Origin: Gracilariopsis chorda
Taxonomy: Eukaryota; Rhodophyta; Florideophyceae; Gracilariales; Gracilariaceae
Assembly (NCBI GenBank): GCA_003194525.1
Contig: NBIV01000042.1
Span: 186,001-250,000 of the forward strand
Length of the DNA: 64,000 nt
Reading direction: 5' to 3'
A program made the translations under genes and the position numbers. Each line of letters opens with the position of its first letter. Positions within the stretch are counted from its first letter, which is position 1. Under the pieces are notes generated by a model that was not told the origin of the DNA, made no database searches, and worked only from the letters and a program-made list of their open reading frames with translations. Positions 1-64,000 of this stretch are shown piece after piece.

Positions 1-513
1 CATATCATAAAAGCTCTTTTGCGTTTTCAGGAGGGGCCCACTATGGAAGCTTCAAAAACACCAACGCATCCTAAAAACCTCTCTAATGGACAAAAGCAAA
101 ACATAAAAAAGGATTTTGCTGCCATTGGCATCTCCAGCGGTTGGAAAATAAAAACAAAATTTTGAACAGGTTTGTATTTCTGTTGGAAGTTGTAGAGTTG
201 TAATGGTTGAAATGGTTGAAAGTCAATGGTGATCATCCGAGTTGAACTTCTGAGCATCCATCGGGATTTATATAGACTGTATAGCCTAGTTCTATCAGTT
301 CCACTAGTCGATGAGAAATCGTCCCAATTTATTGGCATTTTGCTAGCTCTTCTTGGTGGTGTCCATATGTGGGTGGTTTATTCAGTTCCAGATCTATTCA
401 TTTGATGACTTGGCAAATTCTGCAGCGCTGATGACATGCTCTATGACTTGCCAAGGATGAGCAACACACAGGGCCTTGATGATCTGGCATGAAACTAGGG
501 AGCATGTGATGAC
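1..513. other. Unassigned 5' edge
   Basis: I see no convincing coding motif here. It probably belongs to the decayed gypsy element that becomes recognisable from about 514, because the upstream half of a reverse transcriptase would be expected in this position. No such motif is readable. Confidence 0.3.
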
Positions 514-2090
514 TTGACGCATCTCTTGGGAGTTGTTGATGACCATTTGACCATTGCTATATCGTTTGAATTGTCTGTCACCATTGTAATAAGAAGACAC
601 TCTGTGCTTTGGATTTACTCCGACAGTAAGGAGGATCATCTCAAGCATTCCAAAAAGTATTTTGCCGGAAGTGCCTCTCATGAGTTGAATATTAAACCCA
701 GTAAGAGTAGTTTTGTATAGACTCCTGCGAAGCTCTTAGAACACATCATCGATAAGATTGTATTTGCGACTTACCCAGAGAAGATTGAAGTTATACAGGA
801 ACCTTTACGCCTAACCTCTGCGACGGAGTGAAAAAGGTTTCTGGGAATGTCCAGTGTTTATCAACGGTTCATACGTAGGGTTTTCGAAGCATCCAGGGCC
901 TTGCATAAGGCGTCGTCTCCGTAGAAAAGTGGCTCCAGACGCTAGAAATGAAAGAAGCCTTTCTGGATCTCAAAGTCAATGTTAGTAAAACTCCTTGCTC
1001 GATAATTTTCACGCGTCGACAACCTCTCATAGTTGAAAATGATGCTTCCAGTATTTCTCCGGAAAACGTTCTTTCTCAGAAAGAAAAAGGAAAACAAAAT
1101 GCTATAAAGTTTGCTACTATATCTATGAATGCGTGGCGTTAGCAGTAGTATTTGCATTAAAGACTTTTCGCGTTTGCGTACTGCTTTCTTCCTCGTGTAC
1201 GCTCATCATGGCTAATTCGGCTTTGCATTAATCGTTTAGGACGCGGGAAGTTTGTGGTAAATAGGGAAGATGGATCGCAATAATATCTGAATATGAGTTT
1301 GAAGTAAAGTACAGCCCGGGGCAGGTACTCATACTGTAGATGTAGTACATACTACATTCCGCAGATATAAATATCTGCAGAACAAGGAAACGACTAACTC
1401 GTTCTATTAATATCCTTGGAAGGGCCAATGCACGAATACTTAGCACATTTCCTTATTTATCCAAGGAATTACCTCTCGGGGTTGACAATGAAAGCTAAGA
1501 ATCTTCTAGAGCATTGTAAATTAAGAGGAACGCTCAGAAGTGCTTGGTGTAAAATGATAAGATGTGTTTCAGGAACAAGAAAGAGCTTCTAGTGATACTG
1601 GGGTACAAACGCGATTACACATCTTGAAGAGTTTTCATGATGACACTGGGCACTGTGGCGTTGAAAGAGCCCACCAATTTTCGCTACAGCATTACTGTCG
1701 ATCAGCAGTGTAACTGCATACTGCAAAGTATGTAAACATATGTGATGAGTGATAGTTGGCAAAAAATGTCCCAATGTATAACACCTTTTTCACCTACCCT
1801 TTGACGGAAATGTTGCATACGTTTTCTATTGATTGTGCAGGATCTTTGCCTACTACAGTTTAGAAGAATTGATTTATGTTGCGGAGGGTAAGACATGTGA
1901 CAGTTTGGCCAATTCGGAAGGCCACGCCAACAAAACCTGCAAAGACAATGATTACATTTCTAGAAGATCAGATTAAGAGGTACTTGGCCTGCCACCCATC
2001 GTGATCTCTGATAAGGATCCTCGTTTCACTGCTAGGTCTCTGTCTGAACTGAATAAATGTCATGCCATTGTAGTGCAATGCCCGGAAGCG
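514..2090 (+). pseudogene. Decayed Ty3/gypsy pol (RT end, RNase H, integrase)
   Basis: Relic of an LTR-retrotransposon polyprotein readable only in pieces. At about 606-720 a reverse transcriptase palm/thumb fragment reads IYSDSKEDHLKH followed by HELNIKPSKSSF, with the YLDD motif just upstream lost. After several stops, 948-1140 gives an RNase H-like stretch (AFLDLK, then ENVLSQKEKGKQN), and 1141-1180 gives AVVFALKTFRV. Around 1630-1700 DDTGHCGVERAH matches the integrase HHCC zinc-binding domain. At 1984-2070 GLPPIVISDKDPRFTARS matches the second catalytic Asp region of integrase. Domain order is as in Ty3/gypsy pol. Numerous stops and frameshifts make it non-functional. No LTR was recognised. 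Confidence 0.72.
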
Positions 2091-3083
2091 GGAGTGCACC
2101 GAAAGAACTTCGGGATATTTCCTCGTTAGAGGTGAGCCCAGTTAGGTAGAGCCCTCCAAGGAGTGGCACGACTATGTCGGGTTGTAAAGCCAAGGCCACC
2201 CGTCGTGACTTGCGCAGGGAGGTTGAAGTAAGGATCGGGTATCCGCAAGAACGGCGTATGGGGGTGGTCGACTTCTAGAGAGGTGAATTTTCCACGTTAG
2301 TGGCACGCGCGAACACGAGCCGTGGGTAGCGGGAAAGCCACCCTGTATAGGGATAGTAAAGGGGAGCTGAGTCACGAGTGTCGTGGCGAAGACTAACGGC
2401 AGTGCCAGTAAATAAACCTTATACAAATCGAACACCAAGACAGTTGGAATAACAATCCGAATACTCGGGTCCTTTAGATAGGCAAGGGGGTTAGACTTCC
2501 CGTATGCGACGGTGCTTCCCTCCAAAGAGGAGTACAGAATAAGCGAAGGCGGTGAGGTCTAGAGCCCATTCCCCAGGTTGGGGTCCCTTGTTGGGGAAGG
2601 TTTACTTGTGCGACGGCAACTCCCAGGCGCACTAAGTACTGACTATCTCAGAAAGGGGTGTAAAAATAGTAAATAAAATTAACTAAATTACTCCACTTTG
2701 GTTGTTCATGCCCACTACTGTGGCCAACCGCCAAATGACTCTCCCATGTCCTACATTTCCAATCCACTATTAGTGGTCGTAGGTCATGCAATGAATACAT
2801 TACCGAAACATTCGGGAAATCAACCAAGTACCAAGAATCCCTTCCTGACGGCATTGCACTTCAGGCATTACTTGGAAAGATGTTATGGCGTATGCACCAA
2901 TGGAAAATGACGGGGCTGAAGCGATCATTGGCATTCTGAAAATGCCTGTGACAAATAGTATCCCAGAAAGCCCCGAACCATGGTACAGAAGGTATTGTAC
3001 GTATGTACATCCCATAGCATACGTAATAATCCCTTTTTTTAAATTGCTGCATGGTGTGCACCTTTGCATGTCGCAAAATCATC
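2091..3083. other. No recognisable gene
   Basis: Only short unsupported reading frames occur here. The stretch may hold the 3' part and LTR of the preceding gypsy relic, but I could not find a matching LTR copy in the window. Confidence 0.3.
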
Positions 3084-3280
3084 CTTCTACCCTCGTCATG
3101 AGAGTGGTTTAGTACATCAGGGGAGATTATTTGGTTTCGCTTTGCGTCAAAGAGCCAGGCGGGACTTCTACACTCGTCATAACCTGTGGAGTACTACAGC
3201 GGGAGAGAAGATTATGCCCCGCTTTTTGTCAAAGAGCCAAGCGGGCCTTGATGCACTAAAGCTCATAACAGGTGGCTACG
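3084..3280. repeat. 81-bp imperfect tandem repeat (about 2.4 copies)
   Basis: Unit 1 is 3084-3164, unit 2 is 3165-3245, and a partial third starts at about 3246. Each begins with a variant of CTTCTACNCTCGTCAT and ends with GTCAAAGAGCCARGCGGG. The copies are clearly diverged. No function is apparent. Confidence 0.7.
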
Positions 3281-3984
3281 TTCGAATTGTTTCAAGTGGG
3301 GAAAGAAGTGCTAATAGCCCCAGGGACAAGTTTGAACAAAGCTAAGAAGTAGCCTGCGTTATGGTCTACGTTGTATAGCCCTTGTACGATCTTTAGAACT
3401 AAGCACCCTGCGCAGGTCCTAGTAAAATCATAAATAGCGCATATATGGCCGAAATTGGACCGAAAAATGGGCGTGTAAGTCCAGAACTTGGAAGATTGTG
3501 TATTTGATCAAGAAAAATAAATTATGTTCACAGTCATGCCATATCTCGGCAATACTTTGGCCATATTTCGGCCACTTCGTTTAAAACCAAAGTTGTCCTT
3601 CTTTCTTAGATACACGTTCTCCGACGTTTTGGAGGTATACCGCTACATCTCGGTCATATTTGGGCCATGGTTGGGCCATTTTTGATGTCCATAGTTTCCC
3701 AACTTCCGGACATAAGAGGGTGAGCACGAGGCTCATTCATACTCTACGCCTCGTGCTCTACCAACCAAAAAAGAATCATGTAAAACGGACCATAATGCTT
3801 TAATAAAAAAGTCTCCGGTTCGCAACTAGAAACAAAACCCCCATTTACGCATTATTTGAAGATTTTGCATAATGAAGGAAATAGTAGGTTTAAGGCTGCA
3901 ATGCCTAGGCGTGAACGCTCACCTCGATTCACATCCGCATTACCACAATTCTTACAAAGCATGACAAGAGTAAGAAGGGCCTTC
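3281..3984. other. Non-coding, AT-rich with GGCC-containing words
   Basis: No gene was recognised. Between 3440 and 3690 short words such as CATATTTCGGCCA, CATATTTGGGCCATG and ATATGGCCGAAATTGG recur in irregular spacing, like a decayed short-period repeat. Confidence 0.35.
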
Positions 3985-4050
3985 GGCCCTACCACTCTTT
4001 CCTGCAGTTGTGACGTCTGCATCTTGCCTGCAGGAAAGAGTGGTAGGGCC
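3985..4050. repeat. Perfect 23-bp inverted repeat (hairpin)
   Basis: The left arm at 3985-4007 starts GGCCCTACCACTCTTTCCTG. The right arm at 4028-4050 is its exact reverse complement. The loop is 20 nt. It lies just upstream of the 471-bp repeat array, which is also rich in hairpins. Confidence 0.9.
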
Positions 4051-4469
4051 GGAGCTTGAGAGGTCACAAACCTGAGAATCAAACGGTTTGGTTGTCCAAA
4101 AAGTTTGATTATCATTGGCGCAAAAAGTTGGCGAAGCAAAAGGCTCAAAACATGAACGAGAAGCACGATTTTGGGTGCTGGTGCAAGTTCGCGCCGAAAA
4201 AACGAATCGTGGAATTTACTAATTTTTTAAGGGGTGCGGAGGTCGTAGTCGCACAAATCGTTAGTTAGGTTAAACAAGTGGAAACGGCCTTCAGACATGG
4301 GCGGCGCTACGCGCCGCGTTCTTTTTGTAGCTTTATGGATTTAGTAGCGTTCGGAGGCTCTCCAAGCACTTTGCTCGCTTGCGCTCGCAATAGCGCTTGT
4401 AGAACCACGGGGCACTGCGGCGCTGAGAGTAGGTAAAGTGATAGGGGTTTGTGTTTAGGTGCCTAAATT

Positions 4470-4538
4470 GACTGCAGTGCCAGCCAATGATGAGAAAGTG
4501 CGACACGTTGCTTTCTGTAACTGGCTGGCACTGCAGTC
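4470..4538. repeat. 17-bp inverted repeat inside 471-bp unit 1
   Basis: The arms are 4470-4486 (GACTGCAGTGCCAGCCA) and 4522-4538, an exact reverse complement, separated by 35 nt. The equivalent in unit 2 is at about 4941-5009, where the left arm carries one substitution and the right arm another. Confidence 0.88.
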
Positions 4539-4611
4539 ATTATGGGAGTGCCAGCCAGTAAGCAGCAAGCTTTGCTGCTGCTGCTGCTGCTGAATTTTTT
4601 AAATGGTAGGG

Positions 4612-4683
4612 AGGCGTTGCGCCAAGTGGCAGTTGTGCATGCGCGTAGAGGGGCATACAGGACTGTTCATTGGCGCAACGCCT
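4612..4683. repeat. 13-bp inverted repeat inside 471-bp unit 1
   Basis: The arms are AGGCGTTGCGCCA (4612-4624) and TGGCGCAACGCCT (4671-4683), with a 46-nt loop. The arms are retained in unit 2 at about 5083-5154 while the loop sequence has diverged, so the stem is better kept than the loop. Confidence 0.85.
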
Positions 4684-5215
4684 GCCGTCAATCAAGAACA
4701 CCCCCCTCATACGCGTGTAAATTATTCAGAGTGGGGGTGCTGAGACAAGTGGAAACGGCCTTCGGCCATGGGCGGCGCTGCGCGCCGCATGGTTTTTGTA
4801 GCTTTGTGTATTTAGTAGCGTTCGGAGGCTCTCCGAGCGGTTTGCTCGCTTGCTCTCGCAAAAGCGCTCGTAGAACCACGGGGCGCTGCGGCGCCTAGAG
4901 TATGTGGAGACGGAGGGGTTTTTGTTTAGGCGCCTAAAATGACTGCATTGCCAGCCAATGATGAGAAAGCGCGACACGTTGCTTTGTGTAACTGGGTGGC
5001 ACTGCAGTCATTATGGGAGTGCCAGCCAGTAAGCAGGAAGCTTTGCGGCTGCTGCTGCTGAATCTTTTAAATGGTAGGGAGGCGTTGCGCCAAATGGCAG
5101 TTTTGCATGCGCAAACGGGGGCGTGCAAGACGAACTTGTGGCGCAACGCCTCCCGTCAGTCAACAACACCCCCCTCATACATGTGTAAATCATTAAGAGT
5201 GGGGGTGTTGAGATT

Positions 5216-8200
5216 TTTTTATCATTAAGATAATGAAGATGCCTGAAAATGCCATGATGAATCTGAACTAGGTTCTTACGTTCTGTGACGTGGAGGAATT
5301 CAGAACTAGTACCAGGGCATATTCACAGTGAATGAAGGTAAAGTACCAACCGCTATGCTTCAATACTGTCAATTATATGGTTGAAATAAGTATCACTTGA
5401 CAAACTATGGCAGACAACTCTGGTGTCATACTGAGTAAGAACGTAGAACACAGAACGAAGCGAAGAAACATCGGGAAGACGGATTGAGGGATCTTGCTAA
5501 AGAACCCGTTCCAGCCTAAACATCTGGGTGGGAGAGATGTTTCTGAAGATCACGAATATCTCAAGCTCGAGATACAGGGGTATAAAACTGGTAAAGTGCG
5601 TTCTGAAATCCCGAAAGACTTTCTTAGCATTAACGAGAAACAGAACTGTAGATAGCATGCAACCCATTAAATAAAGATGCGTGGAGACGAAAGCCGGTCT
5701 CGTCCCGAAAGCGAGTTTGCTTTTCGTGGTGCAGCTCTTAACCTCGAATAATGAGATTAAAATCTCGACAGCTACCAGGAGAAATTCGTAAATAACGTTC
5801 TCATTTCTTAAAGCACTAGTCATATGCATTAAAAATTGTCATGATTCAATACTCACGGTCAAACTAAAAGTTTTCAGCCATGGTCGGGGAATGAAACATC
5901 GATTAACGTGAGTTGATACCAAATATATGAACGGAATACGGATCAATGGCGTGCTCGCACTCCTCAGCTGCGTCCACACCGTAATAGGTTCCGTTTCTGA
6001 ACATTATCTTCTCAATTACCAAGGAGTGCCCCCCAGACTATCATAGTCCACTCCGCGTGTTACAGAAAGCGTTAGTCCCAAAAGATAAAGATCACTGAAA
6101 GTATACTCACTCCAAGAAGGGTGCTCCGGGAAAATCAGAATATGCGAACCAAGAAGTTGCCAGAACTCCTCTGGCGAACAACGTATGACGAAACGACGCA
6201 GTTCTATCCCGCCATCAAGATAATTAGCATTCTGCACATTTCTCCATCTAGAATGCTTCAAACGGACCTTGTGTAGCGGATTGAAGTGCTTTTATACCCT
6301 TTGTACCTATGCCATGGTGTGAGGAGCTTCACTGACTGTTTTCCAAGCAGTGGGCTTAGTGGAAGCTATATTTATGTTTTGCTACTTGGCACTATAGCTT
6401 AATCTATGTTAAGAATATACTAGAGCACTAAGATTAATACGAACTCGTATTACAGTAAGATTACCGTAGCTTAGGGGCAGAGGTGATTGAATTGCTAGAA
6501 GGGCTAGGGTTATACGAAGATAAATCGAAGAGAAAGATCATTATGCCCATGAAACATAAAAAAGAAAAACAACAAAGTATTATCGAAGTCGACAGCCGCG
6601 CAAAGGCTAAAGTAGTAAAAGATCACAAACAGCATAGGTGCCGCATCGAAAGAAAGCGATTGCTGCAGTGCGGGGGAGCGAGCACTGCCACGAAGAAAAT
6701 TGGTTGCGCTTTGGCTCAAGAAGCAGTTGGCGATTGTGCTAAGACGTAAGCGGGTGGTGCATGGGATTAGACAGTGGGTATTGTGTGGGGGTGAAAGGTT
6801 GGGCCTCTACGGGAATAGAAACCAGGTGCTGTGTGGGAGACGAAAAAAAGGCAATGATTTCGGTAGAGAAAGATGGTGAATGCTCTACATAAGCAGGACA
6901 GGGGACGAGGAAAGACGAAATACAGAAAGCCATAGATATAAACGATGATGGTAGTGGCCTTGGATTGAAGGTCTTGGATACTGTCCACGTTTGAAATATC
7001 TACTGGCATGTGCGGCACACCAGGTTTTAGCCAAAAGTCTCATTGGCCGTCTGGCAGTGTCAGCGGTGGGGGCAAGGTAATTACAGCCCGCTACTTACCC
7101 TTCCACGTTCAAACGGGGAAGCCAGGGCGTTTTCGTTGCTTTCAACCGTCATTGGATCTTCCGTGATAAGCTTTTCTGGTCGGCGGGCAGAAACATGTAG
7201 GCGTCCAACATATTCTGGCACTTTTTGATGTAGTGCTTTGAACTTTTTGTAATGAAGGGTGCTAGTTCATGAAATCATTGAGTTTGATTCGTATGCCACG
7301 CAATCATAGCATATGCGAAAGTCATTTTGTTATTAAATGACGTAGGTGGTGAGAACTTTGACAAGTGCGAAAATATAGCCCATGTAGCAGATTGCAAATG
7401 ACTAGAAACGAAAAGTGCCAAAGACTATTGAAAACAATGGCTGACACATGGGGACCTGCAGCAGTAATATGGCTCTGAAAGAACACACTAAGCAAACGAA
7501 AGACGTAATTGTCCACCACAGCCAACAGAAAACTTCAATGATGAAACGGAAGAGAAGCAATGAATGTAGCTTGATAAATATAGGGCCAAAAACGTAAAAA
7601 TATAGCCCAGAAGGCCACAAATAAATGCGAAAGGATGGGAAAAGAAGAGACGGACCGGCATAAGAAAAGGAAAATTTGACCAGAAGGGAAGGGAAGAAGA
7701 AAAAGAACCTTGAAGAAAAGCACGGCCTACGAAAGTGAAATGAGAGAAGAGCGATAAAAAACTAACACGAAAGGATAAGTGGGTTTATTGTTGAGGGGTG
7801 GTGGTGTGGGCAGTCATAATGATTGGAGCCAAAAATGGACGACCATTCAAACTCTGGCGTATTTGAAGGCGTGGCTAAGCGAATGTAGCAACACTACACG
7901 AAGTCTTCAGAGTTGACACACGACAAAATCTATCATAGATTACTTATACCTAATCCTAAGTGATGTAATTTCCTTCTGCTCGGTGCATTCGCAAAAAATG
8001 TACATCATGAAGTTCATTTGATCCCACTGCCATAAACTGTAGTCCTAGAATGTATATGTTGGATTGAGTCCCATCCACAACCTAGCTTGAGACCAACATT
8101 GCGATAGATTATAAATCTTCTATTGTTTCCACTTTATTGGATCGTCAAGTTGGAGTACGTCATGCCTTAGACATAACGTCATGGACCCCATGCCATTCTC

Positions 8201-9989
8201 TTCGAAAGACGAGCTACAATAGGGGTCATGCCCATTCCATCCAATGGTGCTCAATTGGTGAGGTCATGCCACATTGCTTTCATGAGTTGTGATATGTAGA
8301 CATAATCCAGTATACCTCATGTTTCCAGCTATCTGTGCTTCTCTTCATCGATACCCATCTCTTTTTGATCTCAGCTCATAGTTCCTACTAAGTAATATTC
8401 AATGATGGTATCGCCATCTACACTTTCCTTGACGTCATTCATTCCCGCGTCGCAGCTTCCGTCACCGATGTTGAGTGATGACGAGGCGCAGGCACCCGCT
8501 CTTTACTTGGAATCAGTTGTTGACGTCTGTACCCTACTGAATTCTGGAGAAGAATGGAACTCGTGCCTACCAATTTTATCTAGAACACCGTAATGACAAA
8601 TCTTCTGGACGCCATATGCCTTCATCATTGCAACGCTACTTTTTTCATGGGCTGAGTCGATGCTAATCAGCTTGTGGAATCTCAATACGGCCTTTTCTGG
8701 CCTTTTCTGACGTGTTTTGATGAGCCATATGGACGTGCAGCATTTATCTCTCTCTATCAAGCTCCCATCCCAGCAAAACATTTGCTTCGTTCCCACACCA
8801 TGCTTCAAAGAAGAGAGCCTTGAAAAAACCCAAAATAATAATGTCCAATGTAGGCCACCAAATGTTGTTCACCGTTAGCACGGACCAGTGATCGTAACTA
8901 AAGAAACTTACCCTGGGCTACAGTTTGAAACTCATACCTAACAATACTGTAGATCACAGAGTTTAGGACCGTTAAACTAACATTATATGTACAGAACAAC
9001 CACATAGTCCACCACATGGTCTCACTAACCTTTTAACGGAAACAAGCAACAACTTATTAAGACTGGCCAAGATTATGAGAGTATAATGTGGCCAGGAGAT
9101 CACGAAACACTAGCCACAGCAACCATCCTGGCCTGCACTTGCCCTTCAACGTTCCCACTACAACCCTTTTTCCATAGTTCCTTGGCTCAGTTTTGCACCT
9201 CATCGCATACTTAAAGACAAGACCTTCGAGCACTTCGAGAAACAGTCGAACAGGCGAAAGAAAAACTGCCTTCTGGCGGAATTCATGCCCTCCCGTTTTG
9301 AGCAATAACGGCGGACCTTGTGTGTAGCAGTTTCAAGAGTTTCTCAAGGCTTGATAAATACTAAACATCGTTGAAAGCAATCGAACCACAACTTTTTATG
9401 CTTTTCGATGGACATCCGAGCGCAAAAGCGTAAAGATTCCCCGAAAGCCTCCTCGAAGAGACATTGTTCAGTTCTGGGCTAGTGTAAACCGAGAAATGAC
9501 TAGCAAACATGTAGAAATAGACTAATAATAGTAAAGAATAGCGCTAGCAGAAGTTTGTAATTTGCATGTGGAGGTTAATCACCCATTGGGGAAGAAGCTA
9601 AAGATTGAAACGCCGGTAATTGACGAACGTTCCACCAACGAGGCATCTGATATCAACAAAGTATTGTTTACAAGTATTGGTGAGAAAAACGGCCATTTGG
9701 CATACTCCGGGGACAGAAGGTTGAATAATGCATAATAGTAGAGTGGCTGAGAGAGCGCAGACTGAAGCACATGGACAAGTAGCTACCAATCCCACAGAAG
9801 GTCTCTGGAAAGATCCTTGATAAATAATACGATAATACAAGCAACAAACCTTTTCCCAGAATAGAAAGCACACTTGCATCAGAATACAAGATTGTTATGT
9901 TTTGGTGAATTAGAATCAATCCACTGAAGTACTGTTGTAAATATTTTATTGCATATTGGAGGGTGCCGGAGGTCTCGAGGACTAATTCT
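5216..9989. other. About 4.8 kb without a recognisable gene
   Basis: I read both strands and found only short frames without family motifs. The longest are a 110-codon minus-strand frame at 5497-5829 (hydrophobic patches, no known domain), a lysine-rich 88-codon plus frame at 6483-6749, and a 101-codon minus frame at 8503-8808. None has codon structure or neighbours that support a real gene. It is probably old, heavily decayed TE sequence. Confidence 0.4.
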
Positions 9990-10000
9990 TTTTCATTGAG

Positions 10001-10800
10001 ATGATCTACAGGGTATCAGAGCCCAACACAGCTTACGATTACGCACATATGGTTAATACTTCAATTCAATGTTTCACGGATATGTTGAACATATGTGGGG
10101 TTGTTACTGACAGTGCACCATACATAAACGCAAGAAAAGTGCTAAACTCTGAATATAGACTCGTAGCTAAGATGCCAGACCGAGCTTTCTTATCTGACAT
10201 GCTTATGAAAGACTTGACTAAATTTCCATGGATCAAAGCAATTTTGTCTCGCATTACTCATATTGTTACAGAAATGAGAAGCCACAAGCTCTATCTCTTG
10301 AAAGCGAAATGATCCACTTTCAAATGCAATGAGAATTTTACATCGCGCTTTGTACTACATTATCGATCACAATGTGATCGACAAGATGATTTGAAGAAAT
10401 GCAGAGCTTGATCAGCACATCATCAGTGTATAATCAGATTTTCAACTGTTGAAGAAATGGTGCAATCATACATTTTAGACCACCCTGTGTTAACGAAGCA
10501 TATTTTTGAAGGAAACTATAGAACATTTTCTTCAAAAACAGAAGCACACGAACTGAGCAATACCGTAAGATTCTGGACAATGGAGCATTTCAGGATATGT
10601 CTCTACTGAAGAATGATGAGAAAACTTGGAAGGTTTTTAAAGTTTTTTGGCATTCCCTTAAATTTTGGGATAAGGATAAATGCCCTATTCTAAATATCAG
10701 GCCAGGAACTCTGGGATTGGAAGAGACGATGAGAGACCCAAAATGGTGTGGTATGCTCGTAATCATCAGAAAACAAATGATTTTGGAATTCTCTCGGATA
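10001..10800 (+). pseudogene. hAT-like transposase relic (DUF659-type)
   Basis: The frame at 10001-10312 (about 100 codons) carries the central region of DUF659/hAT transposases: GVVTDSAPYINARKVL (the VTDSA aspartate motif), MPDRAFLSDMLMKDLTKFPW and THIVTEMRSHKLYLLK, in the usual order and spacing. In DUF659 proteins this part binds the catalytic metal region of an RNase H-like fold. Downstream to about 10800, frameshifted pieces continue (NENFTSRFVLHY resembles the ETRF.S.F segment; a 68-codon frame starts at 10597). The N-terminal BED-type zinc finger and C-terminal dimerisation region are missing. No terminal repeats were found. A clear relic. Confidence 0.68.
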
Positions 10801-11058
10801 TGAAAGAATGCTGGAGACTAATCAGGAAGAAGAAAAGTGAAAGTGAACCCAGTTCACAACATATATCAAATGGCTTATTTTTAGAATATCTTACAATATC
10901 TTGATGATACTACTCCATGCATGAAACTATTTAAGCACCTTTGCCTCTACTGTCACGATGATGGTAATGAGCATCCAATGGTTTCTTCTCACAAGACTTA
11001 AAGACAGTTTCATACGCAGCAAATTTGCCGACTAGACTAATGTACGAAGAGCGAAGAG

Positions 11059-11831
11059 AATGTAACTGTTGAAACTCCGATGAGTAATGCTCACATGGCA
11101 CTAGAGTCGTTGGACGCAGAGCCTTTTGAACTCCAAAGTATCTTCCAGAAAGCCATTGGGTCTCTCTTGTATCTGTCTGCACGCACGACACCAGACATCT
11201 GCCATGCAGTTAATATACTATCCTGAGCTCAAGCAAAAGTACAGTTGCTCATCGGAATGAGGTTAAAATTGTTCTACGTTACTTTAACGGTACTAGGAAT
11301 CTTAGACTGAAGATATTGGGTAAGGATGGAGATAGCTCAAGCGCCCTGTATGCCTACGCAGATTCAGATTGGACTGGTGATGACTTTGATAGGAAATCGA
11401 CAAGTGATTTGTGCCTCTTCTTGTTATGGACCACGGTTCAGTGGAAAACTTTGAAACAATTATATGTGGCGACGTCAACAACTGAATCAGAATACATTTC
11501 ACTCTCTGAATGTTTCAAAGTTGTTAAGTGGGTTCGTAAATTCTTGAGCGACCTACAGATAAAGCCAACTTTGAATCCAGCTATACTATACGAAGACAAT
11601 ACTATGGTACTAAAATGGGGAATCGAAGGCAGGCGAACAAAACATGTTGATTTACGGTATCATTTTGTTCGTGATGGAGTTGAGTCTGGAACGATGAAAG
11701 TAGTACGTTGCTTTACGGCACATATCATTGCTGAGGTAATCATAAAGCCACTCCCTAAGCAAAGGCACATCAAGTTCAGACACTTGCTAGGACTTTGTGA
11801 TGGTGCTTATGGTATGGGGGGGATGATGTGA
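11059..11831 (+). pseudogene. Ty1/copia pol 3' end (RT tail and RNase H)
   Basis: This is the end of a plant-type copia polyprotein. From 11059 the frame gives QKAIGSLLYLSARTTPDI, the conserved segment between reverse transcriptase and RNase H. A frameshift near 11225 follows. The open frame 11316-11831 then encodes a complete RNase H tail: YADSDWTGD, STTESEYISLSE, YEDNTMVL, RTKHVDLRYHFVRD and the terminal IKPLPKQRHIKFRHLLGL. The retrotransposon is 5'-truncated: reverse transcriptase catalytic motif, integrase, protease and gag are absent. A G-run (GGTATGGGGGGGATGA) at the stop codon is a good polypurine tract for the LTR that follows. Confidence 0.85.
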
Positions 11832-12131
11832 TGGGTATCAGGTTGTGCAATGAGGCACGTAAATCTCACATATGTATTTTGCGCTATATATATCGCGAGA
11901 TGGATTATTCTGGAATCAGCAGTAATTAGTCTCGTTATTGCCGACTTCAGCAGTACAGTAGATTGTGAATCCTGTGGTTTCCTGAAAAGCAACCACAAGC
12001 GTAACATAGGCGTCTCTGAGTTTGGCAGGGTTTTTCGCAGATGCTGTATCTATAAAAGCTTGGACACGGCTCAACTGCTAAAGGGAAGGATTTATCAGAC
12101 CAAAACCCAACAATAATTCTTGGGAGGATCA
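11824..12131 (+). repeat. Probable copia 3' LTR
   Basis: It begins right after the polypurine tract with TGATGTGATGGG, contains a TATA-like TCTATAAAAGC at about 12050, and may end GGAGGATCA at 12131, which would give TGAT...ATCA ends. No second copy was found, so the borders are approximate. The bases immediately after it (GGTATCAC) resemble the start of an initiator-tRNA primer site. Confidence 0.5.
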
Positions 12132-12150
12132 CGGTATCACGCGTCTAGTA

Positions 12151-13786
12151 ATGTCGTCTATTGGTTTTTCTTTAGAATGCGCTGGTTGTTCGGTTAGTGA
12201 CTCTGATCTAGAGGCTTACACAAGCGGATACCAGCGTTTGGGTGATATGGGCCCATACCCTGCAGAGAGCAGTTTTATAGGGCGGAACGAGCTGTTGACG
12301 AAGCTTGGAGAGCTGAAGGGGGAACTGAAAAGGGTATGGGATGATAACCTCTGTCTTCAGCAAAGCTTGATGTTGACGAAAAAGAAGATTAAGAGATTGG
12401 AGGGCGAGCTCAGAACGAAAGAGATACTCGTAACTTCATTGCGACATAGTATGCCTGCTCGAAGAGGAGCACCGAATGGGGCACATGGGAAAGGAGGTAG
12501 GAAACGCTTTAACATTGAAGTGGACATGAAGTATATGGGAGTAGCTGCGAGAGTTTATGATCAGATATTGCAATACGCTAAAGAAGAGAGTAGTGAATTG
12601 TGCTTTGGTAGGAGGGACCTGGAGGGAAACTGGTCGAACCGGGCAGAAGTAGTGGGGCCGGGAAGGGAGCACAGCCTCATTGTTATTGACGAAAATGAGT
12701 TGGTGCCTCTAGATCCTATGGACCTAGCTTTAGGGAGAAGGTCGTCGGGGCCCAAGGCGTATGCACTGTCATTCGCCGGGGGAAGTGACGAGATGTTGCT
12801 CCATGTAGTGCGGATGGAGTTGGAGAAGCCAACATGGAGATCATTTGGGCCAATGGGTATTAAAGAAGAGTGTGAAGAAGAGTTGAAGAGGGATGTTTGT
12901 TTGAGAAGGCGAATGAAGCAAGCACTTAGTGATACTGTGGGAATGCGGAAGAGGAATGCGAGGGACAGGTTGTTCTGGGGGCTTGGATATACGCTTCTTG
13001 CCAAAAAAACCGCTCAAGGAGGACGAGGACAAAGTGGCAGGTGCGTATGAAAATCAGACGAAGGAGGCTCGGGAAAAGTTATTAAGGAAAGATGTGAATG
13101 GAGAGCCGATCTTAAGCACTTGGATGGTCAGCAAGTTGGAGGACATTTGCTACTCTGGTTTTGATGTGTCCTCGAAAAGGTAGGGAGATGAGCCTAAAGA
13201 CTTATATTTCCACAATGGATTGAGTGTGGAGGTATTGAGAGAGTTTATGGGCTACGATGTTGAGAAACCGCATGGAGAGAAGGGATCACGGTATGTCGAT
13301 GGAAGTGTGATCTACCTGGCGCGATTGGATGCGTGGATTGCGTGTGTGTTAGACGCTTTGGTTGAAGATTTGGGCAGAGGAGGGAAGCGGCAGATGCTGT
13401 TTTCGAAGTTGTACGGGAAGTATCTCCCACTGGCATTGGAAGATATCTTATTGACGGCAAGAAGGAAGGTGGAAGAGAAGTATAGGACGGAACTGGTGAA
13501 CCAGGGTGTCAATGATGAAGATCCGACCGAAGCCCTGGGAAACGAGCACCGCGTAGGGACAGTTGCATGTTGGATTCCATCGAACGAAATGTTCTATCTG
13601 GGTGTTCATTATGAGGTGTTCTTGAAGGATATGACGACATACCTGGGCTATGTATTTGCTTGCTACGTGGGGCGTTGTATGCCAGAAGAGTGTGAGTTTA
13701 GAGAGTTGGTAGTGTATGACAACGATGAGGTTAAGGCCGAGAGGGAAGAAAGTGAAGAGGATGCTGGTGAAGAAGAAGATTGTTAA
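12151..13786 (+). pseudogene. Unrecognised gene, about 545 codons, one frameshift and one stop
   Basis: ATG at 12151 opens a 299-codon frame. At the A7 run 13003-13009 the coding signal moves by one base, and the second frame continues to 13786 across a single TAG at 13181-13183. The joined product would be about 545 residues. Residues about 50-100 are a predicted coiled coil (charged heptads around NELLTKLGELKGELKRV), followed by a basic linker (KGGRKRFN), mixed regions without a family signature, and a very acidic tail (EREESEEDAGEEEDC). I recognise no domain and assign no function. It faces the Plavaka-like transposase tail-to-tail with a 350-bp gap, so it may be that element's accessory protein. 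A diverged N-terminal relic exists at 29.2 kb, so the gene belongs to a repeated family. Confidence 0.6.
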
Positions 13787-14136
13787 TGATTTTGTTCTGA
13801 GGACGTAGAAGGACGGGGGCATGTGCCTGAATTTGTTTTGCTTGTGAAGGAAAGTGGTCTTGCTCGTGGGTCGCGGTAGAATCTATTGATATAGAAGCGA
13901 CGTCTTTCCCACGGGAGCGGGGGAAAGAAAGAGCGTGCTGGGTAGTTCTGTCGAACGATATGTATGGAACTCTTGATGGTGGAGAATGGAATCAGACCGA
14001 ACCAAGGTGAGACGTTGGAAGAATTATGAGGAGCAAGGAGTATAGTGTGGTCCTGCTCATTGTCCGTTGCCCAACGAAGAGTGATGCAGTTCAGGGTTTC
14101 ATCGACGTTATCAAAAGGAGCTGTAAGCTCGAAGAA
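13787..14136. other. Convergent intergenic gap
   Basis: About 350 bp between the two facing genes. It is G-rich on the plus strand like its neighbours. No terminator or repeat was recognised. Confidence 0.4.
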
Positions 14137-17019
14137 TCATACGAAGGCATATTCGCGTTCGCAGGGTTCGTTTTCTGTTGCGTGGAACCGAAGAAGTGCA
14201 GGTAGCCTGCAAACCCAAACTATGGGGAAGTTACAATTCGGTGATGGAGTGGCGGAGACAAGAATGTGGGAGAACTTTGGAGGTTTGGATGGACCGAAGG
14301 CGGTTGTAGCAAAGATGGGCTGAAGAACAGGAACGCCTGCCTCTTTGAGCCGGATGCAATTGAAGGTTTCTTTGACGTCATACAAAGAAAGGGTGAAACC
14401 ACCGCGGACGAAGGCGGAGTTCACGACGGAGAACTTTAGGGAAGAAAGGGAGGGCGAAGAAGGTGCAAGTCCGAGCGTTTCGAGGCAAAGGTCGTGAAAT
14501 GTGTATATAGCGTGTCGTGATATTTGGGTAATGAAGGAGATGGTAGGAGCTGTGGAAATGTTTGAGAGAGAGGCCGTGCAGCAGTCTGAGCTAGTGCGGA
14601 GGTATCGCTTTGCATTGATAATATCACGAAAGAGGAGGGTAACACCGTCACGGACCATGGAATGTCTTCGAACTTCTTGTGTGGAGGAGTTCGAGAAGGA
14701 GAATGGGTTGTAGGGGACGGCGGTTGAGTCCTGGAACCCTTCTGTGAGTTGTATTGCGTTGACTGTTTCTCTATGAGCGGTCGAAGACCTCCGGGATGTG
14801 CATCGATAATGGTTCTTGAAAAGGACGTGTGCGTTTTCTTAGATTCCAGCGTCAGTGAATTAAAGACCTCCGTACATTTTGATGTCTGCAATGATGTGGT
14901 CGAGAAGATGAAACTTGAGTGTGGCGAACTGAGAAGGCTGGAATGGGCCAAGGATAGAGACGCACAGATGCTTAAAGTGCTTAATGAGTTCTTTCAAGGA
15001 ACGAAGTCGTTGTTCTGTCCACTCCGAAGTGGTGTTGTAGTGGAGAGCAGTGGAGAAGAGGTCGGCGTACGCGGTGAAGATGGATGTGATGGGTGCAGTG
15101 GCGAGTTCGTCACAGCAGCGGTCGAAGAACGCACCGATGAAGGGGAAAACCATGTCGAGTGCTCGGTAGTATTTTGCTTGTAGGATGCCTCTAATGCCGT
15201 CTGTGGTGAAGAAGCAGTTGAAAGATTTGCATTTCTCGGGTGTGGAAAAGTCAATATGAAGACCCGGGGCTGGGAACTTGAGTTCGATGTCGGCAAGGAT
15301 ATTGTTTGCACTAGTGAGGAGGCTACTTCGAACAGATCTGAATGTTTTCGAAGAGTAGGAGGAGGTGCCAACGGTAGTGACGAGGTTCTCTGACTTGAAA
15401 CGTTCGATTGTTGCGATTTTGACGAATTTGGAGATACCTAGGTGGAAGTTATGAAGGGGTTCGAAGCAGAAGATGGAGTAGGGGGTGAGAAATGGGGATA
15501 TGTTGAGGAGGGGGTATGATTCGAGGAACGATTCGTAGGTGGAGAGGGAACTGGATCGAAGGACAGATGCTGCTTGTTCCCTGAGAGTTCTTGCGACTCG
15601 GGTTCCTCGTGTTTGTTCGGCGTTGTTGGCATCATGGAGCAGGTTGTCGTATTTTGACCTAACTTGAAGAGTATGCGAAATGGTTCGAGCTGTTAGGGAA
15701 GTGTGGTATAGGTTGAGCTGTTCTCGGGGTACAAGGCATCTGTGGCAGGGCTTGGATGGTTTGATGCCATGGAGGACAGCAGCAATATCCTTGGCTTCTG
15801 GAATATCGGCGAGGTAGTTTGCCATGACGGGATGGCACTGTCGGATGATGTCATCTACATCACGAAAGGGGAAGCCTTTAAGGGCAACTACTGCCAAGGT
15901 TTCGAGGATGGTTTTGAGAGCCTGTTGGATTAGTTCCATTTGAGTTGTGCGGGAGATGGCAGAAGAGGAGGGGTGGCACTCGACAGATTCATCGTCGGAC
16001 GCAGAGGAATGGTTGTTGAAGGAAGTGGGGAAGTACCCGAGGAGGGTGAGGTTTCGTGAGATGCAGTGGCAACGGAAGGAATATGAGAAGTTGAGAAGAG
16101 TGATATGGAGGTGGTAGGAGGCTATGGAGGAGCACTTGAGAGAGGTGGAGCACTTATCCGAATAGAGTTGGACGAACCCAAGGAAAGAATCGATGCCGGT
16201 AATGTGGGCATTGTGCCAAATAACCTCTGGGTCTTGGGAGTGGAGGATGTGGTGCATGATGTCAGGGTAGACAGAAGAGCCGAGTTTTGAGGCCATTTGG
16301 TGAGCGTATGCTGGGGAACCATCTGAGGAAGACTGTCTTATTGGGTGAAAGAAGGAGTTTTTGTGAGAGGCAAAGCGGAGTTGCTGACAGAGGACTTCGA
16401 CGGGATTCTTGTGATAGAGAGTAGCGGTGATGTTTGAAGTTTTGTGACAGACAGTTGTGGTTTCGAAACTGATGGAGACCACGGTGTCCTCGAACAGCTT
16501 GGATTGAAGCTGAATGCAGTAGGAGACAGAGGTTATTTGGAGGATAAGTGTTTAGGAGTAGTCAGGGTCCTTGAGGAGACCGATGAGTTCTTTTGCTTTT
16601 CGCTTACCAAGACTGCTGGCCATGGAAGATATATAGGACACGAGGGCGTAGAATCTGGCAGGTACGGGCGAGCTATTGGCAATTGTGGTCAAACGGGAGG
16701 CAGCAGAGGAGTGAATGTGTGACATGTCTGCGGAGCGGATAGCGAGAGCAAGCTGACCGGAGTGGTAGTCGTCGTCGTCTGCAAGGGGAACGTTGTCGGA
16801 AGCGCGGTTTGATATACTGACGGAGCGGGAGTCGGTACTTCGAATGCGTGGGCGCTTCGTGCGAGGTGGGAGCTGGATACCGTCCTTGGGAGCGCTGGCA
16901 AGGAAGGGGTTGCGTATGTTACGGTGTTGACAACGGCGCTGGTGCTGGACAAGAGAGGCGTATGCTTTTGCCTGGAACGAACACCTGGAGAAACGACAAT
17001 AGTACATGGTGAGGATCAA
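14137..17019 (-). pseudogene. Plavaka-like (KDZ group) transposase with three in-frame stops
   Basis: A single reading frame of 961 codons runs from ATG at 17019 to TGA at 14137, broken only by TAA codons at 16552-16554, 14860-14862 and 14839-14841, with no frameshift. Plavaka transposases are DDE-type DNA transposases of about this length. The N-terminus has a C2H2-like finger (CSFQAKAYASLVQHQRRC, residues about 13-30). The centre has CHRCLVPREQL and then FEPLHNFHLGISK, matching the conserved D/E-x-LH-x-x-x-LG motif. Near the C-terminus FTDAGI-stop-ENAH falls where the family has a YE..H motif, so that stop replaces an expected tyrosine. The first stop could also lie in a short intron. No terminal inverted repeats were found. 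Either a recently inactivated element or a gene with unusual decoding; the former is more likely. Confidence 0.72.
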
Positions 17020-17350
17020 AATGTACGTTAACTTGGTTCAGCTGGCAAGGTGCAGTATATGGACCTGGAGGAAGGAATGCAGGTGTGGCAAATCTTGCAC
17101 TATCATGCACCATAATGAATGGTAGTAGAGTGATAATGTTCAATCTTTCTTCCTCGTTTCCAAGTTTCCAGGTGCTAGTATGAATGTTTCCTGTACTTTT
17201 GCATTCACCTCCTCTTTCAGTTTTGTTAGCATTTTGAGTTAGATAATCTGACACCAAAAATCTACATTTTTTGAATGCCCACCACAGTCTTTCTAGCGCT
17301 TGAAATCTAGAAAACTTCCATCAAAAACTAGAATTCCGGAAACACAGTCC
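17020..17350. other. Upstream region of the transposase
   Basis: No gene. It would carry the promoter of the minus-strand transposase and one end of its element. I found no inverted-repeat partner near 12.1 kb or 13.9 kb. Confidence 0.35.
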
Positions 17351-18588
17351 AAGTAGGTTTACACTCTTTCTGTGGTGGTCTAACGGCTACTTGTGTAAAT
17401 AACCTCTCCTGGTGATATGGCTTTGCTGGTAATATTTTGAAACGTTTTGCCTCCATTCGCTTGATTAATTTTGAACGAGTTGCTAATGTTCGTAAAAAGT
17501 GTAATAGTTGACAGTTTGTTACGCTTGAGAGACTTTACCGCTAAGTGGACGGAACTATTTCAATAGACGAGTTCTGGGTGCAAGGTGTGCGCTCCTAGTT
17601 AATCGTACTTGTTGCCATTTGACTAACCTGTAGCTGTTGTAGACTGTCAGTATGGTAAGATTTGTCTGCATGATTGTCGGTTATAAGGATTGCCTGTTTC
17701 AATCTTTATCAGTATCAGGCACAATAAACCGGTTTGCATTGTCACGGGGAGATGCTACGAAATATGCCAGTTTTGAGCTGCAAGCACTGACCTTTGGATA
17801 TGCTTGAAGCAAACCAACGTAAATGACAAGACTATTGTTTGCTATAAACTATAGTAGGCTGGAATTTTTTGGGTACTCCAATCCACTGTAAGCCAGGTCA
17901 GATATAAATATACGAGGTGCGGTTGGCCGTGGCCACCTTCTATCTCTTACGTAAACCATAGAGTATTGTATGTAGCTGCATAAACTACTCCGTTTCATGC
18001 TCATAATATCTATAAAGCGTTGGGCATATGCATTCAAGCAAAGCACCGCGGAAAATCGGGACTTAATTTGGGTTACGTTCCCAGTTCGTAGATTTTACGA
18101 ACAGATATTGTACTATAGACATAAATTTGTAACGCTTCGGTACATATGTGACATAGCAAAAGTGGTACGGCAGGAAATAATTCTGCTGTAGAGCTGTCTG
18201 ATGATACTGACCTGTTCCTTCCCTTTTGGGTGCCCGAAGTGGGGTGAGAAGGCAACTTTATAAATCTTGACGGTCTCGCGGCCTCCAGTGGAAGCAGCGC
18301 TGGGCAATTACAGTACATGCCATGTTCGAAAATCAATGAAAAGTGAAATTGAGATATAATGCAGTCTGCTGTTAACATTGTAGAGTCACGAGCACAACAC
18401 AATCTGCTCGCGACAGCTCCGTGCGGATTGCACATCTCTTTCGCACGCTACGTGAACTTCAGTCTTTCTCCACTGCACGAACATCACACTCGTCACCATT
18501 GCGGGCGTCGATTCGCCCTTAAACTGCGTGTGCATCTCCAGCTGACTACATCGTCGGGTGTGCACCCCTCCTTTTTACCGGTCTACCG

Positions 18589-19500
18589 CCATGGATCAGC
18601 TCTTTCAACTCGTATCTGCACACTTTGTCGTTTTTTATGCCAAATCCGCTTCATCTTGTTCGCGCATTGCCTCGAATCCGTCCTCTTCCCCGCCACTGTC
18701 TTGCTTCCGCCGGCTGACAGCCACGTGTACCGCTCCAGCTGGTCACTGATCGTGTACTCAGTAATTTGGTATCTCCCTGGGCCATTCAGACGCTTTTTCG
18801 TCTTCAATTAAGGCTACGAAGGGTAGAAATATCGCTTTCCATGGCTCAGAGGACTCTGGGTCCCAACGCCCCACACAAAGAAAAGAGCCTTCATTAAATG
18901 GTTCAAGAAGAAGAAAGTCCTTCTTTGGTCCCCTCACTGCGAGAAGCCAAACCTGCTGGCTCTAAATGGATGCTCTCAATTTCGTATGCTCTCAAGTGCC
19001 ACATCGGTCAGCACAACCTCACGAGAGGAAGGCATAATGCCCTCCTCGTCGAGACAGCCAAACCCACCGAATTGCAAGTGTCACGGCCCCTCGTTCAAAC
19101 GCTGTACTTCGGCAGGGCCTTCCACGCTGCCTTGGGCTCCACGCCGCTAATGATTCCGCTTCTATAGCTCTCGGATCCACCACAGAACGCTCCGGAGCCT
19201 TTAGCTCCGAAGAAAGCCGCTTTACCATCTAATGCTGCATATGTACAACCGTCAAATCCGTGCTTTCTGGGCAAAGAATTCTTTCCTTCTCGAATGTGTG
19301 ACTAAGCTAAAAAGGCTTATGATGAATTTAAGTCCGAGAACGAGACTGTGCACTTGCAATGCACTCAGTTCATGAAAAAGATTGCTGACCTCCAAGTAGA
19401 GATCAAAGCTTTAAGGCCCAAGGTCTCTCCAACCAGGAAGAAGTCCAAGAACCCGCAACCGAGAAGACTGGACCCGTCGAAACCTCAATAGAAATGGATT
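18589..19500 (+). pseudogene. LINE ORF1-like region, copy A
   Basis: Probable start ATG at 18589 (MDQLFQLVSAHF). After frameshifts there is a lysine-rich segment with a CxxC pair (PHCEKPNLLALNG here; CPLCKKPNLLALNG in copy B) that may form a zinc-binding site, then a coiled-coil stretch at about 19300-19415 (AYDEFKSENETVHLQ, MKKIADLQVEIKAL). Coiled coil plus nucleic-acid-binding cysteines fit LINE ORF1 proteins, which coat the element RNA. The family is inferred from position before ORF2. Broken by stops and frameshifts. Confidence 0.5.
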
Positions 19501-20268
19501 CACCGTCAACCGATGAAGTTCAATCTTGTCGCGAGCCTGAGAATGGCTTGCAACCACCATACCCCACAGAGGGCCACCAATGGGAACATCAAAACCGAAG
19601 GTCGCTGCGCCCAAAGAAGCCAGTTTTGCTAAACTCTCCTGCTCTCCGATCGCTGCAAAGCTGGCAATGGAAGCAGTATCGGAGCAGACTAAATTAAAGA
19701 TAGCCCACACAAGGAAGGCCCTTATTGAAGCTGGGTTCTATCTTCCCAAGCAAAATTCTCAACCAAGCCTTCTCGCCGTCCACTTTGATAATGTCCATAG
19801 AGGCGCTCTTATAGCCCTCGGGAAAGCATTACCTTTCTCTTTATCGAAGTAGGCTGTTCTCAGCTTTTCTTTCATTTGCAAAAACATATTGGAAGGGCTC
19901 TGCCATCACCCTGTTGTGAAGCACTTGATCTCCATTATGGGAAACTTACGCCGCCACCACCTTGACATCGACGATCCATTGCGCTCAAAGTGTAACCCAG
20001 CGAACGCTGCCGAGCACGCCCAGTCATGCCATCGACGCTGGAACTGGTGTGCTCTATGATGTGGGTCTATTGCTCCCAAGTCGTGGTACACCGTTCAGGC
20101 CGAAAGACTAAACGAATCCCATCCTTCTATAAGGGAAGACTGGCCAGCTTCATCTGCCCGTATCGAGACTGATGACATTTCTCGTGGAATGAAGCAACTT
20201 CAACATGGAAGTGAGAAACTCTCAGTATGTAATGACATCTAGCCGGCGCGTTTTGGAGGATCCAGCCA

Positions 20269-20900
20269 ATGATCGTCAAAATCTTCAATATCAATGTGTA
20301 CACCACGCCCAAACTTGGCAGTATCAAAAGACTGCTGAGTATGTCTGATCTTGTCTGCATTATGTAGCCTTGGTCCGCCGGAAGGTTTGCGGAAGACGGG
20401 TCACTATGTAACGACTCGAGTTATGCCTACTTTCGATGAACCGCTCACGCTTTGGTAAAGCCATCAACGTATTCTATAAGACTTATGGCGCCTTCAAGAT
20501 ATTTGAGGTTATATGCAACAAATTTTATCAGATACTGTCCGGTTTATTCAACTCCCCAAATCCAGTATTGGTCTATATCAAGCCACAGAGGTCAACTGAA
20601 GCTCTGAAGAATTGTTTCGACATCACACGGCTTTCCCGCGGTTGTGCAGTTATACGCCGGTACTTGAATACCCGAATAACTCACAGGGACACGCTGAATA
20701 CCCCGAAAGGTACTTGCCTTCAAAACGTGGCGATGAAAACTAAGTTCAAGGTTCTGGTTCCATTCTCCCCAAACTTTGTATTGCACCGTATATCTAGTGT
20801 TGCGGACTTGTTTCGTGCCCGAGAACTAACACGCTCAATGCCACAAAATGTGGAAGGTTCCTGGCTGTCCGACCACTCCCCAGTCATTTCTTTGTTCCCT
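20269..20900 (+). pseudogene. LINE endonuclease domain relic, copy A
   Basis: The start at about 20269 (MIVKIFNINVYTT) matches the first strand of apurinic-type LINE endonucleases, and SDHSPV at 20868-20885 matches their conserved C-terminal SDH motif. The middle is degraded. It lies just upstream of the reverse transcriptase, as expected. Confidence 0.55.
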
Positions 20901-21601
20901 TTGACGACAACAGTCCCGCTTGTTAATATGCTACCTCAAAACCTATTTTTCTGCCATCGGATACAACAAGACTCATCAAGGTCCAACCGAAATCATCTAC
21001 AGTCGGCTATTCTACAGCTCAGAGACGCAGAATCACCTGAACCTCTCGAAGGTGCCACCATGAAGCTCTTGACGTGCAACTTATGCCCTTGACTCGGTAA
21101 TGTCTTCCCAAAGCCGTTGCCTTTCAGACCCACTTGAGCCAGAAAACTGGACGTCTTGGCTATGGAAAGTTCTCGAATACTCGAGCAGTGGTAATCTTTG
21201 GATGCCAGAAGTCAAGTGAAAACTTTTCACAGTACCATCAAGCTGAAACTCCTTCAGAACCTGCACAGGCTAAGGGTTGAAAAATGGGATGTACTCGAAG
21301 AAGGTCCTGCCAATGACCTTATGACGACGTTGAAGAGACTAAAGCTCTCCGTGGCGTCGCCTGGCCCTAAAAACCTCTCTGCAGATGAATTGACGAGGTA
21401 CTTGAAATCTACTTAGTCCGAACATCACTTGAAACTTTGGCCTGGGACTTCTGAAATACCACGGTCCTTCAAGGCTCTCATTTTTGGAGCTCTTGCCTGT
21501 GGAAAGAGGAAGAAAGTCACGGGTCCAGACTTCAGTCCTCGGAGGTGCTAAGACTGGAGACAGACTTCATCAACTTTGCTCTACTGGAAGTCTAGAAAGC
21601 C

Positions 21602-22200
21602 GTGGGACGTATTGCATGCACACTTCGAATACTCCGTTCTAAACTTGTCACTTCTCTCTTGAAGAAAGGCGACCCACCTTTCCCTTCAAACTACAGACCG
21701 ATAACTCTTCTTTCAGTTCTGTGCAAGTTTATCTCAAGTGCTATCTATGACTTCATTGGAGACCTCAACGGTTTTCGCAGCAAGCAGTGGCGATTTATCC
21801 AGGGCTCGAACACTCAAAATGCTGCCGCATATGCCCCCCAATCCCTTCGCCAGGGCTTTTGTAATGCCGCTTTCTTGGATCTTAGGGGTGCCTATGATTT
21901 AGTTCATCGTGAGAACTTACTGGACATAAGGCCCGCTCAAGTCCCAGATGGCACTTCTTGGGTGTTGCCAGCACTTTTAGTGCCAGTGGGCATAAAAGCT
22001 TCACGTCAAGTCTCTGGAGCTGTGGCTGTTATTGTTATGGGTGTAGCGTAAGGAGACCCAGGAAGCCCAACGCTCTTTAGCATCATCATGGACACCTTTT
22101 TGGAATTCCTCACCAGAATACTGAGGAGTGTGAAAAGCTGCTTGGCTGATGACGTGGTATTGCCAGCTACGGATCGTGCAGCTTTATCCTCTTAGCTCCG
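21602..22200 (+). pseudogene. LINE reverse transcriptase relic, copy A
   Basis: The frame from 21602 carries LLKKGDPPFPSNYRPITLLS (typical LINE RT motif 1/2) and AFLDLRGAYDLVHRENLL (motif with the first catalytic Asp). After a frameshift, CLADDVVLPATD at about 22139-22175 holds the second catalytic pair as LADD in place of FADD/YADD. Stops and frameshifts show it is inactive. Confidence 0.8.
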
Positions 22201-22699
22201 CTCCGGCGCTTCTTGGGCATCGGTCATGGAAATGAATTGGAATGCCTCAAACTTCTGCATCTTCAGTTCTGCTACCGGTGAAGAGTTCTTTATTGAAAAG
22301 AGCGCGTTGGCATTCAGGATATGGTCCACTAACTCGGTCTTTCCCTCTCGTCCCCCGGGTCCATTGCTCATAGTATCCTGGAAAGGCACGATGCGGCTAG
22401 AGTCGCCCTACACCCTATTCTCCGTGTTACAACAGATGCTCCATTCTCTATATTGAACAAGATCAACATTATCACGGTCTAGGTGTTGCCCTTCTTTGAC
22501 CACTGCCCTCTTTTGCACCCCATCTCCACACAAGATTTGGATGCATCACTGAAGTTGGAGTTGGAAGTGCACTCATGGATAGTGGGAGCCTAAGGTTGGT
22601 TTCTAGTTGTTTGCTATAATGAAGTGATTGTTCTGCTATAATCCTGTTATGTATTTTTGATAACAATTTTGTTATTCTTGCTTATAGAATCGTAGAGTA

Positions 22700-22745
22700 C
22701 TAGTGTCTACTCGACCAATGGCCTCATATGAGGCCAAAACTGATT
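22700..22745. repeat. E1 left terminal inverted repeat with flanking CTAG
   Basis: CTAG at 22700-22703, then TGTCTACTCGACCAA and an internal palindrome GGCCTCATATGAGGCC. Its partner is the right end of E1 at 25531-25566. Confidence 0.85.
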
Positions 22746-25566
22746 GCCCTTCAATTTTTGTAAGCAAGGTGATTTTGTCAAGATTCTTGGTCCAGTACGT
22801 AGTTCGAAGTCTTGTTTACTCCAGCAGAGCTCAAGTGCAAGTCCATACTCTCATAAAGTTTACGTTTAACCACTTCAACGTCGTCCACTTCCAGAAAACC
22901 ATCACAATGACAACTACATCTGATATGTGCCGTACGGTCAGCAGCCAAGTCCACACATGTGCTCAACATGTGACCTCAGTTCCTAGCTGCAGAAGTTTTT
23001 CGGATCTCTTTGGAAGACCACTATGCAATGGTACTGTCACAAACGTGGGAACTGTCGAGGTAAGCAACCGAAATTGGTCAATGATCACTTGTTTTTTTGA
23101 GTTACCGGGCCAAACCACACAGTGTACTTTGCATCTCTGCAACGCTAAAGAGGGCAATTGTGTTGACGAAAAAGAGATATAAACTCAACTTCTGGAAGGC
23201 AGCACTGGCATTTGTAATGAAGAGAACACGGCTGAAGACCGGAGCAATGGCGATTTGAATGTGACAGAAATTCACGCTGCTCTACTTTTGTAGAACGTAA
23301 ATTTCACAGACGTTCAAGTTGCAGGCGACAAATAAGTGGAAGTACATGGCCGAAAGTGGATGATTTCTGATTTTTTGACGTCGTTAAATGGATTTGTGCA
23401 TTTGAATCAATGGACAGTCATTGGCGCAGCTGGAGATTCCATCACCACCCTTCACGCTCCAAATAATCTTACGCCATCTGACTGCTTTATGTGGATTTTT
23501 CCAAACACTTATCTGAAAGTGATTGTGGATAGAACTAATGATATTCCTTACTGCAAAGAATCTTCCAGGACTACTGCAGGAAAGATTCTAAAGTTTTTTT
23601 GGCATTCTCGTTTTGATGACTCGATTAGAGTTCTCAGACAGGCGTGACTTGTGGAGTCAAAAGTCTCGGTATCAGTATTTAGCATTCCCTGACCTTGGAA
23701 AAATTATGGCCAGGAACAGATTTGAGAGTATTAAAAGCTGCATTGTCTTTAGCGGAGATGAAAAGCGTGGCGAAGGTGGAGTTGCTCGTTGGAGTCTCGT
23801 CACGGATTTTGTGAAAGCAGTGAACTACTATCACCGAGCATTCGTCACTCCGTCTCACTCTATATGTGTTGACAAAAGCATGTCACGTTGGTACGGGCTT
23901 GGTACGGACTGGGTTGACGTCAGCCTCCCTCATTACAAAGCACTGAATCGCATACTCGAAAAGGGATGTGAGATAAAATCCGTTTGTTGCGAAGAAAGTG
24001 GGATTATGATGAGAATTGAACTCAATATGTGTTCAGAAAACAACTCAAATTCTTCGTTCTTTGAGAACCATCCGCATGGAACTGCTGTTCTTGTGCGACT
24101 GGTTGAGCCTTGGTTTGGAATATAAAGGGTCGTTTGCGCCGATTCATTTTTTGCGTCTGTCCAAACTGCGATTTCTCTATTGCAAAAGAGGTTAAGATTT
24201 ATCAGGGTTGTCAAGACTGCTACTAAAGAATTTCCTTTGTAACATTTGTCAGAATTGACACTTGCTCAAAGGGGAGAGCACGTTACGCTTCTATCGGGGG
24301 GAAATTTAGTTAACAAGAATCTCATGGCAGTTTAATGGGTGGATAGAGGTCGAAGATGTTTCATATCTACGTATAAAACCAAATGTACTGCTACTCTAAT
24401 CTTAAGAGAACGTTGGAAGAATGTCAACAACATCACCAAGATTGTGGAGATTAAAACCCTTAATCCAGAAGTATGCAAAGAGTAATATGGGTGCTGTCCG
24501 ATGATTGATCAGCACAATCAGTGCCCCCACGATGGCCTCAAACTTGACAAGAAAATAGAAGTTCAAGAATGGTCTTTCAAGGTTAATTGCTCGCTTTTGT
24601 CAATGTGCATTGTTGACGCGTGTAATATGTACAATTTAGCTAAAAAAGGACAATGTAACCCCAATCCGAGTACATTCTATACGAAATTGGCAGTTGAATT
24701 GATCGATAGTACCTGGGATACAACTAGCCTTATAGATAGAACCAACCAAAATTTGGATGATATCGAGTCAGGTCCGAAAAGAGCTGGTACTGGCATTCAT
24801 TTGATGCACGTCAGTCGCAAGCGTAAGAGAAGTAAGGGTACCGATACAATATCTCTTTACCTAGGACGCTGCAAAATCTGCAAATCAACGAAGAAGTCAA
24901 AGTTCATTTTTTACGATGGTTTTGCTTTTAAGAATGATTCCATTTTTATATATCATATTGCAACTGGTAGAAAATATTTTCCTGAGCATTTACGTGACTT
25001 TCACGGTGTTATGATAAGAAAAGTAGAAAAAGACGTAAACACATGCGTCAATCTCGTTCATTAAGTTAAAATCAAAGCTTTCATGTGCTGTTGAAAAACG
25101 CGGAAGTTCAATTACCTTAAGCCCCCTACTGATTCAATATGCGTTATCTTGCAAGATTTAATTACCTCCATGTCGAAACAACCACTCTCACAGATGTCAC
25201 TGTATTCTTTCTGTTCTTCAAGTGGGTGCGTATGCGTTCTTAGAAGTAAATATTACAAGAATCAGTCAAGATACCGAAGGAGTTTTTAGAGTTTTAAGAA
25301 ACTCAGCGTGGTTTGAACTCCGGTTTACTGCAGCTTCCCAACTCGTTGGAGCCAACTGAGCTGTTACACTTACGTATTGCCACAGATTTTGAAGCATTTA
25401 AGCACAAAAAAGGCATTGAAAATGGCTTGTTTGTGCTTAAAGTCTTTGAATTTGAACCCCCAGTTCAACAACTCTTCGTTTCTGAGCCGAAAGTCAAATT
25501 ATTTGTTTAGTTTTTGTCTGAGACTGGCTGGCCTCATATGAGGCCAACATCTTGGTCGAATAGACA
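22704..25566 (+). mobile_element. piggyBac-like element E1 (2,863 bp)
   Basis: Terminal inverted repeats start TGTCTAYTCGACCAA at both ends, each followed by the palindrome GGCCTCATATGAGGCC, a likely transposase-binding site. Both ends are flanked by CTAG (22700-22703, 25567-25570). It carries a decayed transposase in the plus orientation. Confidence 0.82.
22908..25064 (+). pseudogene. piggyBac-like transposase of E1 (decayed)
   Basis: DDE_Tnp_1_7-type transposase, which cuts and pastes the element. Readable blocks: N-terminal domain 22908-23182, central part 23336-24125, and C-terminal block 24501-25064. Catalytic aspartates are still present: CVDKSMSRWYG (codon 23871), VCADSFFASV (24141), WVDRGRRCFIST (24342), plus the IDQHNQ aspartate (24507). 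The C-terminus has the cysteine-rich LGRCKICKSTKKSKF, typical of piggyBac zinc-binding tails. At least a frameshift near 23630 and stops at about 24124, 24241, 24334 and 24484 inactivate it. Wording of the C-terminal part (QEWSFKVNCSLLSMCIVD) is close to piggyBac families I associate with oomycetes. Confidence 0.82.
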
Positions 25567-25610
25567 CTAGTGTCTATCAGACCAGCCACTTCATATGAGG
25601 TCAATTTTAA
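25531..25610. repeat. Junction of E1 and E2 with one shared CTAG
   Basis: E1 ends ...GGTCGAATAGACA at 25566, CTAG occupies 25567-25570, and E2 starts TGTCTATCAGACC at 25571. The result is a palindromic junction TAGACACTAGTGTCTA. One CTAG serves both elements. Confidence 0.88.
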
Positions 25611-28381
25611 CTACTGTAGAGTTTTATCAAAACCTTAAAACTTTTCCAAAACCTTTTCCGCTTTGATCTTTTCATCATATTTTCTACACCGACGGCGCTC
25701 ATCTATGTCCAAAACACATCAACATCAGTCGTAGCTGTCGAAACAACATTCATACACTATGGCCCCGTCCGCAGATCTTCGCAGAACTGTTGGAACAACT
25801 GTCAACAGCCATGCTCGTCTGGTTACAAATTACGCTGAATGCGAACGTTATCATCGATCTCTATGGAAATCAACAACGTTACAAGGTTCAATCCTCAATG
25901 ATGACATTCGAGAGGTCAACAATCGAAATCTCACTTTTCTGAGTGTGAAGTTTAGTCTACCGAACCGAGAAAAAGAAGTGACCCTACCTCTATTCAGCGT
26001 CAAACTAAGTAATGGTGTTGACTAAGCCGTTAATGCTGCAGAAGAACCTATTAAAGGGGTTAAACCCATTAGTATGCAAAATATCGAGAAAGATGCTCTT
26101 TTGACACCATCTCAGATGCATGTTTCGCAGCTGCAAACAAGTCAATTAAGCGAAATTGCACCATTCAAATCCACTGTGACTCATGGTCGTGTGTGGGAAA
26201 CCTGTACGAGGTTGAGTCCTCTGAATGGTTGTATGCAAATGCATCAGTGGAAAGTGGTTGGCCCAGCCGCAGATTTTACCTCACTGCGTCACGTTCATCT
26301 AAACATGAGCGCCTTAGATAACTTCCTTTGGATGTTCCTTATGCTTCATTTGCAGTTCATAGTGAACGGAGAAAATTTCTCGTTAGAAAGCAAAGACGCT
26401 CCGAGGACGTCAGGAGAAGAACTGCTCAACTTCTTGGGAAATCTTATCCTAGTGATTCGCATTGAGTTCTCTACCAGAAGAGGACTTTGGAGCCTCAAAC
26501 CCTTTTCTAAGTTCATTCCTCAGCCAAATACTGGTCTTGCGATGTCATCGAACAGATTTGAAACGCTTTGGAGTTCAATATGCTTCAGCGGAAATGGTGT
26601 GACTGAAGAGCAAGAAATTGCGTGTTTGTCCTTCGTAGCAGATCTACCAAAGGCAATCAATGACAATCGTCGTTCTTTTGTCATGCCATCACATGTCTTA
26701 TGTGTTGACGAAGGAATGTCATGATTGTACGGAATCGGCAATAGTTGGATTGATGTCAGGCTTCCACACTCTACGGCATTAGATAGAAAGCTGGAACATG
26801 GTCTTGAAATGAAGGCCGTATGTTGTGCACGAAGTAACATAATGCTGAACATTGAGCTCAATATGGGTGCTAATATTCCGGAACAAATTTTCCATTCTGA
26901 TAACGCCCTTGGAACGGCAGTCTTACTTCGCTTAGCGCCACCATGCTTTGGATCAGGAAGCTTGGTATGTGCGGATTCCATTTTTGCGTTTGTCAGTACC
27001 GCGAAAGCATTACTGGAGAAAGGTATAAGGTTTACTGGAGTTGTCAAAAATGCTACTCGTGAATATCCTATGACACATCTCTCCGAAAATACTCTCTCGG
27101 ACAGTACAGATTGTGTATCTATGCTATCAAAAGAAAGCATTATCGATAATGATATAATGGGTATAATGTGTATGGACAGAGAAAGAAGGTATTTCGTATC
27201 AACCTCTGGCACGCTTAATCCTGGTTCTTTTATTATTCGAGAAAGGCGGAGACAGGAGGGAACTATTTCTAGGAAAGCGGAATTGGGGGTCGCAACTCCC
27301 GAAGAGTGTGAAGAGTATTACAAAAAACCGTTTCAATGGTCGATCGCCATAACAGATGCAGACAAGATGATTTTAATCTGGAGAAGAAAACTGAAGTGAA
27401 AGAGTGGTCATTTCCAGTGAACTGCTCTCTCTTAGCAACTTGTATTGTGGACGCATGGAAGTTGTAAAAAGCCACAATTGGAACCAGAAACGTGAAGAGT
27501 CTGCACCACTTCTATTGCCAATTGGCTAATGAACGAATTGAGAATGCATGGCATACCACAGGCCTAATGAATAGCGATGAGGATGAATGTGAAAAGGTTC
27601 ATAAGAAGCCAATGTTTGCAGGCACTGGCTTGCAGTTAATACGAAGGAAAGGACGGAGAAAAACTAAGGATGGCAAGATTACGAAAGATCTATATCAAGG
27701 ACGATGCAATTCTTGAAAAGGTAATACAAAGTCCAAGTTTTTATGTTCTGGATGCTATATCAGGAGGAGAAAAGAAGTATTTTATGTCACACTGGTACTA
27801 ATAGGGATTTTTCATGAAACATATTGAAAAGTGTCACTGTACAATGAAGTTCGAAACCTGATACAGCTGTCAACAACCTTGTCAATCTTCGTTTTTATAG
27901 TAGAAATTTATGTCTGAATGCAAAAGTTTGCCATAAGTTCATTTTGACTTAAGACTCCTACTAATTCAATCCGCATTCCTTAGACTTGCTAGATTATTTA
28001 AATCTATGAAGAAATGGCCCCTTTAACAGATGTGATCGTATTCTTTCTGCTCTTCATGTTGGTGTTTAAAATGTTCTGATAGTTTAAATACATTTAGAGT
28101 TAGTAGAGCTCCCAAAGAAGTTGTGGAGTTGAAATAAACTCAGCGAGGTTCAAAGTCATGGTTTGTTGCTCGCATGTAGCCTGATGACCACTGAGCCGCT
28201 GTTATCCCTCAGTGGTCGTCTTCTACAACTACTTATAGTTCAAAGACAGCCCCGTTGGACATTCTTCAAGTTCAAAATTTGAAATGTGGGGCCATGCGGA
28301 TCATATTTCAGTTTCTGTTTTTTAATTTTGCATGCCTGGGCGCTCACGTCATATGAAATCAGCGCACCGGTCCGATAGACA
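25571..28381 (+). mobile_element. piggyBac-like element E2 (2,811 bp)
   Basis: The left end TGTCTATCAGACCAG and right end (reverse complement) TGTCTATCGGACCGG form the inverted repeats, with CATATGA-centred subterminal palindromes. It is flanked by CTAG at 25567-25570 and 28382-28385. It is related to E1 but strongly diverged internally, so a different subfamily. Confidence 0.82.
25759..27770 (+). pseudogene. piggyBac-like transposase of E2 (decayed)
   Basis: Start ATG 25759 (MAPSADLRRTVG), alignable with the E1 N-terminus. The main frame 26074-27399 is long and broken only by TGA at 26722-26724, where E1 has arginine (MSRWYG versus MS-stop-LYG); a CGA to TGA change explains it. Catalytic aspartates: LCVDEGMS (26707), VCADSIFAFV (26974), MCMDRERRYFVST (27175). 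A frameshift near 27340 precedes DRHNRCRQDDF (Asp at 27342), then EWSFPVNCSLLATCIVDAW, another stop, and the C-terminal LYQGRCNS cysteine tail (27492-27716). Better preserved than E1, but inactive. Confidence 0.84.
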
Positions 28382-28385
28382 CTAG
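28340..28385. repeat. E2 right terminal inverted repeat with flanking CTAG
   Basis: Reads ...CACCGGTCCGATAGACA to 28381, then CTAG at 28382-28385. Partner of the left end at 25571. Confidence 0.82.
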
Positions 28386-29217
28386 ACTTACCATTTTTTG
28401 CTGACTCACTAGTTGTCTTACGAGCTGTTAGTTCGTTGTTAACAGACTCCAAATATTTGAAAAGTTTGGGCTCAAATGCCTCGTAAGATAATAACTCCTT
28501 GGTATGCATTGAGGCATGGACACTACTACCGGCAATTGTAGGGCTTCATTGGTCTTAGAAATGACACTGTGCTTCATTTCTTGTTCATCAATTGGTGGGT
28601 CATGGTCACTGACATATATAGTTCTTAGTAATGGTACCCAACTGCATATACTCTTAACGAAAAGATTTCAGGGTCTACCCTCTTATATGTTTAATGCAGA
28701 TTGATTGGTACTCATTGAACGAACCAGCTTTTGGTTGGCAGTATGTGCTAATTTTTGTTAAGTGTTTACTTGTTATGACAGTTTTCGGACAGCTCGAATA
28801 CTCTGTTTGTGTAATGAATTATATTGATTTACTTCTGTAGTCACGGATGCATTAGGCAGAATGACGCAAAAAGTTCTTCAAAGATAGGGATTTCTAGAAT
28901 TATAATGCTGACGTACCTGACTCACGGTATCATTAGTGTCTTTCGCTTTTCTCACTACACCTTTACTAGGTGAGTTGCCTCGAGCCATAGCCATGATGGC
29001 CTATTCTCGTGATGAAAACAAGGAACATCTCCTTACAGCGTAAGTTACATATCGAAAAATGCAGTCTCATCTTGTACGTCAAATACGTTTGTACGCAATG
29101 ACGTGGAGCACCAAATTCTGATTGGCTGATCAAAGAGTGAATATGATTGACTAATCACTGTAAGCATTCCACGAAATGGTGCGCTACTTTGAGTTCTAGG
29201 AAGTGGTACAGGTGTCA
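28386..29217. other. Unassigned segment
   Basis: No coding motif recognised. It should be the continuation of whatever E1/E2 landed in (possibly the LINE A tail), but there is no second LINE 3' end in the window to compare with. Confidence 0.3.
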
Positions 29218-29358
29218 TTCTCGCGAAGGTGACGGTATCACCACTCTACTGATGCAGTCTATTCGAGGTGCTTCAGATTTCGCTTGTTGCTAGGCTAGTT
29301 ATTCTGGTCTAGACGGTTACTCAAGCAGATACCGACGTTTAGATGATATGAGCTTATC
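29218..29358 (+). pseudogene. Relic of the N-terminus of the unrecognised 12.15-kb gene
   Basis: This aligns without gaps to 12110-12262 over about 120 bp (roughly 70 percent identity), from a GGTATCAC-containing leader through the start codon. The conceptual peptide GLDGYSSRYRRLDDM corresponds to DLEAYTSGYQRLGDM. One in-frame stop. It ends where LINE copy B begins, so the rest of the gene copy was separated or lost. Confidence 0.65.
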
Positions 29359-32300
29359 AAAGTAGGTTTACTCTCTTCGTGTGGTGGTCTACTGGCTACT
29401 TCTTTAGATAACCTCTGCTGGTGAGATGGCTTTGCTGGCTGGATTTTGAAAGCTTTTGCCTCCATTCCTTTGGTTAGTTTTGAACGACTCGCTAACGCTC
29501 GTAAAAAGCGTAATAGTTAACAGTTGGTTACGCTTGAGAGATTTTACGGCTAATAGGACGGAGCTGTTTCAATAGACGGATTCTGGGTGCAAGGTGCGCG
29601 CTCCTAGTTAATCGTACTTGGTGCCATTTGATTAACCTGTAGTTGTTGTGGACTGTCAGTATGGTAAGATTTGTCTGCATGATTGTCGGTTATAAGGTTT
29701 GCCTGTTTCAATCTTTATCAGTGTCAGGCACAATAAACCGGTTTGCATTGTAACGGGGAGATGCTACGAAATATGCCAGTTTTGAGCTGCAAGCACTGAA
29801 CTTTGGATATGCTTGAAGCAAACCAACGTAAATGACAAGAATATTGTTTGCTATAAACTATAGTAGGCTGGAATTTTTTGGGTACTCCAATCCACTGTAA
29901 GCCAGGTCAGATATAAATATACGAGGTGCGGTTGGCCGTGGCCACTTTCTATCTCTTACGTAAACCATAGAGTATTGCATGTAGCTGCATAAACTACTCC
30001 GTTTCATGCTCATAATATCTATAAAGCGTTGGGCATATGCATTCAAGCAAAGCACTGCCGAAAATTGTGACTTATTTTGGGTTATGTTCCCAATTGGTAG
30101 ATTTTGCGAACAGATATTGTACTATAGACATAAATTTGTAACGCTTCGGTACATATGTGGCATAGCAAAAGTGGTACGGCAGGAAATAATTCTGCTGTAG
30201 AGCTGTCTGATGATACCGACCTGTTCCTTCCCTTTTGGGTGCCTGAAGTGGGGTAAGAAGTCAACTTTATAAATCTTGACGGTCTAGCGGCCTCCAGTGG
30301 AAGCAGCGCTGGGCAATTACAGTACATGCCATGTTCGAAAATCAATGAAAAGTGAAATCGAGATTATAATGCAGTCTGCTGTTAACATTGTAGAGCCACG
30401 AGCACAACAAAATCTGCTCGCGCCAGCTCCGTGTGGATTGCACATCTCTTTCGCACGCTACGTGAACTTCAGTCTTTCTCCACTGCACGAACATCACACT
30501 CGTCACCATTGCGGGCGCCGATTCGCCCCTAAACTGCGTGTGAATCTCCAGCTGACTACATCGTCGGGTGTGCTCCCCTCCTTTTTACCGGTCTACCGCC
30601 ATGGATCAGATCTTTCGACTCGTATCTGCACGCTTTGTCGTTTTCTATGAAAAATCCGCTTCATCTTGTTCGCGCATTGCGTCGCATCTGTCCTCTTCCC
30701 CGCCGCTGTCTTGCTTCCGCCGGCTGACAGCCACGTGTACCGCTCCAGCTGGTCACTGATCGTGTACTCAGTAATTTGGTATCTCCCTGGGCCATTCAGC
30801 CACCTTTACGTCTTCAATTATAAATACGAAGGGTGGACATATCGCTTTCCATGGCTCAGAGGACTCTGGGTCCCAAGGCCCCAGACAAGGAAGAGAGCCT
30901 TCATCAAAGAGTTCAAGAAGAAGAACGCCTTACTTTGCTGCCCCCTCTGCAAGAAGCCAAATCTGCTGGCTCTAAATGGATCCTCTCAATTTCGTTTCGC
31001 TGCCAAGTGCCGCGTCTTTCAGCACAACGTTACAAGAGGAAAGCATAATGCCCTCCTCGCCGAGACGGCCGAACCCACCGAATTGCAAGTGCCTCTGGCC
31101 GCTCATTCAAACGCTGTCCTTCGGCAGGGCCTCCCACGCTGCCTCTGGCTCCTACGCCGCTAACTTTTCCGCTTCTACAGCTCTTGGATCCACCCCAGAA
31201 CGCTCCGGAGCCTTGCCTTAAGCTCCGAAGAAAGCCACTTGACCGTCTAATGCTGCAGATGAACCACCGTCAATTCCACGCTTTTTGACGCCGGATTCTT
31301 TCCTGTTCGAGTCCGTGGCTAAGTAATAAAAGGCTTGTGACGAAACTAAGTCCAAGACCGAGACCGAGCACTTGCAATGCACTCAGTTCATGAAAGCTAT
31401 TGCTGACCTCCAAGTAGAGATCACAGCTTTAAAGCCCAAGGTCTCTTCAACCAAGAAGAAGCCCAAAAGGACTCCCGCCGCCGACTAGACTGGACCCGTG
31501 GAAACCTCAATAGAAATGGATTCACCGTCAACCGATGAAGTTCAATCTTGTCGCGAGCCTGAGAATGGCTTGCAACCACCATACCCCACAGAGGGCCACC
31601 AATGGGCACATCAAAACCGAAGGTCGCTGCGCCCAAAGAAGCCAGTTTTGCTAAACTCTCCTGCTCTCCGATCGCTGCGAAGCTGGCAATGGAAGCAGTT
31701 CCAGAGCAGACTAAATTAAATATCGCCCAGAGAAGAAAGGCCCTTATTGAACCTGGGTTCTATCGTCCCGAGCAAAATTCTCAACCAAGCCTTCTCGCTG
31801 TCTACTTTGTGAATGTCCATAGAGGCCCTCTTAGAGCCCTCAGGAAAGCACTACCTTTCTCTTTACAGAAGTGGGCTGTTGTCAGCCTTTCTTTCATTGG
31901 CAAAAACATATTAGAAGGACTCTCCTATTGCCCAGTTGTGAAGCGCTTGATCTGCACAATGTGAATCTTACGCGGCCACCACCTTGACATAGACGATCCA
32001 TTGCGCTCAAAGTGTAACCCAGCGAACGCTGCCGAGCACGCCCAGTCATGCCATCGACGCTGGACCTGGTGTGGTCTATGATGTTGCTCTACTGCTGCCA
32101 AGGCGTGGTACACCACGCAGGTTCAAAGACTAAACGAATCTCATCCTTCTATAAGGGAAGACTGGGTAGCTTCATCTGTCCGAAGCGAGGCTGATAGCAT
32201 TTCTCGTGGAATGAAGCCACCTGAACATGGAAGTGAGAAACCCTCAGTATATAATGACACCTAGCCGGCGCGCCTTGGGGTCCCCAGCCAATGATCGTGA

Positions 32301-32582
32301 CAACCTTCAATTTCAATGGGTGAACCATGCCCAAACTTGGCAGTATCAAAAGAATGCTAAATTATGTCTGACCTTGTCTGCATTATGGAGCCTTGGTGTG
32401 CCGAACGCTTTGTGAAAGACGAGTCACTATGTTACGATTCGACGTATGCCTAATTTCGTTGAGCAGCTCATGCCTTGGTGAAGGCGTCACCGTCTTCTAT
32501 AAGGCGTATGGCGCCTTCAAGAGACGTAAGGGTATATGAAACACATTGTAGCAGATACTGTCCGGTTCTTTCAACTCCCCTA
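29359..32582 (+). mobile_element. LINE copy B, 3'-truncated
   Basis: Aligns to 17351-20565 of copy A with small differences. Contains the 5' leader, an ORF1-like region (from ATG 30601; CPLCKKPNLLALNG at about 30940; coiled coil around 31330-31440) and the beginning of ORF2. It stops abruptly near CAACTCCCCTAAT (about 32582), where minus-strand gypsy sequence begins. Endonuclease end and reverse transcriptase are missing. Confidence 0.8.
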
Positions 32583-32587
32583 ATTTG

Positions 32588-35500
32588 TTATTGGGTAATA
32601 CAAAGCCGCAAATGTATACAAGCCTTGACGAATGTTCGTATATCGGAGGTTAATGAGGACCAAAAGTAGTACTTCCGGAGAACATGTTCTGTTGTGGAAG
32701 GACCTCGATGTCCTCCAGGTCCGCAGTGAGCAATGATGCACAGGCGAAGCTGTAAATCAAACGCTTCGTCTGGAATCCACACTGCATTATTTGGATTGCG
32801 CCATAAACCGGTCTTGCAAGACAAGTTGGCCGGACGGTTTTGCCTGTAACAGTTTTGTATATCAGAAATTTCTTCTTCTCTCGGCCACACAAAATCTTTG
32901 TCTGTTGTTGAGGGAGGTGCAGGAATGTGAACAATTCGGTGCACTGTGCTTGGAGCTGACCATCGTCCGAGTAGATCTGCCCAAACATTATCAAGTCCCC
33001 TTATGTGAAAGCAAGTGTAGTTGTACAGACTCAGGCGTATTGCCCATCGTAGGACCTTACGAGCAGTAGTTTGAGATAGATCAGGGACTACTGATAGTGG
33101 ATCAAAAATGAAAATGAGGTTGTTATGGTCCGTATAAAGATCAAACCCATGCGGTGTGGAAGCAAGCCAGTGTAGGCGGTTCAGGGTTGCTAGTACAGCG
33201 TATGCTTCTTTCTCAAGAATCGACCAACCGAGTTGCGTTGAGTTGAATTGTTCTGATAAGAAAGCGAGTGGCTCATGTGCTTGTTTAGAGTGTGGTTTTT
33301 GTAAGTCTGTTACTGGTACTTGGGTCATTATGCCAGACCAATAATTATCGGACGCATCCGTGTAAACACAGAGGCGCTTGGATTCATCTCTGTGTGCTAG
33401 TGTTATTTGGTTTGCTAACGCGTTTTTGAAATCTTCAAATGCAGCGTTTTCTTTGTCTCCCCATCCCAGTGAAGATAGCCGTACACGAGCTACTACTCGT
33501 TTGGTTCTTTTTCCACAGAACTGGTATACGCGTTCCATAAATGTTTGCAGTGGGGCAGTTAGCTTGGTAAAGTCCGGGATTCCCAATTTCACCCATTGCA
33601 GTGCGCATAAAAATTGTTGGAGGTGTGATCCCGTCTGAGGTGGTTGCATCGAGAGTAGACCATCGAGGTTCCGAAGATCGAATTTGACTGCTTTTGCCGA
33701 AATAAGGCGGCCACACCATCGTACTTCCTTCGCAAACAAAACACATTTAGACGGGTGGAGTTTGATATTGAATTGAGAGCAGAACTTGAAGAATATACGT
33801 ATATTGTCGCATAAACTGTCCACAGTTCGGTTATGTAAAAGAATGTCATCGAGCCACGCGAGAAGCGCCTCGCAAAGGTCTTTCGGTAGGAGTTGGGCCA
33901 TGACTGATTGTAGATGAGTAACTGCATTAGTCGTGCCATGTAGGACACGCGTGGGTGAGTAAACACCATCAGGGGTGATGAACGACTGCAGTTCTTGAGA
34001 CTATTTCTCCAAGGGTAGTTGCCAGTACCCGTTTGAGAGGTCAAAGGTGGCGTAATACGAGGAGCCAGAGAGTTTTGTCAGCTCTTGCTCCAAGTTAGGC
34101 ATTGGGTAGTGATGTCGAACAGTATACTTGTTCACCGGTCGAAGGTCTACTGTGAAGCGATATCGCGCAGGACCTGGTTTCGGAACAAGCAATGGGGCGG
34201 ATGCCCACGCCGCTGTTGGGTTTGGATATGCCATTCCATGATCTACGAGTTTGTCCACGAAATTTGATAAGAATTTTCGTTGATCTTGCGAGTAATTGCG
34301 CAAGCGTACTCGCACCGGTTTTGCATCGGTTGTCAAGGAAATCTTTAACGGTGGTAATTTTGCAGGTGGTCCCGAGGATAGGGAGGTTCGAAAAATATCC
34401 ATGTGATCGTATACCGTCTTCTTCAGTATTGCATGAGAATCTGTAGGCAAACCACTTTCAAACGCTTTTTCAAGCATAGCGTCGATGCTGGATTGGATGT
34501 CATTGTGTTGGTCCAGGTCTATTGGTTCCAGCAAGGAAGGGTCTGGAAATGGATCCAATTCGTGTCGTTGGCGGTAGTAATTCGCTCGCGGGCGAGCATT
34601 GGCAGGGCATGGGTCGTTTGCTTGTTGTAGGCCTTCCAACATCATACGACTCACTGTACCCTGTTGCGTCGGTGATGAAGGGTATCCAAATTGTGAACAG
34701 TCGGTGCCATCCAGGGCCAGGCAGTTGTTCTCCAATATGGTTCTTGTATCAACATATAAATGCTGCAATACCGGTAAGCCAATGAGGAGGTTTTCGCAGG
34801 TTAGATCGTCATCTGCAACAAGATACGTCACAGTAATGAGCGCTAGTTGGCCCGCAACAAGTTGTAGTATTGTTCTCCGTGGTGTCCACGACCTGGAATA
34901 TTGAAAAAGTTGTGCTTGCTCGCCAGTTTTTAGAGCAACTTTTAAGGATACAGGATTGATGGATGTGAGCATTCCGATGCCCATGCTAGCAGCTCTTTCA
35001 GCGAGTTCATGAGAAATAATACTATGGTCACTGCCGTCATCACATCGGCCTTCAGTTGCGACGTTTTTGGTTCCATCCGAGAGGGTTATTCGACATGAAG
35101 GGTTTCGCAAAATCGAGTTATCAGGCCTTACGGGGTGTGTGAGCCGTCTAACAGCCGCTCTCAGATGTTCATCACTGCTCTTTGAGCTTTTTGATGAGTT
35201 TCGGTCGTGCCATTTTGGCAGTCGTCGATGTCGTTGCTTTTTGCGTCGTAAGTCCTTTTTCATTTGTTCCTTTTCTGCTTCATTCGCTTGATCGCAATCA
35301 TCAATCCAGTGCAACTTGCCTTCTGACTTGCATATGGGATGCGGGCAGGGTTGTATTGGGCAATGAGTATTATATTGGCCATGCGTTTGACTTGTCTTGC
35401 TGTGTCTAGGATCTGTTCCGGCGGCATCGGCTTTTGAGGTCAATATTTCTGTTCCCGAAAGCATTTTCTCTCTTAATCGTGCTTCTTTGTTATTTTGTCT

Positions 35501-35806
35501 TTTTCCGATTTGATTATGATAACTATTTTGGCTTCCATTGTCAATAAGTTGAAAAGCATCTGAAATGGTTAAGCAGTGGTCCATGAATCCTTTGAAATCT
35601 TTTTTTAAGTTGTGATGTGCTAGTTCGAGGTCTGATTGAATGCGTAAGCGCAATGACTCTGGTTTGATAGACAAAAGAACATGTTGCACAGCTATCTTCT
35701 CATGGGAATGCAAAACCCAGGAGAGACCGTGACGGCGGAGCAGAGTGTGGTAGGAAATGAATAAAGACTCCATGCGAGACCGTGCTTTAATATCTCGCAT
35801 ATCCAT
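32588..35806 (-). pseudogene. Gypsy-M gag-pol (gag end, protease, RT, RNase H, integrase start)
   Basis: One continuous frame interrupted by a single TAG at 34001-34003. The N-terminal part has a gag region and a knuckle-like CPHPICKSEGKLHWIDDC (CX4CX6HX4C), then a protease active site CDDGSDHSIIS. RT starts near AKPVRVRLRNYSQDQRKF, with FTVDLRPVNKYT and FDLSNGYWQLPLEK just before the stop, and WLDDILLH as catalytic motif after it. RNase H follows (VYTDASDNYWS, SILEKEAYAV, YTDHNNLIFIF), then the integrase zinc-binding HCGPGGHRG...ACIHL, where the sequence is cut off. Catalytic residues up to that point look intact, so inactivation is through the stop and the truncation. Confidence 0.87.
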
Positions 35807-35841
35807 GCGTAGTTCGTGCTCGACAATATGGTCCAGGAAAC

Positions 35842-36207
35842 TTAGAGTTGCACATGATTTGGATGGCTCTGCTTTTTTTCCAGATATGCTCGTAGATCCT
35901 GATCTGTAAGGGCATCTATATCTCTTACAAACGGGATACGGTTTAATGCCAATGCTGACTCGAGGTACTCAGGATCCACACAAAGCTGCAGACTGACTGG
36001 TTCAACAGGTTCCACTGACAAGGTATTAGTTACAGTGTGTTTTCGTGCTTTTTCTTTGAGTTCAGTGCTGTACTGATCATATTTGCGTAAAAACACGCAA
36101 ATCGACTCAGCATCTGTTCGCTTCAGATGAGGGTGTTGTATTGAATAGGAAAAAAAAAAATTCTTTGTTGAGGTTTGGGATGATGAATCTTCTTCGTCTG
36201 TGGCCAT
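35842..36207 (-). pseudogene. Gypsy-M gag N-terminus
   Basis: ATG at 36207 opens a 121-codon frame (FFFSYSIQHPHLKRTDAESI, FLRKYDQYSTELKEKARK) like gag N-terminal parts of oomycete-type gypsy elements. A frameshift near 35845 separates it from the downstream frame, which continues with a gag helix region (MDMRDIKARSRMESLF). A ten-A run near 36150 codes the lysine/phenylalanine-rich start. Confidence 0.65.
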
Positions 36208-36292
36208 AGTGTATGGTAGATATTGTTTAGCAGTCTGCTTTTGCTGTTTATTTTTGGATGTGATCGAACAACGGAGCGAAGCCAGTGATCAC

Positions 36293-36550
36293 TGTAGCGT
36301 AGTCCGCGATGTTGATGGAGTTCGATGCCCCGAGCAGCAGCAGTTCGCTTCTCAGGTTCTTTATATTTGGTTTGAGAGTCGCCTGATTAGGCTGTATTAT
36401 TCTATTCATCCTATTCAGGAATAATCTAATTACGTGGCTGACTACGTGGCCAGTTCCAGGTAATGTGCGCGCCAGGTCATTTGCTAACTTGGCACGTAAC
36501 CTACAGTACACGCATATGCGTATGCTAGTGTATGTGTACCTAGCTACACA
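36293..36550 (-). repeat. Gypsy-M 5' LTR (left border approximate)
   Basis: On the minus strand it starts TGTGTAGCTAGGTACAC at 36550 and has a TATA-like ATATAAAG at about 36360. It may end GCTACA at 36293, before the gag leader. The second LTR is lost, so only the right border (where copia coding resumes) is firm. Confidence 0.5.
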
Positions 36551-38601
36551 ATGACACGATTGGACCAGAAGGACTTTATCCCACATTGTTGCTTTTTGGT
36601 GCTTTACCACGTCCAGCGAGGAAAGGGTGCGCCGAAACGCAGCTTCAGCGAGCAAGAGCAATGGACGCAGCAACAAAATCTGTACAGAAAGAACAGGCAG
36701 CCAACCGAATTGCATTTGGACTCAAACACGACCACGGCCCTAAGCGCGTAGAAGCCAGTGAGGAGCTTCGTAAGCTCCCTGCCGGGTCTCCAGTGTATAT
36801 CTATCGGGACAAGACGAAGAAGTGGGAAGGTCCCTTCCCTTTTGTGCAGATTGATGGCGAAATGGTAGTAATTCAACTTCCAACTGGTCGCAAGATCTTC
36901 AGATCTACAGTAGTTAAACCACTTGTTCGCTCCATTCTCCGTGAATGTTCTACTGCACAAAACAACTTTGAGGAACAATCTGTACCGAACATATCGAACA
37001 ATGAAGAACGAAAGGACAGTCCTTCGATTGGTGAACATCAGTGTGCGGTGATGTTTGGATCGACGAAGGTAGTCATTGCGCCATTCAGCGAAGGAGATGA
37101 GTTCAGCGATACACGTGAGAAAGAACTAGATGGTCTTATGAAGAATGGAACCTTCGAAGTAGTGAAGCTCTCTTCCGTTCCAAAAGGACAACAAATCTAT
37201 GGGACCCGATTCGTCGACGCATACAAGACGATAGATGGAAAGGATATCAAGAAGTCTCGACTTGTAGCACAGAACTACTCCGATCTTCAGGCCAGCTCTA
37301 TCTCTACGAAAGCTCCCACAGTCAGCAGACTCGGACAGCGCCTTACCGTTTGTCTTGCTGCGTGTTTCGCAGAATACCAATCGCACTTTCGTGACATATC
37401 CCAAGCATATGTACAATCCAATTCTTCTCTAGAGCGCAAAATCTTTCTGCGTCCCCCTCCTGAGATGGGAATAGCTGACGACGAGGTACTGCTTGCTCGA
37501 AAGCCGTTGTATGGCATACCAGAAAGTGGACTTCATTGGTTTTTAACGTATCAGTCGCACCATAGAGAGGCCCTCAACATGAAGGCAACCAAGGTCGACG
37601 CGTGCGTTTTGTATCGTCGGGATGGAGCCAATATAGACGGATTGACGACACTTCAGGTGGATGATTCATTTGGTCATGGATCTCATACGTTTCTATCAGA
37701 GGAGCACGAACGGTGCCAGTTCAAGTCCAAGCCGCGAAAGTTACTGCGGGAGAACGATGGAGGGGTTTTCAACGGTGTCTATATTTTTAAGGCTGCAGAT
37801 GGAACATACTCCATGACACAAACCGAGAAGCTTAAGTCTCTGAAGGCGGTTACAAATGCAGAAGAATTCAAGAGTGTTCGCACTGCGGCGCAGTATATTG
37901 ATAACTGTGTTCGTCCTGACATTTGCGCTGCCGTGCAGCTAATTGCTTCAGGTGCCGAGGGCCCAAGCGAAAACCAAATCAAGGCTCTTAACAACGTTGT
38001 TAAACACTGCAATTCCACGAGTGATATTGGCTTGCGCTACGTTTCTCTGGACGTTAGTTCCGCTTGCTTAGTGTTACTTACCGATGCCTCATTTGCGAAC
38101 ACAGCTGATTTGAAGTCGCAGCTTGGATTTGTTCTTCTAATGGTGGACAAGTATGGAAACGCGAACATTGTGCACTATGGCAGCTCAAGATGCAAGAGAG
38201 TAGCTCGGTCGGTAATGGCCGCTGAAATTCACGCACTTGTATACGGCTTTGATAACGCTTATATTGCCAAGAACATGCTCTCAGAGAAATTAGGTCGTAC
38301 TGTCGAAGTTCATGGCTACATTGACTCTCGGACCCTCTTTAATGTGGTGGCAAAAAGTGCTGTGACCCTGGAAAAACGCTTGCAAATAGACGTAGCTGCT
38401 CTCCGGGAAAGTCATGAAAGAGGTGAACATAGCAGTTTCTCATGGATTCCTAGTGACGAAAATATTGCTGATGCTTTGACAAAAGCTTGCAATTGGGTTC
38501 TTCATGCTTTATGGAGACTCATGTACAGCAACAGGTTCGAAGTAAGCGCCAAGGGATGGGTCAAAAGATTTGAAGCCGCTTCTTCAAAAGCAGAAAAGTA
38601 G
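36551..38601 (+). CDS. Ty1/copia pol fragment (integrase end, RT, RNase H), 5'-truncated
   Basis: Open for about 680 codons. It begins inside the integrase C-terminus (TIGPEGLYPTLLLFGALPR), so it has no own start codon. RVT_2 reverse transcriptase follows: GTFEVVKLSSVPKGQQIYGT, RDISQAYVQSNSSLERKIFL, RKPLYGIPESGLHWF and the catalytic LQVDDSFG (QVDD in place of YVDD, codons 37654-37665). RNase H has LLTDASFAN (Asp codon 38083), MAAEIHALVYGFD, YIDSRTL and WIPSDENIADALTKA. The wording is that of fungal-type copia. Gag, protease and most of integrase are missing because gypsy-M sequence lies immediately upstream. The frame itself has no lesion, so truncation was recent. It is a TE fragment, not a host gene. 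Confidence 0.88.
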
Positions 38602-39003
38602 TGAGTGTAGAATCTGTCATGAAGTGCAGGGGTGGACAGAGAGGAGGAACACTTTAAGCTACACATTATCAATGTGACAATGCTTCGTCTATTTGATGCG
38701 TGGTACTAATCAAAGAACATCGTTGATGATGAACATACTCAATGCGTATGTCAAGAGTGATCTGTAGGATGATTACAATGTATGGATATGTAGTGTAGCT
38801 CTAATGCATCATATAGGTAGATGTTGAGTGCGTTAGGGAACTCAACTGAACTAAAAAACGAACTACTCTGGAATCAACTATTACCTTCTTCTGTACGTCC
38901 GCGCACCTTCGCGCCTGCCGTGCTACCCCGTGTTTGCTTTTCCACCGCGGACCTCAGCAGCGCATCCGGACTACCGCGCTCTCGCGCCTGTGGTTCGAAC
39001 CCG
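38602..39003. other. Copia 3' region, LTR not delimited
   Basis: A purine-rich run (GCAGGGGTGGACAGAGAGGA, about 38627-38646) after the stop could be the polypurine tract and the 3' LTR should follow, but without a second copy I cannot place borders. The stretch 38885-39003 is GC-rich and ends with GGTTCGAACC, a B-box-like word that does not fold into a tRNA. Confidence 0.4.
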
Positions 39004-39340
39004 GGGCCACTTGATAGATGGAAAGAAAATGGAAGTTCACGGCCGCCGTCTAAAGTTTTTCTGGAACAAGAACTATCAAGTATGTGAAGAAATCTTCGAA
39101 CATCTCCACTCCAGTATAAAACCAGCGAACTCCTTGTCGTGCAGTCATTCACCGATATCCGAAGATATCAGGGAGCTGTAGAGCGACAAGTTAAATGGCG
39201 CGGCTTTACAGGAGACGAAATCGACTGGGTCAAACTTTTGTCCCTACAGGAGGACGTACCTCAGCTGATTACAGAATATCTAGAAGAGGTTTCAACCAGC
39301 GGCACCAAACGTCAGCGCTCCGTCACTGTATCCCTCTAAA
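39004..39340 (+). pseudogene. Gypsy-T: C-terminal chromodomain-like end of a gypsy pol
   Basis: Matches the last about 110 residues of the gypsy-N polyprotein: LIDGKKMEVHGRRLKFF aligns with LVDGSTMEVHGHRLKFF. After a frameshift near 39125, VKWRGFTGDEIDWVKLLSLQ and EYLEEVSTSGTKRQRS align with its chromodomain-like tail, ending TAA at 39338. Everything 5' of this is missing. Confidence 0.82.
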
Positions 39341-39382
39341 CTAATCTTGGTCGCAACATCACCTACCAATATCATGGGGCAC

Positions 39383-39819
39383 TGTTGTGTCAGGCATCAC
39401 CGTCGGCATTTACGTCATTTCATCGTAGTATACTGCAAACCCCATTCGTCGTGGCCACGTTCACCAACTAACTGTGTGTTGGACAATGAACACCACGTGG
39501 TATATGACACAATAGCTTTTGATCTAGTTAGGCTACACTATAGTACAAACTAGCCATTCTACATTCGTCGGCGGGGACTTTTCAAAAGCCCTAGCCGACG
39601 GGCTCACCACATAAAAGCCGGGACGGTCTCGCCGTACCGTTAACCCAAGCAGCAAGAGTTCTGGATCTTGCGTGTGCAATCCTTTATGCCTTCCGTTGTG
39701 CCTTCCTCCTTTCCTACCTTTCCCTTTCCACACCGCTCCGTCTTCTCCTTGCCTACGTCTACGATCGTATTCCCTTTTCTTTCCCACACCATCCACTGTG
39801 CTTCCAAGACTCGTCAACA
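39383..39819 (+). repeat. Gypsy-T 3' LTR
   Basis: Starts TGTTGTGTCAGGC after a weak purine tract (ATCATGGGGCAC) and ends CTCGTCAACA, with a TATA-like CATAAAAGC at about 39611. Start and end words match the TGTTGT...ACA ends of gypsy-N and gypsy-R LTRs. The length of 437 bp is close to theirs (408 and 433). Confidence 0.65.
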
Positions 39820-41264
39820 GGTGCCTGCCGCCTGGAGTGCCGCAGAGGCTGCATTTAGATATGAAACTGGAGCGTACAAGGTCATCACAGCTATTCATCG
39901 GCGTGCTGTTCCAAAACATTATGTGGAAAGTACACCTTGCCCACGTAAAACAACCATACTTAACACCGTTTTCTCAGACTTTGAATATCCGCTGTGGCTG
40001 TCCCATCTATCAGCAGGTGCAGCTAATTTGGCTCAGCAGACCACTCTGGGTCACCTTATGCATTAGATCAAGCCATATGTACGACACTGAACTAACTTCC
40101 AGCTTTTCAAACCCCTTCAGCTTCAAAGCAGCTATTATGAATTCCACGTTGATGTGCCTATCAGCTTTGGAACGACGTTTTCCATCGACAGACGACACCT
40201 GGCTTTTTTCGGCCGGTGTTCTCTTTACCAACTCGACTCAAGACACAGCTATTTCTAATCATTCGAACGGTTGATTCATAAGTAGTCCTTATGCCCAAAA
40301 GCGCATTACCTCTCCGAATCAAATTGTTGCCCGCCAGGACTATTTCAAAGCTCTCTTGCGGCATTGAAAGTCCTACATCTGCATTTGGAAATTTTCTCTC
40401 GCTCATAATCTCTCATACTCTACGCTAGAGCGCATGCTTCAGCGCCAGAAGCAGAACTGCTCACAATACGACGAGGCCGCAATAAAATTCTTACAGACAA
40501 AGAAGAGAGATGTATTAAGGCTTCAGTGTTATCTTTCCAACGTCAAGGTACTTCTCTCTCCGAACCTGTCTGACAGGTCTAGTTCAGCGTCATTTGCAGT
40601 TATTGCCTCAGCAATGTAGAACCAAACTTGGTTTCATGAAGGACAGAACCAGAGTTGGTTTTCTTCGTAATTTCATGAGGCGCCATTCAGATCGCTGCTT
40701 ATATTGCTGGTCCAAATTGGCCAACCTTGGCAGCCCCAATGTCCCCTAAAACCTCGCAGGACACGTTGGAGGGCTCAATCAAGTTTTCAAATAGTATAAG
40801 ATTCACAAACCGCAGAACGTTTCAAACATCTATGAGAGGGTATTTTCGACGGGAACAGTATCCCAAACACGCGCTAAAGCTGTGTTTCATGCTAATGGAC
40901 TGGGAAGTCCCGTCAAAATAGACAATGGTAAGAATCTGAAAACGCTCAACATTTCACTATCATACCAGTCGTCTTAGCAGATGGAAAATCATCTACATCA
41001 CTTGGTGTGGTACGCTGAAAGCAAGCAAGGTACAGGAAAAAGCCAACGGAACCACAAAAACAACCTGTATCTTTCGACGAAAAACCGGAACCTGTTTGTA
41101 GAGAAAAAAGGCTGGCGTTGATCTTGATATGTTTTACCATTGGGGTAAGAAATTTGTTGGAGAGACGTCCGTTTGGTGAAAGATACATCAAAATGTTGTT
41201 TGCGAATTAGATAGATACGGAACGCGTTGTTATTTCAAATTTTGCAACTGTTCAGGGATACCGA
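39820..41264. other. Unassigned sequence left of the nest
   Basis: Several frames of 60-130 codons, none with a recognised motif. One piece reads QKQNCSQYDEAAIKFLQTKK (from about 40443). This is the left flank of the chromovirus-M insertion, and its continuation is at 57295. It may be the 5' part of the decayed copia found there. Confidence 0.35.
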
Positions 41265-41281
41265 CATTGTGTAACACTGAT

Positions 41282-41551
41282 TGTAACACAGAAGACAGCC
41301 TACAAGCCAAGTCACGCCTGAACACCGTGATCGGCTTGTAGCTGTCATGTTCATAGACAGTAGCTAGCTTGTAGCTGTCATGTTCACAGACAGTAGCTAG
41401 CTTGTAGCTGTCATGGTCACAGACAGTAGCTAGCTTGTAGCGTAGTCATAGAAGTCTCCAGACTGCTACAAGACCGATATAAAATGAGCGTCAGCTGACC
41501 TTCCCCTTCATTTGGAGGAGGCCAGACCTTATTCACCATCACTTTTTTACA
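41282..41551 (+). repeat. Chromovirus-P 5' LTR (270 bp, three 33-bp units)
   Basis: TGTAACACAGAAG...TTTTTTACA. Identical to the 3' LTR except for one extra 33-bp unit (with one odd base in the first unit) and one base near the end (TTTTTTACA versus TTTATTACA). TATA-like ATATAAAA occurs near 41480. Confidence 0.93.
41334..41441 (+). repeat. 33-bp tandem repeat in the LTR of chromovirus-P
   Basis: Units 41334-41366, 41367-41399 and 41400-41432 plus a 9-bp partial. Each unit holds an imperfect dyad TAGCTGTC...GACAGTAGCTA. The 3' LTR has only two units (51901-51966 plus a partial). The position upstream of the TATA box suggests an enhancer-type repeat. Confidence 0.9.
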
Positions 41552-41613
41552 TTTGGTAGCATCTGCATTTCGATCCCCTCTCGTCCGCATTTTTCAGTCC
41601 CGCTACGACCACG

Positions 41614-42177
41614 ATGCCCCCCGCAAGCGAGACCCGCTCCAGAGCACGCCTCAGAGCACAGACAGCCAGCTCAACTTCCCGTACAGCAAATCCGTCGCCT
41701 CAAAACGGTGCAACCGGACATTAGACACCTGCCGCTCTGTCCCCACTACACCAGCCGACCGCCGAATTGCCGCATACGGATGACTCAGCTGCCTCCCGTT
41801 CATCATCTCCGAGACCACAAGGAATACTTCCAACATCCCTTCTCGAAATGATCCAGCAGCAGCAAGCTTCATTGGATGCGTTAGCCGCCCAAGTGAGCTC
41901 CCCGACCGAGACTGTCGCAGCTGTTTCTCCCGCATCTGGGCCTACAGTTCTTGCCACACCAACCCTCCCTTCGGACACTACTCCGGTGGACCCACCATCC
42001 CAGCACCAACCCGGAAGACCACCCTTTATTCTGAACGTGTTGAAATCGTCAAACTTTGCCACTTATCATGCGAAGGAATCTGAACGGACCTCCGTCAAAG
42101 TTCGTTCCTTTATCTCAGGTATCAGAAAAGTGACAAATTTGTGCTCTAGCATTTCTGACGCTCAAGAAGTCGACATT
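41614..42177 (+). pseudogene. Chromovirus-P gag, 5' part
   Basis: ATG 41614 is the first in the frame, with an in-frame TAG at about 41722-41724. The frame then continues (MIQQQQASLDALAAQV from 41848; ERTSVKVRSFISGIRKVTNL) to the gypsy-N insertion at 42177. The same residues are found in chromovirus-M gag. A start at 41767 or 41848, downstream of the TAG, is an alternative and would leave gag uninterrupted up to the insertion. Confidence 0.75.
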
Positions 42178-42585
42178 TGTTGTATAATACAGCCAGCGAT
42201 TACGCGTCTGTCGCAGAAATAGGCTTGCAAATGTGCCACGTCTACTGTCTTCTGCGCAAATGCGTTCAGCATTGCGATAGAGCATACCATACTTCATTGT
42301 ATTGGTTGCGCGATGATAGCAATATCTAGTATCTTCAATAGCCCACGTCAGGCTGCGCAAGCTATCGTTTGGTCGAGTCAGTGTCAACTGACTCGGCGGG
42401 TGCTTATAAAGGCCATACGACTTCTAGGATGGCCACTCAGGAGAGGGGGCAACTCCCGTTGAGTGTACCCACTGTTGTTCCCCCGAGCTCGTCACTACAG
42501 CATTCGCACCCTTTTCGTGGCATCTTTCACCGTATTGTCTGCCGTTTTCGTTCTTTTCAGAACCGTACTCCAGTACTTAACAACA
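42178..42585 (+). repeat. Gypsy-N 5' LTR (408 bp)
   Basis: TGTTGTATAATACAGCC to ACTTAACAACA. TATA box TATAAA at 42405-42410, immediately preceded by a hairpin GAGTCAG/CTGACTC (42375-42394). Confidence 0.95.
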
Positions 42586-42607
42586 AAGCGCTTTGTTCTT
42601 AAAGAGC
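42586..42607 (+). promoter_or_regulatory. Conserved post-LTR sequence, presumed primer site
   Basis: Starts AAGCGCTTTG directly after the LTR and ends with a small potential hairpin GTTCT/AGAGC. The same block follows the LTR of gypsy-R (63046-63065). It does not begin with TGG, so it is not the usual complement of a tRNA CCA end. Confidence 0.55.
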
Positions 42608-42639
42608 AAATTGTCTGTAGTACTGTTCAAAGTGCGATA

Positions 42640-45600
42640 ATGACTACCTCCAACTACGGTGTTGTCGCTGTCATTCAACCCCTGCAACTGAAATCTGTAG
42701 ATCAACCGGCTCTGATCGAATTCGAGACGGCCTTTGCTGCATACAGAGCCAAAGTCGAAGACGTGAACAACGACGGCGATGAAGATGCTAACCTAACAGT
42801 TGCCACGGTAAAGGATTGTGTGGAACCAAATGTATTACACGCCTTATGTGTTATGGGCGACATCGAAGCTGCTCAAACTGTCGAAGAGGCTACTGTGGAC
42901 AAAGTACAAGCTTGGTTTGAAAGAGCTTCTAGCTCATCCCCGAAAGACCTCGCTGAGCGTATCGATGCCGCACTTCGCATAGTCTCCTTCAAACTGAGCA
43001 AAGAAGACCCTGCTGGTAGTGTATCAAACTTTTTTATTTCAGTGATTACTGCGTTGGACCAGAACAACGCTTCAGAAATATTGAAGGACACTGACCTGGC
43101 AAAGAAGTTTCTTGACCGCCTTGTCGGGAAGTTCCAACCCGACGTACTGCAGGAACGCATTCGAATGATGAGGAGGGCATGGAAAAACGAACAGCTTGCG
43201 AATATCAAGCTCTTCAGAGATGAGGTATCCAACATCGTTCTCGAATTTGCCCTGACGGAAACTGCACGAGCACGTGTTAACCCACGTAAAAGCCGTAGTT
43301 TTCGTGAACGCAGCAAAGCAAACAACATAGATGTTGGTACCGGAAACCCAGAGATAACACCTAACGCAGATCCTGCGGTGTCAAACCGTCGTACCAGTAA
43401 GCGGAAAGACACAGAATGGAATAATCCGTGTCTTAATGAGGACTGTGACGGTGTTCATCGTCTAAAGGACTGTCACTTTACCTCTCCCGAGAAAAAGAAG
43501 GAACTTTTCGAGAAGCATTATGGAAACAAGAAGACTAAGAAAGCCAATAAGGTTACAGGTGTATCGAACGTGAGGACAAAAGGCCCGGACGGAAATGAAG
43601 GACGTTTCAGGGTAGCCTTGGAAGACACTGTGTTTGAAACAGTTCTTGGAGACTCTGGCGCAGATTTTAGCGCAATCGATGCGAAGACGTTCGACAAGGT
43701 ACAAGCTGCGGTTCAAAATATCAGAGTCAAGGCTTTGCCAACTCCACTGAACCTTGAAGGGGCTTTCAAATCAAAGGGTTCTGCAATCGCCACTGCGTCC
43801 AAAACGGCACTTCTCACAGTCACCATCTTCCTTCCTGGTTCTAACATTCCTGTTAGGGTACGTGGTATTGAATTCTACGTTGTAGATCGTGACATGGACG
43901 AAATACTACTTGGTCGACCTTTCCTTAACTCCATTGGATTTAACTTGAAAGACCACTTGGTCCAGATAAGGGACAGAATCCACAACAAACATTTGTTCGA
44001 CATTAACACCGAACAAATTAAACTCGCTATTGCCAAGTATCAGGGTTTGTCGTACATGGCTGCCGACGATGATGCCATCGAGTTACCGGAATGCCTGGCT
44101 GCCGGGATCGGCAAGGATAGCAAGGAGTCTATCGACAAAGCATTCATTCAAATCACCAAGGAAGCAACTTCAAACGGCATATCTCAGAAAGAATCCCAGA
44201 GGCTCGCTAAAATGCTTGAAGAATACCGCGCCGTGTTTAGAATCAAACTCGGATCGGACCCACCTGTCGATGTTCTTCCGCTTAGAATCACTGCTACTGA
44301 GACTTCCAAGCCATATAGATCTCCCTAACGTCGTTATGCACCGCAGCAACGGGATTTTATCATCCATACGATGCGAGAATTAGAGGCCGTTGGTGCCATA
44401 TACAAAAACCCTTCCGCTCGTTGGGCCTCGCCTGCCCTTGCAGTGCCGAATCCCGGACCTACCAAACTAAGGTTCACTGTGGATCTGCGCGGACCCAACG
44501 CACGCACCATACCGATTCAGTCCGCAATGCCACACCTTGATTCCAAGTTCCAGGACATTTCAGGAAGCACTTGCTTCGCCAATATCGACCTAGCGCATGG
44601 CTATTGGCAAGTTCCTCTGTCTCCGGAATCACAGGAAATGATGTCAATTCCAACTCCACTCGGCGTATACTCCTCCAAACGTCTTCTACAAGGTGGTAGT
44701 GACTCCGGAAATCACTTTCAAGCAGTATTGTCTGAAAATTTTGACGGACGCGTCGACAAGATGCTTCAATGGATAGATGATTTTCTCTTCTACGCGAAAA
44801 ACGAAGAAGAGCTGCTCAACAATATCCAATCTTTCCTTGTTGTCTGCAAGGAAATAGGACTCAAGATACATGCAGAGAAGTCAGCTCTATTTGCACACCA
44901 GGTCCAGTTCTGCGGAAGGATCATTTCGGCACAAGGTATAGAATATCATCCACGACATTTCAGCACATTGGTGTCCATGAAGACCCCCACAATGGCAAGT
45001 GAACTCCAACAGTTCGTATGCGCTACGAACTGGATGCGTAACGCAATCCCTGCCTACGCCGAGCGAATTGCTCCGCTGCACGCTCTACTCGAGGAATGTT
45101 ATTCCAAAGTCGGTAAGAGAACCAAGCAAGCAGTTCGCAACCTTTCCCTCAGCACCTCATGGGGCGCCACACATGAATCAGCTTTCGCTGACATCAAAAA
45201 TCAATTAGCCGCTTCGGTCAAGCTTGTGTACCCGAAATTCAAGCACATCCTATGTCTCTTCACAGATGCCTCAGAGACTCACTGGGCAGCCATTCTCACC
45301 CAGGTTCCGTACAAAGATCGGAACAAAATTATCGAGGAACAACCATACGAGCCCCTCTGTTTCCTTTCTGGAGCATTCTCAGGATCAGCATTCAACTGGT
45401 CCGTTCCAGAGAAGGAAGGCTACGCAATCGTAGAAGCAATGTGTCGATTAGAATACCTCGTTCTGGGCCATGAAGTAAATATCTTCACCGATCACGCTAA
45501 TCTGGTATATCTTTTCGACCCTTACGGACGCAATCCAGGAATGGCAAGACACACAGCAAGCAAATTAATGCGTTGGGCAATCAAATTAAGCGCATTTAGA

Positions 45601-47241
45601 TACGTTGTGGAGCATTTACCCGGAGAAAGAAAAGTTTGGGCAGATATGTTCACCCGGTGGGCTGTGAGACCCAGTTTTGCAGTACGCGCTGTATACGTTC
45701 CACGCGCCATGGCCTTGATGTACGCACCCATCAATCCAGGAGTAGACTCAAATTTTGACTGGCCAACTTTGAAGGACATTCGGCAGGCACAGGAACGCTC
45801 CGCTGAGTCACTGCCAACTGAGTTCACGACTACCAATGAAGGAGTTCAGAACTGTAATGGTGCCTTTTGGATCCCGAGTGATGAAGATCTACTCAAGTTG
45901 CGAATAATCATTGCAGCGCACACTGGTCATGGCGGTCATAGAGCTTTCAATGTAACTGCCACCGCAGTTAAGGCTCATTTTTACTGGAAGGGTATGGACC
46001 ATAACGTGAAGACGTTTTTTGAATCTTGCCTTCATTGCCTTTGCACACAGTCTGGTAAGATTATTCCACGTCCCCTGGGCCACGCCCTGCATGCAAATGA
46101 ACCAAATGAACTCCTGCATTTTGATTTCTGCTACATGTCTCCCGGTGAAGATGAGTTCCTGTACGTTTTAGTATTTAAGGACGATCACAGCAGATACGTA
46201 TGGCTCACACCAGCTACCAAGACCACTGCGGAAGTCGTCGCAAACGCAACGATCCAATGGTTTGCCGCTTTTGGCGTGATACAAAAGTGGGTATCTGATA
46301 GAGGTTCACATTTCAAGAACAAAGTTATCAGATTTTTGCAAGAGAAGACAAAGTCATCTCATCACTTTACACTCGCTTACTGTCCTTGGTCGAATGGAAC
46401 GGTGGAAGTTGTGTGTCGAGAGCTGCTGAGGACATGTCGTGCGCTGCTTTCGGAATACCAACTTCCCCACAGCTGCTGGCACAGCGTTTTGCCGGTTGTT
46501 CAGTCCGTACTCAACAATTCGTCGCTGCATCGTCTTCGGAACCGATGCCCTTTGACAGTCTTCACTGGTCACAAACAAGACTCTCCTATGACTGCAATCA
46601 CGCGCAGGATAGGTAAGAAGACAAAAGTTCTCAACATTGATGACGTACGACGACTGCAGCTGAGACAAATTGAAGATATGCAGTGCGCATTGAACAACAT
46701 GCATAAGGATGTCGCAGTTCGATCTGGCAAGAAACGTAGACAAGCAGTCGACCATCACAATCGAAAGACTAATATCCGTCCTATTAATTTTACCGAAGGG
46801 GACTTTGTTTTGCGCGGGGTTCAACAACGCGATCACACTCGTAAGCCGTCTCTAAAGTGGCTTGGCCCATATTGCGTCACAAAATGCCGGTCTGGATACA
46901 CCTTTTTCATCAAGTCTCTCGTGGATGGATCGACAATGGAGGTTCATGGTCATCGTCTGAAGTTCTTTCGTAATAAGGATTTTGAAGTCACAGAAGAACT
47001 ACTGGGCCATCTTGCGTATCAACAAGGCGAACTGCTTGTAATAGATCGCTTACTTGATCTAAGAAGGCAGAAAGGAACTACGGAAGTATTGGTAAAGTGG
47101 CGTGGTTTTACCGTCGACGGGACTGATTGGATTTCTGTTGAGTCTCTGCAACAGGACGTTTCAGCTATGGTACAAGAGTACCTGACGGAAGTATCTACAG
47201 CGGAAACTCCACGACAACGCGCTATCGCTGACCATCTCTGA
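42640..47241 (+). pseudogene. Gypsy-N gag-pol, one in-frame TAA
   Basis: 1,534 codons from ATG 42640, interrupted only by TAA 44326-44328 just before RT. Gag: QPALIEFETAFAAYRAKVED, knuckle-like CLNEDCDGVHRLKDC (CX4CX3HX4C). Protease: LGDSGADFSAID. After the stop, counted from ATG 44371: RT with FTVDLRGPNAR and WIDD (134-137), RNase H FTDASETHWAA (D299), integrase zinc region HTGHGGHRA...CLHCLC, catalytic D585 (LHFDFCY), D643 (WVSDRGSHF), E679 (NGTVEVV), 35 residues between the last two, and a chromodomain-like end VLVKWRGFTVDGTDWI. The integrase wording is typical of oomycete-type gypsy. Everything but the stop looks functional. Whether the stop is a lesion or is read through cannot be told here; gypsy-M has leucine at the aligned position, so TTA to TAA is the simple explanation. 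Confidence 0.93.
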
Positions 47242-47281
47242 GTAATCAAGTGTGGTTGTCACCTACTTAATTACAGGGCGT

Positions 47282-47689
47282 TGTTGTATAATACAGCCAG
47301 CGATTACGCGTCTGTCGCAGAAATAGGCTTGCAAATGTGCCACGTCTACTGTCTTCTGCGCAAATGCGTTCAGCATTGCGATAGAGCATACCATACTTAA
47401 TTGTATGGGTTGCGCGATGATAGCAATATCTAGTATCTTCAATAGCCCACGTCAGGCTGCGCAAGCTATCGTTTGGTCGAGTCAGTGTCAACTGACTCGG
47501 CGGGTGCTTATAAAGGCCATACGACTTCTAGGATGGCCACTCAGGAGAGGGGGCAACTCCCGTTGAGTGTACCCACTGTTGTTCCCCCAAGCTCGTCACT
47601 ACAGCATTCGCAGCCTTTTCGTGGCATCGTTCACCGTATTGTCTGCCGTTTTCGTTCTTTTCAGAACCGTACTCCAGTACTTAACAACA
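47282..47689 (+). repeat. Gypsy-N 3' LTR (408 bp)
   Basis: Same length and ends as the 5' LTR, five substitutions (about 1.2 percent). The purine tract before it is weak (TTACAGGGCGT). Confidence 0.95.
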
Positions 47690-47694
47690 ACATT

Positions 47695-48363
47695 GCCGTC
47701 TGTTTATTACGTGACCACGCAGATCTGTGGTACGCTCGTGCAACTCGCGACGGCATTTCGTTCCTGAACCTCTCAGTTCTGCAAGAGGGTATGCTAGCCG
47801 AATTTATGCCTGCAAACGAACGTGCAATGGCTCGTGTTGCTTTGATCCAACTACGACTGAATGGTTCCATAGAGAGACATATCGCGAGCTTTAGAGAACT
47901 GGTCGACATCTGTCACACCCCTGTGTCTGAGGCTTTTACGTTTATGCAGCTCTTGCTACCTCTGGTTTTCCGTAAGAAGTTATCCAAACGCTTTCCGGAC
48001 GGTAATCCTATATCGATGTCTGAGGTTTACAACTATGTCCGGACGATCTATATCTCGGAGAAGTGGAACAATGCGAGCTCTTTCCAACCCATTCAATCCA
48101 AAAGTTCTCACAAGAACAAGGAACCGTGGCAGAAAAACGCAAGTTCAAAGCATCCAGATCCGAGTCTGATCGGTAAGGATCCCGATGCTGTTTCTTGGGG
48201 ACCCGCCGACGTACGAAACGCTGTCGAGAATGGTGTGTATCGCGCCAACGATCGCTGCATGAAATGTGGCAAGAAGCCTTGGAGCGACCCTCGTCACCCT
48301 TGCGGCAACATTGCAGCTGATGCCGCAGCCCAGCGCTCACCGAATCACAGGGCAAGAAACTAG
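47695..48363 (+). pseudogene. Chromovirus-P gag, 3' part
   Basis: Resumes after gypsy-N with AVCLLRDHADLWYARATRDG, then a retrotransposon gag region (MARVALIQLRLNGSIERHI, LVFRKKLSKRFPDGN) and a cysteine cluster CMKCGKKPWSDPRHPC in place of a classical CCHC knuckle. Stops with TAG at 48361-48363. The junction is exact: the codon frame of the 5' part is restored if gypsy-N and one ACATT copy are ignored. Confidence 0.85.
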
Positions 48364-48446
48364 GAACTTCGCACACAAGTGCAAATCCAAGCAGTTAGAC
48401 GGCTCCACCGAAGCTCTCAGCCATCGACACTGCTCCGAAGGGCGAA

Positions 48447-49313
48447 ATGATCTACGAAGGTGCCTTAAATGGCCATAAGGTTGCCTTCCACCTCGATCCT
48501 GGAGCCTCCCACGCTTTCATGTCACTGAACTCGGCTCGTCTCTGCCAGCTTTCTCTCCACGCTTCCGCATTCCCCTTTACTGAACTTGGCAACAATTCAA
48601 CAGTTCCTATCTTCTTCGAGACACAAACGCACATCTCCCTCGGCGACTTGTCTATTCCAGTCTCGGTTTACGTTATCGAGATGAATGACAAGGATAACGG
48701 TCTACCATTGGTAACTGTAGGTCTAGAATGGCTTCGTTCTGCTCGCCCGCACGTCGACTGGAAGACCTACAACCTTACCGTACAGCGCGCAAACGGTTCA
48801 AGGTTCAATGTTCTTCCTCGGCAACTGATGCCCTCCCAGGCCCGCGTGAAGAAGCCAACTATCCCAACTGTTTCCTACAAACGCCTTCGTCGAATGGCAA
48901 AGAAGAAGGGATGCGAACTATATGCTTTGCGCTTACGCCCGTCTTCTTCCGTTGACTGCCACCCTGAATTGGCCTTCATAGTCGACGAGTTCCGAGACGT
49001 CTTTAAAGAGGAACTACCGTATGATCTCCCTCCTCAGCGGGAACAGGACTTCGAGATCAACCTGAAACACGACCAGCCACCTCCCGTACAGCCGGTCATT
49101 CGGCTCTCAAACGAAGAGCTCAATCTTCTCCGCAACACATTCGAAGAGCTCCTCAGCAAAGGACTCATCCGCCCATCTTCTTCTCCATTTGTTGCACCAG
49201 TTTTCTTCGTGAAGAAGAAGTCGGGACAGCTACGCATGGTCTGTGACTATAGAGGTCTCAACCGAATCACCATTCCGGACGCCACGCCTCTCCCCTCATT
49301 GACGAAGCACTAG
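48447..49313 (+). pseudogene. Chromovirus-P protease and start of RT
   Basis: ATG 48447. Aspartic protease with active site FHLDPGASHAFMSL, where the usual D-S/T-G is D-P-G, followed by GLPLVTVGLEWLRSARPHVDW. The RT N-terminus contains PFVAPVFFVKKKSGQLRMVC and RGLNRITIPDATPLP. Compared with chromovirus-M, one base is missing or extra near 49290 (CCTCTCCCCTCATTG), after which the true frame runs on into the next entry. The frame is offset from gag. Confidence 0.85.
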
Positions 49314-51847
49314 ACCAGGTTGCCGGAGCGAATATATTTACCCAGATAGACCTCGTGGGGGCCTATCATCAGATGCGAATTAAGGAAGAGGACTGCTACA
49401 AAACTGCCATTCGCACTCGCTTCGGCTCTTTTGAATGGCGAGTGCTCTGCTTTGGGCTTTGCAACGCCCCGGCCGCCTTCTCTCGCCTAATCGCCTCCGT
49501 TCTGAAACACCTCAATGGTCGCTGCCTCGTCCTGTATCTCGACGATATTTTGGTGTACAGCAGAACAATAGAAGAGCACAAAGATAACCTCCGAGAGGTT
49601 TTTGCCGCTCTAAAGAAACACCAACTATACGCTAAGCTCAGCAAGTGTGCGTTTGGTGTAACAGAAGTGGATTTATTGGGCTTTCATGTTTCGGACAAGG
49701 TTTCTACTCAGGAACGTCTAATTACATCTATCCGAGAATGGCCTACACCTACCATACTCCGCCATGTTCAGCAGTTTGTTGGCCTCGCTAACTTCTATCG
49801 TCGTTTCGTAAAAGGCTATGCTTCTAAACTACAGTCTATGACCGATGTCATCCGCAAACACGCGTTCGAGTGGTCTACAGAGCAAGACCGAGCTTTCGCC
49901 GAGATCAAAACCGTGTTGACCACTGCACCCGTTTTGGCTCACGCCGATCCGGATAAGCGCTTTGTTCTCGCCACGGATGCATCTAAGTACGCTGTTGGAG
50001 CAACGCTTTCTCAAGACGGACACCCAATCGCATTCATGTCGCACCGCTTGTCGGCAACAGAATCGAACTGGGATACCGGCGATCAGGAATTGCTGGCTGT
50101 GATGATTGCTTTACGAACTTGGGGCCCCTATCTTCGCGGAAGATATTTTACTCTTCTCACTGATCACGACCCAATCAGGTTCCTTCAGTCAAAGAGTAAG
50201 TTGACCGGGAGGCAGTGTCGTTGGCTCGACGAAATCCAAGAATACAGCTTCGACGTCAGGCATATTGCCGGAAAGAAGAACGTTGTACCTGACGCACTCA
50301 GCCGCAGACCCGACCACACTCCCCTGCAGCTCCACTCGCTTTCCGCATGCATGCCGGGGTTGCACGATCGCATTCGTGCGACCTACGCCGCGGATACCTT
50401 GGCCACTGAATTGCTTTCGCATCTCAGAGACAGTTCGCAGTCCACTCCCGCCCGTCTACTCCACTCAATAACGAACTTCAAGCTCATCGATGATCTCTTG
50501 TACTGGGAGGAGACCTCCTCTTTGAGGTTGTACATCCCTACACCAAACTTGCGATCTGAGTTAATGGATTACTTTCACGGAGTGGGACACCTGGGTGCTG
50601 ATAAGACCTACTGCTCGGCTGTGCGAAGCGTCTACTGGCCGCAGATGTATGGAGATATACTTCGCTTTGTGCGCAATTGTCGCCATTGTCAGTCTAACAA
50701 GTCGTCCATGACTTGCCCGAAGGGCTTACTGATGCCCCTACCGAACCCGAATCGTTTTTGGGAGATAGTCACATTCGACTTTCTGACTGAACTTCCCTGT
50801 TCGGACTCCGGACACGATGCCATCCTCGTCTTCGTCGAGAAGCTTTCTAAGTATACTATTTTCGTTCCAACCACGAAGGATGCAACGGCGAAGGACACTA
50901 TGGCTTTGTTCGAAGCACATCTTTTTTCGAAGTACGGTGTACCTCACACTCTCGTTTCTGATCGCGATCCCAAGGTCAGGTCTCGATTTTGGCGATCTCT
51001 TATGCAACTTCTCAATGTGAGGTGCAATATTTCTTCTGCTTTCCACCCGCAGACGGACGGACAATCGGAAAACATGATTCGTACCCTCTCTTCCATGCTC
51101 CGTACCTCCATTCAATCTTCGCCGTCCGACTGGAACCGCCTTTTGCCAACTCTGGAATTCAAATACAACGCTTCTCGCCATGGCAGCACACGACGAGCGC
51201 CATTCGAAGTCATTCTAGGGTACGTCCCCCATACCTCGGTCACAAGGTCTCTTCAGCACTGCACAGAACTCTCCGAAGAAGCTCTCAACTACATTGATCG
51301 TCGCAAGGCATTCGTTGCAATGGCCAGAGATAATTTGGCTAGCGCAGTGTCGAAGCAAAAGTTTTACGCTGACAGGACTCGTGCAGACGTCTCGTTTGTA
51401 GTTGGAAACTTGGTTCTCCTCCGTGCAGATAATCTTTCTCTTACACGACGCTCAAGTCTCCCGAAGAAGTGGCAACCACGTTTCATTGGCCCATTCCGCA
51501 TTCGCGAAGTCTTTTCGCTAGTTACCTACCGCATTGAACTACCTGCCACCATGCGCCGAGCTAATGATGTTTTTCATGTTTCGAGACTGAAGCTATTTCA
51601 CACTAACCAGCAGGGCCCGCTGGATATTGTCATTAGCAACGATGGAACGGTTGAACAAGAAGCTTGCGCCATATTGGATAAGAAAACGTTTAATCGCAAA
51701 GTTTTTTACCTGGTCCACCTTGTTGGAGAAGCTCGCGAAGACGCGGTTTGGCTTCCTCGAACTTCGCTTTCGAATTGCAAGGAACTGTTGGCATCTTTTC
51801 AAAACTCTAAGACTTCGCTGGGACAGCTTCAGCCCAAAACGGGGTGA
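49314..51847 (+). CDS. Chromovirus-P RT, RNase H, integrase, chromodomain
   Basis: Intact open frame (an in-frame GTG at 49355; real translation would enter from upstream). Positions below are counted from 49355. RT: IDLVGAYHQMRIKEED just before and after it, catalytic YLDD at 61-64. RNase H: LATDASKYAVGATLSQ (D208), DQELLAV, LTDHDPIRF. Integrase: zinc region GVGHLGADKTY...CRHCQ, catalytic D475 (VTFDFL), D536 (VSDRDPK) and E572 (DGQSENM), the last two 35 residues apart. C-terminus: LVLLRADNLSL and a chromodomain-like ACAILDKKTFNRKVFYLVHL with AREDAVWLPR. Chromodomains steer integration to particular chromatin. All catalytic residues present. Ends TGA at the polypurine tract. Confidence 0.93.
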
Positions 51848-51848
51848 T

Positions 51849-52085
51849 TGTAACACAGAAGACAGCCTACAAGCCAAGTCACGCCTGAACACCGTGATCG
51901 GCTTGTAGCTGTCATGTTCACAGACAGTAGCTAGCTTGTAGCTGTCATGGTCACAGACAGTAGCTAGCTTGTAGCGTAGTCATAGAAGTCTCCAGACTGC
52001 TACAAGACCGATATAAAATGAGCGTCAGCTGACCTTCCCCTTCATTTGGAGGAGGCCAGACCTTATTCACCATCACTTTATTACA
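51849..52085 (+). repeat. Chromovirus-P 3' LTR (237 bp, two 33-bp units)
   Basis: TGTAACACAGAAG...TTTATTACA, directly followed by target duplication CTGAT. One 33-bp unit fewer than the 5' LTR. Confidence 0.93.
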
Positions 52086-52090
52086 CTGAT

Positions 52091-52312
52091 CAAGATTATT
52101 GAGGGGATTGCTTTGTAAGTTTGTGGAGTTTATCTGCTTTGGAGAACTCCACCAACTTTACGTTTTAATAGAAAACTGCAAAGGAGCTTGAAGTCACGAT
52201 CAATCCAAGACGTCTGACTTCTAACGGCTAGAAAGGCCGTTACAGGCAGAGTGAGTAGCCTATAGTTCTACAAACCTAAATCTATTGTCTTCAACTACCT
52301 TGTACTGTTACA
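52091..52312 (-). repeat. Chromovirus-M 3' LTR, main part
   Basis: Continues from 41281 after the chromovirus-P insertion and ends with GTTACA at 52312 (minus-strand start TGTAAC). Contains the hairpin TAACGGC...GCCGTTA. Aligns end to end with 57056-57289. Confidence 0.85.
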
Positions 52313-52359
52313 ATCGCCCCCTTTTTGGCTGACGCTTTCCCAGCGAAGTCTAAGTGGCG

Positions 52360-55300
52360 TTAAAAGATGCTGGTAGTTCTTTGCAAATTCGATAGTGCAG
52401 TTCGAGGGAGCCAAATGGCGTCTTCGCGGGACTCACAGACGAACTGAACCAGGTATAGTACCTTGCGTTTGTACCTTTCTTTATTCAGTAGCGCTCTCAC
52501 GTCCTTTTCAATCGTTCCATCGTTATTACTAGCAATTATCAACAGACGCTTCCGGTCATTATGAAACGGTTTGAGTTTTAAAACATGATAGTCGTCCTGA
52601 GTGCGGCGCATGGCAGGTGGCAGTTCAATACGGTAAGTAACTGGTGACCAAACCTTGCGAATGCAAAAAGGACCAATAAAGCGGGGTTGCCATTTTTTGG
52701 GTAACGTGGACCGGCGGGTAAGAGAAAGATTATCCGCACGAAGAAGGATAAGGTTACGAACGTGAAAAGAAATATCGACACGGGTCCGGTCTGCATAGAA
52801 CTTCTGTCTTGACACTGCAGTTGCCATGTTCTCCCGGGCTGGTGCGACGAAGGCCTTGCGACGATCAATGTAGTTGACAGGTTCTTCGGAGAGTTCCTTG
52901 CAGTGCTGAAGAGATCTTGTGACTGGCGTGTGTTGGATGTAGCCTAGACCCACTTTAAACGTAGCGAGTTTTTTGCTGCCGTGGCGCGATGCATTGTACT
53001 CGAACTCAAGAGTGGTCAAAAGGCGGTGCCAATGAGAAGGTGAAGATTGAGTAGAGGGCGGAGCATAGAAGAGAGCGTACGGATCATGTTTTAATGCTGC
53101 CCGTCGGTCGGGGGGTCGGCGGAAGAGATAGTGCATCCCACGTTGAGGAGCTGCATGATTGAACGCCAGAACCGGGACCTATCCTTTTTGTCACGATCGG
53201 AAACGAGAGTGTGATGTACGCCGTACTTGGGAAAAAGGTGTGTATCGAGAAACTTCATGGTATCCTTTTCCGTGGCTTCTTTGTAAGTGGGGACAAAAAG
53301 AGCGTGCTTGGAAAGCTTTTCGACGAAAACGAGTGCGGCATCGTGTCCCACCTCGGAACATGGCAGTTCTACGGTAACGATCTCCCAACATCGGTTTATG
53401 GTAGTAACGGGTTAAGTAAGCCCTTGAGGAGAGACAGGGACGACTTGTTGGACTGACAGCCGCGGCAGTTGTGCAAGAATCAAAGTATATCTCCATACAT
53501 CCGCGGCCAGTAAATGCTTCTTACGGCAGAGCAGTGGTTTTGTCCGCACCCAGGTGTCCGACTCCATGAAAGTATTTCATTACTTCGGATCGCAGTAGTG
53601 TGGAAGGAATGTACAGCCTCATAGAGAATGTTCCATTCCAGTACAGAAGGTCAGTGACGAGCTTGACGTTGGTCATGGAGCGGATGAGACGAGCTGAGAC
53701 AGGTTGCGTACTGTCTCTGAAGTGCGAGAGCAAGTCTGTAACCAAAGGATCAGAAGTGTAAGCCAATTGGACACGATCATGCAGCCTCGGCATGCAGGCG
53801 GAAAGCGAGCGGAGTTGAGGTGGAATGTGGTTGGGTCTGCGGCTGAGCACGTCTGGAACGACTTTCATCTTTCCGGCTATATGCCTGATGTAAAAGCTAT
53901 GTTCTTGGATTTCATGAACGCAGTGGCACTGTCTTCCGGTCAACTTACTCTTCTATTAAAGGAACCTGATTGGGTCGTGACCAGTGTGGAGAGTAAAGTG
54001 TCTTCCGCGAAGAAAGGGGCCCCAAGGTCGTAAGGCCGTCATCACGGCGAGCAACTCCTGATCGGCGGTATCCCAGTTCGATTCTGTCCCCAACAACGGA
54101 TGCGATAAGAATGCGATAGGGTGCCCGTGTTGAGACAGCGTTGCTTCGAAAGCGTATTTTGATGCATCCGTGGCGAAGTCAAAGCGCTTCTCCGGATCGG
54201 CGTGTTCCAAAACGGGGGCTGTGGTTAATGGGTCTTTAATCTCGGTAAATGCGCGATCCTGATCCTTGGACCACTCAAATGTATGTCTGCGGATGACAAC
54301 CATAATAGGCTATAGGATAGAAGCATAGCCCTGACGAAGCGGCCGTAGAAGTTTGCAAGGCCGACAAAGTGCTGAACCTGGCAAAGTGTGGTTGGCATAG
54401 GCCAGTCTCATGTAGATGGTATTAGGCATTTTTGCGTAGAGACACCCTTGTCTGAAACACGAAAGCCTAAGAAGTCCACTTTGGTTACGCTAAACCCGCA
54501 TTCGCTGAGTTTGGCGTATAGTTGAGTTTTTGTAGAGCAGCAAAGACTTCTTTGGAGGTGTTCTTTGTGCTCTTCGATTGATTTGCTGTACACCAGGATA
54601 TTTTCGATGTACAGCCAGAGGCAACGGCCAGTAAGGTGTTGCAAAGCGGTGGAGATTAGGCTGCACAAGGCGGTCGGAGCGTTACAAAACCCGAAACGGA
54701 GCATCCAACATTCGAAAGAACCGAAGCGAGTGCGGATGGCGGTCTTGTGACAGTCCTCTTCCTTGATTCGCATCTGGTGATAGGCCCCAACGAGGTCTAT
54801 CTTGGAAAAAATCTTCGCTCCGGCAGGCTGTTGTAGTGCCTCATCGATGAGATGAAGAGGCGTGGAGTCTGGAATGGTGATTTGATTGAGACCTCTGTAA
54901 CCACAGACCATTCGTAATTGTCCCGACTTTTTCTGCACAAAGAAAACTGGTGCAGCAAATGATGAAGAAGAGAAGCGGATGAGCTCTTTGTTAAGGATCT
55001 CTTCCAGTGTATTGCAGAGGGGATTGAGCTCTTTGTTGGAGAGTCGAATGATCGGCCGTACGGGAGGAGGCTGGTCCTGTTTTAGGGTGATCTCGAAGTC
55101 TGGTTTCCGCTGAAAATGGAAATCATCCGGTACCTCCTCTTTAGAGATGTCTTGTAATTTGTCAACTGAGAAGGCCAGGTCGGGGTGGCAGTCGATGGAA
55201 GAAAACGGGCATAAGCGTAATTGCGTAAATTTCGCATCCCTTCTGTTCTAACATGCGGCGAAGGCCCTTGTAGGAGAGAGGTGGTACGGTTGATCTGTTC

Positions 55301-57015
55301 TTACGAGTCTGAGATGAGACCAGTTGTCGAGGGACGACGTTAAAGCTTGAACCATCTGCGCGCTTAACGGTAAGGTTATATGCCTCCCAGTCGACGTGGG
55401 GACGAGCAGAGCGAAGCCACTCACGACCTACCGTAACCAAAGGTAGACTACTGTCCTCGTCATTCATTTCGATTACGTAGACGGAGATAGGAATGGATTA
55501 TTAGCCAAGAGATATATGGTTTTGCGCTTCGAAGAGAAAAGAGACAGTAGAGTTGTTGCTGAATTCGGTAAAAAACAACGCAGAAGCGGTGAGAGGGAGT
55601 CGACAAAGATGAGCCCAGATGAGTGACATGAAAGCATGTGAGGGTCCAGGATCTAGATGAAAAGCAACCTTGTGGCCATTCAAGGCTCCTTCGCAGATCA
55701 TTTATCTTCTGGGGGCAGTGTCTATGGGGGAAAATTTTGGGAAGACCGCCGACCTTCTTGGCTTTGCACTTGCGCGCGAAGGTTCTAGTTTTTTGCCCTG
55801 CTTTGCGGTAGACGCTGGGCTGCGCTCCCAGTCACTGTTCTGTGACATGGTTAATTCGGATCACTCCAATCTTTCTTTCCACACCTCATACAGCGATTGT
55901 TGGCACGATACACGGCATTCTCGATAGATTTTTGTACATCAGCTGGTCCACATGAAATGGCGTCGAAGTCTTTACCGATTAGACTTGGGTCTGAGATTTT
56001 TGTGCTCGAAATCTTCTTCATAGAATCCTTGGTTTTGTTGGCGCGTTTTGAGTGTTTTGAACTCGACGAGGTTGAGTCCTTCCTTTTTTTGGAGATGTAG
56101 ATAGTGCGAACGAAGTTGTACTATTCAAGTATCGATGAAGGACTGCCATCAGGAAACCTTTCCGATAACTTTTTGCGAAAGAGGATGGGTAACAATAGCT
56201 GCAGAAACTTGAATGCTTCAGAATCCGGTGTCTGACATACATCTACTAATTCTCTGAACCCTTCCATATGGCTCTCTAGAGAAACACTTAAGCGCAGTTG
56301 AATCAGGGCGACACGCATTGCCCGTTCGCTGGACGGTACGAATTCCGATAGCATGGCCTCTTGCAGAGCGGACAGGTTAGAGAATAAATAATGATCGTTA
56401 GTTGCCCGAGCGTATCATAGATCTGCGTGATCGCGTAGCAAACAGACAGCGATGTACACTTCTTGAGCCTCTGAAATGTTTAGACACAAATTGGTCACCT
56501 TTCTGATATCTGAAATAAAGGAGCAGACTCTGACGGAAGTACTTTCAGATTCTTTCCCGTGGAAAGAAGAAAAGTTAGAGGATTTCAAGATGCTTGCAAG
56601 AGACGAGATTTGTCCAAACCTGTGTTGTGCCTGCTCGATAATTGGATTTGCCTCTGACAGGGCGTTGGATGTCGTAGGTGTTGGTGGTGTTGGGTCTGGA
56701 GATGTGGCAGAAGCAACAAGTTGGTTCAAGGATTTCACTTGAGCGGCCAAAGCATCGATTATGGCTTTCTGCTTCTGCATCATGTGGAGAAGAGTGTTAG
56801 AAAGAGTTTTCTGTGGTTCTAGAGACTGGAGGCAGCTGCTGGTTCTGTAGGTGGCAATTCCGAATTTGGCTCACCCGATGATGACGGAGCACCAGGTGGT
56901 TTTTGGTCCATGGCGCCGTTGTCAGGCGAGGGTTAAGATAGCGTTCTGTGCTCTGAGGAGATTTCTGGAGTGGGTCTCGTTTGCGGGAGGCATCATGATC
57001 GTTGTAGGACTGGAA
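52360..57015 (-). pseudogene. Chromovirus-M gag-pol (decayed)
   Basis: Read from right to left. Gag is 56415-56783 (ESTSVRVCSFISDIRKVTNL) and 56121-56354. Protease is 55501-55701 (FHLDPGPSHAFMSL) with its end at 55162-55467. RT is 54408-54938 (DLVGAYHQMRIKEEDC), where the catalytic box has become YIEN. RNase H is 53956-54303 (FATDASKYAFEATLSQ), then the integrase zinc region 53521-53943, integrase core 53091-53351 (LVSDRDKKDRSRFWRS) and C-terminal region 52360-53136 with a chromodomain-like end. Each block has a close counterpart in chromovirus-P. Many frameshifts and stops plus the lost YxDD aspartates make it dead. Confidence 0.88.
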
Positions 57016-57055
57016 GATGTGGACGAGAGAGGGTCGAAAAGCAAATGCTACCAAA

Positions 57056-57289
57056 TGTGACACTGATCACGATTATTAAGGGGATTGGGTTGTAAGGTTG
57101 TGGAGTTTCTCTGCTTTGAAAATCTACACCAACTTTAAGTCTTTATAGCGAACCGCAAACTAGCTTGAAGTCGCAATCAATCCAAGACTTGTGACGTGTA
57201 ACGGCTAGAAAGGCCGTTACATGCATACCAACTAGCTTATAGTGCTACAAACGTAAATATACTGTGATGAACTAGCTTGCAGTGTTACA
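57056..57289 (-). repeat. Chromovirus-M 5' LTR
   Basis: 234 bp, plus-strand TGTGACACTGATCACG to GTGTTACA. The partner LTR is split at 41270-41281/52091-52312 and is clearly diverged from it, so this insertion is old. Confidence 0.87.
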
Positions 57290-57294
57290 CATCG

Positions 57295-58332
57295 TCACCT
57301 TCAGACGTCTGGCACATACATGCCACCACAGAAAGCCTTATGATGTTTATATTTTCTCGCCATACAATACTGCCTTTCGAAACGAGGTAAACAAGTGCAT
57401 ATAGTTGTCAAAAACGAAACCAAGAATGACGTTTGTACCGCATTCAAACATCTCCTAAACGCCTACAAACAAGCCCTAAGCTATCAGGATATATCTAGTG
57501 GATTTCAAGCATCGGTCATCTTTGACAAACTAAATGATGGAATCAAATCTGTTGCTATCAAACTCACATAAATTATCAATTTGGAGAAAGCAGAATCTTA
57601 GAAAGCCGCTCCTAAGGCATACATGGTCTTGTACCGTCTTTCACCACTTCTGTCACCTTATTGCGCAGTGATGGAGATTTGTTATTATATGGAACTTTGA
57701 ATACAACAAGTGTATTGCTGTTGTCAGCATAGAGGGTACTTATGGCATTAAGAGAGGGCAAAGAGGATCGAAAGAAGGTTTAGCGGGACAGACCGAAGCG
57801 GGCCGTGCAAGCGGAGGCTAATAGTTTGACAAAACAGCGAGAGCTCGCCCCTAAGCAGATAAGACGGGCTCTAGCTGAAAAATAAAAATCCGTTCATGTT
57901 GCTTGGCTTGCACTTGACAGTGATCGAGCCAAGGGTGTTGTTTCGTGTAGCAAACCGGACAGGTCTTCGCCACACTGCATGGCTACCCGCACGGTCTAGC
58001 GACGGGGTCACTTCGAACTGACATTTTATCTAATTTCTTTTGAGCGAAGTCACGGTACTTCTGACTCGTTATTTGTTTATCATTGAGTTCGGTAGGGATA
58101 CTGAAAATATTAAATATCGTGCCGACATGGCTATCCACATAAATCTAATGCTGTCAGTTCGGCATATGTAACCTTGGCACCATTGAATGTACTTGATGAG
58201 CAGTGGTTTTCTCATGGCTCTGTGAGCAGTGCTATGACTTAAAGGAGCGGGCTATTCTGACCAGTGTATGCGTTACACTGTTTCAAGTGCATCAGTCCAG
58301 TGAACGAGCGTTACAGATGTTTCTCTTCAATC
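57295..58332. other. Right flank of the nest; possible gag piece
   Basis: A short frame at about 57398-57570 reads NDVCTAFKHLLNAYKQALSY and could be coding, but matches no family I know. The rest is unassigned. It should join 41264 in the pre-insertion state. Confidence 0.35.
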
Positions 58333-59256
58333 ATGGACAAGCTATACGATCTGTACCATAACTCACTCAGTAAACACGAGACGGCGAGCAGTTTTTCATC
58401 TTATAACGTTTTCATAACGTACTCTGGTTTTCAAGCCACTATTCCTACTTGGAAAGTGTCACGTTGCGCTCTCCGCGCGATGGTACTAGGAGCAGCATTC
58501 GGAAATCAAGCTATATCGAACTCTTATTCTCATCCTCTCTTTGTTGCTTTTAACATAGACAATTCACTTCATCCTCATGATAATTCAACCCTTGCAGCTT
58601 CCGCTGCACCATCAGTAGTCCAAACTGTAGCTTCGAAGCCTCTAGGCTCGGCACCTAATGATATTGCCACAGCAGTCTCACCAGACATACTGCAATTTGT
58701 CCCGTCCACCCTACCAGCACATCCTGCACAAGCTGAGTTTTTTGAAGCATTTCGGAAAGTATTAGACCACTACTCTGCCTTAGTTAACAGACTACCATTT
58801 CTGGAAGAACTTCAGCAAGACCTCTCTATCGAATGGTTTACGCACAGATCAAATATCCATCACGCCTTGGTAAAAGAATTCACAGAAATTGGTATTATCC
58901 TTCGATCTTTTGCAGCAAGACATCGTAAGTCCAACGCAATCCGCCTGTCCAACAATATACGGAACAGCAGCGATTACTGGTATGATCGACATGCTGTGGT
59001 ACCTATAATCTTTTACGGGCCATCCGCAGATCCTTCAAAGATAATCTGTGTTTCCGCACCAATGTTCGATGCCCGTGCAGCAGCACAGGTTCCTATTCTT
59101 CAGCCCCATTCTTCCACTCCGGCCCCTTTTTCAGCCAACAGGCTCTTAATTAGAGCAAAAAACCCTTCAAATACCCCTGAAATCTCATCAAACGCTCAGA
59201 TTTCGGCCAACAACTCTCTAAACTGCCAGGCAACGCTCTCATCGCACCGTCGCTGA
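58333..59256 (+). pseudogene. Gag-like region of a decayed copia (copia-R)
   Basis: About 308 codons open from ATG 58333 (MDKLYDLYHNSLSKHETASS). Middle part is serine/alanine/proline-rich, then helical (AEFFEAFRKVLDHYSALVN, FLEELQQDLSIEW) and a proline/serine-rich end. No known domain. Assigned to the copia only because protease and integrase follow in order on the same strand. It could instead be an unrelated gene. Confidence 0.4.
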
Positions 59257-60713
59257 AATGTGTAGTGCGAATTAAAATCGCCTAGTGCTTAATCCCAAAA
59301 ACATTTCGCAACTGGATCGGTCAGGACCCTCTCCTTCAGGATACGCAGAACCATCCTCCGTTCCGCGGTTCTTGTAATCTGCATTTCGTAGCTTCAGGTC
59401 AGCACTCGCTCTCGCAAAGTGTTACTAGTGTTCCTGTCCAAAAGAATCTACCAGTATCCACGAATACTGTGTTAGCATCTGATTTGTGGGAGATATTTCA
59501 GTTCTACGGAGTAATCAAGCTCAGGAATGCTTTCTCATCTGCCCCTTCTGAGGAAAAACAAGAATTAGTGGACACGTTGAGGACTCCTGGCCAAAGAAGT
59601 TGAAAAACAACGAAGAAATGTTTGGAATATTTGAAGTAGAGAAAGCTGAAGCTCTAAACCTCAAAACAATATGTTAACGAAAGACGCTTGCGTCTTTTTA
59701 GAAGACCATGTCAAAAAAAAACCTTCATGGCTACGACCAGGCTACCACAGCAATAGCCATCCGATTCAATGGTGAAATCACTAAAGAAAGATTTGTATCC
59801 ACAATCGCCCCCTTGCAATTGTAACATTGTATTAGTATGGGAGAGTTCCTAAATGATGGATTCGCTGCACATACCTCACGTATTGGGGATCTCTCTCCTC
59901 AAGCTATTTGCAGATTTCAACGAGGATTAAAACGAGAGGCAAGTTCTCGCTCGCGCAGTCTACGACCAGACATGGCCGCTTCAAACTCTCTATCGAATGG
60001 AGGCCGAACTTTCAGATTTATCTCTCTTGCCATCTGCCCTTGCGTCCAAGCTACACAACCATTTTGAGAGTTCACGGCGCAGATGAAACGCTCCCCAACA
60101 ACTCCGCTCCTAAGAGGCGTTCTACACCAAGCCCAGATACGGACGCCATGGCTACCAATAATACTTCAAACAACCTGAGTAAGCCACACTGCCCCACAGA
60201 CGCATCTTGTCATCATCATGCCCGCAGTTCTAAGCGCAGGACCACCTCGGCGACGTTCATTCAAATCTGTTTCCTCCGCTGGAGCTACCTGGATCACACT
60301 ATACGAGACTGTCTGCAGAAGAATCGTGACTTCATTCAGTCACTTTATCTGCGACACATTAACTATAGGGCCACCTATTCCTCAACATACAGTTTCTTAT
60401 CGAAGACGCTATGGAAATAACTCAGGTGAGCGATGTCAGCGACGCAGTATTCAACTTCTCAGAGTTCCTCAACAAGGAGTCCATGGCTCCGCCTGCTGAT
60501 CTCACGGCTGAACCAAATCCTCCAGACGACTCGACAACTACTGAAACAATGCCGTATAACAGCTCGGTTCCAATCATGCATCTTCAAGAGCTGAACTGCA
60601 GTGCCGAACATGTAGCGAGTGGTGCAAGTGGTCCGGCAAGTCAGGTTTTCTATATGGCAGCAAAAAAAGCTGATTGCCTCCCTCCAGGAGGCTAACTGAA
60701 CAGAATCCAGCCT
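59257..60713 (+). pseudogene. Further gag-like pieces of copia-R
   Basis: Broken frames: LASDLWEIFQFYGVIKLRN at about 59468-59525, IGDLSPQAICRFQRGLKRE at about 59882-59940, and 60411-60695 rich in acidic and serine/threonine residues (TAEPNPPDDSTTTETMP). Layout suits the gag of a copia element whose reading frame has been destroyed. No zinc knuckle recognised. Confidence 0.4.
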
Positions 60714-61502
60714 TTGATACCCCGTTACTCACGCCACTTCTCGATCCAACGCCTCCGGAAATACCTCACGACAACTCTCCACTGGCTATCCCCGATACCT
60801 CACATCCTCAACCTTCTTAATTGTGGATGTTTATCGAATAACAGTTCTCAACCACTCGACCCACATGTCCAGAAAACGCTCCTCCAACGCTCTAGAAATT
60901 TACTTGATATCAGGAAATTCGAATTACGAGCAATACGAGCAATACGAGCAATCGGCATGTATCTGACTCGGGGCCTCCCGCGCGAATCATCACTAAAACA
61001 GATTCCAGATATCCATGTTGCTGCTTCCGATAATATTGATCATGATCTATTATCTACATTACTGGGTGCTTTAATTGCTTCAGGCGCATCACGAAGCGTC
61101 ATTGGCCGTACGCAACTGGACCAATTATCTCAACAACTTGTCCATACTTTTCCATTCCAAAAAGACAAAATCATATTCACTTTCGACGATGGATCTCAGC
61201 GTGCCCTTCTTTTGGTCTCTCTCTTATGTCCGACCACTCACAAAACTTCTGTTAGAATACCTGCACACGTGGTAAACGCCAATACTTTCTTTCTCCCCGC
61301 ATTGGACGCGTGCCCCAGATATCATATGGTCTTGGACACACACAAGCGCAATATCCATAGTAAGAACGACGAATGGGCAAAGCTCCTTGTAAATTTGCAC
61401 GGCCACCTCTTTCAGACATGGAACATTAAGAATCTTAAGCATTCACGGTCCCATATTGCTTACGATACATGTGCTAAGCCATATATCTTATCGGAACTAT
61501 AG
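60714..61502 (+). pseudogene. Copia-R aspartic protease
   Basis: 262-codon open frame. From residue about 117: ALIASGASRSVIGRTQLDQL, the retropepsin active site with D replaced by A (ALIASGA for ALIDSGA), then FTFDDGSQRALLLVSLLCP (flap region), NTFFLPALDAC, YHMVLDTHKRNIHSKND and GHLFQTW. This order is that of the protease in fungal/oomycete-type copia. The catalytic change means it was inactive even though the frame is open. A triplicated RAI (ATACGAGCA repeat, about 60931-60955) lies near its start. Confidence 0.72.
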
Positions 61503-62612
61503 AAGATACCCTACGACGTTTCACATTCCTCGTGCAAGAAGCTCCATCAATTCATCTGCAGAGCTCAATGAGATTAGCTTTCCCCCGGTCCTCTTGCGAT
61601 TCTGGAAGTTATTGGAACTGCCAGCAGAATTTTTACCACGTTCTCTACCAAGCTGCATCAGTTCCACGTCATTCTTCTCGAGTACTGCATTATCTTTAAT
61701 CAAGAAGTAGCTCTGAGCTTATATTGATTGTATGAAAAAGAGGTTCCCCACGTTGTTGGCATCGATACTGGCGCTTCCAATGCTATTTTTCTACCTGATA
61801 AATCGATTTCCAAGGAATGTACTGCTTCAAAGCTTTATTAGTTGATTCAATACATTATGAATCTCAATTATCTCATATCTGATCCCGGTTCCACCTTTTC
61901 ACTCCAACACTAGGACAAATGTACCATTGGAAAATGGTTGGATTCCAAATTGAGTGCTGTAGTATTTCATACCGCCTTGGTTTTTGGTGAACGCTACTAC
62001 GTCCCTCTCCGCTGCTTTTATAAACACATCCGACATGATTCACCGGATCCAACTCGTTCTCTCTTCCTCCGTCTTGCTGTGAAGGCAATGAATGGTACCA
62101 GCGTTTCCGAATGTTTCGTCCCCTCTCTTCTCGTTTTTGCCTCTCTCCCGAGGTTTAATGCTATCAACTCTGACCTACATAACCAGCAGATTCACCTCCG
62201 CGCTTTTGAAGCTGGGCTAACCGCATAGGCCTCCATTATGATTCGCTTGCGCATCCATTACCACTTGCAATTTCGACTCCTCTCAGATTCCCTCTATGTC
62301 TTTACCCCCAGTGGCAAAGCTCACCGCTACCGCGAATGAGAAAAACGTTTTTTTGGCCCTCTAGCCAATTGTCAGGGTGAACATAAGAGGTAGGCGTCAA
62401 TAACACTGACCGCCTCGTTCATTAGAATATACGTCCCTGTATCCCATTCTGCATCTTCAGAAATTGTCATACTGCCGACGCACTCTGATTTTATTCTATT
62501 GAATGGTCCACGAAACGCTGACTTCTGCTTCCTACCCGTGAAGAAGAAAGAGATTCAAGAATTATACAAGAAAGAGACTTGGAAGGTAGTGAGCAGTGAA
62601 CAAGTTCCTTAC
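61503..62612 (+). pseudogene. Copia-R integrase and start of RT (decayed)
   Basis: Frame-shifting fragments. 61530-61700 gives KKLHQFICRAQ and LAILEVIGTASRIFTTFSTK (zinc-binding part), and about 61730-61800 gives VVGIDTGASNAIFLPDKS. 61938-62228 gives FGERYYVPLRCFYKHIRHD, AVKAMNGTSVSECFVPSLLV and NQQIHLRAFEAG (integrase end, alignable with the first residues of the 36551 copia). 62535-62612 gives KKKEIQELYKKETWKVVSSE (start of RT), where gypsy-R interrupts it. Same copia type as 36551-38601, much older. Confidence 0.7.
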
Positions 62613-63045
62613 TGTTGTTTACTCGTACTCACTCTCGACACGTCTTCGTGGACTGGGTTCAGATTCAAAATAGTTTTAGTAATTCATGCCGCTTTGTCAC
62701 GCATATGCGATACAAAACGATGACGATGTAGTACTATTTCGAGACCTCAGGTCCAACTGTGTTTCTGCTTTGCTGTATGAGCCGCTATCGTACGCATATG
62801 CGAATTTATTGCATGTCTCTCGTTCATCCCTACTACTGCTACGGTTACTCATTTTCCTTTTGGGCACTACAAATAAACGCTTTCAGCTACAAAGCTGAGA
62901 GCAACCTCGAAGAGCATCGCAGACGAACCTGCTCTAGAGGTGTGCCCTTTTCTCTAGTACCCCAGTCCAACACCTTCAAGTCACAACAATTTCCCATTCG
63001 TCTTTATTTTCCTTCCCACAGCAGGTAGCTCAGACCCCAACAACA
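62613..63045 (+). repeat. Gypsy-R 5' LTR (433 bp)
   Basis: TGTTGTTTACTCGTACTC to CAGACCCCAACAACA. Same TGTTGT...ACAACA ends as gypsy-N, but internal sequence strongly diverged. Inserted in copia-R, with putative 5' target copy CTTAC (62608-62612). The right end of the element is outside the window. Confidence 0.75.
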
Positions 63046-63065
63046 AAGCGCTTTGCTCGAAGAGC
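63046..63065 (+). promoter_or_regulatory. Conserved post-LTR sequence, presumed primer site
   Basis: AAGCGCTTTGCTCGAAGAGC, ending in a perfect GCTC/GAGC hairpin with a GAA loop. Counterpart of 42586-42607. Confidence 0.6.
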
Positions 63066-63104
63066 CTGGGTAGTTTGGTTCACTTGCCGTGGAACCAGTC
63101 AAAT

Positions 63105-64000
63105 ATGGCGTCTTCAAACTAGGGTGTTGTCTCTGTGATACAACCTCCAACCCTCACATCCGTCGATCAACCGTCATTGATCCAGTTTGAGACCGCGTAT
63201 TCTGCATACTGCGCCAAGATTGATGACGTTAATAAGGATCGAGAAGAAAATGCCAAGCTTTCGCCAGCATCTGTAAAAGATTGTATCAGGGCATCAACGC
63301 TTCATGTGCTATGTATGATGGGAGAAATTCCGGGAATCACAGCAGTTGAAGAGGCCACTGTAGAGAATATCCAGGATTGGTTTAATGCTGAATAAAGCTC
63401 TGCATCTAAAGACTTGTCAGAACGTATTGAGGCATCGTTAAGGTCTGCAACGTTCGTGCCCGACAAAGGCAATCCAGCCGGTAGAGTAGCTAACTTTATC
63501 ATCGATTTGATAACTGCCTTGGATCAGAACAACGCTTCCGAAGTACTTCAAGACATGGACATGGCAAGAAATTCATAGACCGCCTAGTCCGAAAGTTCCA
63601 GCCAGATTTCTTGCAGGAACGAATTTGGATGCTTCGTATGGGCTGGAAGAAGAAGCAACTCGAGAGTATTAAGCTGTTTAAGGACAAGATCGCCAATATC
63701 GCTCTCGAGATGTCGCTAACAGAAACGGCTCGGGCATGTCTTAATCCTCGTAAGAACAGGTAACCTTGCGATCATGAAAGTCGTAGCGGAAATAAGTCTA
63801 GGTCAGAACACGACACCGGGTCTTTGTTGTCTGACAAGAAGAAAGCTACACGAGCTGGAGTCAAGCGGAAAATGGCCGAATTAACAGAACGTTGTTTGAA
63901 GGAGAAATGCGATGGTATCAACCGTCTAAAAGATTGCCCTGTAACACCAGCGGAAGTTAAAAAAGAATTGTTCTAAAAACTCTTCAAGAACAAGAACACG
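63105..64000 (+). pseudogene. Gypsy-R gag, runs off the window
   Basis: ATG 63105. Aligns with gypsy-N gag from the first residues (VVSVIQPPTLTSVDQPSLIQ versus VVAVIQPLQLKSVDQPALIE), through VEEATVENIQDWF, ITALDQNNASEVLQDMD, to the knuckle-like CLKEKCDGINRLKDC at about 63895-63940, where the histidine is asparagine. Early TAG at 63120-63122 sits where gypsy-N has tyrosine. Stop at 63393-63395, a frameshift near 63570 and later stops. Non-functional. Pol would lie beyond 64000. Confidence 0.87.

Follow-up and report, generated by a model that had tools for sequence, protein, structure and literature searches.

Two abutting, decayed transposable elements, designated E1 and E2, were identified in the window (the whole 64-kb stretch of DNA that was analysed), and their borders and relatives indicate that they are very probably cut-and-paste transposons belonging to the piggyBac superfamily, with a transposase that uses CTAG as its insertion site and generates a duplicate of this tetranucleotide. 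The most likely explanation is that the outer base pair of the target has changed (T·A to C·G) within a piggyBac lineage, with the inner TA being kept.

Organisation of E1 and E2

The elements lie in the order CTAG-E1-CTAG-E2-CTAG and both carry TGTCTA...TAGACA ends. This layout had been proposed in an earlier, sequence-only reading of the same DNA, and the three CTAGs and both sets of ends were found exactly where it had placed them. The left target-site copy of E1 (22700..22703) was seen directly and is supported by the genome-wide end and pair counts. E1 itself (22704..25566, + strand; 2863 bp) was assigned to the CTAG lineage of the piggyBac superfamily on the basis of its ends, its flanks and a match to PF13843. 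Its terminal repeats, i.e. TGTCTACTCGACC at the left (22704..22716, + strand) and TGTCTATTCGACC, read on the - strand, at the right (25554..25566), were recognised in the sequence and by the end-pattern search, while the palindrome GGCCTCATATGAGGCC occupies a subterminal position at both the left (22720..22735) and right (25530..25545) end. Similar palindromes occur at other element ends, and the left one of E1 is possibly a transposase binding site. The transposase remnant of E1 (23577..24608, + strand; C42:209577-210608) was located by a profile match to PF13843 positions 37-344 and contains five in-frame TAA codons.

The CTAG common to both elements (25567..25570), evident from the sequence and from the survey of joints, is followed by E2 (25571..28381, + strand; 2811 bp), which was delimited by its ends and flanks and is approximately 87% identical to L004, a near-intact copy of family B. 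The terminal repeats of E2, identified as for E1, are TGTCTATCAGACC (25571..25583, + strand) and TGTCTATCGGACC, read on the - strand (28369..28381), beyond which its right target-site copy, CTAG, is found in the sequence at 28382..28385. A PF13843 profile match extends over 26350-27324 (C42:212350-213324) with one in-frame TGA, and open reading frames with Pfam matches encode transposase fragments of 216 aa (26074..26724, + strand; PF13843 positions 15-134) and 224 aa (26725..27399, + strand; PF13843 positions 146-307). The transposase frames are broken in both E1 and E2.

The 64-kb window is rich in transposable elements. It harbours a 540 aa open frame for a Plavaka-type transposase (PF18759; 14863-16482, - strand), as well as reverse transcriptase, RNase H and integrase domains of LTR-type retroelements and an RVT_2 frame (32591-35806, - strand; 44371-51844, + strand; 36586-38598, + strand). 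A search of the window against Rfam families at gathering thresholds returned no match.

Related families and copies

The assembly searched comprises 91.3 Mb in 1081 contigs and contains at least 119 matches to PF13843. Genes for chlorophyll a-b binding proteins were likewise detected (15 matches, some of them weak or partial), which makes an alga the probable host; the size and base composition of the genome would suit a red alga. Near-intact autonomous copies of the CTAG type are 2.8-2.9 kb in length, with transposase frames, counted from the first ATG, of 700 aa in L008 (family B) and 709 aa in L002 (family A). Copies of family A are 98.7-99.0% alike and those of family B 98.4-99.5% among the pairs listed; this high identity points to a recent spread, and the CTAG-type group has therefore probably been active recently. 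Additionally, two miniature families of approximately 368 and 370 bp bear the same terminal repeat, the second having the ends of family B.

Tetranucleotides flanking the element ends

A search with the element-end pattern, from which the flanking bases had been omitted, detected 326 places genome-wide, while the reversed pattern, employed as a control, detected none. CTAG directly precedes 262 of these 326 ends. The background in the window amounts to 126 CTAG and 160 TTAA in 58,290 positions, so that CTAG is enriched approximately 370-fold at element ends and its occurrence at the borders of E1 and E2 is not attributable to chance. Among the fetched loci, which were the first listed or best scoring and thus represent a non-random sample, CTAG was present at 88 of 104 non-abutting ends, and the inner TA was retained in 11 of the remaining 16. 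In one spacing class (eight bases between GACC and CATATGA), the 15 ends with a base other than C in the first flanking position were preceded by GTAG (6), TTAG (4), ATAG (3), ATAA (1) and ATCT (1), and TTAA was not encountered among them.

Start-end pairs could be compared in 53 cases, drawn from 79 deduplicated rows with 26 single-ended rows left out; one pair (L062 759-1498) covers two abutting elements. CTAG was present on both sides in 38 pairs, TTAG on both sides in one (L031) and CGAG on both sides in another (L063), while the two sides were unlike in 13. As the same non-palindromic tetramer occurs on both sides in the TTAG and CGAG pairs, these borders show that a 4-bp target, mostly CTAG, is duplicated at insertion; such direct repeats of non-palindromic words are not predicted by a model in which CTAG belongs to an inverted repeat. 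The expectation of the sequence-only reading that other copies with such ends would also be bordered by CTAG was thus borne out at 262 of 326 ends and on both sides of 38 of 53 pairs, albeit with the caveat that 64 of the 326 ends lack CTAG in front.

Runs such as CTAGCTAG, CTACTAG and CTAGTAG were observed directly outside elements at L015, L017, L019, L020, L027, L049, L054, L057 and L073. By eye, a second CTA or CTAG right outside the tetramer was counted at ten of the 104 non-abutting ends (from 12 listed), as against approximately two expected from a rough hand estimate. These tracts suggest excision footprints, which may reflect occasional imperfect excision in a superfamily for which seamless excision is customary.

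Empty paralogous sites

The sequence-only reading had proposed comparison with empty sites in other strains or at paralogous loci, and paralogous loci were used. Among 34 joined loci, L048, L057 and L067 were set aside since their flank is another element, leaving 31 loci for examination; 30 served as queries, L051 was assessed among the fetched loci, and the best candidates were scored. By their match ranges, 68 matches (22+40+3+3) crossed a junction, and 25 were read base by base. A junction-spanning empty paralogue was identified for ten of the 31 loci, including the window locus, while none was seen among the best-scoring candidates for the other 21. All 25 empty copies read have just one tetranucleotide at this point and align there without gaps, the nearest gap being located two bases beyond the tetramer in a window copy (2559-2739) that is 85% alike.

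The tetranucleotide in these 25 copies was CTAG in ten, CTAC in five, CTGG in three, CTAA in two, and CCAG, CTTG, CTAT, CTGA and TTAA in one each; hence, 15 differ from CTAG by one or two bases. Every empty copy read contained CTAG at four of the ten loci (L006, L046, L071 and L074), while only variant tetramers were found at five (L043, L047, L052, L053 and the window locus). At the remaining locus, L051, the closest copy, identical at 197 of 200 bases, contained CTAG, a 95% copy CTAT and an 85% copy CTGA; the latter, at window positions 2559-2739, is a diverged copy of the repeat that hosts the L051 element and crosses the insertion point. CTAG was read in each of the eight fetched copies at L006, L071, L074 and L051, whose aligned spans are 93-99% alike. 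At the window locus, the three empty paralogues contain neither E1 nor E2, are 73-76% alike within the matched region and carry CTAA, CTAA and TTAA. At the variant loci the element is likely to have picked the copy whose own sequence formed CTAG. The contrary outcome named beforehand, namely a CTAG located within the inverted repeat and a different duplication outside it, was seen neither in the pairs nor in the 25 empty copies.

Joints between abutting elements

A survey of joints between abutting elements yielded 23 cases (those on C619 and C620 may represent two assemblies of one locus), of which 15 share CTAG, one ATAG and one TTAG, while six consist of the two bases AG/CT. The AG/CT joints, which involve varied element combinations, are situated at C15:273214, C28:123497, C36:319453, C47:244060, C52:215554 and C72:236644. 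Joint spacings from 0 to 10 were surveyed, and none other than four and two bases was found.

The sequence-only reading had pointed out that a single CTAG between E1 and E2 would be expected if E2 had inserted into the target copy of E1. The shared CTAG was confirmed, while insertion is but one possible route to it: the elements may have been joined end to end via CTAG overhangs, or a composite may have moved as one. That 17 of 23 joints share one tetramer, where 0.1-0.3 would be expected under random choice among CTAGs, would suit such joining, as would the restriction of the other six to exactly AG/CT. Joining or composite movement is nonetheless rather unlikely, given that elements of the Pokey type are known to insert into a flanking target copy, as the accessible part of the source describes for 23% of mPok and 7% of Pokey (PMC3849761), and that the joined pairs, being unlike in element type and orientation, do not represent a single composite copied repeatedly. 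The tandem arrangement as such is not new, since neighbours sharing a target are described for Pokey in the same source (PMC3849761).

A TTAA family in the same genome

The genome also contains a second piggyBac-type family (L039-L042) with a PF13843 transposase, a TTAA target and CCCTTTTGA-type ends, which was employed as a control. Both families were subjected to an end scan in which any tetramer and up to two mismatches were allowed. For each of L039, L040, L041 and L042 a single solution, TTAA followed by CCCTTTTGA-type ends, was obtained (L039-L041 share flanks and were counted as one insertion), and CTAG alone was returned for L008, L044, L050 and L046. In the case of family A (L001-L003), better-matching GGCC solutions, which stem from palindromes inside the ends, were found besides CTAG. 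The end pattern of the TTAA family was located at 14 places in the genome, ten of which were preceded by TTAA (seven of 11 after places with the same flanks were merged); the other four were preceded by CTAG, TTCA, TGAA and CTAA. The end preceded by CTAG is that of L102 (C16:93821-93870).

Alternative readings of the target

Other superfamilies commonly target TA alone, and the inner TA found in 11 of 16 non-abutting ends lacking CTAG would accord with such a target, in which case the ends would read AGTGTCTA...TAGACACT and the outer C and G would be context or chance. This is very improbable, however, as the outer C is constrained, with the whole of CTAG present at 88 of 104 non-abutting ends, and as in the TTAG and CGAG pairs the whole tetramer recurs on either side; a TA-only target is rejected since the outer bases are both constrained and duplicated. 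It is scarcely credible that the terminal inverted repeat includes CTAG as its outermost bases, with the true duplication elsewhere or absent. While CTAG is itself palindromic and present at most ends, as this would demand, the TTAG and CGAG pairs are direct and not inverted repeats, the empty sites keep one tetranucleotide, CTAG or one near to it, and the listed pairs display no second duplication outside. The direct-repeat variants and the empty sites together led to the rejection of CTAG as a part of the inverted repeat.

A relaxed TTAA transposase may merely tolerate CTAG, with the bias being due to host base composition or selection. Known piggyBac elements do sometimes use TTAT, ATAA, CTAA or TTAG, as recorded in the accessible parts of two papers (PMC3849761, PMC10813416), but CTAG (126) is not commoner than TTAA (160) in the 58,290 background positions, TTAA is found at none of the 15 ends with a non-C first flanking base in the spacing class described above, and the TTAA family of the same genome mostly keeps TTAA (ten of 14 listed ends, seven of 11 merged). 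Such relaxation is accordingly most improbable, and a switch of target to CTAG remains the preferred reading.

The transposase

The transposases of the CTAG families match PF13843 (DDE_Tnp_1_7) above the curated cut-off, and their best solved relative is piggyBat (structure 9c0f; E = 1.1e-12), while the match to the T. ni piggyBac sequence is weak (E = 0.057). In L008 (family B) and L002 (family A) a DDD triad aligns to T. ni D268, D346 and D447. The position of T. ni D450 is N in the transposases of both (P0001, P0004), and H replaces the third catalytic D in the otherwise full-length frame of L050 (P0005). Identity of L008 and L002 to pieces of piggyBat and T. ni piggyBac is 21-23%, the alignment to the latter covering pieces only, with residues 381-425 missing. 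The CTAG and TTAA transposases are deeply diverged, with 19-23% identity. As regards the cysteine-rich domain that the superfamily carries at its C-terminus, a C/H-rich tail was identified by eye in the proteins of families A and B, and a Pfam scan of P0001 found no separate domain in it.

The PF13843 transposase, the DDD triad and the 4-bp target duplication are all features of the piggyBac superfamily, to which the CTAG lineage belongs by homology. It departs from custom in two respects, target and ends: CTAG, and not TTAA, is present at 262 of 326 ends, and the terminal repeats begin with TGTCTA and not with a CCCT-type start. T. ni piggyBac has CCCT-type ends. Among animal piggyBac ends CCCTT is the commonest, with CACTA also listed, in the accessible part of PMC10813416. 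The earlier proposal of a piggyBac lineage with a changed, CTAG specificity is supported by the ends, pairs and empty sites, with the transposase identified by PF13843 and the DDD triad. Against it speak the 64 ends without CTAG, the 13 unlike pairs, the 15 variant empty copies, the six two-base joints, the GGCC solutions for family A and the H of L050.

In the accessible text of the structural study of the T. ni strand-transfer complex, the melted TTAA is held by a stabilising network that the omega loop organises, A3 bonds T0, and it is argued that any other nucleotide at T0 would leave the T0-A3 hydrogen bond unsatisfied (PMC7351741). Families A and B have an omega loop, measured between the first D and G292, that exceeds that of T. 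ni piggyBac by seven residues; the equivalent of Y283 is kept, while those of R275, R277 and K290 are absent. In the TTAA family the loop is of usual length and keeps the equivalents of R277 and K290, with K at R275. R275, Y283 and K290 are named in that text (PMC7351741), and R277 was added in the present comparison. We hypothesise, from this correlation between deeply diverged proteins, that the altered omega loop reads the new outer pair; a C0-G3 N3-N1 contact is conceivable.

Proposed mechanism and significance

Transposition would begin with a 3' nick at each element end, following which the nicked end would attack the flank four bases away and generate a hairpin carrying CTAG. The donor could then be rejoined via its self-complementary CTAG overhangs, while the hairpin would open and be joined in a staggered manner to a melted CTAG target. 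With less certainty, it may be that only the outer pair has changed relative to TTAA (T0·A3 to C0·G3), the inner TA being unchanged, and the remodelled omega loop may read the C0·G3 pair. The single CTAG of E1 and E2 would have resulted from insertion of one element into the duplicated target of the other or from joining by CTAG ends before insertion. The evidence is evenly balanced as regards the full scenario, i.e. a natural switch from TTAA to CTAG through the outer T·A to C·G change and a longer omega loop, with TTAA relatives persisting in the same genome and insertions strongly favouring CTAGs that flank their own kin.

Targeting of TTAA is regarded as a hallmark of piggyBac, and with a natural C0/G3 family the structural model can be put to the test through comparisons and exchanges of the loop. 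CTAG would furthermore represent a second target for a transposon that is widely used in genome engineering. Miniature elements have been assigned to piggyBac in annotation by their TTAA duplication, according to the accessible part of PMC5907361, and annotation of this kind would miss the CTAG group. No CTAG-targeting piggyBac was noticed in the literature searched (Repbase and most subscription journals lay outside the search), and novelty of CTAG targeting is accordingly claimed provisionally. A single scan of viral contigs for relatives returned 18 stretches matching the peptide pattern, none of which was confirmed.

Comparison with known systems

The CTAG lineage may be likened, by target alone, to the bacterial IS5-type insertion sequences, whose 4-bp YTAR targets include CTAG. 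The target of piggyBat is TTAA. This element, from Myotis lucifugus (9c0f), shares the DDD triad, but its omega loop is shorter and of the usual form. The TTAA family L039-L042 likewise has a transposase of the same superfamily, in contrast to the CTAG lineage combining it with TTAA on both sides at its four scanned loci, CCCTTTTGA-type ends and the usual omega-loop length. T. ni piggyBac (6x67/6x68) resembles the CTAG lineage in its DDD transposase, its 4-bp palindromic target with an inner TA, its cut-and-paste mode and its inverted ends, whereas the CTAG lineage differs in using CTAG and not TTAA, in its TGTCTA ends, and in a longer omega loop without equivalents of R275, R277 and K290. Pokey and mPok of Daphnia are similar in having 4-bp targets with an inner TA and variants thereof (TTAT, ATAA and CTAA), tandem neighbours that share a target, and miniature relatives, as described in the accessible part of PMC3849761. 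Unlike in the CTAG lineage, TTAA accounts for 88% of insertions and CTAA for 0.85%, with CTAG being absent from the table shown in that source (PMC3849761).
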